64,000 nt of DNA, taken from contig BAFH01000003.1 of NCBI GenBank assembly GCA_000296795.1, positions 992,401-1,056,400 on the forward strand, in the 5' to 3' direction. Shown one piece after another: positions 1-64,000 of this stretch; position 1 is the first letter of the stretch, and every line of letters begins with the position of its first letter. The position numbers and the translations under genes were made by a program. The stretch is from Candidatus Jettenia caeni (GTDB taxonomy: Bacteria > Planctomycetota > Brocadiia > Brocadiales > Brocadiaceae). Under the pieces are notes generated by a model, which made no database searches, had not been told where the DNA came from, and saw only the letters and a program-made list of their open reading frames with translations.

Positions 1-357
1 CTTAGTTTTGGTAGAACTGACTGGACTTGCGTGATAGGCAAAACCTTTGCCCGTAACTGGTATGTATGTGCATAATCCTTCCACATATGTGTCAGATTTT
101 TCGGGCAGATGATGAGCGTTTCAAGGAAAAAGTCTTCCTCAAAAATCTTTGCTAAAGCTGTTGCTGTAAGGGTTTTCCCAAATCCAACAACATCACCAAT
201 CAAAACACCGTCTCTCTTATTCAAGTAATGTGCAGCTATTGAAACTGCCTTTTGCTGAAAGCTATGTAATTTCTCCTGCAAAATCTTTGGAATTTTAAAT
301 TCTGTTAAACCAGCACGGGCTTCGCGGGATAAATGATAAGCAATTTTGAGATAGATT
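1..357 (-). pseudogene. SNF2-family helicase fragment, out of frame with upstream PLD part and truncated by window edge
   Basis: Reading the minus strand from about 357 to 1 gives an uninterrupted frame without its own start. It contains FQQKAVSIAAHYLNKRDGV followed by a Walker A-like GDVVGFGKTLTA and then LIICPKNLTHMWKDY, which match SNF2 helicase motifs I and Ia. Deleting one base in the run around 353-360 would join it to the PLD part at 295-1029. The remaining helicase motifs lie outside the window. I read this as the second half of one gene broken by a +1 shift. Confidence 0.65.
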
Positions 358-1029
358 ATGATAAGGTGAGACCAATCTGTCAGCAGCCCAGCTATTATCA
401 ATTATTTCTGTTAATTCTTTGGATATATCTATGCACCATCTATCATTCCACCTGTCTTCAAACCATTTTGTTAGCTTTAATGCTGCATCCTGTTCCAAAA
501 CGTCAATGTTTAATTCACCCTGATGAAGCAGACCGGCAAGGGTTAAATTACTACTGCCAAGGTAACCAATAATGGGGCTTATCTTATCGTCTCTAAATAA
601 CAGATATAATTTGGCATGTAATGGGTGTCTCAAAAAAAGTTTAACAATAACCTTTTTGTCTTTTATCTGTTGAGATAACTTTCTTAAACCAATCTCGTCT
701 TCCTCGGTCGGGATGCCAATGGTTAATTGATCCTTAAACTCTTGTGCTAATTGCTTTCTTACGGCTGATGCTGTTTGATTGTCGATAATACCCTGTTCGG
801 TTTTATAGAAATATTCCCGTATAATCTCAAGAGGAGGTTTTTGCATACCTATGAGCAGCCTGCAGCAATTACCTTCATTGTCTTTTAGATTATCTATCCC
901 GGCAGCAACCTCTTTCCATCCTCTTAAGTTGAAATAACCAACGCAAAAGTCTGCCCTGTGGGATACCTCCAGGGTATTTTGTAATCCCTGAACTAAATGA
1001 TTTTCAATGTTATCAAATATTTTTGGCAT
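295..1029 (-). CDS. PLD-like N-terminal part of a SNF2-type helicase, cut by frameshift
   Basis: N-terminal 244 aa of a protein whose helicase half continues in another frame. A phospholipase-D-like (HKD) signature is visible: HAKLYLLF about residue 138, then GSSNLTLAG about 20 residues later. Families with an N-terminal PLD domain joined to a SNF2/HepA helicase are known and often lie in DNA-processing or defence islands; that role is inferred here. Up to SPY (about residue 222) the reading frame looks genuine. The last 20 residues look like out-of-frame translation, because the helicase frame begins just past them near position 358. Either a true frameshift or a sequencing error. Start ATG at 1029. 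Confidence 0.75.
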   Translation of the reverse strand: MPKIFDNIENHLVQGLQNTLEVSHRADFCVGYFNLRGWKEVAAGIDNLKDNEGNCCRLLIGMQKPPLEIIREYFYKTEQGIIDNQTASAVRKQLAQEFKDQLTIGIPTEEDEIGLRKLSQQIKDKKVIVKLFLRHPLHAKLYLLFRDDKISPIIGYLGSSNLTLAGLLHQGELNIDVLEQDAALKLTKWFEDRWNDRWCIDISKELTEIIDNSWAADRLVSPYHNLSQNCLSFIPRSPCWFNRI

Positions 1030-1332
1030 GGTTTGTTATTATCTGATTTTAGATTATCCGAATCTCCAAGCTTTTGTATTTATCGGAAAAAAGCTTATGT
1101 TATCCGGCGAGCGTATTATGCTACGAACCTTTTTATATTTCAAGAATTTTATTGACAATTACTAGTTCTTACTGTATAAATTAACTTTAATTGATGTACT
1201 ATAGAAGATTATATTTGTCGTATTATAAGGGCTTCGTTCATCTGTATCTTTCATGGTTCGAATGGACAAAGCCTTTTTCATTTCCTAAGCCCAGGGAATT
1301 ATCCATCTTACCCTTTTAGACCTTCCAACTAT

Positions 1333-1355
1333 TTAGCCACGAATGGACACGAATT
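1333..1355. repeat. Dispersed intergenic repeat (TTAGCCACGAATGGACACG type)
   Basis: The core TTAGCCACGAATGGACACG recurs in variant and inverted form at 2988-3020 (GGCTACGAATGAACACG, then ATTCGTGGCTA). Such short tracts are usual in intergenic DNA and have no visible coding role. Confidence 0.5.
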
Positions 1356-1408
1356 TACACGAATTGAGAACCAGATCTATGTATAGCCGGCGCCAGAAAT
1401 AAGTTGGC

Positions 1409-1460
1409 GTAGGGCAAGGCTTTTAGCTTTGCCAGGGGCAACCCTAAAGGGTCGCCCTAC
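1409..1460. repeat. 52-bp inverted-repeat element upstream of the zinc-ribbon gene
   Basis: Ends are GTAGGGC (1409-1415) and GCCCTAC (1454-1460), an exact inverted repeat, with further self-complementary pieces inside (CAAGGC and GCC; CCCTAAAGGG). It resembles the REP/MITE-like palindromes at 6687-6755, 26455-26484 and 51150-51180, which share GTAGGGG/GGGGCAA-type ends. Confidence 0.5.
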
Positions 1461-1538
1461 AAAGAAATGGCTGAATTATTACGTAAATTATTCAAATATT
1501 TTATTTTAAAAACCTATTTTAAGGAAGGAGGATTATGT

Positions 1539-1808
1539 ATGAACGCATTTTTTGTATGTCCCAAGTGCGGTAATGATAGAGAATTTAATATCTTTACCAG
1601 CAGTTTTCAGGCTATCAAACAGTCGCCTGAACTTGGGAAACGTGTGGATGAGAGTGATGTTTTGCCTAGTTTACGGCAAAACGATACCCACATTGAGTGT
1701 AAATGTTGCTTTCAGAGAATTGAATATGACAGCGCAGCAACGATTGGTAAGAGATATATTCAGATGACTCAAAAACTTTTAAAAGCAAAACATATCCCTG
1801 CCAGGTAG
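1539..1808 (+). CDS. Small double-CxxC zinc-ribbon protein, copy 1
   Basis: An 89-aa protein starting MNAFFVCPKCG, with CPKC near the N-terminus and CKCC about residue 55, the layout of a four-cysteine zinc ribbon. It is clearly homologous to the 83-aa protein at 50628-50879: both share FTSSFQ.IKQSP, RVDE and LPNLRQ-like segments and .IEC..CF. The ATG at 1539 was chosen because AAGGAGG lies just upstream and because the paralogue starts at the same place; an in-frame ATG at 1467 would add 24 unmatched residues. Function is unknown; nucleic-acid binding is only a guess. Confidence 0.8.
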   Translation: MNAFFVCPKCGNDREFNIFTSSFQAIKQSPELGKRVDESDVLPSLRQNDTHIECKCCFQRIEYDSAATIGKRYIQMTQKLLKAKHIPAR

Positions 1809-1849
1809 GGCATCTCACTTTCAATTCCTGAAGAAGACCATACAGCAAG

Positions 1850-1877
1850 CTTGAAAAGGTTTTAAAACCTTTTCAAG
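1850..1877. terminator. 28-bp perfect palindrome after the zinc-ribbon gene
   Basis: CTTGAAAAGGTTTT is followed directly by its exact reverse complement. It lies 41 bases past the stop at 1808 and before the end of the convergent rtcA (1941), so it may serve as a bidirectional terminator. There is no long T tract, so a protein-binding site is also possible. Confidence 0.45.
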
Positions 1878-1940
1878 AACTCTATGGCTGCAAAAAGACA
1901 GAATTTTTGTAATGTGATTTATTCAACCGTGTGGTACTGA

Positions 1941-2981
1941 TTACCTCTGGTGTATTTCTACAGACCCTTCCTCGTTTAATTTCCCGGAAACATTGATTGT
2001 TACCGGCAGGAATAATTTCACAACCTCAATATTTGTTAACAGATGCTGGGTAATCCTGGGCGTGATGAAGTATGATGTGCCTTTCGTGAGTGCAAGTGGG
2101 ATAATGATCTGGTCTGCAAGGTATTCATCAACAACTCCCTTCGTTTTCAGGAAAGAAAGGAACTCATCGCAAGCCTCATCGGCAACGGTTTCTGCGCGTT
2201 TGCCAATGGCGCCGAGACTAAAATAACAGCACTGGCTGTGTTCAAATTTTCCTGTCAGGAGTAACAGGGTGCCTCTTCCAATGGAAGGCGCTTCTTCTAT
2301 CGATATCTCATGGGGTATACCATACTCTGAGAGCCTTTTCTTTGCTTGCAATTGTTGCCGTTGAGCAACAGCTCTGTCGAGATTACCTACCATGGATATT
2401 CCCATTACCTGAATAAGTTTCCCTCTGTCCTCAATGTGTAATGGATGTTGTGGTCTTGCCGGGTGTATGGTAATAAAAACCTCGCCATTGCCACGCGGGT
2501 AAAAACCTGCCTTGATGATTTCTATTTCTGCATGAAAACCTGTGTGTTTCAGAAAGTATAACCACTGCAGCTTGAGGTAATCTGAACAAGGGCTATGGAT
2601 TACGTGTGTTCCCCCTGTTACGGTGATTGAAGAGGGTTTATCGCTTAAACTCAAGGGATAAAAGACAGATTGCAATACAAGAGGCACAGAGCCTGCCGTG
2701 CCAATATCAAAACGATACGTTCCTGTTTGTATTTCTCCTGGATAAAACTTAAGATCTGTGGACCGGAGATAGTTTCCGGTGACTTCTGCATTGCAGACTT
2801 TGGCGGTGGCATTCACTGCTTGTAAATGCTGGTAGCTAAGTCCAGGTGTTTTTCTATTGGCCCGTATATTGAATATCTCAAAAGGTTTTTTTGTAATAGA
2901 CGATAACGAGAGAGATGTGCGTAAAATTTGTCCACCTCCCTCGCCGAACGACCCATCGATTTTAATAATGTTCTCTTGCAT
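1941..2981 (-). CDS. rtcA: RNA 3'-terminal phosphate cyclase
   Basis: 346 aa, the usual length of RtcA, which converts RNA 3'-phosphate ends to 2',3'-cyclic phosphates using ATP through an enzyme-AMP intermediate. Seen: the N-terminal [12 protein letters not shown] block, RANRKTPGL, the [11 protein letters not shown] segment and a C-terminal TQHLLTN whose His (about residue 313) matches the adenylylated histidine of the family. No rtcB or rtcR lies nearby, so this is a stand-alone copy. ATG start; no strong ribosome-binding site is visible. Confidence 0.95.
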
Positions 2982-2987
2982 GTTTTT

Positions 2988-3020
2988 GGCTACGAATGAA
3001 CACGAATTTATTCGTGGCTA
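2988..3020. repeat. Inverted repeat related to 1333-1355
   Basis: GGCTACGAAT and ATTCGTGGCTA form an imperfect hairpin just upstream of rtcA. It is a second copy of the dispersed ACGAATGRACACGAATT repeat. Confidence 0.45.
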
Positions 3021-3032
3021 AACTTTCTCTGT

Positions 3033-3070
3033 ATAAAAACAAAAGGGTAGAGCATTGTATGCCCTACCCT
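3033..3070 (-). terminator. Rho-independent terminator of the cytochrome c gene
   Basis: On the minus strand AGGGTAGGGC and GCTCTACCCT form a 10-bp stem (one G:U pair) with a 7-base loop, followed by TTTTGTTTTT. It lies 40 bases past the stop of the cytochrome gene. Confidence 0.75.
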
Positions 3071-3109
3071 CCCTGTATTGGTCGAATAAACCTGTGTATT
3101 GCTTATACC

Positions 3110-3457
3110 CTATTTTCCATTGAATCCGCGAACTAACTGAACAAGAGGATCGAGGTCTGCAAGATCAACTCCAAGGTCTGAAAGTTTTACATAATTTGGA
3201 TTCTTTGTGCCGTTAGTCATGGATTCTTTCATCTGCGCATCAGTTCTTGACTTCTGATAATCAGGGCTGGTAAAGTCTGGTACGCCAAATTGCTTTCCGG
3301 CTTCACTACCTTTTCCATCTGCTCCATGGCATAGCTCACAGGTATCCTTATACGTTTTTTGGATATCTCCGGCATGTACCAGAGAACTTGAAAAGCCAAG
3401 ATATAAACCAAACATCGTTGCAAGAGAAATTGCACAGTAATTAAAAACCTTTTTCAA
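3110..3457 (-). CDS. Small secreted monohaem c-type cytochrome
   Basis: 115 aa with a signal peptide (about 1-29, ending VHA-GD) and one haem motif, CELCH, at residues 40-44. Met80 in ESMTNGT is the likely second axial ligand, as in class I cytochromes c. It would carry electrons in the periplasm or, in an anammox cell, the anammoxosome lumen; the location is inference. Start is TTG at 3457, supported by AGGAGG eight bases upstream. Monocistronic: divergent or distant neighbours and its own terminator. Confidence 0.9.
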   Translation of the reverse strand: MKKVFNYCAISLATMFGLYLGFSSSLVHAGDIQKTYKDTCELCHGADGKGSEAGKQFGVPDFTSPDYQKSRTDAQMKESMTNGTKNPNYVKLSDLGVDLADLDPLVQLVRGFNGK

Positions 3458-3562
3458 CTAAATTTCCTCCTAAAAAATGTTACCTTTGTTATGAATAAAT
3501 ACCACGAGATGTGTCTTAGCATAAATTTCATGGAAATTTCCCGGAATATGTATCACCTCCAA

Positions 3563-4078
3563 TCAAATCTGCTTTATTTTTAATTCTATAAATTTTATAA
3601 CGTTATTCAAGTCAATTTTGTTAAAAGTAGGTATTGGAGAGCGTGTCTGCAGAGTGCTTACAATTCTTATATGATTTTTGTATATCCTGTCTGTTGGTCC
3701 GATTGGTAAACAATTGTTATAGATTTCAATATAAGGATATCGATATTTTTTATAACCTTCGACAAGTACTATATCAACATCGGAATACGCATGATTCACA
3801 ATATCCTGTATTGAGAGAGGACGTTGATTAAGCCTTTTTATGATTGCTAACTTTTCTGGCGAAGATATGGAGACAATATCTGCTCCTGCTTCATAATGTC
3901 TGTAAGTATCCTTCCCCTCATAATCCATCTCAAAATGTGGAATATTGTATTTAATGGTTCCAACCCTATATCCCTTTTTCTTCAAGTACGGTATAATAAG
4001 TCCAATGAGGGTGGTCTTACCTACATTTTGTTTACCAATGATTGAAATAACAGGAAGATCTCTTGTGTCTTTTGGCAA
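3563..4078 (-). CDS. mobB: Molybdopterin-guanine dinucleotide biosynthesis adapter MobB
   Basis: 171 aa, typical MobB length. A P-loop GKQNVGKT sits at residues 15-22, followed by KKKGYRVGTIKY and YRHYEAGAD, and DIVLVEGYK later: the usual MobB order. The protein binds GTP and assists MobA in attaching GMP to molybdopterin for bis-MGD enzymes such as formate dehydrogenase and nitrite oxidoreductase-type proteins. No mobA is in the window. The first codon is TTG at 4078 with only a weak upstream Shine-Dalgarno match. Confidence 0.9.
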   Translation of the reverse strand: MPKDTRDLPVISIIGKQNVGKTTLIGLIIPYLKKKGYRVGTIKYNIPHFEMDYEGKDTYRHYEAGADIVSISSPEKLAIIKRLNQRPLSIQDIVNHAYSDVDIVLVEGYKKYRYPYIEIYNNCLPIGPTDRIYKNHIRIVSTLQTRSPIPTFNKIDLNNVIKFIELKIKQI

Positions 4079-4502
4079 AATTGTCTGCTTTTTTGAAAAA
4101 TAGCTTTATAAATCTTTAGAGATATTAAATTATTATTTAATTATTAAATATAGCTGTAGTTTTATAGTAAACCTTCCTAACGAAGGTTGATTTTTATCTG
4201 ATAAATCGTAGCAGTTCGATAATATCGTGTCAAGCGTTTTTACTTGTTATCGTATCTGGTATAATCAATCTGTTGTAAGAGGCATAATTTCATTTTTGGC
4301 TTTGTCTTAATTATTAATTATAATTATGTAGTTATAAATTTCTTGTCTTAAAGCAGGTAAATCTGCTATATATAAATATTTTGTATCGTAAGTGAGGAAC
4401 AAATTCGTTGGGAATTGTTGTTAACAAGAAAGATTATGTATGCCGTTGTAATTTTAATTTTACATAAGAATGTTTGTTTTCCTTTTGTAGTGGAGGGAGT
4501 AC
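4079..4502. other. AT-rich divergent intergenic region before the MoxR-Bat operon
   Basis: 424 bp between divergent mobB and moxR, very AT-rich with several ATTATTTAATTATTAA-like runs (about 4130-4150 and 4310-4330). No gene or structured RNA was recognised. It should hold promoters for both directions, but no unambiguous -35/-10 pair can be assigned by eye. Confidence 0.4.
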
Positions 4503-5492
4503 ATGGAACCGGATGTTAAAAAGATTACAGAAAGGGTAAAACAAGAAAGTGATTTCGTGAATACCCTGATGTACGAAGTTGGCAAGGTAATTGTAGGCCA
4601 GAAGTATTTAATTGAAAGGTTATTAATCGGCATTCTTTCAAATGGGCATGTATTATTAGAAGGTGTACCGGGATTGGCAAAAACGCTGACAGTTATGACT
4701 CTTGCCAAGGCAATGCATGCCAGTTTTCAAAGGGTACAATTTACCCCGGACTTACTCCCTGCTGATTTGATCGGTACTCTTATTTATAATCCCAAAAGCG
4801 GTGATTTTACCGTAAGGAAAGGGCCTATCTTTACCAATATTGTTTTGGCCGATGAGATTAACCGCGCTCCTGCAAAAGTGCAAAGCGCGCTCCTGGAGGC
4901 TATGCAGGACAGGCAAGTTACCATCGGGGATCAAACATTTACCCTGGAAGACCCATTCCTTGTATTAGCTACTCAAAATCCGATAGAACATGAAGGCACC
5001 TACCCGCTACCTGAAGCTCAGGTAGATCGTTTTATGTTTAAATTGAACGTTACCTATCCTGATAAAAAGGAAGAACGGGAGATTCTCGACCGGATGGCGT
5101 TGACAAACAAGGATTTTCGTATAAACCCTGTAATTTCTCCCAAAGATATTCTGCGGTTGCGCTCCCTGATCGATGATATCTATATAGATGATAAGATTAA
5201 AGATTATATTATTGATATCATATTTGCATCGAGGGATCCAAAGGCATATAACCTTAAATTAGATGAGTTCATAGAATATGGCGCATCTCCGCGGGCGACC
5301 ATCTATCTTACCCTTGCTGCCAAGGCGCATGCCTTTATAAAGGGCAGGGGATTTGTGACTCCCCAGGATATAAAATCGATAGGGATGGATGTTCTTCGCC
5401 ATAGAGTGATTGTAACGTATGAAGCTGAGGCAGAAGAGATGAAGTCCGAAGATATTATACAAAAGATATTTGATACCGTAGAAGTGCCATAA
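4503..5492 (+). CDS. moxR: MoxR-family AAA+ ATPase
   Basis: 329 aa. Walker A GVPGLAKT (54-61), Walker B IVLADEIN (113-120), then APAKVQSALLEAM and sensor 1 LATQNP, all typical of MoxR. These ATPases act with von Willebrand factor A (VWA) proteins to mature or remodel protein complexes, often metal enzymes or envelope complexes. It heads a co-directional run of ten genes; the next is a DUF58 protein 71 bp downstream. GGAGG lies seven bases before the ATG. Confidence 0.95.
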   Translation: MEPDVKKITERVKQESDFVNTLMYEVGKVIVGQKYLIERLLIGILSNGHVLLEGVPGLAKTLTVMTLAKAMHASFQRVQFTPDLLPADLIGTLIYNPKSGDFTVRKGPIFTNIVLADEINRAPAKVQSALLEAMQDRQVTIGDQTFTLEDPFLVLATQNPIEHEGTYPLPEAQVDRFMFKLNVTYPDKKEEREILDRMALTNKDFRINPVISPKDILRLRSLIDDIYIDDKIKDYIIDIIFASRDPKAYNLKLDEFIEYGASPRATIYLTLAAKAHAFIKGRGFVTPQDIKSIGMDVLRHRVIVTYEAEAEEMKSEDIIQKIFDTVEVP

Positions 5493-5563
5493 TGATAAAA
5501 CCGATGAAAAAGATATGCCGCGGATTTTACAAATATCAGTAATCCCTCATAAGGAATTTTATT

Positions 5564-6439
5564 ATGATCTCAAAAGATATATTAAAAAAAATCCAGCAAG
5601 TTGAGATCCATACCCGCCGCCTCGTTAATGAGGCATTTGTAGGTGAGTATCACAGTGTATTTAAAGGGCGCGGTATGGAGTTTGATGAAGTGCGAGAGTA
5701 TCAGCCAGGTGATGAAATCCGGACTATTGACTGGAATGTAACGGCGCGTATGGGTCGACCCTTTATTAAACGCTATGTAGAAGAACGGGAGTTAACCGTG
5801 ATGCTTCTTGTGGATGTAAGCGCCTCGGGAAATTTTGGGTCGATAAGGCAGTTGAAAAACGAGGTTGCAATAGAGATCTGTGCGCTCCTGGCATTTTCTG
5901 CCATAAAGAATAATGATAAAGTAGGCCTGATCATGTTTACGAATACCGTTGAAAAATTCATTCCTCCCAAAAAAGGGCAAAAACATGTGTTAAGAGTTAT
6001 TCGGGAACTTCTCTGTTCGACTCCCGCCGGAAAGGGAACCAATATTCCTGTTGCGCTGGAATATCTGAATAAGATATCATCGAGACGTACGATTTCTTTT
6101 GTGGTGTCCGATTTTATCGCAAATGATTATGCTCATGCGTTACGCATTGCAAATAAAAAACATGATGTGATCGCAATTACTATTGTAGACCCCAGAGAGC
6201 AGGAATTGCCTGATGTGGGTTTTATAGAATTAAAGGATGCAGAGTCCGGCGAGGTAATTTTGGTTGATACGGCGCATGTCCTGGCGAGAAAAGAATTTCA
6301 TAAGATGAAGAGTCGTCAAATTCAGGAACGTTCAAAGCTGTTTCGGTCAATGGGTGTTGATGAAATTGTAATCAATACCAATAAACATCATGTAGAACCT
6401 ATTGTTCGCTTCTTCAGGATGAGGGAGAACCGGTATTAA
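5564..6439 (+). CDS. DUF58 / VWA-like protein
   Basis: 291 aa. The DUF58 hallmark is present: RGMEFDEVREYQPGDEIR, then IDWNVTARMGRP and a VWA-like MLLVDVSASG (about residue 85). DUF58 proteins are regular partners of MoxR ATPases. The first strand ends in DVSAS, close to the MIDAS consensus DxSxS, so metal binding is possible. No signal peptide or membrane segment is seen, suggesting a cytosolic protein. AAGGA precedes the ATG. Confidence 0.92.
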   Translation: MISKDILKKIQQVEIHTRRLVNEAFVGEYHSVFKGRGMEFDEVREYQPGDEIRTIDWNVTARMGRPFIKRYVEERELTVMLLVDVSASGNFGSIRQLKNEVAIEICALLAFSAIKNNDKVGLIMFTNTVEKFIPPKKGQKHVLRVIRELLCSTPAGKGTNIPVALEYLNKISSRRTISFVVSDFIANDYAHALRIANKKHDVIAITIVDPREQELPDVGFIELKDAESGEVILVDTAHVLARKEFHKMKSRQIQERSKLFRSMGVDEIVINTNKHHVEPIVRFFRMRENRY

Positions 6440-6468
6440 CAGGTATTCGTTCCATTAACCCCAATTGT

Positions 6469-6492
6469 AGAGACGCAAGATGTTGCGTCTCT
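6469..6492. repeat. Hairpin repeat AGAGACGCAA-GATG-TTGCGTCTCT
   Basis: A perfect 10-bp stem with a 4-base loop. The same motif recurs in degenerate form at about 34765, 34893 and 46620, so it is a dispersed intergenic palindrome. Here it may also act as a weak terminator or processing site after the DUF58 gene. Confidence 0.6.
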
Positions 6493-6509
6493 CCAGGGGA
6501 ATGAACCTA

Positions 6510-6680
6510 CCCCTGACTCCTCTTAAGAGGGGAATAAACACACCCCCAACCCCCTCTCAAAAGGGGAGTGTAAAAGTCCCCTCCAGGGAGGGGATTGAGG
6601 GGTGGGTAAAAAAGAAAAATCGTTGGGTTTTGCCTTTTAAAACCCGATCTAATTTAAACGTATAGGAAATTCAATATTTA
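6510..6680. repeat. MITE-like repeat, copy 1
   Basis: C-rich and G-rich complementary arms (CCCCCTCTCAAAAGGGGAG; CCCCTCCAGGGAGGGG; GAGGGGTGGGTAAAA) are followed by GTTGGGTTT...CCTTTTAAAACCC and a GTATAGGAA tail. The same order of modules recurs at 23096-23235 and, rearranged, at 46655-46850. Short open frames here are artefacts of the repeat. Confidence 0.65.
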
Positions 6681-6686
6681 TTGTAG

Positions 6687-6755
6687 GGGAGAAGCATTTG
6701 CCGTTATTGGCCTGAAATACTACTTATATGCTGAACGGCAAATGCTTCGCCCCTT
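6687..6755. repeat. Long imperfect inverted repeat in front of the BatD-like gene
   Basis: GGGGAGAAGCATTTGCCGTT on the left pairs with AACGGCAAATGCTTCGCCCC on the right with one mismatch, around a spacer of about 22 bases. It lies 57 bp before the chosen start at 6812. It could be a MITE-type insertion or a stem that affects translation of the downstream gene. Confidence 0.6.
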
Positions 6756-6811
6756 ACGCCTGGCCGCAAAACAAAAGTAGCCGACGGCCTAATTTATCAA
6801 GGTTAATTGAT

Positions 6812-7825
6812 ATGGTTATAGTTATAAACAGGCAACATGCACTGAGTAGTACCCTATTGATTTTCATAGTATTTGTATATACACTGATACCGTTAAAGAA
6901 TACAGCTTTTACCCGTGAACCGGACAATATCGGAAAGTTAGCCTTGCCAGAAGCCACAGCAAGTGTGGATAAATCTGAGGTAATGATTGGCGATAAAATA
7001 ACGTTGAAAGTTCACGTAAAGTACAAGGATGCTATTACGATACAGTTCCCTGAGCCTGATCAACAAATCGGGGCATTTACGGTAAAAGGATCAGGGGTTG
7101 TTGAAGGGCCAAGAAAGGATCGCGATGGATATTCTCTGGTTGAACGAAGTTATATACTGAGTTCATATGAAATTGGACATGCAACAATTCCACCCTTGAA
7201 AATAAACTATAAGGGCGCTCAGGATGAAGGCGAGGTTACTACGAATGAGATAACGATCGAGATTAAAGGGGTTATAAAGGAAGAAGAGTCAGTAACCGAT
7301 ATAAAAGATATTATTCCGCCGATAGAGATACCTGCGAATTATAAACGATTCATGTATTGGGTTTTTGTGGGACTCGGCGGGCTGTTTATTGCTGGCATTC
7401 TTTATGGATTTTTCCATAAAATGAAAAAAAGGCAAACAACGCAGGAACAAAAATATAGAAAGAGAACTCCACACGAGGTTGCCTATGAATTGCTGGAACA
7501 GTTATTAAAAGAGGATTTAGTTGGCAAAGGATTAACCAAGGAGTATTATTATCGTATAACAGATATCCTGCGGCATTATATTGAGGACCGGTTTGGCTTG
7601 CTGGCGCCAGAACGAACAACGGAAGAGTTCCTCGCAGAAATGGCGCATACGAATAGGCTGGAAGATAGCCATAAAAGATTAATTCGTGAATTTCTTGAAC
7701 ACGCTGACATGGTGAAATATGCAAAGTATGGGCCATCTAACATAGAGGTTAAAGAGGCTTATGATAGAGCGAAACGATTGGTCGATGAAACAAAAGAACG
7801 TTTAGAAGAGGAGGTGGTTGTCTGA
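6812..7825 (+). CDS. BatD-like membrane protein with DUF4381-like cytosolic tail
   Basis: 337 aa from the ATG at 6812, chosen because the longer frame from 6728 would translate the inverted repeat at 6687-6755. Order: N-terminal hydrophobic segment (about 9-28), an Ig-like periplasmic beta domain (VDKSEVMIGDKITLKV...), one membrane helix about 181-200 (YWVFVGLGGLFIAGILYG), then a basic stretch and a helical cytosolic domain with TPHEVAYELLEQL, YYYRITDILRHYIEDRFG and PERTTEEFL. Short BatD-like/DUF4381-like proteins commonly sit between DUF58 and BatA in such operons. The exact role is unknown; it probably scaffolds the VWA proteins at the membrane. Confidence 0.75.
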   Translation: MVIVINRQHALSSTLLIFIVFVYTLIPLKNTAFTREPDNIGKLALPEATASVDKSEVMIGDKITLKVHVKYKDAITIQFPEPDQQIGAFTVKGSGVVEGPRKDRDGYSLVERSYILSSYEIGHATIPPLKINYKGAQDEGEVTTNEITIEIKGVIKEEESVTDIKDIIPPIEIPANYKRFMYWVFVGLGGLFIAGILYGFFHKMKKRQTTQEQKYRKRTPHEVAYELLEQLLKEDLVGKGLTKEYYYRITDILRHYIEDRFGLLAPERTTEEFLAEMAHTNRLEDSHKRLIREFLEHADMVKYAKYGPSNIEVKEAYDRAKRLVDETKERLEEEVVV

Positions 7826-7859
7826 TGCCTATGTTGATTACCTTCAGGAGTGATAAGAT

Positions 7860-8489
7860 ATGTTGTCGGTATGTCTGGGCAAATGTAGTTGCTTCTCTGC
7901 AAAGGTATTGTCCCGGGTATTGATTGTACGTCTATTTTTAAACCTTTTCTTAAAGGGTAAAAAAATGGTAAAAGCGCCAGAAAAATTCTTGGATGAGTAT
8001 TTACGTCATCAAAAAGGTCTTGTAAGTAATATAGTCACAAAGACAGCAAGGGAACCGATGCATAGTGTTTCAGAAGAAGAAATGGCAAGGCTTAAATTAA
8101 ATTTACAGATGTTATGGGCTATTTATAACACGCCAGAGATCAAAGAGATCCTTTCCAGAAAACATAGAATCCACTTCCTGGATATGAGAGGAGCCAAGGT
8201 AAGCTTAACGCTAAGCTATGTGGATCATGGTATTCTCATGGAATATGAGTTAGACATGGGCAGCAAAAAAGAGCTTGCAGGCGCTCAATTATATAAGCAG
8301 GCAGAGATGAATTTACAGAGATATTTTACTCATAAGGAAGGAACTGAAGAACTTCTTAAGACTGAGAATCCGGCGCTTCAAACGGTGGTGGATGTTTTCA
8401 TAGGGAGAGAACTTTTAGAATCAGAAGTCTGGAACGCTATTGCAAAAGGGGAGCAGATCCAGTTATCAACAATGTCATATCTTGTTTAA
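7860..8489 (+). CDS. Uncharacterised protein of the MoxR-Bat operon
   Basis: 209 aa, not recognised. Two starts compete: ATG 7860 (AGGAG nine bases before) adds a 35-residue hydrophobic/basic leader, while ATG 7965 (AAAGGG seven bases before) starts MVKAPEKFLDEYL and leaves a purely soluble protein. The body is helical and acidic/basic mixed, with LNLQMLWAIYNTPEIKEIL and a short beta region (KVSLTLSYVDHGILMEYEL). It sits 34 bp after the BatD-like gene and 5 bp before batA, so a role with the Bat proteins is likely but its nature is open. Confidence 0.65.
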   Translation: MLSVCLGKCSCFSAKVLSRVLIVRLFLNLFLKGKKMVKAPEKFLDEYLRHQKGLVSNIVTKTAREPMHSVSEEEMARLKLNLQMLWAIYNTPEIKEILSRKHRIHFLDMRGAKVSLTLSYVDHGILMEYELDMGSKKELAGAQLYKQAEMNLQRYFTHKEGTEELLKTENPALQTVVDVFIGRELLESEVWNAIAKGEQIQLSTMSYLV

Positions 8490-8494
8490 GGGTA

Positions 8495-9505
8495 ATGGTT
8501 GTCTCAATGGTTTTTCGTGATCCGTTAATATTGTTATTAATTCTTATTATTCTTCCGCCGTTAATCTACTTTCACTTCCGTCGTAAGGGAACAAATCAGG
8601 TTGTCTTTCCATCGATAGAGATAGTAAAGAATCTAAAACCTTCTTTTTTTCATCGTTATAGACATATATTGATTATCCTTCGGTCTATGGCTATTATTTT
8701 GCTTGTGATCGCCCTGGCGCGGCCTCAATATGGAAATGAACAAACAAAAGTATCGACTGAAGGAATAGATATCGTCCTCGCTGTAGATGTCTCAGGCAGT
8801 ATGCTGGCAGAAGATTTTACCATCGGCGGTCAAAGACATAACCGGCTTTATGTCGTTAAACGTGTGGTGGAGGATTTTATCAAGAGGCGTACGAACGATC
8901 GAATCGGCCTGGTTGTCTTTGCCGGGCGGGCGTACACGCAATGTCCAATGACTCTCGACTATGGGATGTTATTACAACTTTTACAGAAAGCTGAGATTGG
9001 CATGGTTGAAGATGGCACAGCCATAGGCTCTGGCATCGGTTCTTCTGTGGACAGGTTAAAGGATACGAAAGCAAAGAGCAAGGTAGTCATCCTGCTGACG
9101 GATGGAAGAAATAATGCGGGAGAGATAGATCCCTTAACTGCGGCTGAGATTGCGAAGACCTTTGGTATTAAGATCTATACCATAGGCGCTGGTACGAAAG
9201 ATCTGGCTCCATTTCCCATGATGGATATGTTTGGAAATAAAGTGATGAAGCAGGTGAAGATTGATATCGATGATGATGCCCTCACGGAAATTGCAAAAAT
9301 TACTGATGGGAAGTATTATCGGGCAACCGATACCGATTCACTGAAGGAGATTTATAATCAAATAGATAAACTCGAAAAAACTGAGGCTGAGGTAACTCAA
9401 TATACAGAGTATAATGAAGTATTTCATTATTTCCTGCTTCCCGCTTTTGGCTTGCTATTATTTGAATTAGGATTAATCAAAACAAGGTTCAGAAAAATAC
9501 CATAA
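8495..9505 (+). CDS. batA: BatA, membrane-anchored VWA protein
   Basis: 336 aa. Two N-terminal membrane helices (about 9-25 and 57-75), a VWA domain with the MIDAS motif DVSGSM (98-103) and a later LLTDGRNN metal-site loop, and a C-terminal helix (FHYFLLPAFGLLLFELGL). Matches BatA of Bacteroides aerotolerance operons, which forms envelope complexes with BatB to BatE. An in-frame ATG at 8510 is an alternative start because the first ATG lies too close to its AAGGG. Confidence 0.92.
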   Translation: MVVSMVFRDPLILLLILIILPPLIYFHFRRKGTNQVVFPSIEIVKNLKPSFFHRYRHILIILRSMAIILLVIALARPQYGNEQTKVSTEGIDIVLAVDVSGSMLAEDFTIGGQRHNRLYVVKRVVEDFIKRRTNDRIGLVVFAGRAYTQCPMTLDYGMLLQLLQKAEIGMVEDGTAIGSGIGSSVDRLKDTKAKSKVVILLTDGRNNAGEIDPLTAAEIAKTFGIKIYTIGAGTKDLAPFPMMDMFGNKVMKQVKIDIDDDALTEIAKITDGKYYRATDTDSLKEIYNQIDKLEKTEAEVTQYTEYNEVFHYFLLPAFGLLLFELGLIKTRFRKIP

Positions 9506-9601
9506 TATCAGAGAAGGCACAGATTTTCGCAGATAGGCACAGGGAAAGATTTTTAGTCTTCATCTTTACCTCCTGATGATCTGCATTCGAATAAAATTTT
9601 T

Positions 9602-10630
9602 ATGAAATACGGAAACCTTAACTATCTTTATCTGCTTCCTGTTATTCCACTATTGATTGTTGGGTACATCTTTGTCTTCAGGAAAAAGATGAAGGATTTA
9701 CATACCTTTGCAAATATTGAACTCCTGCAAAAAGTTGGGCTCTCGTTGAGCCAGAAGAAGCACTGGTTCAGGGCTGCCTTAATGACGACAGGCATGCTCT
9801 TTCTGATATTTACTCTTATTGAGCCTAAATGGGGATACCATTGGGAAGAGGTGGAAAAGAAAGGTATCGATATTGTAATTGCTGTTGATACTTCTAGAAG
9901 TATGCTGGCTGATGATGTAAAACCCAACCGGCTGGAAGTAGCAAAAAGAGAGATTGAGGATTTATTACATGTGCTGGGAGGAGATCGTATCGGTCTAGTG
10001 GCATTTGCAGGGTCGGCATTTACGTATTGTCCGTTGACATCCGATTATGGCGCTTTCCGTCTCTTTTTAAATGACTTAAATACTCATATTATTCCACGGG
10101 GCGGTACTGCTTTGGCGGAGGCAATAAGAAAAGGTCTTACTACTTTTGAGCGGGATTCAAAGAATCGCAAGGCGATAATCTTAATTACCGATGGCGAGAA
10201 CCATGAGGATGATCCCCTGAAAGCATCCGAGGAGGCAAAAAGACAGGGTGTCGTTATCTATACTGTCGGCGTAGGGAAAAAGGAAGGTTCCTATATCAGG
10301 ATAAAAAACGAAAGTGGTCAGGAAACATTACTGAAAGACAAACAAGGGCAGGTTGTCAAATCAAGGCTCGAAGAGATCACCTTAAACAAAATCGCATTGG
10401 GAACCGGCGGGCTTTATACTCCGGCGTATGGAACAAAGTGGGGTTTGGAGAAGGTGTATAAGGAGAGCATCGCACAGATAGAAGAGTCTACGTATAAAAC
10501 ACAACGGGTAAAACGGTATGTGAACCGTTATCAGATACCTCTTCTTATTGCAATAATTGTCATTACCGTAGAAAGTTTTTTGATGGAGAGAAGGAAGGTA
10601 ATTAGTCCTGTTACCTATAACAAAGTTTGA
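9602..10630 (+). CDS. batB: BatB, membrane-anchored VWA protein
   Basis: 342 aa with the BatA layout: membrane helices at about 8-26 and 57-73, VWA domain with MIDAS motif DTSRSM (96-101) and ILITDGENHEDD, and a final helix (IPLLIAIIVITVESFLM). Arg replaces Gly between the two MIDAS serines, which is still consistent with DxSxS. A 96-bp gap separates it from batA. Likely a paralogue of BatA working in the same complex. Confidence 0.92.
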   Translation: MKYGNLNYLYLLPVIPLLIVGYIFVFRKKMKDLHTFANIELLQKVGLSLSQKKHWFRAALMTTGMLFLIFTLIEPKWGYHWEEVEKKGIDIVIAVDTSRSMLADDVKPNRLEVAKREIEDLLHVLGGDRIGLVAFAGSAFTYCPLTSDYGAFRLFLNDLNTHIIPRGGTALAEAIRKGLTTFERDSKNRKAIILITDGENHEDDPLKASEEAKRQGVVIYTVGVGKKEGSYIRIKNESGQETLLKDKQGQVVKSRLEEITLNKIALGTGGLYTPAYGTKWGLEKVYKESIAQIEESTYKTQRVKRYVNRYQIPLLIAIIVITVESFLMERRKVISPVTYNKV

Positions 10631-10763
10631 TACTACTTGCTTCTTTATTCCTACAATTAAATAGAGAGAAATTTCAATTCCGTAGGCCTAATTTAAAATA
10701 GGGGTAAGATATTATATAGAAAGAGATTCTTAGTTCCCTTGAAAGCCTTGTTAGGAGCAATAT

Positions 10764-11669
10764 GTGGTAAAATACCTGTATACTCTGGTAAATAGTATGC
10801 TTAATAAGAAAAACTGCAGTTTACTCTTCGTAGTATTCCTTGGGTTTTTATCCATAGGGTGGATTGACCCATTGGCTGATAAGGTACGGGAGGGAAACCA
10901 GCTTTATCATAATGGCAAGTATGATGAGGCATTGGATAAATATATAAATGCGCAAATAGATTTACCTGGCGCAGGCCAACTGGATTTTAATGTAGCCGAT
11001 GCTCAGTACAAACGGGGTAAATACGAAGAGGCCACTCAGTTATTTGACAAGGTTATAAAATCTGACGATGCTGGAATGAGAGCAAGATCGAGTTTTAATA
11101 TGGGTAATGCCCTGTATCGCCAGGGTAAAATGAAAGAGGCATTGGAATGCTATAAGAAGACTGTGGATTTTGCTGAAGAAGCAGAAAGCAAGGGTGGTAG
11201 TAATCTTGATACATTGAAAAATGATGCAAAGTATAACTACGAATACGTTGAAAAGAAGATGAAAGAGGAGAAGCAACAGCAGCAAAATCAGGATCAAAAA
11301 GATCAACAACAGAAAGAAGATCCTAAAAAAGACGATAAACAATCAGAAGAAAATAAGGGCGGGGATAAGGAAAAAGAGAAGCAAAAGCCTCAGGAGAAGG
11401 ATAAAGAACCATCCGAACCAGAGGATACTCAGGAAAAGGATAGGGATGAAGAAGATAAACATCAAAACCAATCTCAGCAAGATAAACAAAAAGATCAGCC
11501 TTCTGAACAGCAACAGCAACAGCAGTTACAGCCTCAGGGACAGAAACAGATGTCAAAAGAGGAGGCAGAACAATTGCTGGAGGCATTGAACCAGTCCGAA
11601 AAAGAGGCGAGGGCTATGAAAAGAGATGCACATCGCGTACAACATGGGTCTGCTGAAAAGGATTGGTAA
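10764..11669 (+). CDS. batC: BatC, TPR protein with Q/K/E-rich low-complexity tail
   Basis: 301 aa from GTG 10764 (AGGAG six bases upstream). A membrane anchor or signal (about 18-33) is followed by TPR units (GNQLYHNGKYDEALDKY; FNMGNALYRQGKMKEALECYK) and then about 110 residues almost entirely Q, K, E, D and P, including QQQQQQ. The end, EEAEQLLEALNQSEKEAR, is the conserved BatC C-terminal helix. BatC is the usual TPR partner between BatB and BatD. The charged tail is probably disordered. Confidence 0.88.
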   Translation: MVKYLYTLVNSMLNKKNCSLLFVVFLGFLSIGWIDPLADKVREGNQLYHNGKYDEALDKYINAQIDLPGAGQLDFNVADAQYKRGKYEEATQLFDKVIKSDDAGMRARSSFNMGNALYRQGKMKEALECYKKTVDFAEEAESKGGSNLDTLKNDAKYNYEYVEKKMKEEKQQQQNQDQKDQQQKEDPKKDDKQSEENKGGDKEKEKQKPQEKDKEPSEPEDTQEKDRDEEDKHQNQSQQDKQKDQPSEQQQQQQLQPQGQKQMSKEEAEQLLEALNQSEKEARAMKRDAHRVQHGSAEKDW

Positions 11670-11821
11670 TTCATTCATAAGAGTAAAATTTACTGCAGAT
11701 GATACAGAGAGAAAGAGAATAGGCAAAGATAAAAATGAAAACATTTTTTCATGAGAATCTCTGATATTTTTGTGTCCTCTGCAGGCAAGTTAATTTTTAT
11801 GCGTTAGAAAGGTATTACAGA

Positions 11822-13666
11822 ATGGGAAAATATGTAAGATATATAAGCCTCTGTATTGGAATTATCATAACCTTTGGGTATATGGGGAGTGTATGTGCTC
11901 AGGATATTAATTTAACGGCGACCGTCGACCAGAATATCCTGAAATTACATGATCGTCTGGAATTAACATTAACGATTCATGGCACGCAAGATACACCGCC
12001 ACCTTCATTCCCAAATATCGAAGGTTTTACCTTATTATTTGGTCCAAAGGTTTCTGCACAAACAAGGATCGTCAATGGTGATGTTTCCATAAGCAAAGGG
12101 TATACGTATGTATTACAACCTGCAGCAAAAGGTAAATTTACTATTGGGCCATCTACGGTAGAATATAAAGGGAAGGTTTATTCTTCTCGTCCGGTACAGG
12201 TTGAAGTTGTTGATTCATCTCACTCGGCGGATTCACAATCTCCGGATCTCGACAAACTCATCTTTCTGGAACTCTGTGCCGATAAAAATGATGCCTATAT
12301 TTATGAACAGGTTGTGCTGTCATTCAAATTTTTCTTCCAGAAAGGATTGCCGGTTAGTGATATTGATTATACGGCGCCGGTTACAAAAAATTTTATGGAA
12401 GAAAAACTTGGAGACCAAAGGCAGTATGAGGAAATTCGTGACGGGATTATCTACAATGTCTTAGAGCTTCGCACAGCCCTTTTCCCTATGGTTTCCGGGG
12501 AACTCACAGTGTCGCCCGCAAAGTTGAAATGCGATTTGATTATTCAGCAAAGGAGGGGTCGCAGGGATTCAAATCATGATAGTTTTTTTGATGACGCCTT
12601 TTTCGATGACTTTTTTGGCAGAGAACAGAAGCGATATCCTCTTGAAAAGTCAACAAAGCCAGTAACCATAAAGGTTAAACCGATGCCTGAACAAGGTAAG
12701 CCGAAGGAGTTTAAAGGCGCTGTAGGCACGTATGAGATGGAGGCTTCTATAGGGACACGGCAAGTAAAGGTGGGCGACCCGATTACCCTTTCCATTTCAA
12801 TATATGGAGAAGGAAACATTCAGACAATTAATGAACCGGTGCTGGCGTTGCATAACGAAAATGATTTTAAACTGTATCCTGCTGAATCTCATACACAAAT
12901 TACGAACCGTGAGGAATTGATTCGGGGGCGAAAGGTGTTTAGCAAGGTGATTGAACCTCAAAAAACAGATCTGAAATATACCCCTGCTATTGTGTTTAGC
13001 TTTTTTGATCCATCCGCAGGACAATACAAGACGATTACCAAAAACCCTATGCCTATTTTTGTTGAGGCTGGCCAACAGGAAATGCCGATTCAATTAACAC
13101 TTCCCGGTGATACTGCGCCATCGGCAAAACAGCACGCACAAATATTAACGCAAGATGTCTTGCCTATTATGACGAATCTGGCCTCGCTACGAAATCAGAA
13201 TACCTCTGTCTGTAAAAGCCCCCTTATACTAGCATGCCTTTCTGTTCCATCGGTTGCGGTTATAGCTTCATTGTTGATAACAAGGCATAAAGAAAAATTG
13301 CAGTCAGATGTCGGGTATGCCAGGAACAGGCGGGCGCATACTATAGCAAAAAAGAGGCTGGCAATAGCACAATCAGCACTCTCCCAAAACACGCCTGCAG
13401 AATTTTATTCAGCTCTTTCCAGGGCGCTGGCTGATTACCTTGCAGATAAATGTAATATTTCTCCAACAGATGCCTCCGATGAGAAAATTGGTTATGTATT
13501 AAAACAGCGAGGGGTTGAAGACGAATTGGCAGGAGAACTCTCCCGTTGTTTAACCAATTTTGATTATCGGCGCTTTTCGGGAGACGGAGGAACAAAGGAC
13601 GAGATGGATCGTTCTTTAAAACTTGCAGAACAATTTATTACAAGACTGGAGAAACAATTATCATGA
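11822..13666 (+). CDS. batD: BatD, large periplasmic beta-domain protein
   Basis: 614 aa. Signal peptide about 1-27 (ending VCA-QD), tandem Ig-like beta domains (ATVDQNILKLHDRLELTLTI; IGTRQVKVGDPITLSISI), one membrane helix near 463-485, then a helical cytosolic tail (AEFYSALSRALADYLADK...) like that of the 6812 protein. This is the BatD (oxygen tolerance) architecture. Stop overlaps the start of batE by ATGA, implying translational coupling. Confidence 0.92.
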   Translation: MGKYVRYISLCIGIIITFGYMGSVCAQDINLTATVDQNILKLHDRLELTLTIHGTQDTPPPSFPNIEGFTLLFGPKVSAQTRIVNGDVSISKGYTYVLQPAAKGKFTIGPSTVEYKGKVYSSRPVQVEVVDSSHSADSQSPDLDKLIFLELCADKNDAYIYEQVVLSFKFFFQKGLPVSDIDYTAPVTKNFMEEKLGDQRQYEEIRDGIIYNVLELRTALFPMVSGELTVSPAKLKCDLIIQQRRGRRDSNHDSFFDDAFFDDFFGREQKRYPLEKSTKPVTIKVKPMPEQGKPKEFKGAVGTYEMEASIGTRQVKVGDPITLSISIYGEGNIQTINEPVLALHNENDFKLYPAESHTQITNREELIRGRKVFSKVIEPQKTDLKYTPAIVFSFFDPSAGQYKTITKNPMPIFVEAGQQEMPIQLTLPGDTAPSAKQHAQILTQDVLPIMTNLASLRNQNTSVCKSPLILACLSVPSVAVIASLLITRHKEKLQSDVGYARNRRAHTIAKKRLAIAQSALSQNTPAEFYSALSRALADYLADKCNISPTDASDEKIGYVLKQRGVEDELAGELSRCLTNFDYRRFSGDGGTKDEMDRSLKLAEQFITRLEKQLS

Positions 13667-14532
13667 AGGTGCGTTTCATTGCTCTTTTCTTCTTTCTTAT
13701 TTCTTTTTTTATCTATGAGGAACTTTTTGCATCCGCACTATCAAGGGATGATGCGATAAAATTATTTACTGATGCAAATGAAAACTATCAGCAAGCTGCA
13801 AAGCTTATTGCAGCAAAAAATAATCAAGAAGCAGATAAAAAATTACATGATGCGGCATTGCAATACGAAAAGATACTGGCGGGTGGATTCAAACATGGAC
13901 AGATATACTACAATCTGGGAAATACCTATTATCGTCAGGGAGCATTAGGAAAAGCTATTGTAAATTACCGAAGGGCTCAGCGCCTTCTGCCGAGGCATGC
14001 AGATCCCGATGCTAATCTGAAATTGGTTAAAAGTGCCATAGAGGATAAGGAATTAGTCCATGAAACCCCGGTTGTGATTCAAAGGATATTTTTTTGGCTT
14101 TTCCTGTTAAACCAGAATGAATTGATACTAACAGCCGTATCTCTGTATGCTGTGTTAATGGTATTCATTCTTTCTTTCATTATTCTTAAATATCCATGGT
14201 TTAAAAGGATTATCATAGGTGTTACCTTCGGCCTGTGTATTGTAGTGGTATCACTGGGCATTAAAATCTACAGAGAACAGGGAATACATCGCGGGGTAAT
14301 TGTTGTGAAAAAGTGCCAGATACTCTATGGCCCCGGAAAAGAGTATGAACCTAAGTTCGAAATACACGATGGCGCGGAATGTATCGTTGAAGGTGAAAAA
14401 GATGGTTGGTACAGAGTGTATATGTACGTTGGTGTCAAACAGGACACAGAATCAAAAGCAGGTATGGAAGAAAAGGCAAGTAAAGAACTCAGAAGAGGAT
14501 GGTTGCAAAAAGGGGATGTGGACATTATCTGA
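13663..14532 (+). CDS. batE: BatE, TPR and SH3-like membrane protein
   Basis: 289 aa. Signal/anchor at 1-24, a TPR region (AALQYEKILAGGFKHGQIYYNLGNTYYRQ split over about 65-100), two membrane helices (about 148-175 and 180-200) and a C-terminal SH3-like domain (VKKCQILYGPGKEYEPKFEI, then GWYRVYM and GWLQKGDV). Typical BatE. Its ATG overlaps the batD stop by four bases. Confidence 0.9.
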   Translation: MKVRFIALFFFLISFFIYEELFASALSRDDAIKLFTDANENYQQAAKLIAAKNNQEADKKLHDAALQYEKILAGGFKHGQIYYNLGNTYYRQGALGKAIVNYRRAQRLLPRHADPDANLKLVKSAIEDKELVHETPVVIQRIFFWLFLLNQNELILTAVSLYAVLMVFILSFIILKYPWFKRIIIGVTFGLCIVVVSLGIKIYREQGIHRGVIVVKKCQILYGPGKEYEPKFEIHDGAECIVEGEKDGWYRVYMYVGVKQDTESKAGMEEKASKELRRGWLQKGDVDII

Positions 14533-14603
14533 TGCCTTATGGTTTATTTTCTTACATTTTCCCTCTTTCCCATTTTCAGGTTTATTTAGACCAGGAGAGT
14601 AAA

Positions 14604-14756
14604 ATGAAGTTCTCTGGAGAATTGTTAATCACTGCATATATCATGTTCATTACTATGGTATTGGGTTTTATTATTCTCTGTATGATATTGGGGAGAAAGG
14701 GCTATAAAAAGACACTCCCTTTCAAGATAGATCATAAAAGCACGCCAGATAGTTAA
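14604..14756 (+). CDS. 50-aa single-pass membrane protein at the end of the Bat operon
   Basis: MKFSGELLITAYIMFITMV begins one long hydrophobic helix (about 7-30), followed by a basic tail (GRKGYKKTLPFK). AGGAGAG lies four bases before ATG 14604, a strong initiation site that rules out the longer in-frame start at 14499 inside batE. It follows batE by 71 bp on the same strand. Not recognised; probably a small accessory membrane protein. Confidence 0.6.
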   Translation: MKFSGELLITAYIMFITMVLGFIILCMILGRKGYKKTLPFKIDHKSTPDS

Positions 14757-14871
14757 CAATAACGAGAACCATGTGAATCGCTAAAAATTTCATCTTCGGC
14801 ACTCCCCATATAGCATTTTTCCCTTTTGTACTGTCTTGTACGTATTACTATCATTTTACAAGGCTTCCAAA

Positions 14872-16427
14872 ATGAGTCTATTCAGATCAATCAAGATAAA
14901 ATTAATCATATTCTCTCTTTGTATTTCTCTCATACCTATAGCTATAATCACTACCTTATACTACTTCAAGGCTAAAGGTACCTTAAAGTGTCAAATTCTC
15001 GAGGAACTGAAGATAATTGCAGAATCAAAGAGCCTTCACATTTTATCTTTTATGGAGACAAATAAGGTACGGACATCAGATTTTAGTACCGATGGATATA
15101 TAAGGGAAAAGCTTGAGCTTATTGTTCATGGAAAAGAGGCTTTTAGGCAGGGAACAGTAACTCGCTTAAACAAATACCTCGTAAAGAATAAATTGCCGGT
15201 ATACCGCCGTTATCTTACTGCAATAGTCCTTGCCGATAAGTATGGCAAGGTTGTTTCTTCCACCACCAAGGGATTAATTGGTATGGATATGGCAGATCAG
15301 GAACTATTTAAGCAAGCGATCAGTAAGAAGTATGGCGAACCATATGTTGATCGGCTCTGTTAAACAGGGAAAAACGGGTGAAGTATATCTGGTTAATAGA
15401 GATAAGATAATGCTTACCGAATCAAGGTTTATAAAGAATGCCCCCTTTCAGGCAGCTTGTGGATACGGAACCGGTTCGGAGGGTTATTGATGGCAAAGAA
15501 ATAGTTGCTCTGTATAAAGACTACCGGGGAGTACCTGTCATTGGCGCCTCGATAAATATGCCTGAATATGGCTGGATACTTATAGCAGAGATGGATAAAG
15601 CAGAGGTATTTGCGCTCTTAAAAACGCTGGGTATTGTCGCATGTATTTTAGGAGGAACTTGTGCTGCTGCAGTTGTTGGTGCAGGAGTTTTTTTTGTTGT
15701 TTCAACATCCAGACCGATCCTTGATTTAACGAATGCAACAAAGAGATTTGCAGGTGGAGAGTTGGATTATCGGGTAAAGATAGCTCATGAGGATGAGATT
15801 GGCGACCTTGCCAGAAGTTTTAATGCTATTGGAGGAAAACCTGAGGGACCTGACTGAATTTTTAGAACAACGGGTAAAAGAGAGAACATCTGAACTCGTA
15901 AAGGTAAATGAAGAGTTACAAGGGGAAATCAAAGAGCGCAAGCTGACAGAGGAAGCGTTGCGTATAAGCGAAAGTAAGCATCGCTTGCTCCTGGAGAACC
16001 TGCCGCAAAGGATATTTTATAAAAGATAAAATTGGATATTACCCCAAAATTACCAGAGATAATTGCACATCCGCAACAGATACAACAGGTCTTTTTGAAT
16101 ATTATCAGTAATGCGAGATATGCCCTGAACCAAAAGTATCCAAAGGCTCATGATGGTAAAATCCTTGAAATTCTGGGCGAAGAAATAACCATGCACGATC
16201 TTCTCTGGGTAAAGATTACCTTCTACGATCATGGCACTGGTATACCTGCCAGGATAAAAGAGAGAATAACAGAGCCATTTTTTACCACAAAACCGAGAGG
16301 GATAGGCACTGGATTAGGATTAGGCATAAGCCAGGGTATTATCAATAACCACGGCGGCAGATTAACGATTGATACCCTGGAGGGAGAATTTACGAAGGTT
16401 GCAATTATCCTGCCGGTAAAGTCCTGA
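14872..16427 (+). pseudogene. Degenerate Cache-HAMP-PAS sensor histidine kinase
   Basis: A broken paralogue of the proteins at 18356 and 42400. Starts ATG 14872 (AAGG upstream), with a membrane helix and Cache region ending at a stop near 15363. Homology resumes in another frame (GKTGEVYLVNRDKI), shifts again near 15445 (VDTEPVRRV...) and again near 15835 (NLRDLTEFLEQRV). About 55 codons of the Cache domain are missing near 15350. It then stops at RIFYKR (16029) inside the last PAS domain and resumes at 16032 in the HATPase domain (HPQQIQQVFLNIISNAR; GTGLGLGISQG). The end of the PAS and the whole phospho-acceptor helix are deleted. At least three frameshifts and two deletions: non-functional. 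Confidence 0.88.
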
Positions 16428-16609
16428 GTATAGTATAGCGGAAGGCAGCCCTAAACAGGTTGTCCGAAAATGCAATTGCAATCTCAGGATATACTCTATA
16501 TATTGTTTACATTATAATGATTGATCTCTGGGGAGCATATAGTATGTAATAGATGAAATTGAGCTTTGTTCTCTGCAGGCGTATGGAACGTACCGGGATA
16601 CTTAACCAC

Positions 16610-16827
16610 GTCATTGCGAGGGTATTTTCCGAAGCAATCTTTCTTAATAATGCCAGATTCAATCAGGGTAATCGTAATGGACAAATTATACTCTGTTACA
16701 TAATGACAAACAAAAAAGGGTGGCTCAAGAGCTAAAAAAATAGGGCTGATTGATGGAATGAATGCCGGGTGGAAGGAGCTCTACGATAGTTTATGAGATT
16801 GCTTCGGACAAGACCCTCGCAATGGTA
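16610..16827. repeat. MITE-like element with GTCATTGCGAGGG / GAAGCAATCT ends
   Basis: GTCATTGCGAGGGTATTTTC with CGAAGCAATCT (16610-16640) faces GAGATTGCTTCGG...CCCTCGCAATGG (16795-16825) in inverse orientation, giving a 218-bp element with about 30-bp imperfect terminal repeats. This type of ATTGCGAGG...GAAGCAATC repeat is seen across many bacterial genomes. Confidence 0.6.
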
Positions 16828-16962
16828 ATATGAAAAAGCAGCGTCCTTCCAAGGAGGTTAAAAAGCCTTGAACAGGCAATACCTTTTGTGATATTAAATA
16901 TCATAAAGGCTTGAGACCACCAATGAAGGTGGTAAGACTTTAAACCTTGGAAAGGAGGCTGT

Positions 16963-17720
16963 ATGATAAAGTATATAGGATTGGATGCACATTCGTCAAC
17001 CTGTACATTCAATGTAACGGATGAAAGAGGGAGGGAAGCAGACAACACTACGATTGAGAGCAACGGTCGGCTTTTGGTGAAGTATTTGAGGGGCATAGAG
17101 GGTGTTAAGAAACTGACCTTTGAAGAGTGTGAATTAAGCAACTGGCTCTATGAGATATTGAGACCAGAAGTAGATGAGTTGATCGTATGCAATCCAGTAG
17201 CAAATGGTGACTAGCAGACTTTAAATTTATTGGTACGCAGATCTATCAGCTTTTAGAGAAGATGGAAGAAAGCAGGCAGGAATATGGAAAAGAGATCGTT
17301 CGATGCAGTAAGGGATTTAAAGAGATAAAATATCTCAAGAGCATTCCCGGTATTGGGAGTATCCAGGCGGCGAAGATCGTCTCCCAGGTAATAGACCCGG
17401 AGAGATTTAGCAGTAAGTACAAATATTACAGCTACTGTGGGTTGGTGAGGCATAAGAGGATAAGTGACGGCAGGGGATATGGGAGTGAAAAGATTTGGGG
17501 AAATCGGATATTAAAATGCGTATACAAGATGGCAGGACATTCGGTTTTAAAGGGTAAGAGCGGTTTAAGGAACTATTACGATACCTTGCGGTTGAGAGGT
17601 ATCAGTCATGACAATGCCTATAATGCAGTATGTCGTAAGATAGCGGCAATATCTTTAAGCGTATGGAGGAAGAGTGAGAACTATAATGACAGACTGATCA
17701 CCGGCAATCTCATCAAGTAA
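16963..17720 (+). mobile_element. IS110-family transposase remnant
   Basis: Two open pieces of one transposase. 16963-17214 carries the RuvC-like DEDD start (YIGLDAHSSTCTFNV; FEECELSNWL; VCNPVAN) and ends at a premature TAG. 17262-17720 carries the C-terminal Tnp domain (LKSIPGIGSIQAAKI; YCGLVRHKRISDGRG with the likely catalytic Ser; GNRILKCV). About 100-150 residues between them, including DEDD positions, are missing. It lies between two related sensor genes, one of which is also broken. Inactive. Confidence 0.88.
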
Positions 17721-18355
17721 AACAGGGTAAGAAGGCATGAAAGGCTGGTTCGCACCTGTTTTCTTGACAGAGGGATGAGATCCAGATGTCATTGACCCAA
17801 AGAGGTCCAACGCAATGGTTGATCCGCCCTCGTTTAAATCTAAAATTACCATGCTCAGCAAAGAGCACCGATAGATGACTGAAAACCGATTGCCAAAGGT
17901 ATTTCAGAGAAGGTAAGAGAAAGAGAACGATAATAACCCGTTTGTCATTCATGCACTCGATACTTTAATAGCTTGATTAGCCCCAATTAAGCGGGAAGGA
18001 CGCATGGCAAGAAAACAGTTCCTTTGTTTTTTTGTCAACAGGAACATTATTTTTTCTTGACATGCTTTTTCATAGATGACTGGCCAGGTAGTCTTTCGTT
18101 AGGTAAGAATATGTTCGGTTTCATCCTTTGGATACTATAGTTTCTGAAAAATAATTTTTGGACAGCCTGTTTAGAGTCATATGCGTTACCTTAAGCAGTA
18201 AAATAAACCTTACCTTGATTGTAGAGGAATTTTCATTTCTCAGGTTGAACACGGACAAACCATCCCTGTTCAAGACATACTGGGACAGGGTTTGTCCGTA
18301 CCACCCCAAATACTGCTTTAGAGATCTTAAGAATACACTTCAAGGAGTCCTGCAC
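17721..18355. other. Non-coding region after the IS110 remnant
   Basis: No convincing gene. The first 250 bases are probably the right non-coding end of the IS element. 18154-18174 is the inverted repeat described above. 18247-18300 is a CGGACAAACC...GGTTTGTCCG hairpin repeat related to 23250-23372, sitting just before the start of the next gene. Confidence 0.4.
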
Positions 18356-20743
18356 ATGAACTCATCTCTATCTACAAGAGGTAAATTCCTCATATTCACT
18401 CTCTGTATTTCCCTCATACCTATAGCGATAATTACAACAATATACTTTCTGAATGCCAGAAGTACACTAAAGTATCAGATTCTTGAACAATTAAGAGCAG
18501 TTGCAGAATCAAAAAGGCTTCACATGCTATCCCTTATGGAAAGGATAAAGACACAGACCATAGATTTCAGCTCCGACGAATTCATAAGAAATTGCATGAG
18601 AAGGGCTCTTCGCGGAGGTTCCTTTTATCACGATGAGGCAATAAGATTAAACAAATATTTTTCTGAGAATAAGCAACTGCTTAACCAACATTTCATAGCA
18701 ATAATCCTTGTAGATAAATATGGTAAGGTAATCTCGTCTACCAATCTGAATTTTATTGACAAAGATATGTCAAATAACGATATCTTTACTCAAGGAATAA
18801 GTAAAAGCGAAGGTAAAACTCATATTAAACTCCATTACCTCTCTTCCCTTAACACAAATTGTATATTAATTTCTACGCCCATTATTTCTCAACATAACGC
18901 AGGGTTGCTCGGTGTTATCATTAATGTCTATAACCTTAGATTCTTGAATGAAATTACAACCGACCGTGTCGGAATGGGGGAAACTGGTGAAGTGTATCTG
19001 GTTAATAGAGACAAGGTGATGCTGACCGAATCGAGATTTATAGAAGATGCATCACTGAAGCAGAAAGTAGATACAGAGCCTATTCGTGCCTTTGCGGAGA
19101 ATAATGAAGAGATAGTTGGTATATATAAAGACTACAGGGGAATACCTGTTATTGGCGCCTCGATGATTATACCCGGATATAATTGGGTGCTTTTGGCAGA
19201 GATAGATGAAGCAGAGGCCTTTGCACCAGTAAGGATATTGGGTATTGTTACGCTGATCTTTGGAGTGGTTGTTGCTGCATTGGTTACCGGTGCGGGGGTT
19301 ATTTTTACTATTTCAGTATCAGGGCCGATTAAGGATTTAAAGGATGCAGTAGAAAGATTTGCTGATGGAGACTTGAATTATCCGGAGAAGATACGTTGCA
19401 AGGGAGATATTGGCTTACTGGCCAGGAATTTTCATACAATTGCTGAAAGGCTCTTAAAGGAAATTGTTGAACGGAAACGGGTGGAAGAAATGCTGCAACA
19501 CACCGACATAGAACTTCGCCAGGTATTGAGTTCGATTTCGGATTATATTTGGAGCGCTGAAGTTGATAAGAAAGGTACATTTACCTATCGTTATTACTCT
19601 CCCGTGGTGGAAAAGATCACCGGCCGGCCTCCGGAATTTTATGTACGGGGGCCAGAGCACTGGTTGGGTACTCTACATCCTGAGGATCGAACCAGGCTGG
19701 AAAATGCATTAATTCGCATTTCAGTGGGCAAGTCAGCTCTTGAAGAAGAGGAGTACCGGATTATTAAGCCGGATGGAACGATTCGCTGGGTGCGTGATAG
19801 TATCGTTGCGAAGAAAGGGGAGAATGAATCTATCCATCTGCATGGTGTGGTATCCGATATTACCGAGTACAAACGGGCGGAGGAATCGTTGCGGAAAAGT
19901 AAAGCCGGTTTTGCGAATGCGCAACGAATAGCTCATCTGGGAAACTGGGAATGGGATATCAGGGAAGATAAGCTGTATTGGTCGGATGAGCTTTATCGTA
20001 TCTTTGGTTTGTCTCCGGATACGTTTACTCCGACTTACAGGGTGTTCCTGAGTTTTGTTCATGGAGACGACAGAGAGTCTGTGAAAAAATCTCTTCGTGA
20101 ATCTATCTGTAAGAGAAAGCCTTATACTAATAATCTCCGTATTATTTTACCAAACGGCCGGATACGCATCATTCATGTACAGACTGAGATCATAAGTAAT
20201 CAGAGAGGCAAGGTGGTTAAAATGAATGGAACGGTTCAAGATATTACTGAATTTAAGCGCATAGAAGATGAACTGAGAGTGCTGAATGAATCTTTAGAGC
20301 AACGGGTGGCAGAGCGGACTACGGAACTCATGAAGGTAAATGAGGAATTACGGAAAGAGATTGCAGAGCGAAGACAGGCAGAGGAGGCATTGCGTACAAA
20401 TGAAAGTAAGTATCGTTTGCTCTTAGAGAACCTGCCACAAAAGATATTTTACAAGGATAAAAATTCAGTATATGTGTCTTGTAATCAAAATTACGCTGCG
20501 GATCTATCGATAAAATCGGATGAGATTAGAGGAAAAACGGATTATGATTTCTATCCCGGGGCAATAGCTGAAAAATACCGGGCGGATGATAAAAGGATTA
20601 TGAAATCAGGGCGAACAGAGGAAATAGAAGAGAACTATATCAAGGATGGGCGGGAATGCATTGTGCATACGGTAAAAACCCCCGTAAAAGATGAAAAAGG
20701 TACTGTTGTTGGTATCTTAGGTATATTCTGGGAGAAAAAATAG
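18356..20743 (+). CDS. Cache-HAMP-PAS3 sensor protein lacking a kinase domain
   Basis: 795 aa from ATG 18356 (AAGGAG upstream; the open frame continues back to 18158 through a repeat). Order: membrane helix (about 12-32), extracytoplasmic double-Cache region, second helix (VTLIFGVVVAALVTGAGVIF), HAMP, short coiled coil, three PAS/PAC domains (SDYIWSAEV; LGNWEWDIREDKLYWSDELY; LLLENLPQKIFYKDKN). It stops with GIFWEKK at the exact point where the 42400 paralogue goes on with WDITEKVALQ and its HisKA and ATPase domains. So either a truncated kinase or a sensor that signals through partners. Confidence 0.85.
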   Translation: MNSSLSTRGKFLIFTLCISLIPIAIITTIYFLNARSTLKYQILEQLRAVAESKRLHMLSLMERIKTQTIDFSSDEFIRNCMRRALRGGSFYHDEAIRLNKYFSENKQLLNQHFIAIILVDKYGKVISSTNLNFIDKDMSNNDIFTQGISKSEGKTHIKLHYLSSLNTNCILISTPIISQHNAGLLGVIINVYNLRFLNEITTDRVGMGETGEVYLVNRDKVMLTESRFIEDASLKQKVDTEPIRAFAENNEEIVGIYKDYRGIPVIGASMIIPGYNWVLLAEIDEAEAFAPVRILGIVTLIFGVVVAALVTGAGVIFTISVSGPIKDLKDAVERFADGDLNYPEKIRCKGDIGLLARNFHTIAERLLKEIVERKRVEEMLQHTDIELRQVLSSISDYIWSAEVDKKGTFTYRYYSPVVEKITGRPPEFYVRGPEHWLGTLHPEDRTRLENALIRISVGKSALEEEEYRIIKPDGTIRWVRDSIVAKKGENESIHLHGVVSDITEYKRAEESLRKSKAGFANAQRIAHLGNWEWDIREDKLYWSDELYRIFGLSPDTFTPTYRVFLSFVHGDDRESVKKSLRESICKRKPYTNNLRIILPNGRIRIIHVQTEIISNQRGKVVKMNGTVQDITEFKRIEDELRVLNESLEQRVAERTTELMKVNEELRKEIAERRQAEEALRTNESKYRLLLENLPQKIFYKDKNSVYVSCNQNYAADLSIKSDEIRGKTDYDFYPGAIAEKYRADDKRIMKSGRTEEIEENYIKDGRECIVHTVKTPVKDEKGTVVGILGIFWEKK

Positions 20744-20885
20744 CCGTATAAATTTATTTATTGCTTTTATTATCATACTATGATATGAGAATAGAGCGAA
20801 AGTCCTGGTTTTCTTAAATTTGTTGAAGATGAACGAGGAAATGGAAATTATTAAAAGGAATATTGAGGGGGATAGGAAAGGGTAT

Positions 20886-22547
20886 ATGGAAGAACTAACT
20901 GATATAGAAAAATTAAGATTTGAAGATTTACATGTATCAGAAGAACTACGAAAAGCAATTAAAGATATGGGTTTTGAAGAAGCCACTCCAATACAGTATC
21001 AAGCTATTCCCTATATATTAAAAGGAAAAGATATCATTGGGCAAGCCCAGACAGGCACCGGGAAGACTGCAGCGTTTGGGATTCCCACACTCGAAATGAT
21101 AGATCCTGGTACCAGAGAATTACAAGCGATAATTTTATGTCCTACAAGGGAATTGGCAATCCAGGTTGCCGAAGAGATGAAAAAATTATCAAAATATAAA
21201 AAGGCCATTGAGATTTTGCCGATCTACGGAGGGCAACCTATAGAACGTCAAATTAAGGCATTAAAAAAAGGTGTGCAAATTATTATTGGTACTCCGGGGC
21301 GTGTTATGGACCACATGAACCGCCGTACGCTAAAAATGGATGCCGTAAGAATAATCATATTGGATGAGGCGGATGAGATGTTGGATATGGGGTTTCGGGA
21401 AGATATCGAATTTATTATGGAGAAAATCTCCAGGAAGAGACAAACCATTCTCTTCTCCGCAACTATGCCTCAGGCTATTTTAGATTTGACAAAAAAATAT
21501 CAAAACGATCCGCAATTTATAAAGGTTGTGCACAAGGAACTTACAGTTCCGTATATTGAGCAATTTTATTTTGAGGTAAAAGAGCAAGCGAAATTAGAGA
21601 CACTATCCCGCTTAATCGATATCTATAATTTAAAATTATCACTGGTATTTTGTAACACAAAAAGGCGGGTAGATGACCTGGTGGAACATCTCCAGGCAAG
21701 AGGATACCTGGCTGATGGTTTGCATGGGGATATGAGACAATCACAAAGAAATAGCGTTATGTCCAAGTTCAGGAAAGGAACTATCGAAATTCTGATAGCA
21801 ACTGACGTAGCAGCCCGGGGAATTGATGTAGAGGATATAGAAGCTGTCTTTAACTATGATGTGCCGCATGATGAAGAATACTATGTACACAGGATAGGAA
21901 GAACGGGCAGGGCGGGAAGGAAAGGTCGCTCATTTACCTTTGTTGTAGGGAGAGAGATTTATCAGATAAAGGATATACAACGATATGCGAAGACGAAAAT
22001 TACACCTCAAAAGATTCCTTCTCTTGGTGACGTAGAAGAAATTAAAACAAATTTACTTTTAGGGAAAGTAAAAGAAACAATTAATGAAGGGCATTTAGGG
22101 AAATACATTCACTGGGTTGAAGGCCTGGCTGGTGAAGATTATACCTCCATAGATATTGCCGCATCTTTATTAAAAATAATTGTAGGGGAAAAGAGTAAAC
22201 AAGCACCAACACAAGAGGAAGATTTTAGAGATACAGGACCCGCAACATCAGAAATGGTGAGATTGTTTATTAATGCGGGGAGCAAGCAGAAAGTACAAGT
22301 TAAGGATATTGTCGGAAGCATTGCCGGTGAAACAGGTCTTTCCGGCAAGATAATCGGAGCTGTTGATATTTTTGACAATTATACTTTTGTAGAAGTGCCG
22401 AAAGAGTACGCAGAAGATATCCAGGACGCCATGAAAGATATTAAAATCAAAGGGAAGAAGATTATTATAGAACCTGCCAGCCAAAAAACAACCGGAACAG
22501 CATCTCAGAAATCTTATGGGAAAAAAGGTAGACGGCGCAGGAAATAA
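20886..22547 (+). CDS. deaD: DEAD-box ATP-dependent RNA helicase (DeaD/CsdA type)
   Basis: 553 aa from ATG 20886; an in-frame start at 20820 would add 22 residues. All core motifs are seen: Q-motif (GFEEATPIQ), AQTGTGKT, PTRELAIQ, TPGRVMDH, DEADEML, SAT, HGDMRQSQR, ATDVAARGID and HRIGRTGRAG. The C-terminus (VRLFINAGSKQKVQVKDI...) is a DbpA-type RNA-binding domain ending in a basic tail. Such helicases remodel rRNA and mRNA, often in the cold. The EamA gene follows within a few bases and may be co-transcribed. Confidence 0.95.
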   Translation: MEELTDIEKLRFEDLHVSEELRKAIKDMGFEEATPIQYQAIPYILKGKDIIGQAQTGTGKTAAFGIPTLEMIDPGTRELQAIILCPTRELAIQVAEEMKKLSKYKKAIEILPIYGGQPIERQIKALKKGVQIIIGTPGRVMDHMNRRTLKMDAVRIIILDEADEMLDMGFREDIEFIMEKISRKRQTILFSATMPQAILDLTKKYQNDPQFIKVVHKELTVPYIEQFYFEVKEQAKLETLSRLIDIYNLKLSLVFCNTKRRVDDLVEHLQARGYLADGLHGDMRQSQRNSVMSKFRKGTIEILIATDVAARGIDVEDIEAVFNYDVPHDEEYYVHRIGRTGRAGRKGRSFTFVVGREIYQIKDIQRYAKTKITPQKIPSLGDVEEIKTNLLLGKVKETINEGHLGKYIHWVEGLAGEDYTSIDIAASLLKIIVGEKSKQAPTQEEDFRDTGPATSEMVRLFINAGSKQKVQVKDIVGSIAGETGLSGKIIGAVDIFDNYTFVEVPKEYAEDIQDAMKDIKIKGKKIIIEPASQKTTGTASQKSYGKKGRRRRK

Positions 22548-22553
22548 TTGTAC

Positions 22554-23018
22554 ATGAGAGCCGATTATTTTGTGATATTTTCTTCTGGTATTACTCTTCT
22601 GATGTGGGGCCTTTGGGGCTTTTTCGGAAAACTTGCAATTGAAAGAAACATGTCACCGGTCTCTATCTTTCTAGCCGAAGCGCTTATTTGCCTGATGTGT
22701 GCAGTATTTGTTTTCCTGTTTTTTTTCCGTACGGAAAATTTTCTTCCATGGCGCACGTCCTGGAATATATTTGGTTTCTTATCCGGAGTAAGTTTGGCTT
22801 TGGGTCTTGTGTTCTATTATTTTGCGCTCCAAAGAGGCCATGCAAGTCTGGTCGTGCCCTTAACTTCCCTGTATCCTGCTGTGACAGTAGTTCTGAGCTA
22901 TGCAATTCTCGCTGAGCGACCAAGCTTAACCCAGTGGATTGGACTCATACTGATTCTTATCGGTGCATTTCTTTTGCTCTCAGGTCCGATTGAGGGCAGG
23001 CAAGACAACTATAGATAA
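22554..23018 (+). CDS. Half-size EamA-family membrane transporter
   Basis: 154 aa from ATG 22554 (AGGA upstream; TTG 22548 possible). About five hydrophobic helices and the EamA pattern LLMWGLWGFFGKLA at the N-terminus and LVVPLTSLYPAVTVVLSY...GLILILIGAFLL at the C-terminus. Full EamA proteins have two such units; half-size ones work as dimers. Substrate unknown. It starts six bases past the helicase stop. Confidence 0.8.
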   Translation: MRADYFVIFSSGITLLMWGLWGFFGKLAIERNMSPVSIFLAEALICLMCAVFVFLFFFRTENFLPWRTSWNIFGFLSGVSLALGLVFYYFALQRGHASLVVPLTSLYPAVTVVLSYAILAERPSLTQWIGLILILIGAFLLLSGPIEGRQDNYR

Positions 23019-23095
23019 CTTTATGAGAATTATGGTATATCCTGGTTTACAATCTCATGGAATGTAGAGGAAATTCAAAGTTTCTCGCTATGCCA

Positions 23096-23235
23096 TGAAC
23101 ATACCCCTAACCCCTCTCAAGAGGGGAATCGGAGAAGTCCCCTCCCGGGAGGGGATTAAGGGGTGGGTAAAAGTCGCTGGGTTTCTCCCTTTAAAACCCA
23201 ACCTAATTAAATTGTATAGGAATTTTCATTTTATG
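23096..23235. repeat. MITE-like repeat, copy 2
   Basis: Same modules as 6510-6680: ACCCCTAACCCCTCTC, CCCCTCCCGGGAGGGG, AAGGGGTGGGTAAAA, GCTGGGTTT...CCTTTAAAACCC, and GTATAGGAA tail. Several self-complementary arms. Confidence 0.65.
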
Positions 23236-23249
23236 TAAGCGGTTTTCAA

Positions 23250-23372
23250 GGTGGCACGGACAAACCCTGTCCCTGTATGTCTTAAGCAGGGATCGTTTGT
23301 CCGTGCTTGCTTCAAATGCCAACGTGGATAGGGAATATAACGCACTGACAAACAGAGTTTGTCAGTGCCACC
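23250..23372. repeat. 123-bp element with 16-bp terminal inverted repeats
   Basis: GGTGGCACGGACAAAC (23250-23265) and GTTTGTCAGTGCCACC (23357-23372) are inverted repeats with one mismatch. Inside lie further CACGGACAAACC...GTTTGTCCGTG arms. A related hairpin is at 18247-18300. Size and ends fit a non-autonomous element. Confidence 0.6.
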
Positions 23373-23446
23373 CTTGACTAAACGACAACTTGACGTACAT
23401 AGTAAAAGAATAACGACGGGGCATTTCTCCTTAAGTTATCTATAAT

Positions 23447-24757
23447 ATGCAACTTGATGATAAGAAAGCGATCTTCGGATGGAGTATGTATGATTGGGCT
23501 AATTCGGCTTTTGCTACCACCGTTATGGCTGGATTTTTTCCCATTTTTTTTAAACAATACTGGAGTATTGGCGTTGATACCACGATAACTACAGCGAGGT
23601 TAGGATTTGCAAATTCGGCCGCAAGTATGATTATAGGTTTAGGAGCGCCCATATTAGGAGCCATTGCTGACAAGGGGACTTCGAAAAAGAAATTTCTTTT
23701 CTTCTTTGCTTATATGGGTGCAGTGATGACTTCATGTCTGTGCATGGTCTCTCAGGGTAACTGGCCGGTAGCCATTCTTCTGTATATCTTTGCAACTATT
23801 GGATTCTTAGGAGGGAATATCTTCTACGATGCATTGATCACAAGCGTGGCATCCGGGAAGAAGTTGGACTTTGTCTCCGGACTAGGTTTTTCTTTGGGAT
23901 ATCTGGGAGGTGGTATCCTTTTCGCATTCAATGTGTGGATGGTTCTCAATGCTAAAATATCTGGATTTTCAGATACCGGGAAAGTAATAAAATCCTCATT
24001 CCTTTCCGTGGGCATCTGGTGGGCTGTATTTTCTATCCCTCTTTTCCTTTTTGTAAAAGAACCTAAAAATACTGAGATAAAATTACCGGTAACTATGGTA
24101 AAAGCAGGTTTTACCCAATTAAGAAAAACATTTCAGAACGTCCGGCATTTAAAGACGGTTTTTCTCTTTCTTATGGCCTATTGGTTCTATATTGATGGGG
24201 TAAATACTATTGTCTACATGGCGATAGATTATGGTATTTCTATAGGCCTCGAATCCCGTGATTTAATTGTTGCATTACTTATCACGCAATTCATTGGGTT
24301 TCCATCTGCTTTGGGGCTTGTTTATCTTGGCGGTAAGATTGGCGCCAGATATGCTATCTTTATCGCTCTTGCAATTTATTTATTTGTTTCCTTCTATGGC
24401 GCTTTTGTGCAAAGTAAGAATGAATTCTATATATTAGCTATTACCATTGGTTTGGTTCAGGGCGGCATTCAGGCATTGAGCCGTTCATACTATGCAAAAA
24501 TAATTCCTGTTAACAAATCAGCCGAGTATTTTGGCTTTTATAATATGGTAGGTAAATTTGCTGCTGTTATTGGCCCTGCCTTTATTGGTGGAATCAATCT
24601 GATGATGAGATCTCTTGGGTATAGCAGTGATAGTGCATCGCGATTTGGTATTTCGTCTGTTTCGCTCTTTTTTATTATTGGTGGAATCTTGTTCTCTCTT
24701 GTAAATGAAGAAAAAGGGCGGAAAGAGTTGAAATACTTATCTCAGGATTCTGTTTAG
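23447..24757 (+). CDS. MFS transporter, UMF1 type
   Basis: 436 aa with about 12 membrane helices. The N-terminus, GWSMYDWANSAFATTVMAGFFP, is the signature of the UMF1 (Atg22-like) branch of the major facilitator superfamily; GGIQALSRSYYAKIIP is the second conserved block. Substrate not known; amino-acid efflux is established only for the fungal member. Stand-alone gene between repeat-filled gaps. Confidence 0.9.
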   Translation: MQLDDKKAIFGWSMYDWANSAFATTVMAGFFPIFFKQYWSIGVDTTITTARLGFANSAASMIIGLGAPILGAIADKGTSKKKFLFFFAYMGAVMTSCLCMVSQGNWPVAILLYIFATIGFLGGNIFYDALITSVASGKKLDFVSGLGFSLGYLGGGILFAFNVWMVLNAKISGFSDTGKVIKSSFLSVGIWWAVFSIPLFLFVKEPKNTEIKLPVTMVKAGFTQLRKTFQNVRHLKTVFLFLMAYWFYIDGVNTIVYMAIDYGISIGLESRDLIVALLITQFIGFPSALGLVYLGGKIGARYAIFIALAIYLFVSFYGAFVQSKNEFYILAITIGLVQGGIQALSRSYYAKIIPVNKSAEYFGFYNMVGKFAAVIGPAFIGGINLMMRSLGYSSDSASRFGISSVSLFFIIGGILFSLVNEEKGRKELKYLSQDSV

Positions 24758-25360
24758 AATTTTTCGTAAGATGGAAAATATTTTCTTTTTATCTTTCATT
24801 TCCTCTATTATGCGGTATAGTATACCTAAGAGAAAACAGTACTACTGTACGAGATTTTTTATAAATTACCTGATTGCAAGGTAACTATCAGATTGATAAA
24901 AAATTTAAAAATCTGCTTATGATATCTGATTTATGAATCTTTTATAGCAAAGAGATCCCCCATCGAATTAAAAAGGAATCCTAACCTTATAGATACTGTA
25001 AAGGTGGGGTATACGTATAGTTCCCACACAATCGTGCTGCATCGATCTTTATTAAGGGCAACTCATCTTTTTTTTGATATCCAAATTCAATCTCCAGGTA
25101 CTTCCGATACACTGCCTCCAGATATCTTAGATCTACTCCATATACTGTTTTATTGTTACATAAGGTAGTCTTCAACAATTGTATAAGCTCTTGGATTTTC
25201 GCATAAATCTATACGTAGGTTCTTTCGATAACAGAATTTGTATGGCATGTATTTTAACTTTTTAGACTATGGTGTTTAAAATTTGTAACTGTTTTTACAT
25301 TGGTTTATTTGTGAGGATAAATCGTAGGCAAGGGCTTTAAAGAATAGAAAGGAGATACGC
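24758..25360. other. Intergenic region with one possible small gene
   Basis: 603 bp, AT-rich. Apart from the doubtful minus-strand frame at 24987-25178 no feature was recognised. The last 100 bases form the leader of the RRM gene, and AAAGGAG at about 25349 is its ribosome-binding site. Confidence 0.35.
24987..25178 (-). CDS. Possible small protein or gene remnant
   Basis: 63 aa from TTG 25178. Composition is protein-like (VYGVDLRYLEAVYRKYLEIEFG; LPLIKIDAARLC), and the frame stays open a little upstream of the start (KIQELIQLL) to a TAG. No good ribosome-binding site and no ATG, so it could be the 3' remnant of a larger gene. Not recognised. Confidence 0.3.
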   Translation of the reverse strand: MLKTTLCNNKTVYGVDLRYLEAVYRKYLEIEFGYQKKDELPLIKIDAARLCGNYTYTPPLQYL

Positions 25361-25708
25361 GTGAATATTTACGTAGGTAACTTACCACATGATGTTAGTG
25401 AAGATGATTTACGACAAGCTTTTGAGGTTTTTGGAAAGGTAACATCCGCTACTGTTATAAAAGACATATTCAGCGGGACATCAAAAGGGTTTGGGTTTGT
25501 GGAAATGCCTGCTAAAGCTGAAGCACAGGCTGCAATCAATGGCTTGAATAGCAAAGAATTAAAAGGAAAAATGATTGTCGTTAATGAGGCTCGTCCACGT
25601 GAAGAAAAACGAAGGGGCGGCGGTGGCGGTGGAAGAGGTAGCAGTAGCGGCGGTGGCAGGGGTGGAAGATACGGTAGTAGTGGCAGCGGTGGAAGGCGAC
25701 GTTTCTAA
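25361..25708 (+). CDS. RRM-type RNA-binding protein with glycine-rich tail
   Basis: 115 aa from GTG 25361 with AAAGGAG upstream. One RRM domain: RNP2 IYVGNL (2-7) and RNP1 KGFGFVEM about residue 43-50. The tail after PREEKRRG is almost entirely G, R and S. Same build as the cyanobacterial and planctomycete Rbp proteins, which bind RNA and are often cold- or stress-induced. Monocistronic. Confidence 0.93.
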   Translation: MNIYVGNLPHDVSEDDLRQAFEVFGKVTSATVIKDIFSGTSKGFGFVEMPAKAEAQAAINGLNSKELKGKMIVVNEARPREEKRRGGGGGGRGSSSGGGRGGRYGSSGSGGRRRF

Positions 25709-25860
25709 TAAAGATACCATGCGGAATAACGCAGGATATCATGTTACTTAACAACGTGTTTGCAGCTATGTTTTGCCTAACACATTTGGTTTTAGCATAT
25801 GCTGGAGGACGTTATTAGATTCCTCAGAAGGGAGCTATTATAAGACGAAAGGAGTGAAAA

Positions 25861-26289
25861 ATGAGACAGGCAAAATATGGCGATACCGTTAAAGTACATT
25901 ACACGGGTAAATTGGATGATAGTACAGTATTTGATTCCTCTGAAGACCGTGAACCTCTGCAGTTTACTATAGGCAATGGTCAGATAATTCCAAGTTTTGA
26001 ACAATCGGTGGTGGGAATGAGCCCCGGAGAATCAAAAACCATCAACATTAAATCGGAAGATGCATATGGGGGTCATAACGAAGAGATGGTAGGGGTTGTA
26101 GGCCGGGATCAATTTCCCCCCGATGTGGAGCCAAAAGTTGGACAACAGTTTAAGGTCCGTGGCGCTGATGGTCAAACATCGGTAGTTACGGTAACTGATG
26201 TTTCTGAATCGGATGTGACATTAGATGCTAACCATCCTTTAGCTGGTAAAGACCTCATTTTTGATATCAAACTTATAGATATTGCATGA
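25861..26289 (+). CDS. FKBP-type peptidyl-prolyl isomerase, SlyD-like, copy 1
   Basis: 142 aa: FKBP fold with YGDTVKVHYTGKL, FTIGNGQIIPSFEQSVVGM and the inserted chaperone flap (GGHNEEMVGVV to DVTLDANHPLAGKDLIFD). NHPLAGKDL is the SlyD family signature. The His/Cys-rich nickel tail of enterobacterial SlyD is absent. Probably a cytosolic folding catalyst. AAAGGAG precedes the ATG. A close paralogue lies 500 bp downstream. Confidence 0.93.
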   Translation: MRQAKYGDTVKVHYTGKLDDSTVFDSSEDREPLQFTIGNGQIIPSFEQSVVGMSPGESKTINIKSEDAYGGHNEEMVGVVGRDQFPPDVEPKVGQQFKVRGADGQTSVVTVTDVSESDVTLDANHPLAGKDLIFDIKLIDIA

Positions 26290-26789
26290 TCGCCTTTCGT
26301 TATCATTTCAATCAGATAGTACAGAAATTTCTCATAGGAAGGCTGAGGTAATTTGCTTCTTTTATCAGAGGCATTATGCTAAGGTACGACTGCGAATGTA
26401 CCGTTCCGTGTACTCTCTGTCAGATCGATAATTATAGAAAATTGTGTACACTCATGTAGGGGTGAACGGCCATTCGCCCCTACATTGTTTATCCTTTTTC
26501 AGTCTTCATTTCTTGGTTTGTATCTTCTCTTCCAGAAATTGTGCCATGTCACATTCTTGTGATATCGCAATTTTGTATCATGTCACAGTATTCACATTAT
26601 CATGATCAATCATTCCATGCTGTTCGCCATCTAAAAAACTACACTGAGTTTATTATCTTATCGATTATGTACTACGAAAAGTAAAATTTAATCATTCCGT
26701 ATCTTTTTCATACTATTGGCATATCTTTTTCTCTATAGTACTTATCACCTTCCTTGGATTGTACAACAACACAGGAGGAGCAAAGAGAA
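26290..26789. other. Intergenic region between the two FKBP genes
   Basis: Holds the palindrome at 26455-26484 and AT-rich DNA with GTGCCATGTCACATTC and ATCATGTCACAGTATTC repeats near 26540-26595. No gene seen. Confidence 0.35.
26455..26484. repeat. 30-bp palindrome TGTAGGGGTGAA...TTCGCCCCTACA
   Basis: 12-bp arms with one mismatch around CGGCCA. Related by its TGTAGGGG end to the elements at 1409, 6687 and 51150. It lacks a T tract, so it is a repeat rather than a plain terminator. Confidence 0.55.
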
Positions 26790-27230
26790 GTGGCACGGGC
26801 AAAATATGGTGATACTGTTAAGATTCACTATACGGGAAAACTTGAAGATGGTACGATATTCGATACCTCAATTAATCGAAAACCTCTGAGATTTACCATA
26901 GGTAAAGGTTCTATCATTTCTGGTCTTGAAGAAGCAGTAATTGGGATGAAGCCGGGTGAGTTAAAAACAATCAAAGTACCATCAAATAAAGCACATGGTT
27001 CATATGACGAAGAATTGATTGTCGTAATAGACCGAGAAGAATTTCCATCCAATTTGGAACCGGAGGTAGGTCATCAGCTCGATATTTATCAAGAGGATGG
27101 CGGGACTGTTGTAGTCACGGTGACCAATATTACTGAACAGGAAGTAACTCTGGATATTAACCATCCTTTAGCCGGCAAGGATCTTGTTTTTCATTTTCAG
27201 CTCATAGAAATTATTCCACCGTCCCATTGA
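26790..27230 (+). CDS. FKBP-type peptidyl-prolyl isomerase, SlyD-like, copy 2
   Basis: 146 aa from GTG 26790, chosen because AGGAGGAG lies upstream and because ARAKYGDTVKIHYTGKL then aligns with the start of copy 1. Same domains (ISGLEEAVIGMKPGE; TLDINHPLAGKDLVF). A slightly longer C-terminus. Tandem duplication followed by divergence. The convergent mtnP ends 4 bp downstream. Confidence 0.92.
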   Translation: MARAKYGDTVKIHYTGKLEDGTIFDTSINRKPLRFTIGKGSIISGLEEAVIGMKPGELKTIKVPSNKAHGSYDEELIVVIDREEFPSNLEPEVGHQLDIYQEDGGTVVVTVTNITEQEVTLDINHPLAGKDLVFHFQLIEIIPPSH

Positions 27231-27233
27231 TAG

Positions 27234-28097
27234 TTATCTTAAATATTTTCCGAAGATAACATCGAGCTTCTTCTTAACGCTCTCTGGAATCGTGTTTTTA
27301 TGAGTTACAATAGCATTTTGTACTGCTGTTGCGCAAGAACAGCTTCTCTTTTGTTCTATTTTTGGAATAGCGCTCCTGAGAATCTGTTTTGCCGTTTCAG
27401 CGTTTTTATTTAAATTTGCAATAATCATTTCCAGCGTTACCGGTTCTTCTTCTATGTGCCAACAGTCATAGTCTGTAGCCATAGCTAAGGTACTGTAGCA
27501 TATTTCTGCTTCCCGCGCCAGTTTAGCCTCCTGAAGATTTGTCATGCCGATGACGCTAACTCCCCATTGTCTGTACACATTCGATTCTGCCCGGGTAGAG
27601 AATAAAGGGCCTTCCATGCACAAATAAGTACCGCCTTTGTGCACCCGTACACCAATGGATTTAGCCGCATTAAATAAAGTATTGGCAAGGGTACTGCATA
27701 CCGGATCGGCGAAACTTACATGTCCTACAATTCCTTCTCCGAAGAATGTGCTGATCCTGCCTTGTGTTCTGTCAAAGAACTGGTCTGGAATAACAATGTC
27801 TAAAGGTTTAATCTCTTCTTTCATACTTCCAACAGCGCTGACAGCAATGATATGTTCCACACCTAACTTCTTCATCCCGTAAATATTAGCCCTGAAGTTG
27901 AGTTCTGATGGCAAGATCATGTGTCCTCTGCCATGACGTGGCAGAAAAGCTACTTTCCGTCCTTCTAAGGTTCCTACCATAAAACTATCAGATGGCTTGC
28001 CAAAAGGGGTATCAATTGACACCTCTTTTACCTCTTGAATTCCCTCTATATTGTAAAGGCCGCTTCCCCCAATAATGCCGATCATCTGTTCTCTCAT
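27234..28097 (-). CDS. mtnP: S-methyl-5'-thioadenosine phosphorylase
   Basis: 287 aa from ATG 28097 (AAAGGAG upstream); the frame extends to 28193 but those residues look non-coding. Motifs: GIIGGSGLY, TPFGKPSD, RHGRGH, SAVGSM, MEGPLFSTRAE and MATDYDCWH, the last giving 6-aminopurine specificity. Cleaves methylthioadenosine with phosphate to adenine and methylthioribose-1-phosphate, recycling the polyamine and SAM by-product. No other mtn genes nearby. Confidence 0.93.
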   Translation of the reverse strand: MREQMIGIIGGSGLYNIEGIQEVKEVSIDTPFGKPSDSFMVGTLEGRKVAFLPRHGRGHMILPSELNFRANIYGMKKLGVEHIIAVSAVGSMKEEIKPLDIVIPDQFFDRTQGRISTFFGEGIVGHVSFADPVCSTLANTLFNAAKSIGVRVHKGGTYLCMEGPLFSTRAESNVYRQWGVSVIGMTNLQEAKLAREAEICYSTLAMATDYDCWHIEEEPVTLEMIIANLNKNAETAKQILRSAIPKIEQKRSCSCATAVQNAIVTHKNTIPESVKKKLDVIFGKYLR

Positions 28098-28358
28098 GTT
28101 TATCTCTCCTTTTACCATAACCTTTCTTGCTACAGAGCAACGAATCTCCAGGATCAAAATCTTTATTGTTTGTATTTTTTTTCGCCTGAGCAATATGGTT
28201 ACTGCTCAGAATAAAAACGTCTAGATTATGCGAAAAGTATCCTCTCTGTGTCAATAAATAAAATTTGAAGTGTTTTGAGGACGTTGATATAATCCACCTA
28301 CATGTGAGAATTTCCCTGTATGTTTAATAAGCAACAATGAAAAGAAAAGGATGATGAT

Positions 28359-30083
28359 GTGAAAAATCATGAGATTGCAGCATTATTTGAACGGATTGCT
28401 AATGTACTGGAGCTTAAAGGGGAAAATGCTTTTCGCATAAATTCTTACCGGAAGGCTGCCCGGATACTTGGAGATGTAACGGAGGATATAGAAGTACTTG
28501 CCAGGGAAGGGAAATTAAAGGATATTCCCGGCATCGGAGAAGGTATGGCCGAAAAAATTATGGAATATATTCATACCGGAAAAATGTCCAAGTACGATGA
28601 GGTAATGAAGGAAATTTCTGAAGAAACAATAACCCTTATGCAGATACCTGGCTTAGGTCCAAAAACCGTAGCCATGTTGAATAAGAAATTAGGTATCGTG
28701 AGTTTGAGTGACCTTGAGAAGGCTTTACAAGAAGGCAAGCTAAAGGGGTTATTTGGGATGGGAGATAAGAAGATTCAAAATATTATGAGAGGGATCGAGC
28801 TATTTAAGACGAGTCAGCAGCGTATCCCTATTGGAATGGCATACCCTGTTGTGAAAGGGATTATAGAAGTATTAAAACACCATTCACAAACAAGAGATAT
28901 CCAATCAGCAGGTTCGTTGCGCAGAATGAAGGAAACTGTTGGGGATATAGATATACTAGCCACCGGTACGCATGGTGAGGATATTGTAAAATCTTTTGTA
29001 ACTATGCGTGGTGTAACACAGATATTAGCAGCAGGGGATACCAAAGGAAGTGTTCGGGTGGAGGAAGGTGTGCAAGTAGACTTGCGAGTGGTTCGTGAAG
29101 ATGAGTTCGGTTCTGCATTACAATACTTTACCGGCTCAAAGGAACACAACGTCCATCTCCGGGAGATTGCTAAAAAGAAGGGATATAAGATCAGTGAGTA
29201 TGGCATCTTTAAGGACAATAAAAAGATTGGGGGAAGTAGGGAGGAGGAAATTTATAAGGTACTGGGGATGGACTGGATACCGCCTGAGTTGCGGGAAAAT
29301 AAGGGAGAAATCGAAGCTGCTCAGGAGGGGAAGCTACCGAATCTCATTAAACTTTCAGATATCAAAGGAGATCTCCACAACCATTCTGATTGGAGTGATG
29401 GCAATTCCACTTTTGAGGAAATGGCCAAACGAGCTATGGATATGGGATATAGGTATCTCGTGGTATCGGATCACTCACAATCACTCCATGTGGCGAATGG
29501 TTTGAGGGAGGAAGAACTGCTTGAAGAGATTGAGGAGATTGATAATTTGAATAAAAAATTGAAAGGATTTACCTTATTGAAGGCGACAGAAGTGGATATT
29601 ATGGCTGATGGGTCTATTGATTTTCCTGATAAACTATTAGAAAAACTGGATGTTGTTATAGCTTCTATCCATAGCGGATTTAAGCAAGAGAAGAAAAAAA
29701 TTACCGAACGAATGATTGCTGCTATTCGCAATCCTTATGTCAACATCATCGCTCATCCAACAGGCCGGTTAATTGGTAAACGTGAAGGGTATGAGATAGA
29801 CCTGGATAAGGTTATGGAGGCTTGCGTTGAAACCGGTACGGCGCTTGAGCTTAACTGTTATTATGATAGGCTCGATCTCAATGATAGCAATTGCAAAAAG
29901 GCAAAAGAGACAGGAGTTATGATTGCAATTAGTACCGATGCCCACCATGTGGATCAGATGTGGATGATTGAATTGGGTGTGGGGATAGCCCGCAGGGGTT
30001 GGCTGGAGGCAAAGAATGTAATTAACACATTCTTACTCCATGACTTAAAAGCCTTTTGTAAGAAAAAAAGGGCAGCTATCTAA
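28359..30083 (+). CDS. polX: DNA polymerase/3'-5' exonuclease PolX
   Basis: 574 aa from GTG 28359 (AAAAGG upstream). Order: N-terminal 8-kDa-like domain, helix-hairpin-helix motifs (DIPGIGEGMAEKI; QIPGLGPKTVAML), Pol-beta palm with GSLRRMKETVGDIDIL carrying the catalytic Asp pair, and a C-terminal PHP exonuclease domain starting GDLHNHSDWSDG with later SDHSQS, ASIHSG and AHPTGR. Typical bacterial family X repair polymerase that fills short gaps in base-excision repair. Confidence 0.95.
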   Translation: MKNHEIAALFERIANVLELKGENAFRINSYRKAARILGDVTEDIEVLAREGKLKDIPGIGEGMAEKIMEYIHTGKMSKYDEVMKEISEETITLMQIPGLGPKTVAMLNKKLGIVSLSDLEKALQEGKLKGLFGMGDKKIQNIMRGIELFKTSQQRIPIGMAYPVVKGIIEVLKHHSQTRDIQSAGSLRRMKETVGDIDILATGTHGEDIVKSFVTMRGVTQILAAGDTKGSVRVEEGVQVDLRVVREDEFGSALQYFTGSKEHNVHLREIAKKKGYKISEYGIFKDNKKIGGSREEEIYKVLGMDWIPPELRENKGEIEAAQEGKLPNLIKLSDIKGDLHNHSDWSDGNSTFEEMAKRAMDMGYRYLVVSDHSQSLHVANGLREEELLEEIEEIDNLNKKLKGFTLLKATEVDIMADGSIDFPDKLLEKLDVVIASIHSGFKQEKKKITERMIAAIRNPYVNIIAHPTGRLIGKREGYEIDLDKVMEACVETGTALELNCYYDRLDLNDSNCKKAKETGVMIAISTDAHHVDQMWMIELGVGIARRGWLEAKNVINTFLLHDLKAFCKKKRAAI

Positions 30084-30151
30084 TTACTTCACACAACGAT
30101 AGCGCTTATTCCTCTATCTGATCCAACAGGGTAGAACTTTCCCGAGGAAAT

Positions 30152-30457
30152 TCAGTCATCACCTCTGTGTATTCTCAATATAACATCAGAGACGATACAA
30201 AGCCCACCAAACTTTTTTATAATAGGCTTTATAGCCTCTACAACCTTATGCATCTGATTTTCCTCACCCACAACTAATATGTAACTGTTTTTAAATAAAT
30301 CTGCAAATTCATAACCAGACCGCACCCCCCGATGGCCTTTTCCTGTTACATCTTTTATAACACTGTAACCAGAAACTCCAACCTCTTCAAGGAGTTTAAT
30401 AATATTTTCAACTTCAAGAGAATCTGTTACTATTTCTACTTTTACCACTCTTTTCAT
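30152..30457 (-). CDS. sbtB: PII-like regulator of SbtA (SbtB)
   Basis: 101 aa of the PII superfamily: KRVVKVEIVTDSLEVENIIKLL at the start, a T-loop region GKGHRGVRSGYEF and a final beta strand. It starts 4 bp past the sbtA stop, so the two are one transcription unit, as in cyanobacteria where SbtB binds adenyl nucleotides (including cAMP) and gates SbtA. The cyanobacterial C-terminal Cys pair is absent; the end is HRGDD. Confidence 0.88.
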   Translation of the reverse strand: MKRVVKVEIVTDSLEVENIIKLLEEVGVSGYSVIKDVTGKGHRGVRSGYEFADLFKNSYILVVGEENQMHKVVEAIKPIIKKFGGLCIVSDVILRIHRGDD

Positions 30458-30461
30458 ATTT

Positions 30462-31457
30462 TTATTTCCAAAATAAGGGAATCCATTGATCAGTTCTCAT
30501 AATTAAATAGTAATACAAAGGTATTCCTACGATAATATTGAACGGAAAGGTAATAGCTAAAGCCATGGGAACGAATAGGCTTGGATTTGCCTCAGGAAGC
30601 GACAATCGCATAGCTGCAGGGACTGCAATATATGAAGCGCTGGCACAAAGTACTGAAAAAACGAGGGCATTTTCTGGCTGCAAGTGTATGAGCTTTGCTA
30701 TAAAAATAGCAACACACGCATTAAGAACTGGAACTAATATCGCAAAAGGCGGTAAAAAGAATCCTGCGCTTTTCAGATCGCCAATTCTTTTTGCTGCCAA
30801 AAGTCCCATATCAAGAAGAAAAAAGCTTAGCATTCCCTTGAAGATGTCTTTTGTAAAAGGTTTTAAAGTATCCCACCCTTCTTCACCTGAAGCTAATCCA
30901 ATCAAAAGACTACCGGATATAAGTAATACAGAACCATTCAGGAAGGCCTCCTTCATGACCATACCCCAGGAAAAGTGATTACCCTCTTTATTATTCGGAG
31001 CAAATAATCTTGCTAAGATAATACCGATAACGATTGCCGGTGATTCCATAAGCGCAAGCGCTGCTACCATATACCCTCCAGGCTCAAGACCTAATGTCTG
31101 AAGAAAAGTAACAGCGGTTATAAACGTTACCGCACTTATGGAACCATATGTTGCAGCAATTGCTGCAGCATTATAAGTATCCAATTTAATCTTTAAGATA
31201 AAGAATGTATATATCGGTACAATAATAGCCATTAATATACCAGCAGACAAGGAAAAAATAACTTCCTGATTGATACCTGTTTTACGAAGCTCGACTCCAC
31301 CATGAAATCCTATAGCAAGCAAGAGGTAGAGTGAGAAAAGCTTGGGTAGGGGGTCGGGGATCTTGAGGTCTGATTTACAGAACGATGCAATCATTCCGAG
31401 AAAGAAGAAAAGAACCGGGGGATGCACTAAATTATTAATAATAAGACCAATATCCAT
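30462..31457 (-). CDS. sbtA: Sodium-dependent bicarbonate transporter SbtA
   Basis: 331 aa, about ten helices, with PPVLFFFLGMIA and AIGFHGGVELRK at the N-terminus and CASASYIAVPAAMRLSLPEANPS split around residue 280: hallmarks of the SbtA family. In an autotrophic anammox-type cell it would import bicarbonate for CO2 fixation; this is inference. Start ATG 31457 with GGAGAAA upstream. Partner sbtB follows directly. Confidence 0.9.
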   Translation of the reverse strand: MDIGLIINNLVHPPVLFFFLGMIASFCKSDLKIPDPLPKLFSLYLLLAIGFHGGVELRKTGINQEVIFSLSAGILMAIIVPIYTFFILKIKLDTYNAAAIAATYGSISAVTFITAVTFLQTLGLEPGGYMVAALALMESPAIVIGIILARLFAPNNKEGNHFSWGMVMKEAFLNGSVLLISGSLLIGLASGEEGWDTLKPFTKDIFKGMLSFFLLDMGLLAAKRIGDLKSAGFFLPPFAILVPVLNACVAIFIAKLIHLQPENALVFSVLCASASYIAVPAAMRLSLPEANPSLFVPMALAITFPFNIIVGIPLYYYLIMRTDQWIPLFWK

Positions 31458-31924
31458 ATCTTTTCTCCATTCTCCATATTTTCTCCTTATGTATAAAATA
31501 ACAATAAGCTTAAGTTAAATATTATGCCCGTTATGAGCTACTCAATATGAAATTTAAATTTTAATCTAAAACGGATAGGGTAATACACAAATAGTATTCC
31601 AAATTAATTATTATCTTAGAATATAATATTAGTGTTTATATAACAAAGACTTAGCTGAATAGTGATTAATTGTTTTAGATTATACAGGCAAATTATGATA
31701 AAATGTTATCATTTCATTTTTGAAATTTATTTTCCAATTTCGCTTTATTACTACTACGGTAAGCTCACACAGGAGCCGAAAATACTATCTAACTATGATA
31801 TACCAGGCCCTCCTATGTGAATTCATGGATTATAAATTTTACAGTGAGAGTATTTTTTTCATAAGCTTACGTTACCGGTAGAAAACGAATCGGGATAAAT
31901 TTTACACCCTTGTAAGGAGAATGC
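31458..31924. other. AT-rich divergent gap between sbtA and the lipoprotein gene
   Basis: 467 bp with no gene. Promoters for both directions must lie here; no clear consensus or structured RNA seen. Confidence 0.35.
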
Positions 31925-32521
31925 ATGAATAGGCTGTTTTTGTTCTTTGTCCTGATAATATATATGATATGTTCTGGCTGCAGGATGGTCTCTATGACTG
32001 AAGCATATGTAGAGAGAGAAATACCTTATCACCATAGAAATACGTTAGCCGTGATGTGTTTTGATGATGAACATATTCAGAAAGATGAAGTGAAGGGTCT
32101 CTTTATTAAAACAATCAGTAATCCTGATGCGGGTGAAATGCTTGCAGGTATGATGACCGATGCATTATCAGATTGGGGAAGATATCATATCTTAACGCGT
32201 TCGGAAATTAGGAGGATATTAAAAGCTGAAGACATGAAAGAAGAACTGATGAGAGAGAGAGATTCTATTGCTCTGGGAAGAATATTAGGGGTAGACGCTG
32301 TGGTTATTGGTAAAATATATAAGCTTGAGTTATCGAATGCGGCAATCTACCAGTGTGGAAAAGTATCTTTTAAAGCCGATTGTATTGATACAAAACAAGG
32401 AAAAATCTTATGGTCTATAGAAGCAAACAAGAGCGTGCCTTATAAGGACGAAGTTGTGTTGGCAAGTGAAGCCATCAAAGAAGCAGTTGAAAAACTTGAA
32501 AAAGAGATAGATAAAAAATAA
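31925..32521 (+). CDS. CsgG/LpoB-like outer-membrane lipoprotein
   Basis: 198 aa with a lipoprotein signal ending ICSGC (Cys19 lipidated). The mature part has the CsgG-like nucleotide-binding-type fold pattern: TLAVMCFDDE, GEMLAGMMTDALS, HILTRSEIRRILKAE, LGRILGVDAVVIGKIYKLE and CIDTKQGKILWS. Probably an envelope lipoprotein; similar proteins help in secretion or in activating peptidoglycan synthases. AAGGAG before ATG. Confidence 0.8.
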   Translation: MNRLFLFFVLIIYMICSGCRMVSMTEAYVEREIPYHHRNTLAVMCFDDEHIQKDEVKGLFIKTISNPDAGEMLAGMMTDALSDWGRYHILTRSEIRRILKAEDMKEELMRERDSIALGRILGVDAVVIGKIYKLELSNAAIYQCGKVSFKADCIDTKQGKILWSIEANKSVPYKDEVVLASEAIKEAVEKLEKEIDKK

Positions 32522-32576
32522 CTACAGAATAAACTTTATAAAGGCATACTCCAATAAATTACTACAAAACATAATA

Positions 32577-32747
32577 TTATATATTTTCCTTAGCACATTT
32601 ACAAACAGTACCTTCCTTGACTTCTGTATTGCAATTTCCACATCTGAAACAATATTTTTCCTCATCCCAGTAAGTTCTTAATGTATGACTTTCATCAAAC
32701 AGTTCATTTTTAGGATTTTTCCACCAATGTCCTACTCTCTTCTTCAT
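32577..32747 (-). CDS. 56-aa Cys-rich zinc-ribbon-like protein
   Basis: Below usual size cut-offs but convincing: GAGAGGG before ATG 32747, protein MKKRVGHWWKNPKNELFD..., five cysteines in CFRCGNC and CKC-type spacing, and a TAA at 32577. The Trp-rich N-terminus and CxxCxxC...CxC end suggest a small metal-binding protein. It follows the Cys-rich secreted peptide on the same strand. Not recognised. Confidence 0.55.
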   Translation of the reverse strand: MKKRVGHWWKNPKNELFDESHTLRTYWDEEKYCFRCGNCNTEVKEGTVCKCAKENI

Positions 32748-32790
32748 TAATTTCCCTCTCCAAAATTTGTATTCGCCGGTTTCATGGTTA

Positions 32791-32830
32791 TAAAATCAGA
32801 AGCGCCTTATGCTAATACAAGGCGCTTCTG
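32791..32830 (-). terminator. Terminator of the Cys-rich secreted peptide gene
   Basis: CAGAAGCGCCTT and AAGGCGCTTCTG form a perfect 12-bp stem with a 10-base loop; on the minus strand ATTTTAT follows. It lies 23 bases past the stop at 32853. Confidence 0.75.
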
Positions 32831-32852
32831 GATAGAGAAAACTTTGGGCTGT

Positions 32853-33032
32853 TTAATGTTTACAGATACATTTATCTGTCTTTCCCTTCACACATTCTGG
32901 GTCACATTTTATCGTATCCGGGCATTTGCAAGCATCCGGACAATTAGGTTCCTTTGCAAAGGTGTTAACCGTACCTATACCGAACATCAATGCGCCCACA
33001 AACGTCGCGGTAATACCAATTTTTTTAAACAT
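32853..33032 (-). CDS. Secreted Cys-rich small protein
   Basis: 59 aa from ATG 33032 (AAGGAG six bases upstream, which excludes the ATG at 33038). Signal peptide 1-26 (ending NTFA-KE), then about 33 residues with seven cysteines and several Asp/Lys (PDACKCPDTIKCDPEC). Likely metal-binding or disulfide-rich in an extracytoplasmic compartment. Own terminator. No family recognised. Confidence 0.7.
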   Translation of the reverse strand: MFKKIGITATFVGALMFGIGTVNTFAKEPNCPDACKCPDTIKCDPECVKGKTDKCICKH

Positions 33033-33676
33033 AGGCATCTCCTTTTAATTTAATGAAAAAGCATGAAAATAAAGGACGTATTTTTTCCTGAAACTATCCA
33101 TAAATCAATTTCAGGAATATCCCTCCGGATGTTTGCGCGCATCATTAATTTATATAAGATAAAAGTCAGGCACTCATTGGCTCTATCCCAATGTACGTGC
33201 ATCAAACTTGATACATAAAATAAAAAATTTTAAAAATTCAATCATCACCTCCTCTCATGATGTTGTATCGATGATTGCAAATACGGTCCGTAAGGTTAGT
33301 TTCGGTTTTTTAAAGAGAAAAATTCTCTCAGATCAGAATTCGCTTTTTACTATGATATGGGAAATTCTTTAAAACAAAAAGCCTTACTGTCAAGATATTC
33401 AGTAAGAAAATCTTCGGCAGTAAGGCTATCTTATTTTAATCGTGTCAGTTGTGAGTGTAAGCGTCTATTACTTATACTGACACTGTCCACTATTACAAGA
33501 CCCTTTCCTTTGCGTCCCCTGATTACTCAAGGTTTGCCTTTATCGTAATGTATTATATATCTTAAATAACATGCATATCTCGGTATTTCAAGAAAAATAT
33601 AAAATCTTAAAGGCATAAGAGATAATCTGCAGGTAATAAAGAGAAAGAAAGGTCACCTGGTTGAGTATTTGCTACG
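33033..33676. other. Long leader and intergenic region
   Basis: Holds no convincing gene. A hairpin GCCTTACTG (33381-33389) ... CAGTAAGGC (33418-33426) is present. At 33247-33185 on the minus strand GGAGGTG is followed by a 20-codon frame that may be a leader peptide of the Cys-rich gene, but the spacing is too short to be convincing. Confidence 0.35.
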
Positions 33677-34045
33677 TTATTTGGAATTATCGAGCCTTTT
33701 TGTTATTTCACTCAAAAGTCTTTCTTTGTTAAAAGGTTTTTCTAAAAACGAAATATTTCCTAATGCCTGGAAACACCGGTAAGCCTTTTCCTCTAATACA
33801 GAAGCCATAATAACCGGTACATTTCTGTATCGGCTGTCCTTTCTGAGTAAAGCAAATAGTCTGTCTCCTGTAACACCTTCCATTAAAATATCGAGTATTA
33901 CCATATCATACGTATTTTCTTTTATTTTTTTGAGTCCATCATCTGCATTTGAGGCGAGGGTAACGGTAAACTGTTCCCCTTGGAGCATGTCTTTATAAAA
34001 TTCTTGCATTTCCGAGTCATCTTCTACAATGAGTAATTCCTTCAT
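33677..34045 (-). CDS. Single-domain response regulator (receiver only)
   Basis: 122 aa: acidic pair VEDD (8-10), phospho-acceptor Asp52 in VILDIL, and Lys in FLEKPF. No output domain. It probably works as a phospho-relay or protein-protein switch with one of the orphan kinases at 35072 or 38179. AAAGGAG before ATG. Confidence 0.92.
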   Translation of the reverse strand: MKELLIVEDDSEMQEFYKDMLQGEQFTVTLASNADDGLKKIKENTYDMVILDILMEGVTGDRLFALLRKDSRYRNVPVIMASVLEEKAYRCFQALGNISFLEKPFNKERLLSEITKRLDNSK

Positions 34046-34339
34046 TTATCTTCAACTCCTTTGAAAAGATTATTTGTATTTCGTTTCTTCTCTACCGGTA
34101 TATGTTTTCCAGCGTATTGGCAAAATAGTTATAAACAATTTTTCGTATTTCCTGTATACTTTTATATCTTTTGATGTTCTTTGATTTTACCAGTAATTTA
34201 AAAGCTTTCAAGGGAATTTAATGCTTGTTTATCTCTATTTGTTTTGATATGTTTTTATCTTTAGGTATGATATAAAACTACGGATAGTCTCTGGTAAAAG
34301 TTATCGTTAATTGCATAATTCTATGGTGGGAAATGCTAA

Positions 34340-34699
34340 ATGAGAGAATCAATTCGTGTAGTTAATACAATATTGTATTGCCGTTGCTGGCAAGAGACAG
34401 TTGTCTTTTATCGTGATACTCTCGGTTTTCCAATAACGTTTAGAAATGACTGGTTTATAGAGTTCAAAGTAAATGACTGCGCTCGTTTAAGCGTGGCAAA
34501 CGAGAAACGCGCCACTATTAAAAGTGCAAACGGTCAGGGATTGACGCTTGCTTTTCAAGTGGATAAAGCCGATGAAGCGTGGCAGGGGTTATTCGCTAAG
34601 GGGATACGTATAGGAAAGATTTCAGACCATCCCTGGGGGGGAAGATCCTTTTTTTTGTTTGATCCGGAGGGAAATCGTCTTGAGATATGGTCAGCTTAA
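34340..34699 (+). CDS. VOC-superfamily (glyoxalase/bleomycin-resistance-like) protein
   Basis: 119 aa with the paired beta-alpha-beta-beta-beta units of the VOC fold: TILYCRCWQETVVFYRDTLGFP, then WGGRSFFLFDPEGNRLEIW. Glu in the last strand is a usual metal ligand. Substrate unknown. Monocistronic. Confidence 0.88.
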   Translation: MRESIRVVNTILYCRCWQETVVFYRDTLGFPITFRNDWFIEFKVNDCARLSVANEKRATIKSANGQGLTLAFQVDKADEAWQGLFAKGIRIGKISDHPWGGRSFFLFDPEGNRLEIWSA

Positions 34700-35071
34700 A
34701 GCTTCAGAATAAAACGTAGATTTGCTAAATTATGCTATAGTGATCAACGATTGAGAATTGAAGAGGTGCAAGATGTTGCATCTTCCCGTATGGATCGTGT
34801 TCTGGCGTGCGCAGGTGTGTTCAGCTTCATTCGGAGAGGCGTAAGATATTGCGATTGCACAGATGCAAGATTTAGCAACTGTACGGACGTAAGATGTTGC
34901 GTCTCTACCTAATCCCGTAGGGATGTTATGATTATAGCAAAAAAGAGAGAAAAGGATTTTGAACCCCGAAGGGGTGATACAGGATACCTGTGCTGAGATG
35001 CCATCCCTTTGGACTTGAATATTCGGTTTCATACAAAGGGTCCCGGAATAATCTCTTTGTTTCTCTATGAG
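34700..35071. repeat. Cluster of degenerate GCAAGATGTTGC repeats
   Basis: Three to four degenerate copies of GACGCAAGATGTTGCGTCTC lie between 34765 and 34920 (TGCAAGATGTTGCATCTTC; GCGTAAGATATTGCG; GACGTAAGATGTTGCGTCTC), then ACCCCGAAGGGGT (about 34963-34975), a hairpin that may end the minus-strand kinase transcript. No gene. Confidence 0.5.
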
Positions 35072-36637
35072 TTATGCTTTGATTGGTAAGATAAATTTGA
35101 ACCGCGATCCTTTTCCCTTGCCTTCAGATTCTACCCAGATATTTCCTTTATGCATCTGCACAATGTTTTTACAAATGGCAAGACCTATTCCTGACCCATA
35201 GGCTGAGGGTATTTCTTTATAAAACTTTTCAAATACGCGTTTTTGTACCCCTTCATCCAAACCTCTGCCAGTATCTTCTACGGTTAGCTCCACGGTATCA
35301 GGGAGCTTTCGTGCCGATATGTTAATTTTTCCACGTTCCGTAAATTTTATAGCATTGTCCACCAGATGGGTTATCAAATGAAGTATCTTATCCCGGTCTG
35401 CTTTAATTATGGGAATGTCAGAAGGTATTTGATACAGAAGGATATTCTCTTTTTGATTGGCAGTATCTTTCAGTTCATTAACAGCTATTTTTACTAATTC
35501 AACCAGTGAGATATCAGATAATTTTAACGATTCCGTTCCCGATTCTAACTTAGATATATCAAGTATGTTTTTAATTATGTTCTTTAATCGCCTGATATTA
35601 TTTCGAAGAATTTCATTGATTTGATAGCCCCTTTCCGGCATACCTTTATTTCCGGCTAAAACAGAGCGTTGAAACATATCAAGAGCCATTTCTATCTTAG
35701 CGACAGGTGTCTTGAGTTCATGGGTAACATCCCGGATCAGAATATCTTTTAGCTCCTCTAACCGTTTTCTTTCGGTAATATTACGGCAAAAACCTTCAAT
35801 GCCAATGATCGTATTTTCCTGAATAATGGGAAGTATCTCAAGAGAGAGCCAGACAATCTGACCTTGTTTATGAATAATCCGAAACTCCAGATTCATTAAA
35901 TTTCTATTGACGCCCTGTAATACCCGGAGTATTTCATGGTATACTCTTTCCTGGTCTTCTGGATGGCAAAGGGTGAGCCCGTAACCCCGATTATCATAAA
36001 ATTCATGGAGCGGATAACCTGTTATTCCTTCCACGGAAGGGCTCATAAGAGAAAATTTCCCATCCTTCATACATTCAAAGATAATATCCGGCGAGTTTTC
36101 AATGACTGTCCTGTACTTCTTCTCCGCTTCTTTAATTTTGTTGAAAAGTCTTGTATTTTCGATTGCCATAGCTAACTGAGGCGCGATTTGCGAAAGAAAA
36201 TCGATATGCTTTCTTGTGTAATAATCTTTTCGCTTACTCCCAAAATTTACGCTGCCGATTATGCGCCCTTTATAATCAAGGGGAAATCCCAATCTTGAGC
36301 GAATGTTCTCTTTAAATAGTACAGCATCGGTAAGAAACCGGCCTTTTGATGTATCATCAACAAGTACCGGTTCACGAAATTGAACTACTCTTTTCATTAA
36401 ACTTCCTTCCATCGGATATAATACACCCTCTTTGAGGTCTGTATATTCGTAATCCTTTGAGAGCACAAAGGTTTCATATAAATTGTTATTTTCACTAATA
36501 AGAGTAACACTCATACGATCGAAATCAATTACCTTTAAAAGTTCCTTACTCATTGTTTGGTAAACTTCCCGTATATCAAGGCTGGAGAAGATGATTTTAT
36601 TAATGGTAAGGATGATCTCTCTTTTTTTAATAAACAT
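35072..36637 (-). CDS. GAF-PAS sensor histidine kinase (soluble)
   Basis: 521 aa, no membrane helices. GAF domain about 15-170, PAS about 175-300 (VIENSPDIIFECMKDGKFSL), HisKA with His306 in VTHELKTPVAK, and HATPase with DNAIKFTERG, DTGRGLDEG and GSGIGLAICK. A cytosolic signal is implied. Orphan; the receiver-only protein at 33677 is the nearest same-strand partner. Confidence 0.93.
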   Translation of the reverse strand: MFIKKREIILTINKIIFSSLDIREVYQTMSKELLKVIDFDRMSVTLISENNNLYETFVLSKDYEYTDLKEGVLYPMEGSLMKRVVQFREPVLVDDTSKGRFLTDAVLFKENIRSRLGFPLDYKGRIIGSVNFGSKRKDYYTRKHIDFLSQIAPQLAMAIENTRLFNKIKEAEKKYRTVIENSPDIIFECMKDGKFSLMSPSVEGITGYPLHEFYDNRGYGLTLCHPEDQERVYHEILRVLQGVNRNLMNLEFRIIHKQGQIVWLSLEILPIIQENTIIGIEGFCRNITERKRLEELKDILIRDVTHELKTPVAKIEMALDMFQRSVLAGNKGMPERGYQINEILRNNIRRLKNIIKNILDISKLESGTESLKLSDISLVELVKIAVNELKDTANQKENILLYQIPSDIPIIKADRDKILHLITHLVDNAIKFTERGKINISARKLPDTVELTVEDTGRGLDEGVQKRVFEKFYKEIPSAYGSGIGLAICKNIVQMHKGNIWVESEGKGKGSRFKFILPIKA

Positions 36638-36649
36638 ACATGAAACCCA

Positions 36650-37213
36650 TTATTGCTTTTCCTTAAGGGTCTGGTATTTTATAAGCTCCCGTAAAGCTTT
36701 CTCGTAAGGTTGATATGACTTGAAATTAAAGAGAACAAAGCGTACGAGTCCGATACTATGAGAATGGGTTTTTAAATAGTCTATTACTGTTTTTAAGGCT
36801 ATTGTTGCTGCCTCGTAAATTGGATACCCGTAGGCGCCAGTACTAATAGATGGAAATGATATGCTTTTGAGCTTATGTTGAGAGGCGAGTGTGAGGCTAT
36901 TTTTATAAGCATGAGCCAGTAATTCTGCTTCACCTTTTTTACCATGGCGATACATAGGGCCGACGGTATGAATTACATACCTTGCCTTAAGATCTCCTCC
37001 TGTAGTAATGCGGGCTTCTCCTGTTGGACATCCTCCCAGCTTCTTACATTCCTCTAATATTTTTGGTCCCCCTGCCCTGTGTATAGCTCCGTCTACACCG
37101 CCACCGCCTAAAAGACTTGTATTTGCTGCATTAACGATGGCATCTGTTTCCTGCAGGGTAATATCTCCCTCAACAAGTTCTAACGTTGATGTGTTAATAG
37201 TAGTTTTTAGCAT
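36650..37213 (-). CDS. Macrodomain protein, O-acetyl-ADP-ribose deacetylase type
   Basis: 187 aa: VEGDITLQETDAIVNAANTS, GGGGVDGAIHRAGG, CPTGEARITTGG and SIGVRF-like ISTGAYGYP, the four YmdB-type macrodomain blocks. Hydrolyses O-acetyl-ADP-ribose or removes ADP-ribose from proteins. It lies 12 bp upstream of the kinase gene on the same strand and may be co-transcribed. Confidence 0.92.
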   Translation of the reverse strand: MLKTTINTSTLELVEGDITLQETDAIVNAANTSLLGGGGVDGAIHRAGGPKILEECKKLGGCPTGEARITTGGDLKARYVIHTVGPMYRHGKKGEAELLAHAYKNSLTLASQHKLKSISFPSISTGAYGYPIYEAATIALKTVIDYLKTHSHSIGLVRFVLFNFKSYQPYEKALRELIKYQTLKEKQ

Positions 37214-37540
37214 AAGATTTAATACCTCAAAACTATTGTAGCACGTTACGTCATAATGTTTCTATATCTTTTTGTTTTTGTTGTGAATATTTTCTTTTCC
37301 AGTCTCTGGTATTTTTTACTTTTCTCCGCTTTTATATTTTTTTATACTCATGAACACAAGCAGCCAATCTTTTGATAAGCACCCATTGCTTGTGGTCATT
37401 ATGGTATTTATAGGCAGAGAAGAATCCTGGCCGGATTGTGATTTGTAGTGGCACAGGATGGGACGTGTGCTGCATTTCTTCGGTATCAGTTATCAGTAAG
37501 AACGGGTAATCAATAACTTCATTACAGGAATGATAACAAT
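37214..37540. other. Intergenic region between divergent genes
   Basis: 327 bp, T-rich on the left. No gene or repeat recognised; must contain divergent promoters. Confidence 0.3.
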
Positions 37541-38182
37541 ATGGATGTTAGAGAAGCAATTCATAAACGCCGCAGTATCAGAAAATTTAAACCAGACCCG
37601 GTACCCGATGAATACATAATGCAAATTTTAGAAAGTGCACGGCTTGCACCATCGGGTTCTAATACACAACCGTGGAGGTTTATCCTGGTAAAGGATACCG
37701 AAACAAGAAAAAAACTCCAGGCAGCTTCATATAATCAACGCCATGTTGGGCAGGCGCCCGTGATTATTGCTTGTTGTGCGGATATCAAGGCATTTGGTGA
37801 GTTTCCGGAGCGGATTGATGAACTGATTGCAGCCGGCGCCCTGCCGGCTAAGACTCGTGAGATTTTTGTTCCTTCCTTGAAACGGAGTGAAACGAGCGCC
37901 GATATTGCATGGCACTTATTGATTGCTGCTACAGGAAATACCGATATTGCTATCGAACACATGGTACTTCAGGCTGTCGAATTAGGGTTAGGAACCTGTT
38001 GGGTAAGATGGTTTAATGATAATAAAGTCAAAGAGATACTTGAAATCCCAAAGGGCATAGAAATCGTTGCGATACTTCCTGTAGGCTATCCTGATGAAGA
38101 GCCATCTCAAAGACCAAGATTTGATCTTGAAAAGATTGTTTCTTATGAAAAATATGGAAAAAAGAAAGATGATAAGTCCTAA
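37541..38182 (+). CDS. Nitroreductase-family FMN oxidoreductase
   Basis: 213 aa: RRSIRKFKPDPVP and LAPSGSNTQPWRF form the FMN-binding N-terminal blocks, and GLGTCWVRWF is the third. Likely NAD(P)H-dependent reductase of unknown substrate. Its stop overlaps the stop of the convergent Amt-kinase by four bases. Confidence 0.9.
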   Translation: MDVREAIHKRRSIRKFKPDPVPDEYIMQILESARLAPSGSNTQPWRFILVKDTETRKKLQAASYNQRHVGQAPVIIACCADIKAFGEFPERIDELIAAGALPAKTREIFVPSLKRSETSADIAWHLLIAATGNTDIAIEHMVLQAVELGLGTCWVRWFNDNKVKEILEIPKGIEIVAILPVGYPDEEPSQRPRFDLEKIVSYEKYGKKKDDKS

Positions 38183-40215
38183 TACGATGGATTTTGTGGT
38201 AACGTGAAGGTGAATGTGCTTCCCTTTCCATAGATACTCTTTACCCATATCTTACCGCCGTGTAATTCAACCAGACGTTTTGTGAGCGCCAGGCCAAGAC
38301 CTGCCCCCTCATAATGGCGCGCATATGAGGCATCTAATTGACGAAACGTCTGGAATATCTTATCCATATCTTCTGATTTGATTCCTATACCGGTATCACT
38401 TATGGCAAACTGGATATGTTGATCTAAAAGATCTGCAGAGATTGAAATCGCACCACTTTCCGGGGTAAATTTAATGGCATTGGATAATAGATTAAACATA
38501 ATTTGCTTGAATTTCAATCGGTCTGCTGTTAAAGAGGGAATATCTTTTTGAATAAAAGTCTTCAGGGATATGCCTTTCTTCAGAGAAAGTCCCATGATCA
38601 TATTCAGCACCTCAGTGATCGCCTCTTCTATAGAGAATACCTCATAGTGAAGTTCTAATTTGCCAGCTTCAATTTTTGAAAGGTCGAGGATGCTATTAAT
38701 CATATTGAGTAAGTGTTCCCCGCTACCGTGGATATCACTGATATATTCTTTTTGTTCTTCGTTAAGAGTTCCGGTAATTTCGTCCCTTAAAACCTCAGCG
38801 AAGCCAATGATAGCATTCAATGGGGTGCGAAGTTCATGCGACATGGTTGCTAAAAATTCTGATTTTAGTTTATTGGCCTTATCGAGCGCAATATTTGCCT
38901 TTTGAAGTTCCTCTGTTCTTTCTGCAACCTTCTTCTCAAGCAGAGTGTTTAAGTCTTGAAGTCTGGTAATACGTATGAAATCAAGCCATGAAGCCACATC
39001 TTCGTATTCGGCAACATTAAGCCCTCTTTTTTCTTCTTCAGGACTTACACGGATAGTTACGATTTTTTTTAGACACCAAAAAAAGAACGTTCCTAATCCG
39101 AGAGACCACACAAAGGCAACCGCAACGCCTGCAGCCTGTATACCAAGTTGGTGTAACCGGCTGCCACTTTCTACCGCTAGCATAGATTTTTCAGCAAAAG
39201 ATGCAACACAGAGGGTGCCTATAGCGCCCCCGACTCCGTGAACTGCAATGGCAGAGACGGGGTCGTCAACTTTTAATATCTTCTCAATAAAATCCTGAGC
39301 TAAGATCGCTCCTATACCAGCAATGAAACCGATACAAATGGCGCCATGAGGATTTACCCTGCTGGAGCCTGCTGTTATCGCTACCAGGCCAGCCAGTATA
39401 GCTGTAAAGAGTTTTCCGGCGTTCAGTCTCTTTTCTTTTGCATACGTAAAGAGGAGCGCAGAAATTCCCGCTGTGGCTGCTGCCAGGTTCGTGTTGGTAA
39501 TGACAAGACTAATCTCGGCGCTTGCCCGCAAAAGATTTCCTCCGTTAAAGCCAAACCAGCCAAACCAGAGGAAGAAGGTACCCAAAGTTACCAACGGAAT
39601 ATTATGTAGCCCCATGGAATTTGAAGACCCATCAGGATTATACTTGCCATTTCTTGGTCCTACGGCAACTGCCCCCGCAAGGGCGAACCAACCCCCAATC
39701 GAATGCACCAGTGTAGATCCTGCAAAATCAATAAACCCTAATTTTTCTAGCCAACCGTATTGTTCTGAATGGAAAAGGCTTCCCCATGCCCAATGGCCGA
39801 AAATCGGATAGATAATGGCTACCATGAATACCGTGCCTGCAACATTAGGAATAAAACAGGAGCGTTCTGCTATAGCTCCGGTCATTATGGTAGATGCTGT
39901 AGCGGAAAAGACCAGTTGAAAAAAGAAAAAGGTATAACCTAAATTACCGGGGTGTTCCTGAATACCGCTGGTAAAGAAATGGCTTACTCCAATCCAGCCC
40001 ATGCAACTTACCCCAAACATGAATCCAAACCCGACAGCGTAAAATACCAGTGAGGATATGAGAAATACTACGAGATTTCTAATAGAAGCGCTGATAGCAT
40101 TCTTGGATTGTGAAAAACCTGCTTCATAAGAGGTGAACCCTAGCTGCATGAAAAATACCATACATGCTGCTGTCATAATCCAGACATGATTAATATTTAT
40201 TTGTATGTTTTCCAT
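38179..40215 (-). CDS. Ammonium transporter fused to a histidine kinase (Amt-HK)
   Basis: 678 aa. Residues about 1-390 are a complete Amt/Mep/Rh domain with 11 helices: the twin His are His171 (TLVHSIGGW) and His326 (AIAVHGVGG), and the Phe-gate helix reads YTFFFFQLVFSATASTIMTG. A linker with coiled coil (about 418-450) leads to HisKA with His460 (SHELRTPLNAI) and HATPase (DTGIGI; GAGLGLALTK). This matches Amt5 of Kuenenia stuttgartiensis, shown to be an ammonium-sensing kinase. No receiver is fused, and no GlnK follows. The cognate regulator is not evident; the NtrC-like protein at 46856 is a candidate. Confidence 0.95.
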   Translation of the reverse strand: MENIQININHVWIMTAACMVFFMQLGFTSYEAGFSQSKNAISASIRNLVVFLISSLVFYAVGFGFMFGVSCMGWIGVSHFFTSGIQEHPGNLGYTFFFFQLVFSATASTIMTGAIAERSCFIPNVAGTVFMVAIIYPIFGHWAWGSLFHSEQYGWLEKLGFIDFAGSTLVHSIGGWFALAGAVAVGPRNGKYNPDGSSNSMGLHNIPLVTLGTFFLWFGWFGFNGGNLLRASAEISLVITNTNLAAATAGISALLFTYAKEKRLNAGKLFTAILAGLVAITAGSSRVNPHGAICIGFIAGIGAILAQDFIEKILKVDDPVSAIAVHGVGGAIGTLCVASFAEKSMLAVESGSRLHQLGIQAAGVAVAFVWSLGLGTFFFWCLKKIVTIRVSPEEEKRGLNVAEYEDVASWLDFIRITRLQDLNTLLEKKVAERTEELQKANIALDKANKLKSEFLATMSHELRTPLNAIIGFAEVLRDEITGTLNEEQKEYISDIHGSGEHLLNMINSILDLSKIEAGKLELHYEVFSIEEAITEVLNMIMGLSLKKGISLKTFIQKDIPSLTADRLKFKQIMFNLLSNAIKFTPESGAISISADLLDQHIQFAISDTGIGIKSEDMDKIFQTFRQLDASYARHYEGAGLGLALTKRLVELHGGKIWVKSIYGKGSTFTFTLPQNPSY

Positions 40216-40298
40216 GATTGAATATCACACGATACTTGTATCTGTCCAAATTTTCCTTGTAGCTTGTGTCACGTTCTGGATAATAATGGTAATTGTAA

Positions 40299-41702
40299 CT
40301 AAGAATATGCGGTTAATCTACTATCAATTCCTGGTTTATTGTTCTCTTCCGCAGGAGCTGCCTCTAATCTGATTGTTGATGGTGATCCTTGTGATAATTG
40401 CCTGATAATAAACCTCTTTATTCTGAGGAAATGATTCATAACGAAATTGGCCTCCAACGGCTCTGTTGGAGGTTCGCCCTGCAGGAGAATGATTTGCCCT
40501 TCACATAACGCCAGGGCCGACTCTATTTCTAATGAAATCCCCTTGCAGGAATAATCACAGATAGCTGCGCGTGTCAAGGTTTTATTATCTTGCAAGGAGA
40601 TACTCAGTGATGGCTGATCCCATCTCCATAACTGACTTGGAACCTTGTATTGGTCAATTACGGAGGACGTACTATCTTTCGGTGTGTAAAGTACTTCATA
40701 TACCTGTTTCAACCATGATGAATGAGAATCAAATATATCTCTTACGATACGGTTCCGGTCTGCTATTTTAGCTTCTATATGAAACAGGTCTAAATTAGAT
40801 GTCAGCCATAACTTCAGGAAATGATCTTCGAGAATCTCGAAGGGTTTCCCTTTCGGCTGTATTTGAAATTTAAATACTGGCATGTTAGCCCCGATGCAGA
40901 GGTTTGCCGAATGCTGGCTGGCGCTTCTTCCGAATGTATACGGTTGAAAGTGTGCTACATTATCTACAATCATCATCCAGCAGGTTGGGCTATGCGTGTA
41001 AAACCTGACCGCAGGTTCAACGTTGGGATAACTTTTCAGTCTATCACAGGCATGCACAAAATCACTGTACAATCGTTGATGGAAATAAGGATCCGGTGAT
41101 TGTGTTTTTGTCCTGTCGGCATGGATAATCTTTGCAGCTTCAGATGCAGTGCTTTCAAGAAAAGTTCGGAAGATTGCCGGGCACTCAAGTGCATCAAGAA
41201 GGAGTATCTTTACATCGAGTCCATGCGATATTTTCTTCTGAAGCGTGGAAAGCAATTCATCGAGATGAAGATTTTCGGAGAATGTGATGCCAAGAAGCCA
41301 TACCCTTTTCTCAGCATTTTCTATTGCATCATAAATATCGCTCTTTACATCTTTGCGGGTGGAATAGATATTTGTGAGACCGCAAAGTGCTGCCGACCCA
41401 ATGAGCCGATTGGTTGTTTGTAAATATTTTTCTAAAGAAATTCTGTTATCATCGATAAGCCGGTTTGTAGTTTGAAGAGTTTCCTTTAATATATCCTTTA
41501 TATGCCCAAAAATTTCCCACCAAAGGTAGGTATATTCCATGATATGAACGCACATTATGGCGCTGAAGATAAGAAGCAGATGCTTAACTATTTCTGGTAC
41601 CGTATGCCAATAAAGTGGCAATAAAATATTAAGGAGAACTGCAATAAGAAAGAAAAGACATGCGATTAACAGCCGAACAATTGGTCTTGGTTTTTCACTC
41701 AT
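40299..41702 (-). CDS. Membrane PLD-like protein with PilZ-like C-terminus
   Basis: 467 aa. Two N-terminal helices (about 9-28 and 38-58), then a PLD-like fold around 115-330 (AENAEKRVWLLGITFSEN... pattern; GLDVKILLLDA) in which no intact HKD motif is found, so probably catalytically dead. The C-terminus (ICDYSCKGISLEIESAL, GQIILLQG) resembles a PilZ domain but lacks a clear RxxxR, so c-di-GMP binding is uncertain. It lies directly upstream of Amt-HK on the same strand (83 bp), so they may be co-transcribed. Confidence 0.6.
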   Translation of the reverse strand: MSEKPRPIVRLLIACLFFLIAVLLNILLPLYWHTVPEIVKHLLLIFSAIMCVHIMEYTYLWWEIFGHIKDILKETLQTTNRLIDDNRISLEKYLQTTNRLIGSAALCGLTNIYSTRKDVKSDIYDAIENAEKRVWLLGITFSENLHLDELLSTLQKKISHGLDVKILLLDALECPAIFRTFLESTASEAAKIIHADRTKTQSPDPYFHQRLYSDFVHACDRLKSYPNVEPAVRFYTHSPTCWMMIVDNVAHFQPYTFGRSASQHSANLCIGANMPVFKFQIQPKGKPFEILEDHFLKLWLTSNLDLFHIEAKIADRNRIVRDIFDSHSSWLKQVYEVLYTPKDSTSSVIDQYKVPSQLWRWDQPSLSISLQDNKTLTRAAICDYSCKGISLEIESALALCEGQIILLQGEPPTEPLEANFVMNHFLRIKRFIIRQLSQGSPSTIRLEAAPAEENNKPGIDSRLTAYS

Positions 41703-42399
41703 CGGTATTACCTCTAAAGGAGTATGGTTTCAGCTTATCAAAGTAACCTCTCACAATATAATTACATCGCTGAGCCTACAAGATGAGTTAATCGTTTGTC
41801 CCATATTGTAAGAAGCTATCTGCAGGAATAACAAGTATTATATATACAATGGTATGAATGCTTCATTAACTTTTTATTAACCTCCAAAAATTTTTCATAA
41901 AAGATCGGATTGTAATAACTTGATATTTAAAAATATCAACATTTAGTAGTATTATACTGCAAGATTTTATATTTTCAAAGATTACGTTGAAATAATATTG
42001 TGTATTTTCAGAAGGGTATGAATTATGTATCTTAAGATAACCCGCTTTCTATGGAACTCATAAGCCTTTTTTATACTTCTGTACTTTACGTATTGGTAAT
42101 TTCTTATTTCTTTGATCCGTCCTTATCAAACGAGCAAACAATGCTTGACATTAAGTAGTAAATTTGGTACTAAAATGCACGTTTGCTGTTTTTTTAAAAT
42201 TTCATTTTTTACTTCCGAGCTAATGGTAGTAAAGATTACCGTTGTCATCATTCAATGTCCATCGGTTACTGCCTGCAATGAAGCAATTAAAGGCTTTGAA
42301 AAAGGATATAAAGAGAAAAAAACATTTCTATGCCGGTCATCCATTCAAATGAATTCAAATGCAGTTTTTTACCCATAATCGTTTTTTGATCGGAAACGT
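41703..42399. other. Long AT-rich divergent intergenic region
   Basis: 697 bp. An 18-bp perfect palindrome, TGATATTTAAAAATATCA, at 41921-41938 is the only structured site. An open frame at 42112-42378 has no coding character. Promoter region of both divergent signalling genes. Confidence 0.4.
41921..41938. promoter_or_regulatory. 18-bp perfect palindrome, possible operator
   Basis: TGATATTTAAAAATATCA is its own reverse complement. It lies 219 bp before the ATG of the PLD-like gene and 462 bp before the 1402-aa kinase gene. AT-only composition makes chance more likely than usual. Confidence 0.25.
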
Positions 42400-45300
42400 A
42401 TGATAAGTATCCGTACAAAACTTATCCTTTTTATAAGTACGCTGATAATCATCATTGGAACATTTAGTTGCTTTTTCTTTTTAATCCATTTAAAGAGACA
42501 GCAAGACAATGCCTTGAGAAAATTAGGCACCTCTCTTGTTATGTTGCTTGCGCAGGATGACGAGGTCAAACACGCATTGAGTTATACGCAGCCTGCATTT
42601 TTAGACGCCCCTATTAAGAGAATAAAAGCGCTTGATACTGAAGGGGAAATTGGTTATTTATGTGTATCAGATATACAAAAAGTTATTATTGAAGAAAAAT
42701 CTTCCCGAATTAATCTCAATATTGAAGAGCTTCCTGCCAGAGAGGACCATCAAAATCCGGATATAGTATTTACCCGCCATAGTAATGCTTCCTTAGATGA
42801 GGAATTTTTTGATTTCTCCATCCCTGTTTTTGAGAAGACGTTCTCAGAGGAGGCTTTTGCCACACAGATTTTAAGTGAAGATAAAATCGTTACAGAGACA
42901 AAACAACGGATATTAGGTTTTGTACAGATTGGTTTATCTACCCATAAAATACATGAGAACACTCGGCATGTTATGGTATATATTATTATCCCCCTGGGTT
43001 TAAGTATTATTATTGGCGGTATATGTATTACCTTCTTTCTTACCCGATATATAATTTCACCATTGCAACATTTAACAAGCATTACCCTGGATATAGCCAA
43101 AGGCAATCTCACCCGCAGAGTAAACATCCGTTCTCGGGATGAGATCGGACAATTATCCATAAATTTCAATCAAATGACAGCGGCACTTGAAAAATCTTAT
43201 ACTGATCTAAGACAAGAGGTTGTTGAGCATAAATATACAGCAAAATTATTGCAGCGTCAGGTAAAATTGGAAGAACTTATTGCAGTTATATCAACAAGCT
43301 TTATAAATCTTACGCCAAATGAGGTTGATACAGGAATAAACCGGGCGTTGGAAATAATAGGAAAATTCCTGGAAGTTGACCGCAGTTATGTCTATCTCTG
43401 TTCTAACACTAGTGAAAAGAATATCGATAATACCCATGTGTGGTATGCTGAAGGGATTGAGCCGCAGGTGAAAGATCTTAAGGAGGTTTTCGTTGAGCGT
43501 TTTTCCCGTGAGATGGAGAAACTAAAACGATTTGAGGTTGTCCATGTTCCCCGGGTAGATGATCTGCCAGTTTGTACTGAAGCGGAAAAAGAGTCGCAAG
43601 AACTACTGGCAGTTCAGTCATTTATCATCGTTCCCATGATTTATGGTGGATCTCTTGTTGGGTTTTGGGGATTTGATTCGGTGCGGACAGAAAAAACATG
43701 GATAGAACAAGATATTACGATACTGAGAATCATTAGTGAAATATTTGTGAATGCTTTAGAGCACAGGCGGAAAGCAGAGATGTTACAAAAGGCATACGAT
43801 AAACTGGAAGTCCGCGTTCTGGAGCGTACCGTTGAGCTGTTAAAAACAAATGAGCTTCTGAAAGAAGAGATTGCAGAGCACAAAAGGGCAAAAGAGGAGT
43901 TAAAAAAGTATGAAATAGTAATCTCACAAATGACCGACCTTCCGTATATTTGTGATGGTAAAGGAAATGTAGTCTTTGTAAATCATATGTTTGAAAAGCT
44001 TACCGGTCATCAACCAGAGAATTTCCTTGGAAAGTCATTCGCGCCGCTTTTTGATAAAGAGAACCTGAAAAAAGCAATGGATGCTTACACAAGAACAATG
44101 GAAGGGGAAAGTCCTCAATATGAACTTTATTTCAAGAATACCAACATATTATGCGAATATAAGAATCTTCCTCTAAGGGATGAGAACGGGAATACCATCG
44201 GAGTTATAGGCATTGCGAGAGATGTTACCGAAAGAAGACGGATGGAGGATATACTGCGAAAAACGAATCAAACCCTCCGCGCTCTTATATCGGCATCTCC
44301 CGTGGCTATCATTGTTCTTGACTCTTATGGGCATATTAAGATGTGGAACCCTTCTGCGGAGTCTATGTTCGGCTGGAAAGAAAAGGAGTTGCTGAATCAT
44401 CCCCTTCCTGTCATGCTTAAAGGCAAACAAGATGAGTTCCGTTTTTTGCGTAACCGGGTATTACGTGGGGAATCATTTATAGGTTTGGAATTACGTCGCC
44501 AGAAACGGGATGGGACTCAGGTTGATATCAGTCTTTCAACGGCGCCCCTCTGTGATTCTCATGGTAACATTGCTGGTATCGTTGGCATACTAGCCGATAT
44601 TACCGAACAGAAGCGAATGGTTGATGAATTACGGTATGCAAAGAATTATGCTGAGAATCTTATTGAGACAGCAAACGTAATGGTTATAGGATTGGATATT
44701 GCAGGCACTATTCGGATATTTAATGAGGCAGCAGAGAAAATTACTGCATATAAAAAAGCTGAGATTGTAGGAAAAAATTGGTTTGAAACAATTGTGCCAA
44801 AAGACCGTATTCCCTATTTTTGGCAAGAATTTACGAATTGGCAAAAAAACGGACAGTTGCCAAAGACCTTTGAGAATCCTATTTTTACAAAGTCAGGTAA
44901 AAAACGATATATATCATGGCAGAATACGGAGGTACGGGAACACGGTAAAATCAAGGAAACGATTTTCTTTGGGATTGATATTACTGAACAAAAGCGAACA
45001 CAGACATTGGTAGAACGGCTCCGTCTGATATCATTTATCAAAGATGTTAGTATTGCGCTCAGCCAGGGTAATACCTTGTATGATATTTTACGATACTGCA
45101 CGGAAGCTATAGTTCACAATCTGGATGCAGCGCTTGCACGCATCTGGACACTGAATGAAAAGGAAGATATGCTAGAGTTGCAAGCCAGCGCGGGGCTACA
45201 TACTCATATAAACGGTTCTCACAGCCGAATACCTGTAGGGAAACTCAAAATTGGCCGTATTGCCTTGGAACGCCAGCCACATCTGGCGAACTCTATTATC

Positions 45301-46608
45301 GATGATCCCTATATTAGTGATAAGGCATGGGCGAAACGGGAGAAAATGATTTCGTTTGCCGGATATCCCCTGATTGTTGGAAACCATCTGGTTGGGGTTG
45401 TTGCGATATTTTTACGCAAACCCCTTACAGAATTTACCACCAAGGCTTTGGCCTCTGTAGCAGATATCATTGCGTTAGGCATAGACCGTAAGCAGGCAGA
45501 AACAGCATTACGTATGAGCGAAAGCAAGTACCGAATACTCCTTGAGAATCTACCACAAAGGATATTTTACAAAGACAGAGATTTGGTGTATGTTTCTTGT
45601 AATGAAAATTACGCCAGAGATTTACATATCAAACCAGATGAAATCGTCGGAAAGACAGATTACGATTTTTTTCCTGAAGCGTTTGTTGAAAAATACCGGA
45701 CAGATGATAAACGAATTATGAAGTCCGGTCAAACGGAAGATATAGAAGAAAAATACATTAAGGATGGGCGTGAATGCATTGTGCATACCGTGAAAACCCC
45801 TATAAAAGATGAGAAAGGTAACGTTATTGGCATCTTAGGTGTTTTTTGGGATATTACTGAGAAGGTCGCTTTGCAGATGGAATCTATGCGCTCAAGACAC
45901 CTGGTAGCGCTGGGTGAACTGGCGGCGGGTGTGGCTCATGAGATCAATAATCCCATCACTGGTGTTATTAACTGTGCTCAAATACTATTCGATAAAAGCA
46001 GCGAGGAAAGCAGAGAAAAAGATATTGCAAACAGGATTATCAAGGAAGGTAAACGTATCGCTAACATAGTAAACAGCCTCCTGTCTTTTGCCAGACCCGG
46101 AGATAGAAAAGAAAAGAAAAGTATCGCCAGTGTCCATGAAATATTGTCTGATACCTTAACTCTGTCGGAGGTGCAGTTACGAAAAGAGGGGATCAAAATC
46201 CGGGTAGATATTCCCCACAATTTTCCAGAAATAACCGTACATCCACAGCAAATTCAGCAAGTTTTTTTGAATATTATCAGTAATGCACGGTATGCCTTAA
46301 ATCAGAAATATCCGGAGGCACATGATGATAAACTCCTTGAGATATCAGGTAAAGAAATAACCGTAAATAATCTTCCCTGTCTGAAAATGATCTTTTATGA
46401 TCATGGTATCGGTATACCTGCCAATAGTATAGAGAAAGTAATGGACCCTTTTTTTACCCTTAAACCAAGAGGTAAGGGCACTGGATTAGGGTTAAGTATT
46501 AGTCATGGCATTATCAATGAGCATGGCGGCAAGATTATGATTCATAGTATCGAGGGAGAATTTACTGAAGTCGCAGTAATTTTGCCGATATTTACATTAA
46601 AACAGTAG
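42400..46608 (+). CDS. Giant multi-sensor histidine kinase (HAMP-GAF-PAS3-GAF-PAS)
   Basis: 1402 aa. Helix 1 (about 7-28), extracytoplasmic region to about 185, helix 2 (about 190-215), HAMP, GAF1 (about 290-460), coiled coil, PAS1 (PYICDGKGNVVFVNHMF), PAS2 (SPVAIIVLDSYGHI), PAS3 (ETANVMVIGLDIAGTI), GAF2 (about 875-1030), PAS4 (LLENLPQRIFYKDRD), HisKA with His1180 (GVAHEINNPITG) and HATPase (HPQQIQQVFLNIISNAR; GTGLGLSISHG). PAS4 and catalytic parts match the truncated genes at 14872 and 18356, and PAS1 matches that of the HD-GYP protein at 49277. Probably paired with the response regulator at 46856. Confidence 0.95.
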   Translation: MISIRTKLILFISTLIIIIGTFSCFFFLIHLKRQQDNALRKLGTSLVMLLAQDDEVKHALSYTQPAFLDAPIKRIKALDTEGEIGYLCVSDIQKVIIEEKSSRINLNIEELPAREDHQNPDIVFTRHSNASLDEEFFDFSIPVFEKTFSEEAFATQILSEDKIVTETKQRILGFVQIGLSTHKIHENTRHVMVYIIIPLGLSIIIGGICITFFLTRYIISPLQHLTSITLDIAKGNLTRRVNIRSRDEIGQLSINFNQMTAALEKSYTDLRQEVVEHKYTAKLLQRQVKLEELIAVISTSFINLTPNEVDTGINRALEIIGKFLEVDRSYVYLCSNTSEKNIDNTHVWYAEGIEPQVKDLKEVFVERFSREMEKLKRFEVVHVPRVDDLPVCTEAEKESQELLAVQSFIIVPMIYGGSLVGFWGFDSVRTEKTWIEQDITILRIISEIFVNALEHRRKAEMLQKAYDKLEVRVLERTVELLKTNELLKEEIAEHKRAKEELKKYEIVISQMTDLPYICDGKGNVVFVNHMFEKLTGHQPENFLGKSFAPLFDKENLKKAMDAYTRTMEGESPQYELYFKNTNILCEYKNLPLRDENGNTIGVIGIARDVTERRRMEDILRKTNQTLRALISASPVAIIVLDSYGHIKMWNPSAESMFGWKEKELLNHPLPVMLKGKQDEFRFLRNRVLRGESFIGLELRRQKRDGTQVDISLSTAPLCDSHGNIAGIVGILADITEQKRMVDELRYAKNYAENLIETANVMVIGLDIAGTIRIFNEAAEKITAYKKAEIVGKNWFETIVPKDRIPYFWQEFTNWQKNGQLPKTFENPIFTKSGKKRYISWQNTEVREHGKIKETIFFGIDITEQKRTQTLVERLRLISFIKDVSIALSQGNTLYDILRYCTEAIVHNLDAALARIWTLNEKEDMLELQASAGLHTHINGSHSRIPVGKLKIGRIALERQPHLANSIIDDPYISDKAWAKREKMISFAGYPLIVGNHLVGVVAIFLRKPLTEFTTKALASVADIIALGIDRKQAETALRMSESKYRILLENLPQRIFYKDRDLVYVSCNENYARDLHIKPDEIVGKTDYDFFPEAFVEKYRTDDKRIMKSGQTEDIEEKYIKDGRECIVHTVKTPIKDEKGNVIGILGVFWDITEKVALQMESMRSRHLVALGELAAGVAHEINNPITGVINCAQILFDKSSEESREKDIANRIIKEGKRIANIVNSLLSFARPGDRKEKKSIASVHEILSDTLTLSEVQLRKEGIKIRVDIPHNFPEITVHPQQIQQVFLNIISNARYALNQKYPEAHDDKLLEISGKEITVNNLPCLKMIFYDHGIGIPANSIEKVMDPFFTLKPRGKGTGLGLSISHGIINEHGGKIMIHSIEGEFTEVAVILPIFTLKQ

Positions 46609-46614
46609 AACCAG

Positions 46615-46850
46615 AATTGTGGAGATACAAGATTTTGCGTCTCTAACCATAGAGGGATGGGTAAAAAGAAAAGGTGCCGAAGGTATAATTTCATGTATAG
46701 GAATTTCAAATTATCAGTTCCTCCCCCTTGATGGGGGAGGTTAGGTGGGGGTGGACAAGCAAGCAGATCACCCTCCCTTAGTCCCTCCCATCAAGGGAGG
46801 AAAAAATTTGTAGGTAAGTCGCCGAAGGTATAATTTATATCTGTAAGGGG
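46615..46850. repeat. Composite inverted-repeat region between kinase and regulator genes
   Basis: Contains a GGAGATACAAGATTTTGCGTCTC hairpin (46620-46645), then TCCTCCCCCTTGATGGGGGAGG and its partner CCTCCCTTAGTCCCTCCCATC...GGGAGGA (46720-46802), bounded by two copies of GCCGAAGGTATAATTT (about 46676 and 46820). Related to the repeats at 6510 and 23096. It may dampen read-through between the two signalling genes. Confidence 0.6.
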
Positions 46851-46855
46851 GGATC

Positions 46856-48559
46856 ATGAGGACAAGAATTCTTATAATCGATGACGAAGAGAATATTCGG
46901 TTTACTCTCAAAAGTTTTCTTTTAGATTGGGGATATGAAGTCGTAATTGCTAAAGATTACCATGAGGCTTTAGCGATGATTGATGCATCTGATTTCGATT
47001 TGATATTTGCAGACATTTTCCTGGAAGGTAAAACAGGGATTGATTTTTTAAGGGAAGTTAAGAACAGGAATATGAATTCCCCTGTTATTATGATTACCGG
47101 GGTTCCTAATATTGAAACTGCTTCGGATGCACTTCGGTTGGGAGCCTTCGACTATATTTCTAAACCTATACTCAAAGATACCTTGTTAAGGGTTACAAAG
47201 ATGGCATTACAGCATAAAGCGTTGGTAGATGAAAAGGAGAATTACCGCTTAAATCTTAAGGCTATCTTTAATAGCGTAAAGGATGCAATTATTACGGTGG
47301 ATCAAAAATTGCATGTGCTTGAGATTAACGAAGCAGCTAAAGATGTATGTAATTTATCCCGTGAAGTAATCGGAGTGCCTTTAGGTTCTCTTCCGAAGCA
47401 CTGTAGTGGTCAATGTCTCGTTAGTATTGAAGAAACCATTCATAAAAAACAGCCCGCGGAAGTGTATCATATTGAATGCAGACATAAATTCCGCCCGCAA
47501 CAGATTGTCTCTATTACTACATATCCCCTGCTTAGTAATAAAGGCATATTCTCCGGAGTAGTGTTAGTAGTGAGTGATGAGACGTATTTGGCAGATCTTG
47601 CGCGAGATAAGAAAGAGTGCAAACAATTCCATACTATCGTGGGAAAAAGTGAAAAGATGCAGACCGTTTACTCTCTTATAGAAAGTCTCTCCAATATTCA
47701 AACCACTGTCTTGATTACAGGGGAAAGCGGAACAGGCAAGGGATTGGTTGCTGAGGCTTTGCATCTTAAAGGTGAGCGTAGTCATAAACCATTTATCAAT
47801 GTAAACTGTGCAGCTTTATCACAGAATTTGCTTGAGAGCGAACTCTTTGGACACGTGAAAGGCGCTTTTACCGGCGCTGTTCAGGATAGGATCGGCAGGT
47901 TTCAAAAGGCAGATGGTGGCACTATTTTTTTGGATGAAATAGGGGACATATCACCCCGGATGCAATTACAGCTCTTAAGGGTATTGCAGGAAAAAGAATT
48001 TGAGAAGGTTGGAGACTCAACACCTATCCGGATTGATGTCCGGATTGTTGCTGCTACCAATCAAAATTTAAAGGAAAAAATACGGCAAAGAAAGTTCCGT
48101 GAAGATCTGTATTACCGTCTGAAGGTAGTGGAAGTGAATTTACCACCATTAAGAGATCGCCGGGAGGATATACCGCTCCTGGTTAATCATTTTTTGAATA
48201 AGCTCAATAAGAAGATAAATAAGGAAATCGTAGCAATTTCTTCCGATGTTCAAAAAATATTTATGGAATATCAATGGCCCGGTAATGTCAGAGAACTGGA
48301 GCATACCCTTGAACATGCATTTATCCTTTGCCCTCAGAGTACTATTACCGTGGATTACTTACCAGGTATTCTTAAGGGACTTGTTGAAGTTAAGACTACT
48401 TCCGGAGAAGATATAACTATTGAAGAATCACAGGCAATTCTTCAGGCGCTTGAAAAAACTGCATGGAGCAGGGTTAAGGCCGCTCGCCTGTTAGGCATGA
48501 GCAGGAGTACTTTTTACCGGAAAATTGAAGAATATAAAATAAAGATGCGAGATATATAA
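46856..48559 (+). CDS. Sigma-54-dependent response regulator (NtrC family) with PAS domain
   Basis: 567 aa. Receiver domain with phospho-acceptor Asp53 (IFADIFL), PAS domain about 130-240 (AIFNSVKDAIITVDQKLHVLE), AAA+ domain with Walker A GESGTGKG (289-296), GAFTGA (336-341) for sigma-54 contact, GGTIFLDEIGDI, and a Fis-type helix-turn-helix at the end (ARLLGMSRSTFYRKIEEY). Activates sigma-54 promoters when phosphorylated. GGGGG before ATG. Likely partner of the 1402-aa kinase. Confidence 0.95.
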   Translation: MRTRILIIDDEENIRFTLKSFLLDWGYEVVIAKDYHEALAMIDASDFDLIFADIFLEGKTGIDFLREVKNRNMNSPVIMITGVPNIETASDALRLGAFDYISKPILKDTLLRVTKMALQHKALVDEKENYRLNLKAIFNSVKDAIITVDQKLHVLEINEAAKDVCNLSREVIGVPLGSLPKHCSGQCLVSIEETIHKKQPAEVYHIECRHKFRPQQIVSITTYPLLSNKGIFSGVVLVVSDETYLADLARDKKECKQFHTIVGKSEKMQTVYSLIESLSNIQTTVLITGESGTGKGLVAEALHLKGERSHKPFINVNCAALSQNLLESELFGHVKGAFTGAVQDRIGRFQKADGGTIFLDEIGDISPRMQLQLLRVLQEKEFEKVGDSTPIRIDVRIVAATNQNLKEKIRQRKFREDLYYRLKVVEVNLPPLRDRREDIPLLVNHFLNKLNKKINKEIVAISSDVQKIFMEYQWPGNVRELEHTLEHAFILCPQSTITVDYLPGILKGLVEVKTTSGEDITIEESQAILQALEKTAWSRVKAARLLGMSRSTFYRKIEEYKIKMRDI

Positions 48560-48620
48560 TCTAATTTCCTGCCTTGTTACCCTCCTTTTATCTGCCTTAT
48601 ACTATTTCTACCGTATTATG

Positions 48621-48643
48621 AAGTGTCCCGTGAGACACTTTTG
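48621..48643 (+). terminator. Hairpin after the response-regulator gene
   Basis: AAGTGTC and GACACTT form a 7-bp stem with a 6-base loop, followed by TTGT. It could end the regulator transcript, but it is also the first of three related repeats (see 48631-48678). Confidence 0.45.
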
Positions 48644-48678
48644 TCCTGAGACACTTTTGTTTCATGAGACACTTTTAT
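48631..48678. repeat. Three direct repeats of TGAGACACTTTTGT
   Basis: Exact copies at 48631-48644 and 48647-48660 and a one-mismatch copy at 48665-48678 (TGAGACACTTTTAT), 16 and 18 bases apart. They lie between the sigma-54 regulator and the HD-GYP gene. They could be binding sites of the neighbouring regulator; AAGTGTC-N6-GACACTT at the left end is palindromic. Confidence 0.55.
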
Positions 48679-49096
48679 ACCAAACAATCATATTGGGATT
48701 ATTTTCGTTCTCTCGTATTCATGCATTGGTAAAATCCTAAATAGTGCTGAATAAGAATTCTTCTTTCCCTATATCTTCTTATATCATCTCTTGCTTTTTC
48801 CGTTTCAGCCACAGTATTCCTGAAAGTTATTTTCATACAAGCATTTGATTTATTATAGTTTACATACAATCGATTAATCGTAAAAACTATTATCATCATA
48901 AATTTTGATGATTCTTGTTTAGGATAGTTTACTCGATTTAGCGTTATCGTTTACCGGCACTTTTTTGTTGATTACTTCCCTTAGTTTCATCCAAACAAGC
49001 AAATTATATTATCTGAAATTTTCTCTCTTCTTGGTATACATTTTGATAAGTTAAAATCATCCTTTCTCAGGGGAATGTAGTAATAAACAGGTAAAT
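48679..49096. other. AT-rich intergenic region
   Basis: A 66-codon minus-strand frame (48699-48899) exists but shows no start signal or recognisable family; otherwise empty. Promoter for 49097/49277 should lie here. Confidence 0.3.
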
Positions 49097-49216
49097 ATGA
49101 GAAATAATAAATTTTACTGTGACAAACGAAAGGAAAAAGATAGAGCCATGCTGATATTTACGGTTCTGGTATTCGTAAGTATTTTGATCTCTTTGACGGT
49201 AGTGATATGTTTATGA
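49097..49216 (+). CDS. Possible 39-aa single-pass membrane peptide
   Basis: ATG 49097 with CAGG six bases upstream; a charged N-terminus (RNNKFYCDKRKEKDR) followed by one helix (MLIFTVLVFVSILISLTVV). TGA at 49216, 60 bp before the HD-GYP gene. Topology and initiation are plausible, but no homology can be judged. Confidence 0.4.
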   Translation: MRNNKFYCDKRKEKDRAMLIFTVLVFVSILISLTVVICL

Positions 49217-49276
49217 GGTCTACCAAAGTCTTTTGGAAGCGATTATTATTCTCTATAAAGTTGGAGGACTATTGAG

Positions 49277-50431
49277 GTGGAGATATCAAAGCTTATTGAT
49301 AATTTGATGGATCATGAATTGATGGGACTATTATTATCTAACGTAACTGATCTTACCTATATTTATGATACCGAGGGAAATGTTTTATTTGTGAATAAAA
49401 TATTTGAGAAATTTACCGGGCATAGACCAGAAGAATTTTACGGAAAACCGTTCGCTTCTCTTTATGATGAATCTAGCCTGAAAGAAGCACTAAATATGTA
49501 TGCAAGAACATTGAAAGGGGAGTGCCCGCAATATGAATTATATTTTAAAAATACGAAGGTGCTCTGTGAATATAAGAATTTTCCTTTGAAAGGTGAAAAG
49601 GGAGATATAATTGGCGTTATAGGTATTGCCAGAGATATCACCCTCCGTAAGCAAAGAGAAGAGGTAAAGGCGCTTAACGAATCTTTAGAAAAACGGATAG
49701 CAGAAAACTCAATAAAACTGGTAAAGATAAATGAAGAATTGACGGAGGAGATTTACAACCGTAAACGGTTAGAGAGTGAATCTAAACAGAATAGTAAAAG
49801 GTTACAAAAATCCTTAAGATGTATCATTCAGACTATGGCGTCGGTTGTTGAATTGAGGGATTCTTATGCAGTTGGTCATCAAAGACGGGTTGCCCAACTT
49901 GCTTGCCGTATAGCTGAGGAGATGGGTCTTTCCCAGGAAAGGATTGATGGGGTCTGCTTTGCGGCAAATCTTCATGATATTGGCAAAGTGTCGGTACCAA
50001 CAGAGATCCTTGGGAAAGTTGAACAGCTTACCGAGGACGAGCTGAATATGCTTAGGAATCATTCACGAGTAGGCTATGATATAGTAAAAGAGATAGAATC
50101 TCCTTATCCTGTTGCTCAAATTGTGCTTCAACATCATGAGAGGATTAATAGGTCTGGATATCCTATGAGTTTGTCAGATAAAGATATACTCCTGGAAGCA
50201 AAAATTTTGGGCGTAGCTGATGTTGTAGAGGCGATGTCCTTTCCCCGTCCTTATCGGTCAACATTCGGTTTAGATAAAGCCTTGGATGAAATATCACAAA
50301 ACAGAGGTATTCTTTACGATCTTAATGTGGTACATGCCTGTTTAGTTATTTTTCATGAAAAAGGATTTAAGTTTGAACAGAAGTCATACGCAAATCTGAG
50401 ACTCTTTGAGGATGTTTTGTTGAAAATTTGA
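49277..50431 (+). CDS. PAS-HD-GYP cyclic-di-GMP phosphodiesterase
   Basis: 384 aa from GTG 49277 (TTGGAGG upstream). PAS domain 20-125 with YDTEGNVLFVNKIFEKFTGH, a coiled coil 125-180, then HD-GYP: HQRR (201), HDIGK (233-237), HSRVGYDIV, QHHERI (285-290) and SGYP (293-296). HD-GYP enzymes break down c-di-GMP to pGpG or GMP; all metal ligands seem present. The usual DGxGYP reads NRSGYP, a mild variation. PAS is nearly the same as PAS1 of the 1402-aa kinase. Confidence 0.93.
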   Translation: MEISKLIDNLMDHELMGLLLSNVTDLTYIYDTEGNVLFVNKIFEKFTGHRPEEFYGKPFASLYDESSLKEALNMYARTLKGECPQYELYFKNTKVLCEYKNFPLKGEKGDIIGVIGIARDITLRKQREEVKALNESLEKRIAENSIKLVKINEELTEEIYNRKRLESESKQNSKRLQKSLRCIIQTMASVVELRDSYAVGHQRRVAQLACRIAEEMGLSQERIDGVCFAANLHDIGKVSVPTEILGKVEQLTEDELNMLRNHSRVGYDIVKEIESPYPVAQIVLQHHERINRSGYPMSLSDKDILLEAKILGVADVVEAMSFPRPYRSTFGLDKALDEISQNRGILYDLNVVHACLVIFHEKGFKFEQKSYANLRLFEDVLLKI

Positions 50432-50627
50432 TTTTGGAAACCTTCTCATTATTTTATTTGTTTAAAAAAGGGTAGAAAAATATGTTTGTGTTAATTGTCG
50501 GGGGAGATCATTTAGGAAACATTCCCAGAGGGCTTGCTATGTTAAAAGGATAAATATTTTACCTGTTTATTGAATTGCAAATTAACGTTTTGAAATCTTG
50601 TGGTACTGTTAAATAAGGATACGATAC

Positions 50628-50879
50628 ATGAAAACGAATAAATTTTTTGTCTGTCCGAACTGTGGTAATATTGAAAAATTTAAAGTATTTACCAGTAGCT
50701 TTCAAATTATTAAACAATCTCCGGTAATGGGAGTACGAGTAGATGAAACAGGCATTTTACCTAATTTACGGCAAGCTGATAACTATATTGAGTGTCAGGT
50801 ATGTTTTAAAACCTTAGAGTATGATACGGCATTAGATCTTGGTCAAAAATATATTAAAAAGGCCGGTTCTATCAGGTAG
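50628..50879 (+). CDS. Small double-CxxC zinc-ribbon protein, copy 2
   Basis: 83 aa: CPNCG near the N-terminus and CQVC about residue 62, with FTSSFQIIKQSP, RVDETGILPNLRQ and IECQVCFKTLEYD. Paralogue of the protein at 1539-1808. It follows the HD-GYP gene by about 200 bp on the same strand. Function unknown. Confidence 0.8.
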   Translation: MKTNKFFVCPNCGNIEKFKVFTSSFQIIKQSPVMGVRVDETGILPNLRQADNYIECQVCFKTLEYDTALDLGQKYIKKAGSIR

Positions 50880-51202
50880 ATCAATGTCATTAAATTAAGC
50901 ATCCTGCAGTAAAATTCCCCTCAAAAAGCTTTAGTAAGGGAATGGTAAAAATGCTAAGAGGCTGTCTGCAAAGTTCATATTCATGTCTGGAATTTATCCC
51001 TTTAGTGGATTCGCTTCGCTTAATTTACCTCACTCACACCTCAATCATTCGGTAGCGGTGGATTAAACGAAGTAAATCCACCGCTGCATCGTAATGGCAT
51101 TGTCAGGCAGATTAAATCTAACGTTCATCGGCTCCGTTTTTTCACAAGCAGGAGGGGCAAGTTTGAAACTTGCCCCTCCTCTCTGCCAAAGGTAGTTAAA
51201 TT
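50880..51202. other. Intergenic region ending in a strong palindrome
   Basis: GTGGATT...AATCCAC arms lie near 50997-51085 (GTGGATTCGCTTCG; GGTGGATTAAACGAAG). 51150-51180 is an exact 15-bp inverted repeat. No gene. Confidence 0.4.
51150..51180 (-). terminator. 15-bp perfect inverted repeat, likely terminator or REP element
   Basis: AGGAGGGGCAAGTTT, one central base, then its reverse complement. It lies 22 bases past the stop of the 51203 gene on the minus strand. No T run follows directly; TTGTGAAAAAACGG comes later. It shares the GGGGCAA type of end with other repeats here. Confidence 0.5.
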
Positions 51203-51859
51203 TTAAGGTTGTTTTTCTTTCTGTAAAGAATGATTCTCATGATGTGGTGATTTAAAAAATTTTGTTGGCTCCAGAGTCGGCTGCAGACTAAGCCCATCAT
51301 ACCAGCCTGCCACATGTCCATGTGTCCAATCTTGTCGCGTTTCGGTAAAAACCGTAATTATATCCTTGGTAGGAATAATGGTAAGAGAGAATTCACTCCA
51401 TGGTGAGATACTATTCCCACTGATAGTATGTTTATTTATTGTTGTAAAAGCAAGTGCCGGATTCCAGGTACCGTCAAGAATTCCTATAATTGTTGCGTCT
51501 CCGAGATCATCGCCATAAAACGCCATACGGCCTGTTAAGACATAAGGAGTGTTGACTATTACCTTAATTTCCTGATAGAGACCCCCTCGCGCCGTTCCAT
51601 TCGAGTCAACTTGTTGCGCCAAAGCAAAAAATCCACTTATGGCAGGGGGCAGGGGGGTTCCGATAGTACCGGGAATTGCAACGGTTATATGAGTGGGGAA
51701 TTCTACAGGGGCGCCATCACCGTCCCAAGGGTAAGTTTCCCAGTATTTCCAACCCGTGTTATCTCCCGTTTCAAAATCTCCATTCTTGAGTAATTCTGAA
51801 GCAGACAATGATGATAGCGTGAATAGGGAGAAGATTAAACCGAATAAAGCGTATTTCAT
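51203..51859 (-). CDS. Secreted beta-sandwich (carbohydrate-binding-like) protein
   Basis: 218 aa with signal peptide 1-20 (ending SLSA-SE). The mature start LLKNGDFETGDNTGWKYWE is the usual opening of CBM4/9- or DUF642-like beta sandwiches. No catalytic motif and no PEP-CTERM anchor. AGAGGAAA before ATG. Role unknown; binding of a polysaccharide is a guess. Confidence 0.65.
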   Translation of the reverse strand: MKYALFGLIFSLFTLSSLSASELLKNGDFETGDNTGWKYWETYPWDGDGAPVEFPTHITVAIPGTIGTPLPPAISGFFALAQQVDSNGTARGGLYQEIKVIVNTPYVLTGRMAFYGDDLGDATIIGILDGTWNPALAFTTINKHTISGNSISPWSEFSLTIIPTKDIITVFTETRQDWTHGHVAGWYDGLSLQPTLEPTKFFKSPHHENHSLQKEKQP

Positions 51860-51890
51860 TATTTCCTCTATGCTTTATATGAAATTATGG

Positions 51891-52934
51891 TTATTTGAAT
51901 TTATTTTTTGGCTTTAATCTCTTATAGGTTGCAAATTCCTCATCAGCTTTTTCTTTCATACCCTTTTTATCATATACGATACTAAGATTAAAATGGGCGA
52001 GAGCGCAGTTTGGGTCAATTTCAATGGCTTTTTTATATTCTTTCATCGCCTCATCATACATCCCTTTTCGCAGATAAAGATCACCGACTTCATTGTGAAT
52101 ATCGGCAGTATTTGAACTCAGTTTAACCGGAGAAGTCTCTTTTTCCGCAGTGTTTTCAATTGCTAATTTTTGTTCTTCTTTGAAGGGATTTGGCGGAGAT
52201 AATACAATTCGGCTAGCCTCAGATGTTGGTACTGACAGAGTTATCATCCTGATCTCTTTTTCTCTCAAGAGGGTAAGTTTAACCTCTTTGCCTGCATGTG
52301 CTTCTATAAGTTGTTTTAAATGTTTTTTATCTTCAATTTTTTCACTATTCCATTCGGTAAGGAGGTCTTCTACCCGAATACCTGCATTTGCTGCGATGCC
52401 TTCAGGCATACTATGAACGATAAGCACGCCGTGTTGCTTTTTTTTAAATCCAAACCATTCTTTATTCTCTTTGGTAATATTACACACAAGAAGCCCCAAA
52501 GGATTATAGGATTCCAGAAATACAATTGCCGTGCCTTTACACCACGAAGTATGTTTTACACCGTAATCTGTTCCTCCCAACTCTCCATATCCTTGCCATG
52601 ATTTTGAAGCTCCGGTATCGTATTGGACATTAATGACTGCCTGGGCGCCCACTGCTTGGGCTTTTTCCTTAATTTTTAAGGCGAGAACGTCATGTCCTGA
52701 AAAACCGAATTCACCAAGACTCACTTCTCCCAGCTTTTTATATGTTGTATCGATATCGCCTGCGCAGACAAATATCTCTTCGCTTTTCTCTCTATTTGCA
52801 GGCGCCGTACCTTTCCGGGGTTCGAGAGTGGGTTCTTCGTTCTTAAAAGGTGATACCCTTTTAAGAAACCCGGAAGAACTACAGCCGGTTATAAAAGTAG
52901 TAAGAACAATAAAGACGATCGTTCTGGTGTTCAT
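51891..52934 (-). CDS. Lipoprotein with YbjQ-like, PDZ and TPR domains
   Basis: 347 aa. Lipobox ITGC (Cys18). A YbjQ/DUF4156-like domain (YKKLGEVSL...GAQAVINVQYDTG), a PDZ domain about 160-225 (GVLIVHSMPEGIAANAGIRVEDLL), then two TPRs (DLYLRKGMYDEAMKEYKKAI; AHFNLSIVYDKKGM). This order is uncommon. Probably an envelope scaffold that binds protein C-termini. Heads a minus-strand group with the PGPGW protein upstream by only 2 bp. Confidence 0.75.
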   Translation of the reverse strand: MNTRTIVFIVLTTFITGCSSSGFLKRVSPFKNEEPTLEPRKGTAPANREKSEEIFVCAGDIDTTYKKLGEVSLGEFGFSGHDVLALKIKEKAQAVGAQAVINVQYDTGASKSWQGYGELGGTDYGVKHTSWCKGTAIVFLESYNPLGLLVCNITKENKEWFGFKKKQHGVLIVHSMPEGIAANAGIRVEDLLTEWNSEKIEDKKHLKQLIEAHAGKEVKLTLLREKEIRMITLSVPTSEASRIVLSPPNPFKEEQKLAIENTAEKETSPVKLSSNTADIHNEVGDLYLRKGMYDEAMKEYKKAIEIDPNCALAHFNLSIVYDKKGMKEKADEEFATYKRLKPKNKFK

Positions 52935-52936
52935 TT

Positions 52937-53188
52937 TTATTTATTCTTTCTTTTAAATTTTGATTTTATTTTTATTTCACTGGATTTTATTTTTGATTCA
53001 ATATTTACTAAATACCGATGGTAAAATTTTGTCTTTTTCAGCTTCTTAACCAGAGAAACCTTTCCTGGAAAGCTTGTGATGTATAATCCAGTGAGAATTG
53101 TCAAGAGGCCAGGACCGGGTAAAACAAGCATTGCCGATCCTATAAAGATAAGAAAAATACCTGCAACATTTTTTGTAAATTTTTTCAT
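52937..53188 (-). CDS. PGPGW-type small membrane protein
   Basis: 83 aa with one or two helices and the motif VLPGPGLLTILTGL, which defines the PGPGW family. The tail is very basic (KKLKKTKF; KFKRKNK). Function unknown. Its start overlaps the end of the U32 peptidase gene by four bases. Confidence 0.8.
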   Translation of the reverse strand: MKKFTKNVAGIFLIFIGSAMLVLPGPGLLTILTGLYITSFPGKVSLVKKLKKTKFYHRYLVNIESKIKSSEIKIKSKFKRKNK

Positions 53189-54426
53189 CCGTACTTCCTA
53201 AGCATAAAATACTTACGTACCGGGCGTGATACTTTTACCAGTACCTTTTGCCCGGCATTGGCTGTTTCTATCGGTTCATTCTGTTCATTCCTGATATCCA
53301 TCAGTACCTGGCTAAAATCTTCATTTAACCGCTTTCCCATGATTTCTACAGAAGTGTTCCCGGAAATCCTGTTTTTTACTAATACTTCTGCCGTATCTTC
53401 TGAAAGGACGTTATGAACCGTGCCAAGATAATCATACTCTTTTATATAAGAATTTCCAGGATGCGTTGTCTGACTATTATACCCCTGATTTCCGAAAAAA
53501 AATCCTGTTCCGTATTCCCTGTGACTAACTTTTTCAAGCTCAGATAGCCATCTCTCATCATAGATGTAGTTGTCAGGATCAGCAAAATAACGATCCAGTG
53601 CTTCTCGGTATATCCTCGTGACAACGGCAGCATAGTATTGGCTTTTCATACGCCCTTCTATTTTCCATGCAGTAATGCCAGCGCGGACCAATTCTGGAAT
53701 ATGTTGAATCATACAAAGATCCCTGGAACTCAAAATAAAAGTACCACTTTCATCTTCGACTATAGGGTATGTCTCATTGGGCCGTTTCTCCTCTTTCAGG
53801 GTATACTGCCATCGGCATGCATGGGAGCAATCTCCCAGGTTTGCATGTCGGTTTGTCATAAAACTGCTCAGGAGACAACGGCCTGAATATGACATACACA
53901 TAGCGCCATGGATAAACACCTCAGTTTCTGCCCGGGAATTTTCAGTAATTTCTTGAATTTCTCCCAGGGTTAATTCCCTGGCAAGTATTATCCGTTGAAT
54001 ACCTTGTTGATACCAGAACTCGACAGACTTCCCATTGGTTGTATTGGCCTGGGTACTCAGGTGAATGGGAATGTGCGGAGCAATTTCTCTCACCATGAAA
54101 AAAATGCCAGGATCTGAAATAATTACAGCATCTACCGGAATTTCAGCAAGCTTCTCCAGATAGGGGCGTATACTGCGAATGTGATAATTACGCGCAAAGA
54201 TATTTAAGGTGATATAAATTTTTTTACCCCGGTTATGAATCCAGGTAGTAGCCTCATTGATTTCCTCTAACGTTATATCGGGTGCGCCCATTCGAAGATT
54301 AAACCCTTCTCCACCTACGTAAACAGCATCGGCGCCGTATTCAACTGCTGTTTTGAGTTTTTCAATATCTCCTCCCGGTGCAAGGAGTTCAGGTTTTTTA
54401 GGTAATGTATTCTGTATATGTATCAT
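53185..54426 (-). CDS. U32-family peptidase-like protein (TrhP/YegQ type)
   Basis: 413 aa. N-terminal PELLAPGGDIEKLKTAVEYGADAVYVGG and the signature EVFIHGAMCMSYSGRCLLSS, with a second Cys pair in GDCSHACRWQY that fits an iron-sulfur ligand set. C-terminal beta domain included. Members TrhP/YegQ hydroxylate tRNA uridine-34 or 23S rRNA with prephenate; the name peptidase is historical. Confidence 0.9.
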   Translation of the reverse strand: MIHIQNTLPKKPELLAPGGDIEKLKTAVEYGADAVYVGGEGFNLRMGAPDITLEEINEATTWIHNRGKKIYITLNIFARNYHIRSIRPYLEKLAEIPVDAVIISDPGIFFMVREIAPHIPIHLSTQANTTNGKSVEFWYQQGIQRIILARELTLGEIQEITENSRAETEVFIHGAMCMSYSGRCLLSSFMTNRHANLGDCSHACRWQYTLKEEKRPNETYPIVEDESGTFILSSRDLCMIQHIPELVRAGITAWKIEGRMKSQYYAAVVTRIYREALDRYFADPDNYIYDERWLSELEKVSHREYGTGFFFGNQGYNSQTTHPGNSYIKEYDYLGTVHNVLSEDTAEVLVKNRISGNTSVEIMGKRLNEDFSQVLMDIRNEQNEPIETANAGQKVLVKVSRPVRKYFMLRKYG

Positions 54427-54554
54427 TAGATTCTTTTTATTTCAACATCTCAAGAAAATCAAGTTTATTATCGGCGCAATCGTTTACGATTGAACCGGGA
54501 AATTCGGGATGGTTACTCCTCCGTGTGCAAGCCAGCATTCTTCCATTGTTGATT

Positions 54555-54968
54555 TTATTTCTGAGTTCTCGCTAAATAGTTCTGTAATATGAACTGGGCG
54601 GCAATCATATCAATTCGTTCTTTTCTCTTCTTTCTCGATAGATCTCCTTCCAGCATAGCTTTATTTGCTCTAACAGTACTGAGCCTTTCATCGATAGTAT
54701 GTATAGGGATTTGAACACGCTTCTTTAATAGTTCAACAAATGCCAGTACCGCATGTGCCTTGTCCCCTAACGTATTGTTCATATGTTTTGGTAAACCAAC
54801 GACAACTTCTTCAACCTCCTTTTCCTGTATAATATTCAGTATTTTTTGCAGGTCTTCTTTTATCTGAGTACGTTCTATCGTTGTTAATCCTTGTGCGGTA
54901 ATTCCAAGTGGGTCGCTTAACGCAACGCCAATTCGCTTTTCACCATAATCGATTCCCAGTATGCGCAT
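54555..54968 (-). CDS. ruvX: RuvX/YqgF pre-16S rRNA nuclease
   Basis: 137 aa: ILGIDYGEKRIGVA with Asp7, VEEVVVGLPKHMN and IDERLSTVRA, the acidic RNase H-like active site. YqgF trims the 5' end of 16S rRNA and is essential in many bacteria; it was first described as a Holliday-junction resolvase. ATG start. Confidence 0.95.
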   Translation of the reverse strand: MRILGIDYGEKRIGVALSDPLGITAQGLTTIERTQIKEDLQKILNIIQEKEVEEVVVGLPKHMNNTLGDKAHAVLAFVELLKKRVQIPIHTIDERLSTVRANKAMLEGDLSRKKRKERIDMIAAQFILQNYLARTQK

Positions 54969-55012
54969 AATGAAGAATACCTCGTGTTGTCACCCTGTAA
55001 AAGAGTAAAATG

Positions 55013-56275
55013 CTATGAATATCCGAGAGATAACAAGAGAAGTCCGGTACCAATGGGCATGAATAGATTATCTAACGACTTTAGCGGTAATGATTCTATC
55101 ATACTTGAAATGAGCGCTATAAATAAAGCTACCGGAATTGGTAAATAGATATATCCACACAAAAAAGCCACAATCATAGCTGCGAAAGTGCCCTCAAGAC
55201 TCTTCTTTTTGTTGTAAGGGATACGATGGACACCCAGACTCCTGCCAACTATGGTAGCAGCGGTATCGGCAAATGCTACAATCCATATAGCAATATTTGC
55301 AATCATAGCGGGAAAGAAATGTAAAGATAAAACCGCTCCCAGAATCAAAGTCACTGGTCCAAAAGCAAAATCTCGTTCTTCTACTTTACGAACACTGGAT
55401 CTTGTTATTCTTCCCAAAAGTGGAAATGAGTACCCATTGATCCTTAGACATTCAGAAATCACATAAGCGCCTAACAAAGCAAGGAGTGTCATTTGGGTTG
55501 TATAGTAAATGAAATTGGAGAATATTGGCACGCATGCGATGAGGATATGGAGAAATTTTCTTCGAATTTCCTGATACCACGAATGAATAAATTGTTTCCG
55601 CATACCTGCAGACAGAGTTCCATAGGTATCTGCATCTGCTATATTCAAAATATCCAGAACCTCGGCAAGGTTTCTACTATCAATTAAGTAATTTGCCTTT
55701 TGCCGCACGGTGTAGTGGGCATTAACACCAATATTGATACTGGCTTTATTCATAATATTAAGATTATTACGGTCATCCACAAGAACAATAGTATTCTGCC
55801 ATGTAAGGTTATTTTTGATTAATAACTCTTCAATGAGTTCTTTTTTACCGTGAGGTTGGGAAAGACGTCCAAATACATCGCCTGTTAATCGCCTGTTCTG
55901 TATACCGATTTCCACGCCGTATCCGTTATCTGCCGATAATCTTGTTGCAAGGTCTTTTACAAATAAATCAGGCACTCCACTGCTAACAAGAATTACATAA
56001 TAGCCATGGCTGCGCAGCGTCTCAATCGTCTCTTGTGCATATTTTATTATCGTAATATTTTTGTAAACTGTTTGTGCAGATTCGAGGTCAATTCCTTTAA
56101 AACGCTCATATACCTTTTTGAGCAATTCCTGGATAGAGATTTTATTCATATTAAAGAGAAAACACAGGAGAACCGTCCGTATGTATACAAATATTCCTAC
56201 ATAACGCGCTAAGTGCAATAAAAATTGCCCTCTAAATAGCACACCGTCTACATCCATTACAATAATTTTTTTCAT
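55013..56275 (-). CDS. HAD phosphatase fused to a polyprenol/diacylglycerol-kinase-like membrane domain
   Basis: 420 aa. Residues 1-205: HAD fold with MDVDGVLF (motif I), VILVSSG (motif II) and VLVDDRNN (motif IV). Residues 230-420: about seven helices with RKFLHILIACVP, RKVEERDFAFGP, ADTAATIVGRSLG and KKSLEGTFAAM, the pattern of SEC59/phytol kinase/CTP-dependent lipid kinases. A phosphatase and a kinase of lipid phosphates in one chain suggests interconversion of a prenyl or lipid alcohol and its phosphate. Substrate not known. Confidence 0.8.
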   Translation of the reverse strand: MKKIIVMDVDGVLFRGQFLLHLARYVGIFVYIRTVLLCFLFNMNKISIQELLKKVYERFKGIDLESAQTVYKNITIIKYAQETIETLRSHGYYVILVSSGVPDLFVKDLATRLSADNGYGVEIGIQNRRLTGDVFGRLSQPHGKKELIEELLIKNNLTWQNTIVLVDDRNNLNIMNKASINIGVNAHYTVRQKANYLIDSRNLAEVLDILNIADADTYGTLSAGMRKQFIHSWYQEIRRKFLHILIACVPIFSNFIYYTTQMTLLALLGAYVISECLRINGYSFPLLGRITRSSVRKVEERDFAFGPVTLILGAVLSLHFFPAMIANIAIWIVAFADTAATIVGRSLGVHRIPYNKKKSLEGTFAAMIVAFLCGYIYLPIPVALFIALISSMIESLPLKSLDNLFMPIGTGLLLLSLGYS

Positions 56276-56295
56276 AAGTATATGTTCGTGGAAGA

Positions 56296-56538
56296 TTAAA
56301 ATAGTACCAATGCCATCCGTTTAACAACGCCTAAGGCAATAAATACAATTACCGGGGAGAAATCTATACCTCTGATGGGTGGGATGAGTTTTCGTACGGG
56401 ATTCAATACGGGATCTGTGATTTTATAAAGAAATTGTATTGCCTGATTATAGGGGTTATGAGGCACCCACGATAATACAATTCTGATGAGTAATGCGATC
56501 TCATAAAGACTGATGAGTTTACCCAGAAAAACTCCCAT
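56296..56538 (-). CDS. YggT-family membrane protein
   Basis: 80 aa with two helices and NPYNQAIQFLYKITDPVLNP followed by RKLIPP, the YggT pattern. Family linked to cell shape and osmotic or division functions. It lies 20 bp upstream of the HAD-kinase gene on the same strand. Confidence 0.9.
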   Translation of the reverse strand: MGVFLGKLISLYEIALLIRIVLSWVPHNPYNQAIQFLYKITDPVLNPVRKLIPPIRGIDFSPVIVFIALGVVKRMALVLF

Positions 56539-56784
56539 ATGAATACTCCTTTTTTAAACATATAAGCCGATATTTTAATGATTTAGAATACTGAAAATGA
56601 AAAAAATTTTAACACACCTTATACAAGAGAGCAACAAAAAATAAAATCTAAGGTTTTCACGTACCTCCCTGTACAAAGCTTTATTATTTTTGACGAGAAT
56701 GTATGCTTACTTGAAATATACTATGCTGCATGGTAAAATTTTTGTAATTATTTACTTTAGATAAATTCCTTAAGGTCTGATAAA

Positions 56785-57363
56785 TTGAAGATTCATGGTA
56801 ACCCTCTTGGTATTAAAGCGACTACACAAATTATACTAGACGAAATCTATTCTGTATTGGAAAAGATCGATGAGAAGGCATATGAGCAGTTTGTTTTATC
56901 TATTCTTACTGCAAAAAGTATATTTGTTACAGGGCAAGGACGTTCAGGGCTGGTATCACGCACCTTTGCTATGAGACTTACCCATATTGGATTGCATGCT
57001 TATTGCGTTGGCGATGCTACAACACCCAATATCGATAAAGGAGATCTATTGATAGCCTGCAGCGGTTCTGGTAATACCCATATCACCGGTTATATTGCCG
57101 GATTGGCTAAGAAATCACATTCTACCATCATCGCTGTGACTTCCTGCAAAGACTCTTCACTTGCAAGGCAAGCGGATGTTATTATTGAATTACCGGTACA
57201 GGAAGTGAGCACCAATTATAAGAATAATGGATCTATTCAATTCCGGAGTACACTTTTTGAGCAGGCATGCCTTGTGTATTTAGATGGGGTTATTCTTTCT
57301 CTTCTTACCAGGCTGAACAGCTCTGAGAATGATATGCACAGGCGGCACTCCAACCTCGAGTAA
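56785..57363 (+). CDS. hxlB: 6-phospho-3-hexuloisomerase (SIS domain)
   Basis: 192 aa from TTG 56785 (AAGG nine bases upstream). SIS fold with GQGRSGLVSRTFAMRL, HIGLHAYCVGDATTP and LLIACSGSGNT. It should turn 3-hexulose-6-phosphate into fructose-6-phosphate in the ribulose-monophosphate route for formaldehyde fixation or pentose making. No hxlA is present in the window. Transcribed against its neighbours. Confidence 0.88.
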   Translation: MKIHGNPLGIKATTQIILDEIYSVLEKIDEKAYEQFVLSILTAKSIFVTGQGRSGLVSRTFAMRLTHIGLHAYCVGDATTPNIDKGDLLIACSGSGNTHITGYIAGLAKKSHSTIIAVTSCKDSSLARQADVIIELPVQEVSTNYKNNGSIQFRSTLFEQACLVYLDGVILSLLTRLNSSENDMHRRHSNLE

Positions 57364-57395
57364 ACCTTATTTTATAAGTTTGCCCTATAAGCACA

Positions 57396-60095
57396 TCAAC
57401 GTATAACTAACTGCCTGCATTTATTATACATGCATTTTACAAACCTTTGAATGATTATCATAGTTATTTTTATAAAGAGTGTTACGCTTATACTATCCAG
57501 GAGTATCTCACGATACATTTTCTTACCCGATATACTATCGAATAATGCTTTTTTGCAGGATGGGTGGTTTTTTGCGATTTGAATAATAGGAGCGAGAAAA
57601 CCGTAATAGGTTCCCCATATGACAAATTTCCTCGCCGCTTTTGCATACGGTATATCCCTCATGATTTCCTGAAAGTTGTCAGCATAGGTTTGAAACGCTT
57701 CTTTCGATATGCCCGCGTATATCATCGTTTCAGCAGCCGCAATTCCCATTAAGCAGGCGGCGTTGACTCCTTTGCCTTTAAATGGACGAATAAGGCCGGC
57801 TGCATCACCAATAGTAACATATCTGTTGCCGAAGAGGTTTTTGGCGGGTTTTATGGGAAAGCAACCACGATGGTAATCGAGTTTATCCAAAAATTCTCTG
57901 AAATTTTGAGGAAGTACCCCTAAAACATCGGGTAATCGAAGGAATTCATCCATAGACCTGGAAGAGATCTTTGCGCCAGCAATATTTATCGTATAGTGAT
58001 CATCCTTGGGGGTAATTGCACCAAATTCTATATCTTTACGTGATGGCAAAAAGGCATGGATGTACCCATCTGTATCCTCCAGATCATGGTGTTTCCCTTT
58101 GGGATGGAATTTGGTTAGTATCGTTAAGAGAAATTTTGGTGATTTATATGGCGTTTCACTTTCAAATATGCGGTTTGTACCCTCCTCAAGTCCAAATGCG
58201 CCGACGATAACATCGGCCAAAACATGCTTTATCTCACTGTATACAATAACCTTATGCTGACCGATCTCCACATTGGTAGCTTTACCCCGAATAATCGTTA
58301 CGCCGGCCTCTTTAGCCTTTTGTAAGAGATAAGCATCGAATTGAATCCTCCGCAAAGTATAAGAGACTTCTCCTTCACCATCAAGCTTGATAACCTGTCC
58401 ATCGGTATGAAGGTAATAACCCGTCACCTTTCTTTTAACCAGATGCCAGGGAAAGGGAATCTCTAGTTTTTCTTCAATGATACGTTCTATAGGTTGAGAA
58501 AGGACACCAGCGCACTCGTTATGTTCAATGCCACCCTCAAAATCCTTTAGCTCATACAGGATAACCTCCAGATTAATATTTCGTTTTTTTGCGAGGTTCT
58601 TTAGGGTGATGGCGCAACTCGTGCCAGCAGGTCCGCCACCAATAATAACAACTGTTTGATTATTCTTTAACGGTCCTAGTTCCGATTCTTTCTGAGCTTT
58701 TTGTGTTTTATCATAGTTAAGATATATGCAGTTCTTTAAGGAAGCGTATACTTGTTTTATAGCGGCAGAAAGGATATAGGGAAACATGATGGCATGCAGG
58801 CGCAGGTTAATGGCTTTGAAGAAAATCTCCTTATAACTGGTATTGCCCGTAACCATATTCCATAAGATGGTATTAATTTGGATAGATTCCCACGCATTCT
58901 TATATTTATCAAGATGATCAATTTGCGCATTTACGAGTTGCTTGCTAGAGGTAGTGTAATCGTGGATGCTAAACATGAGATTACCAAAAAAATTATCCTG
59001 CGCCAAAAGTCTTAATGCGGGTTTGTAATATCCCGTTTTGAAATCTTTTTCGGAGATACCATATTTGAAAATGGTATTTGATGCTAACCTTGCTGTATCA
59101 AAGGCAGATCCGATGCCATTTTTATAGGTACGTGTAATGCTGGCGTCTCCTATAATAATAAGTCTGTTGGTATACGGATGGGGAGCATGAGAGACAGGTA
59201 TTTTCGGAAAACAGATACAGAGACTTTTGGGCAACGACCATCCTTCTGGTAAAAGGCTGGATACTTTTGGATGCTCCAGGAATTCCATTAAATGTGCCTT
59301 TGTTATATCTTCTTTGCCAATAAGTGAAATGGTAACATAGTCTCCTTTCGGGATAAGAGCGGCAAATTTTATAGGTTTAATTCCTAAAGCAAACACATAA
59401 ATGGTATTCCGAAAATTCTTTTGGATAAAAGAGCGCCCTAAGTGAAGCTCGGTATTGCAAGTTCTTACAGATTGTGGTTCCCGATACCCAAATTCCTTAC
59501 CTACAATCCTCTTGATAAGGGATGTATTAAGACCAAATGCGCCTACAACAAGATGCGCAGTCATCTTTTTTCTTACACCTGCTTCACAGTAAACGATATT
59601 GATTAAGTCTTGTGGGTTTTTGGGCAATTCTATCTCTTCTACAATAGCAGGAATGACCTTTGCTCCTTGAGATGCTACCTGTTTCAGGAGAAAATCATCA
59701 AAACTGATATTGGTAGTTACGTTGGAGAACCGGGGACCGTTCCCACGGAAAATCGTTACAATCTTTGGTTTATGCCCCGGAATTGGATGATACAGTGGAA
59801 TACCGCGTCCTTGTGTCTGAAAATAGTAGCCGTCTATTTCCTGTTGAACGCGCTCTTTTGGCAATACAATTCCCTCAGATTCCATCCTTTCGATAAGGGT
59901 TTCGGATAAGACTCCGGCACACATGTTACATCCGACCGGGCCCTTTTGAATAAAATCCCTTCCATCAAAGATGGTTAAAGTGACCTTATATCCATATTCT
60001 TTTGCAAGCTTTAACGCAAAATGAGTGAAGAAACTCCCTGCCGGCCCACCGCCTATGACCACAATGCTTGAAGTATCTTTTAAAGAAAGTTTCAT
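57396..60095 (-). CDS. Tandem double geranylgeranyl-reductase-family flavoprotein
   Basis: 899 aa made of two homologous halves. Half 1 (about 1-460): dinucleotide motif VIGGGPAGS (13-21), GCNMCAGVLS near 57-66, and GDASITRTYKNGIGSA. Half 2 (about 475-880): VIIGGGPAGT near 482, HNECAGVLS, and GDAAGLIRPFKGKGVNAA. A hydrophobic end (LFIKITMIIIQRFV) may attach it to the membrane. Family members saturate prenyl chains of lipids and quinones with FAD. Half 1 has a less regular second FAD motif (no Pro), so it may be structural. Substrate unknown. Confidence 0.85.
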   Translation of the reverse strand: MKLSLKDTSSIVVIGGGPAGSFFTHFALKLAKEYGYKVTLTIFDGRDFIQKGPVGCNMCAGVLSETLIERMESEGIVLPKERVQQEIDGYYFQTQGRGIPLYHPIPGHKPKIVTIFRGNGPRFSNVTTNISFDDFLLKQVASQGAKVIPAIVEEIELPKNPQDLINIVYCEAGVRKKMTAHLVVGAFGLNTSLIKRIVGKEFGYREPQSVRTCNTELHLGRSFIQKNFRNTIYVFALGIKPIKFAALIPKGDYVTISLIGKEDITKAHLMEFLEHPKVSSLLPEGWSLPKSLCICFPKIPVSHAPHPYTNRLIIIGDASITRTYKNGIGSAFDTARLASNTIFKYGISEKDFKTGYYKPALRLLAQDNFFGNLMFSIHDYTTSSKQLVNAQIDHLDKYKNAWESIQINTILWNMVTGNTSYKEIFFKAINLRLHAIMFPYILSAAIKQVYASLKNCIYLNYDKTQKAQKESELGPLKNNQTVVIIGGGPAGTSCAITLKNLAKKRNINLEVILYELKDFEGGIEHNECAGVLSQPIERIIEEKLEIPFPWHLVKRKVTGYYLHTDGQVIKLDGEGEVSYTLRRIQFDAYLLQKAKEAGVTIIRGKATNVEIGQHKVIVYSEIKHVLADVIVGAFGLEEGTNRIFESETPYKSPKFLLTILTKFHPKGKHHDLEDTDGYIHAFLPSRKDIEFGAITPKDDHYTINIAGAKISSRSMDEFLRLPDVLGVLPQNFREFLDKLDYHRGCFPIKPAKNLFGNRYVTIGDAAGLIRPFKGKGVNAACLMGIAAAETMIYAGISKEAFQTYADNFQEIMRDIPYAKAARKFVIWGTYYGFLAPIIQIAKNHPSCKKALFDSISGKKMYREILLDSISVTLFIKITMIIIQRFVKCMYNKCRQLVIR

Positions 60096-60145
60096 GTATA
60101 TATTTACGTGTATATTTGTTAATAGTACTATTCAGAAAGGCGTAT

Positions 60146-60355
60146 TCACATCGGTTTTTCACGCTCTTCTAAATATTTTTTAATTGCTAATTGTGCGATA
60201 GCAAACTCCTCGATTTTTCTTACCCTATGCAATACATGATGCCATTCTTCTGTGGAGCCATGAGGACCGTCTTCTTTGATCTTTTTTTCCAGTTTTTTTA
60301 AATCCATTTCCAATAAATCAAGCCTGCTTTTAAGGTCTTTCATTGTGTTCTCCAT
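60146..60355 (-). CDS. Small coiled-coil protein
   Basis: 69 aa, fully helical: RLDLLEMDLKKLEKKIKEDGP, then HHVLHRVRKIEEFAIAQLAIKKYL. A heptad pattern in the first 25 residues. Start ATG 60355 with GGAGAAC-like sequence nearby. No family recognised; may be co-transcribed with the reductase downstream. Confidence 0.6.
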   Translation of the reverse strand: MENTMKDLKSRLDLLEMDLKKLEKKIKEDGPHGSTEEWHHVLHRVRKIEEFAIAQLAIKKYLEEREKPM

Positions 60356-60389
60356 TTTTATATCTTTTGGTTCTTTGGTGGTAAAAGTA

Positions 60390-61130
60390 TTATTTTTTTA
60401 TAGGTTTATCGTAGGTATGATACAGAGAAAATTCATCTTTTGCTTTATCCGTCCAACCTTTTGCCGTATAAGCAATGCCGAGCTTCTGATGAATTTCCTT
60501 ATCTTTTGGCTTATAGGCCAGGGCCTTAGTAAATTCATTGATTGCATCATCAATCAGTCCATTGGAAAAGTAAGAAAATCCAAGGTTGTAATGAATGTAT
60601 GTCCGTTGTTTTGTCTTATTTTCAGGGATAAGTTCCAAAGATTTTTGATATTCTGCAATAGCTTCTCTATGTAATCCCTTACATCGATAAGCGTAGCCTA
60701 GATTATAGTGGGCCTCTGCTGAATTTGGGTTTTGAATAATGGCTGTTTGAAAGGCGCTGATAGCTTCATCTCGCATACCCATATCCCGGTATAAAAGCCC
60801 TTGATAGTAATAAACATCAGGGTAATTTTTATCCCGTTCCAATAGTTTGTTATATGCCGTCAGGGCATCTCCATAGTTACCCTGATTTCCGGCATCAAGC
60901 GCAAAATTGAATAAATCATTGTTTTCCATGGATTCCAGTTTATTATCGACCTCTTTTCTATCAAGGGGGGAGGTGTCTAAACCGGATGCCCCCTGTTTCA
61001 AGGTATCATCGTTCATGCTGCTATTGGGTTTATAAACAATTCCTACCTTGGTATGCGGGGTATCATTTTTGCTGCAACTAAGGGTAAAAATTACAAGAAG
61101 ATGTAAGAGGGTTATGATACAGCTTTTCAT
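60390..61130 (-). CDS. TPR lipoprotein
   Basis: 246 aa. Lipobox LSCS (Cys19), a linker to about residue 70, then four to five TPR units (YYQGLLYRDMGMRDEAISAF; HYNLGYAYRCKGLHREAIAE; LGFSYFSNGLIDDAINEF; LGIAYTAKGWTDKAKDEF). A lipid-anchored scaffold for protein contacts. Similar in kind to the lipoprotein at 51891. Confidence 0.85.
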   Translation of the reverse strand: MKSCIITLLHLLVIFTLSCSKNDTPHTKVGIVYKPNSSMNDDTLKQGASGLDTSPLDRKEVDNKLESMENNDLFNFALDAGNQGNYGDALTAYNKLLERDKNYPDVYYYQGLLYRDMGMRDEAISAFQTAIIQNPNSAEAHYNLGYAYRCKGLHREAIAEYQKSLELIPENKTKQRTYIHYNLGFSYFSNGLIDDAINEFTKALAYKPKDKEIHQKLGIAYTAKGWTDKAKDEFSLYHTYDKPIKK

Positions 61131-61227
61131 GGTAAAACCTTTCTAAAAAGAATTATCATACGTTTCCATATATTTCGATAGAATATCAGATTAAAGGGTC
61201 TGTAGAGAATTTACAAAAGCGAAGAAA

Positions 61228-62514
61228 TTATGTAAGCATCGTAATGGTATGTTTCTTGTTCGACAAACTATAAGCGCCCACAACGATAAAATTGCGCTTT
61301 TCAGGTACAAAAATTTCAGAAATAACTTTGCGCACATCTTCTAATCGAATATCATGAATTTTCTGGGTTTGTTTTTCGGGTGTATCAGGTATTTCTGGAG
61401 TAATTAACAGTTCTTCAATGCCAAACCAGTTAGCCATCGCGAGCGGACTATCCATAATAAGCTGCATCTGACTGAACACCCGCTCCTCTGTCCTTTTGAG
61501 TTCCTGCTCGGTTATTCCCTCACAAGAAAGTTTGTGGACTTCATTCATGACGGCCTGTGCTGTTTTCTCAAAATTTTCCTTTTTTGTAGATGTGTAGATA
61601 TCAATAGACCCTACATCAGAGAACATCGTAGGGTAGCAGGCTATTTCGTAAACGAGGCCTAATCTCTCACGGAGATTGATTGATAATCTTGAACTAATGC
61701 CTCCTCCCAGAACATCTGCAATGAGAAGCATGATAATGACATTTTTGTGCTTATACGGGTACGCCTTATGACAAAGTTTAAAACTGGTGGTTTGAGAAGG
61801 AGATTTTTTAAATAAATATTTCGGCTTTGTTTGCTTGGTTCTGAGAGGTGGTTTTTGTCCGGTAAACTTACCTTGTAGATTCCCGTACACTCCATATATG
61901 TAATGGACGACTTGTTCTTTCTTGAAGTTCCCACTGATACAGAGAACCATATTATCTGGAACAAAGAATTGCTTATAGTATGCTGTTAGGTCTTCGGCGG
62001 TTAAGGATGCGATGGTTTTTTCATCTCCGAATAAAGGTATCTCTGTTGAACCATTCTTCCACATGAGACAATAGGACATATCGTCAATGCATACATAATC
62101 TCCTTTTACATCTACAAATTGTTTCATTTCTTCGCGGAGGATGCATTTTTCTATCTCGATATCTTCCGGTTTAAAATTTCCTCCCAGGATAATGTCGCCT
62201 AATATCTGTAATCCCTGTTCGATGTGTTTGTTATGTACCTGAATAGTTACGGCAGAATACTCCGGAGATGTGTAAGCATCATTTTCTCCACCGATACTAT
62301 CAATAGCTTGAAGCAACTCGAAAGAATTTTTAAAACGTCTCGTTCCCCGGAAAAGCATATGTTCAAGGAAATGCGAGATACCCGTCTTCTTTTCTTCCTC
62401 ATATCGGGACCCTACGCTGATATAGGCAGACATAACCACGGAGTGGATATAAGGCATCTCTATATAAATTACACGTAGTCCGTTTGGTAAAATCTCTTTA
62501 CTATATATATACAT
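61228..62514 (-). CDS. M16-family zinc peptidase (processing-peptidase type)
   Basis: 428 aa. Inverted zinc motif HFLEH (48-52) with catalytic Glu51, a distal Glu in CILREEMKQF, and the C-terminal M16 half with LVYEIACYPTMFSD. No signal peptide, so cytosolic. Similar to bacterial homologues of mitochondrial processing peptidase (YmxG/PqqL-like). Stand-alone gene. Confidence 0.93.
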   Translation of the reverse strand: MYIYSKEILPNGLRVIYIEMPYIHSVVMSAYISVGSRYEEEKKTGISHFLEHMLFRGTRRFKNSFELLQAIDSIGGENDAYTSPEYSAVTIQVHNKHIEQGLQILGDIILGGNFKPEDIEIEKCILREEMKQFVDVKGDYVCIDDMSYCLMWKNGSTEIPLFGDEKTIASLTAEDLTAYYKQFFVPDNMVLCISGNFKKEQVVHYIYGVYGNLQGKFTGQKPPLRTKQTKPKYLFKKSPSQTTSFKLCHKAYPYKHKNVIIMLLIADVLGGGISSRLSINLRERLGLVYEIACYPTMFSDVGSIDIYTSTKKENFEKTAQAVMNEVHKLSCEGITEQELKRTEERVFSQMQLIMDSPLAMANWFGIEELLITPEIPDTPEKQTQKIHDIRLEDVRKVISEIFVPEKRNFIVVGAYSLSNKKHTITMLT

Positions 62515-62701
62515 TATGTAAATTATGCCTCAATGTGTAGCTTGCATCTATCTCCCGGAGGAGCACATATAAATCCAAAATTCACGTGTTGTATCCTGGA
62601 TAAATATAAATAGTAAGATCTTAAATCGAACGTAAGTTCCTCCCAATCAAATTGCCCGGTATTTAAAATTTTACGTATTGGATTTTATTGTAATTTCACT
62701 G

Positions 62702-63328
62702 CTAAGAGTTTAGTATCTTTACCTTTCTGCCCTCTATCCGTAATCGTCCTGCAGCAAACAGGCGTATTGCTTCGGGATATGCCATACATTCTTCTCCGAA
62801 TACCCGGGCAGCAAGAGTATCAGGCGTATCTTCAAAAAATACAGGAACAGCCCTTTGGATGATAATAGGTCCGGTATCGTAAGTATTATCAGCAAAGTGT
62901 ACGGTGCATCCGGAAATTTTTACTCCATAGTCAATGGCGGCCTTATGAACCTTATGACCATAATACTGTCGACCGCAAAAGGCGGGGATGAGGCCGGGAT
63001 GAATATTCATAACCTTTCCCTGGTATTTCTCAGGAATCTTATAGAGATGGATAAAACCTGCAAGGGTAATTAAATCAATAGCATACTTATCTAATTCCGT
63101 ACTGAGAGCATTACTAAAAGAATCAACATCTTTATAATTTACATAAGGAATGACTGCTGTAGGGATATTATATCTTTTCGCACGGTCTAAACCCGCAACA
63201 TCCGGCTTACTGCTTATTACAACCTCAATGTGGGCATTAAGTTTTTCTGTTTTTATCTGGTCTATAAAATTCTGAAGAGTGTTACCACTACCAGAAATTA
63301 GCACCCCTAAATTGATTTTTTTGTTCAT
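62702..63328 (-). CDS. purN: Phosphoribosylglycinamide formyltransferase
   Basis: 208 aa. GVLISGSGNTLQNF binds the phosphoribosyl part; the catalytic Asn-His-Asp triad is in MNIHPGLIPAF, GCTVHFAD and YDTGPI. Transfers a formyl group from 10-formyl-THF to GAR in purine synthesis. ATG 63328. Confidence 0.95.
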   Translation of the reverse strand: MNKKINLGVLISGSGNTLQNFIDQIKTEKLNAHIEVVISSKPDVAGLDRAKRYNIPTAVIPYVNYKDVDSFSNALSTELDKYAIDLITLAGFIHLYKIPEKYQGKVMNIHPGLIPAFCGRQYYGHKVHKAAIDYGVKISGCTVHFADNTYDTGPIIIQRAVPVFFEDTPDTLAARVFGEECMAYPEAIRLFAAGRLRIEGRKVKILNS

Positions 63329-63465
63329 AGAAAAGGCAAATGAAAATTTATGAAATATATTGACAAAAAAATTAATGTTTGCTAAGATGGCGATCTTTGT
63401 GGTACTAGAAGTATCTTCTGGACTTAGAACTCTACTTACATAAATAATAAGAATAAAAATTCTCT

Positions 63466-64000
63466 ATGTCAAAAAGAATTACCGAAAAATCAGAAAAGAC
63501 ATTTGCTGAAGCGCAAAAATTTATACCCGGAGGAGTTAATAGCCCTGTTAGGGCATTTGGTGCAGTAGGAGGAACTCCTCTATTTATAAAATCCGGAACA
63601 GGTTGTTATCTGAATGATATTGATGGCAATGCTTACGTGGACTATATAGGCTCATGGGGGCCACTCATATTGGGGCATGCCGATCCCAGGATTGTAAAAA
63701 GGATTCATGCGGCAGTTTCCAATGGAACCAGTTACGGAGCCCCAACCGAGCAAGAGGTAAGGTTAGCGCAACTCATTAAAGAAGCTATGCCTTCTCTGGA
63801 AAAGATAAGAATGGTTAATTCTGGTACAGAAGCCACAATGAGTGCTATTCGCCTGGCGAGAGGATTTACCAAACGGGATGCGGTGATTAAATTCGATGGC
63901 TGTTACCATGGGCATGTGGATAGTTTGCTTATCCAGGCAGGTTCGGGCGCCACGACATTGGGAACGCCCACGAGTCCAGGTGTTCCTCAAGATTTTGTTA
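63466..64000 (+). CDS. hemL: Glutamate-1-semialdehyde 2,1-aminomutase, 5' part
   Basis: Runs off the right edge; the first 178 residues are seen from ATG 63466. [19 protein letters not shown], then [41 protein letters not shown] and CYHGHVD are HemL hallmarks. Converts glutamate-1-semialdehyde to 5-aminolevulinate, the haem precursor, which suits a cytochrome-rich organism. The PLP lysine lies outside the window. Confidence 0.95.

What the first reader, a model, noticed from the sequence alone, without database searches (positions are those of the whole stretch)
38179..40215. Ammonium transporter welded to a histidine kinase, with twin His kept
A full Amt domain (His171, His326) is followed by a coiled-coil linker and HisKA/HATPase (His460). 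It is the ammonium-sensor architecture known from Kuenenia Amt5, so not new as such, but here it lacks a GlnK partner and a fused receiver, and lies next to a PLD/PilZ-like membrane gene instead.
Basis: partly seen in the sequence, partly recalled or inferred. Interest (0 to 1): 0.7.

Follow-up and report, generated by a model that had tools for sequence, protein, structure and literature searches.

The report
Anammox ammonium-sensor kinase, Amt5 ortholog
This is the anammox ammonium-sensing protein already known from Kuenenia (Amt5), but part of the ammonium-binding site proposed for Kuenenia is changed here, and it sits beside a membrane gene that looks like an overlooked partner decayed in Kuenenia itself.

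Summary
The gene is real: 678 aa on the minus strand (38179-40215), Amt + coiled-coil linker + HisKA/HATPase. It is an ortholog of Ks-Amt5: 73% identical over 403 gap-free residues, same length within one residue, and the same H171/H326/H460 numbering; the Amt5 clade has 100/100 support. Two facts are more interesting. (1) Of the seven residues of the proposed intramembrane ammonium site, D50 and T51 are V50 and F51 here. Residue 50 is acidic in only 13 of 29 orthologs, and it is Val in a Kuenenia relative whose Amt domain is 86% identical to Ks-Amt5. The pore serine S227 is Asn in this genome alone. (2) The gene just upstream encodes a two-TM protein with a divergent PilZ-like tail. It was found only in the window's order. 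It is co-oriented immediately upstream of amt5 in 16 genomes, and decayed remnants sit at the same spot in three more, Kuenenia included. In a second family it neighbours a different Amt-kinase fusion with receiver genes. New member of a known kind; the partner linkage is the new lead. No cognate response regulator was identified.

The parts
38179..40215 (-). amt5: Amt-histidine kinase fusion, 678 aa, ortholog of Ks-Amt5
38992..40185 (-). Amt domain (residues 11-408); H171 at 39703-39705, H326 at 39238-39240; V50-F51 (D50-T51 in Ks-Amt5) at 40063-40068; N227 (S227 in every other ortholog) at 39535-39537
   Evidence: Pfam PF00909; gap-free alignment to 6EU6; residue tables
38866..38991 (-). linker, residues 409-450, coiled-coil-like helix between Amt and HisKA
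   Evidence: between the Pfam domains; coiled coil read from the sequence, not computed
38662..38865 (-). HisKA (DHp) domain residues 451-518; phospho-acceptor H460 at 38836-38838
   Evidence: Pfam PF00512; H-box SHELRTP
38191..38523 (-). HATPase_c (CA) domain residues 565-675 with N, G1 and G2 boxes
   Evidence: Pfam PF02518; motif table
40299..41702 (-). 467-aa membrane protein immediately upstream and co-oriented (83 bp gap): two predicted TM helices, helical region, conserved unnamed middle domain, PilZ-like C-terminus; candidate partner of amt5
40299..40667 (-). PilZ-like C-terminal region (residues 346-467); RxxxR box lost here (YKVPS), DYSCKG kept

Best explanation
The gene encodes the anammox Amt5-type ammonium sensor. 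An Amt trimer has been repurposed from transport to sensing: NH4+ is captured at the outer vestibule (W144, Phe gate F103/F223), onward passage is blocked by bulky F27/Y30/F34, ion binding moves the cytoplasmic loop 5 and C-terminal linker, and this changes autophosphorylation of H460 in the fused kinase, which passes the phosphate to a separate, unidentified response regulator. Shown here: orthology, architecture, conservation of plug, gate, twin-His and kinase motifs, purifying selection. Shown elsewhere for Ks-Amt5 only (PMC5764959): NH4+-dependent autophosphorylation and binding without efficient transport. Inferred: that this protein behaves the same. Because D50 and T51 are Val and Phe here, the two-cation site cannot be built as in Ks-Amt5; the likeliest form is a one-cation site around Q24, E31, N47, T109, T112, with altered affinity. 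The PilZ-like membrane protein encoded just upstream is probably co-transcribed and acts in the same pathway.
For: Best PDB hit is 6EU6 (Ks-Amt5), E 2e-194, residues 1-403 without a gap, 73% identical. Same numbering of H171, H326, W144, F103, F223, F27, Y30, F34 and the same long loop 5 (G186-N205). Full-length orthologs at 70-97% identity in most genera of the window's family, plus G045 of a second family (77%) and G001/G002 of a third (56-58%); G031 is identical to 6EU6 over its 403 residues. Amt5 clade 100/100 in a maximum-likelihood tree. Kinase boxes conserved in the orthologs. dN/dS about 0.11 overall, low in both halves of the protein. No GlnK beside it, as in Kuenenia.
Against: D50 and T51, two ligands of the Ks-Amt5 intramembrane ammonium site, are Val and Phe, and S227 of the selectivity filter is Asn, so ammonium responsiveness is not guaranteed. 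No response regulator lies directly beside the gene. No experiment on any ortholog other than Ks-Amt5 was found. KSMBR1_3866 (the Ks-Amt5 gene) is expressed at a low level in Kuenenia and did not differ between ammonium and nitrite limitation (PMC7438415), and its product was not detected in the CSTR1 proteome (PMC7709395).
Confidence: 0.85

Rival explanations
1. Retuned or blunted sensor: the protein is still a kinase, but in this lineage loss of D50/T51 (and S227 in this genome) has shifted it to much lower ammonium affinity, a one-ion response, or near-constitutive activity.
For: D50V/T51F in the whole genus (G000, G027, G028) and S227N in this genome only. Residue 50 is acidic in only 13 of 29 orthologs (4 Asp, 9 Glu; 14 Val, 1 Leu, 1 Ile), and the acidic state changes at least 7 times on the whole Amt tree.
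Against: Q24, E31, N47 and T109 are invariant and position 112 is always Thr or Ser in the 29 orthologs that cover them. Purifying selection is intact. Loss of the acidic residue recurs in several lineages that keep the gene, so D50 may simply not be essential.
Confidence: 0.35
2. Transceptor: it both transports ammonium and signals.
For: Twin His, Phe gate and W144 are all kept; the other Amts of the genome share the twin His.
Against: Plug residues F27, Y30, F34 are conserved; Y30 occurs in only 4 of 93 other Amt domains, all 4 in long, fused ORFs. Ks-Amt5 with the same plug did not translocate NH4+ efficiently (PMC5764959).
Confidence: 0.08
3. The upstream PilZ-like gene is only a syntenic bystander and has nothing to do with ammonium sensing.
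For: Other neighbours (PDZ-TPR gene, 218-aa gene, nitroreductase) are about equally conserved in the family. The partner is missing or decayed in several genomes that keep amt5 (Kuenenia G031, G030, G032, G033, G026). In G044 and G045 it is not beside an Amt-kinase gene.
Against: In three genomes of a second family (one genus) it sits 1.6 kb from a non-orthologous Amt-kinase fusion in an otherwise different gene context.
Confidence: 0.4

Closest known systems
Ks-Amt5 (kuste3690 / KSMBR1_3866, PDB 6EU6), Candidatus Kuenenia stuttgartiensis
   Same: Whole architecture, length (679 vs 678 aa), H171/H326/H460 numbering, plug residues, long loop 5, no GlnK nearby, no receiver; 73% identity over the Amt domain
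   Different: D50V, T51F, S227N; intact PilZ-like membrane gene upstream, of which Kuenenia keeps only a remnant
PDB 8QJ3/8QJ4/8QPF, 644-661-residue 'Ammonium transporter' chains
   Same: Second-best solved relatives over the Amt domain (E about 1e-83) with long C-terminal extensions; carry the Q/E/N/D residues of the ammonium site
   Different: The match ends after the Amt domain (query residues 10-418); the C-terminal part is not related by this search
Amt-HisKA_2 kinases of the order's second family f4 (e.g. L184:10076-12094)
   Same: Amt fused to a histidine kinase in the same order; in three genomes near a homolog of the same PilZ-like gene
   Different: Different kinase class (HisKA_2/HWE), separate branch of the Amt tree, lone receiver genes adjacent
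AfAmt1 / AmtB assimilatory transporters (PDB 2B2F, 1XQE)
   Same: Amt fold, twin His, Phe gate
   Different: No kinase; AfAmt1 lacks the Q/E/N/D site residues in the alignment

Membership tests
Amt5-type ammonium sensor histidine kinase | Complete Amt domain with twin His, Phe gate and W144 | tested here: met
Amt5-type ammonium sensor histidine kinase | Selectivity-filter serine S227 | tested here: not met
   Asn227 (AAT) in the window genome; Ser in the 29 other orthologs, AGT in the three checked. A point difference from congeners 97% identical, so it does not bear on orthology
Amt5-type ammonium sensor histidine kinase | C-terminal HisKA/HATPase_c kinase with intact H, N and G boxes, directly fused, no HAMP/PAS | tested here: met
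Amt5-type ammonium sensor histidine kinase | Pore plug F27/Y30/F34 | tested here: met
Amt5-type ammonium sensor histidine kinase | Intramembrane NH4+ site Q24, E31, N47, D50, T51, T109, T112 as in Ks-Amt5 | tested here: not met
   5 of 7 kept; D50 is Val and T51 is Phe. D50 varies among clear orthologs, so this full set describes Ks-Amt5 rather than defining the family
Amt5-type ammonium sensor histidine kinase | Phylogenetic placement with Ks-Amt5 | tested here: met
   Clade support 100/100
Amt5-type ammonium sensor histidine kinase | NH4+-modulated autophosphorylation; no net transport | not testable with these tools
   Shown for Ks-Amt5 only (PMC5764959)
GlnK-regulated assimilatory Amt | glnK gene adjacent | tested here: not met
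   P-II genes lie at other Amt loci; nearest to amt5 is SbtB-like, about 8 kb away
PilZ (upstream gene) | Above-cut-off PF07238 match | tested here: not met
   Best 13.3 bits in ortholog L130, cut-off 22.5; none for the window protein
PilZ (upstream gene) | RxxxR and DxSxxG c-di-GMP motifs | tested here: inconclusive
   RKxPR box in most of the 22 orthologs printed, with DYSxxG in many of them; in the window's genus RxxxR is lost. Profile-profile match to PilZ domains 75%, E 2.6e-5
Phospholipase D-like (upstream gene) | Profile similarity to PLDc_2 | tested here: not met
   hhalign probability 1.7%; no Pfam or PDB match

The most novel reading that the evidence does not exclude
Anammox ammonium sensing is a two-protein membrane module, not one protein: an Amt-kinase plus an anammox-specific two-TM protein with a PilZ-like tail that may tie ammonium sensing to c-di-GMP. 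The module was assembled with two separate Amt-kinase fusions, and its PilZ limb is decaying in several lineages, including Kuenenia, where the sensor was characterised. In parallel, the acidic residue 50 of the proposed ammonium site is dispensable.
Probability: 0.35. Interest if true: 0.6.

Novelty: new member of a known kind. Interest (0 to 1): 0.4.

Why it matters
Ks-Amt5 is the prototype of a transporter turned receptor, yet its ligand site rests on one crystal structure and its downstream partner is unknown. The orthologs give a ready natural mutant series at residues 50 and 51. They show that an acid at position 50 is not needed for the gene to persist, and that the same residue set occurs in many unfused Amts, so the set is not sensor-specific. 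The upstream gene is a concrete partner candidate that could hardly be seen from the Kuenenia genome, where only a fragment survives.

Tried and rejected
Structure prediction of the 467-aa neighbour from two sequences: pLDDT 38, pTM 0.25, unusable, so no fold search was run. PLD-like reading of the neighbour: not supported by profile comparison, no PDB match. Own paralog G000:C3:1530948-1532366, which aligned into the kinase region, first looked like an Amt with a kinase stub; it is an Amt with a C-terminal coiled coil and no kinase domain visible in its sequence. Response-regulator search: the lone receiver gene at 33677-34045 goes with the GAF-PAS kinase 35072-36637 (adjacent within tens of bases in relatives), and that kinase's sequence next to its His differs from that of Amt5, so I do not assign it; the Amt5 kinase domain's near relatives that I looked at are hybrid kinases, some next to further receiver proteins without a DNA-binding output, which does not single out a regulator. 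Decay of the window gene: rejected by dN/dS. Literature: no relevant paper held links an Amt with PilZ; Amt fused to a diguanylate cyclase gave no paper.

Full report
Observation. The minus-strand ORF 38179-40215 encodes 678 aa: Amt (11-408), HisKA (451-518) and HATPase_c (565-675), with no receiver.

Identity. The best solved relative is 6EU6, the Amt domain of Ks-Amt5, aligned over residues 1-403 without a gap at 73% identity. Pfluger et al. (PMC5764959) number the key residues of Ks-Amt5 exactly as found here. In the window's order (62 genomes) full-length orthologs occur at 56-97% identity: in most genera of the window's family, in G045 of family f4 (77%), and in G001/G002 of family f2. 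Genome G031 is identical to 6EU6 over its 403 residues and therefore stands for Kuenenia. A maximum-likelihood tree puts the window protein in one clade with Ks-Amt5 at 100/100 support, apart from the other Amts of its own genome. dN/dS against two congeneric genomes is about 0.11 overall and low in both the Amt and kinase halves. This is the Amt5 ortholog of another anammox genus. The genus was not named by the tools; four contigs and 4.09 Mb recall Jettenia, which is memory and not a test.

Lack of GlnK and lack of a receiver are properties of Ks-Amt5 itself. In this genome eight P-II-type genes exist; several sit at other Amt loci, and the nearest to amt5 is an SbtB-like gene about 8 kb away.

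What differs in the receptor. Ks-Amt5 was proposed to hold two NH4+ ions between Q24, E31, N47, D50, T51, T109 and T112, with E31 and D50 as the only acids. Here D50 is Val and T51 is Phe; the other five are kept. Among 29 orthologs covering the site, residue 50 is Asp in 4, Glu in 9, Val in 14, Leu in 1 and Ile in 1; even G030, the same genus as Kuenenia with an Amt domain 86% identical, has Val. Q24, E31, N47 and T109 never change, and residue 112 is Thr or Ser. Conversely, 39 of 70 apparently unfused Amt ORFs from many phyla carry the full Q/E/N/acid/T/S-or-T set. That sample was drawn by similarity to Amt5 and is biased towards this Amt subfamily, and 'unfused' means only a short ORF. AfAmt1, the comparator of the paper, belongs to a subfamily without these residues. 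So the residue set is not a sensor signature, and an acid at residue 50 is not required for the gene to persist. Y30 of the plug is the better mark: 4 of 93 other Amts have it, all in long ORFs. The window genome alone has S227N (AAT; AGT in the relatives checked); a single-base assembly error cannot be excluded. The kinase G2 box is GAGLGL here against GTGLGL in most orthologs.

The neighbour. The 467-aa gene 40299-41702(-) lies 83 bp upstream on the same strand. Of 392 planctomycete genomes searched, 17 have it, all in the window's order; the order-wide search of 62 genomes finds it in 25, counting fragments. In the window's family it is immediately upstream of amt5, same strand, in 16 genomes (15 with a gap of 45-101 bases between match ends, plus G038, where the matches overlap by 6 bases and an in-frame stop is present). 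Three further genomes (G026, G033, G031 = Kuenenia) carry only broken fragments at the same spot. In two others of the family (G023, G039) the two genes lie on separate contigs and could not be judged. Some orthologs (genus g11) have lost the C-terminal part. Synteny in this family is generally high: a PDZ-TPR gene, a 218-aa gene and a nitroreductase are conserved nearby too, so adjacency there is weak evidence alone. The stronger point is in family f4, where three genomes of one genus carry the same gene 1.6 kb upstream of a different Amt-kinase fusion (HisKA_2 type) in a different context. G044 and G045 are exceptions. Counted as independent pairings this is two.

Nature of the neighbour. 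Two TM helices and a long helical stretch read from the sequence, a conserved middle domain without a Pfam or PDB match, and a C-terminal region that aligns to PilZ domains of the same genomes (hhalign 75%, pairwise E 2.6e-5) with RxxxR and DxSxxG boxes in most orthologs. A 601-aa protein of G035 matches both this region and the PilZ family, the latter only at the cut-off. In the window's genus the RxxxR box is gone, and this region evolves faster (dN/dS about 0.15-0.2) than the rest (0.04-0.06). The PLD reading found no support. The AlphaFold2 model was unusable.

Mechanism. Best-supported: an ammonium-gated histidine kinase working like Ks-Amt5. Steps shown here are sequence-level only; ammonium control, lack of transport and signal direction are transferred from Ks-Amt5. 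A one-cation form of the site is inference. The regulator is unknown: the lone receiver at 33677 belongs with the GAF-PAS kinase beside it. In f4 lone receiver genes flank the Amt-HisKA_2 kinase in most of the ten loci examined, a lead for that kinase only.

Verdict. The natural variation at residues 50/51/227 and the candidate partner are the points worth following.

Noticed in passing
window:30152-31457 (-): Sbt_1 bicarbonate transporter gene followed by a P-II-like (SbtB-like) gene in an anammox genome; within the relatives' regions compared, seen only in the window's genus.
   Followed up: partly
G000:C3:1530948-1532366 (L145): Paralog of Amt5 (52% identical) with Ala at position 227 and a long C-terminal coiled coil but no kinase domain seen, with counterparts in several related genomes; the Kuenenia literature speaks of a second Amt with a histidine kinase domain, which may be its counterpart.
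   Followed up: partly
L184:10076-12750, L185, L186, L189-L195: Amt-HisKA_2 kinase fusions in family f4 with lone receiver-domain genes adjacent in most genomes.
   Followed up: partly
L150, L151: Amt domain about 57-59% identical to Amt5 fused to several PAS/GAF-like domains and a histidine kinase (about 1250-1264 aa) in family f3; these also have Val at residue 50.
   Followed up: partly
G045:C4:19007-21040 (L106): A genome of family f4 carries a 77%-identical Amt5 grouping with genus g3 of the window's family: horizontal transfer or assembly contamination.
   Followed up: no
G014:C20:25091-27113: amt5 broken into two frames with an in-frame TAG: pseudogene or assembly error.
   Followed up: no
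window:42400-48559 (+): Divergent 1402-aa multi-PAS histidine kinase followed by an NtrC-type sigma-54 activator; in the regions compared, beside amt5 only in the window's genus and in G032.
   Followed up: no
window:49277-50431 (+): PAS plus HD_5-domain protein with no counterpart in the relatives' regions compared (some regions end before this point).
   Followed up: no
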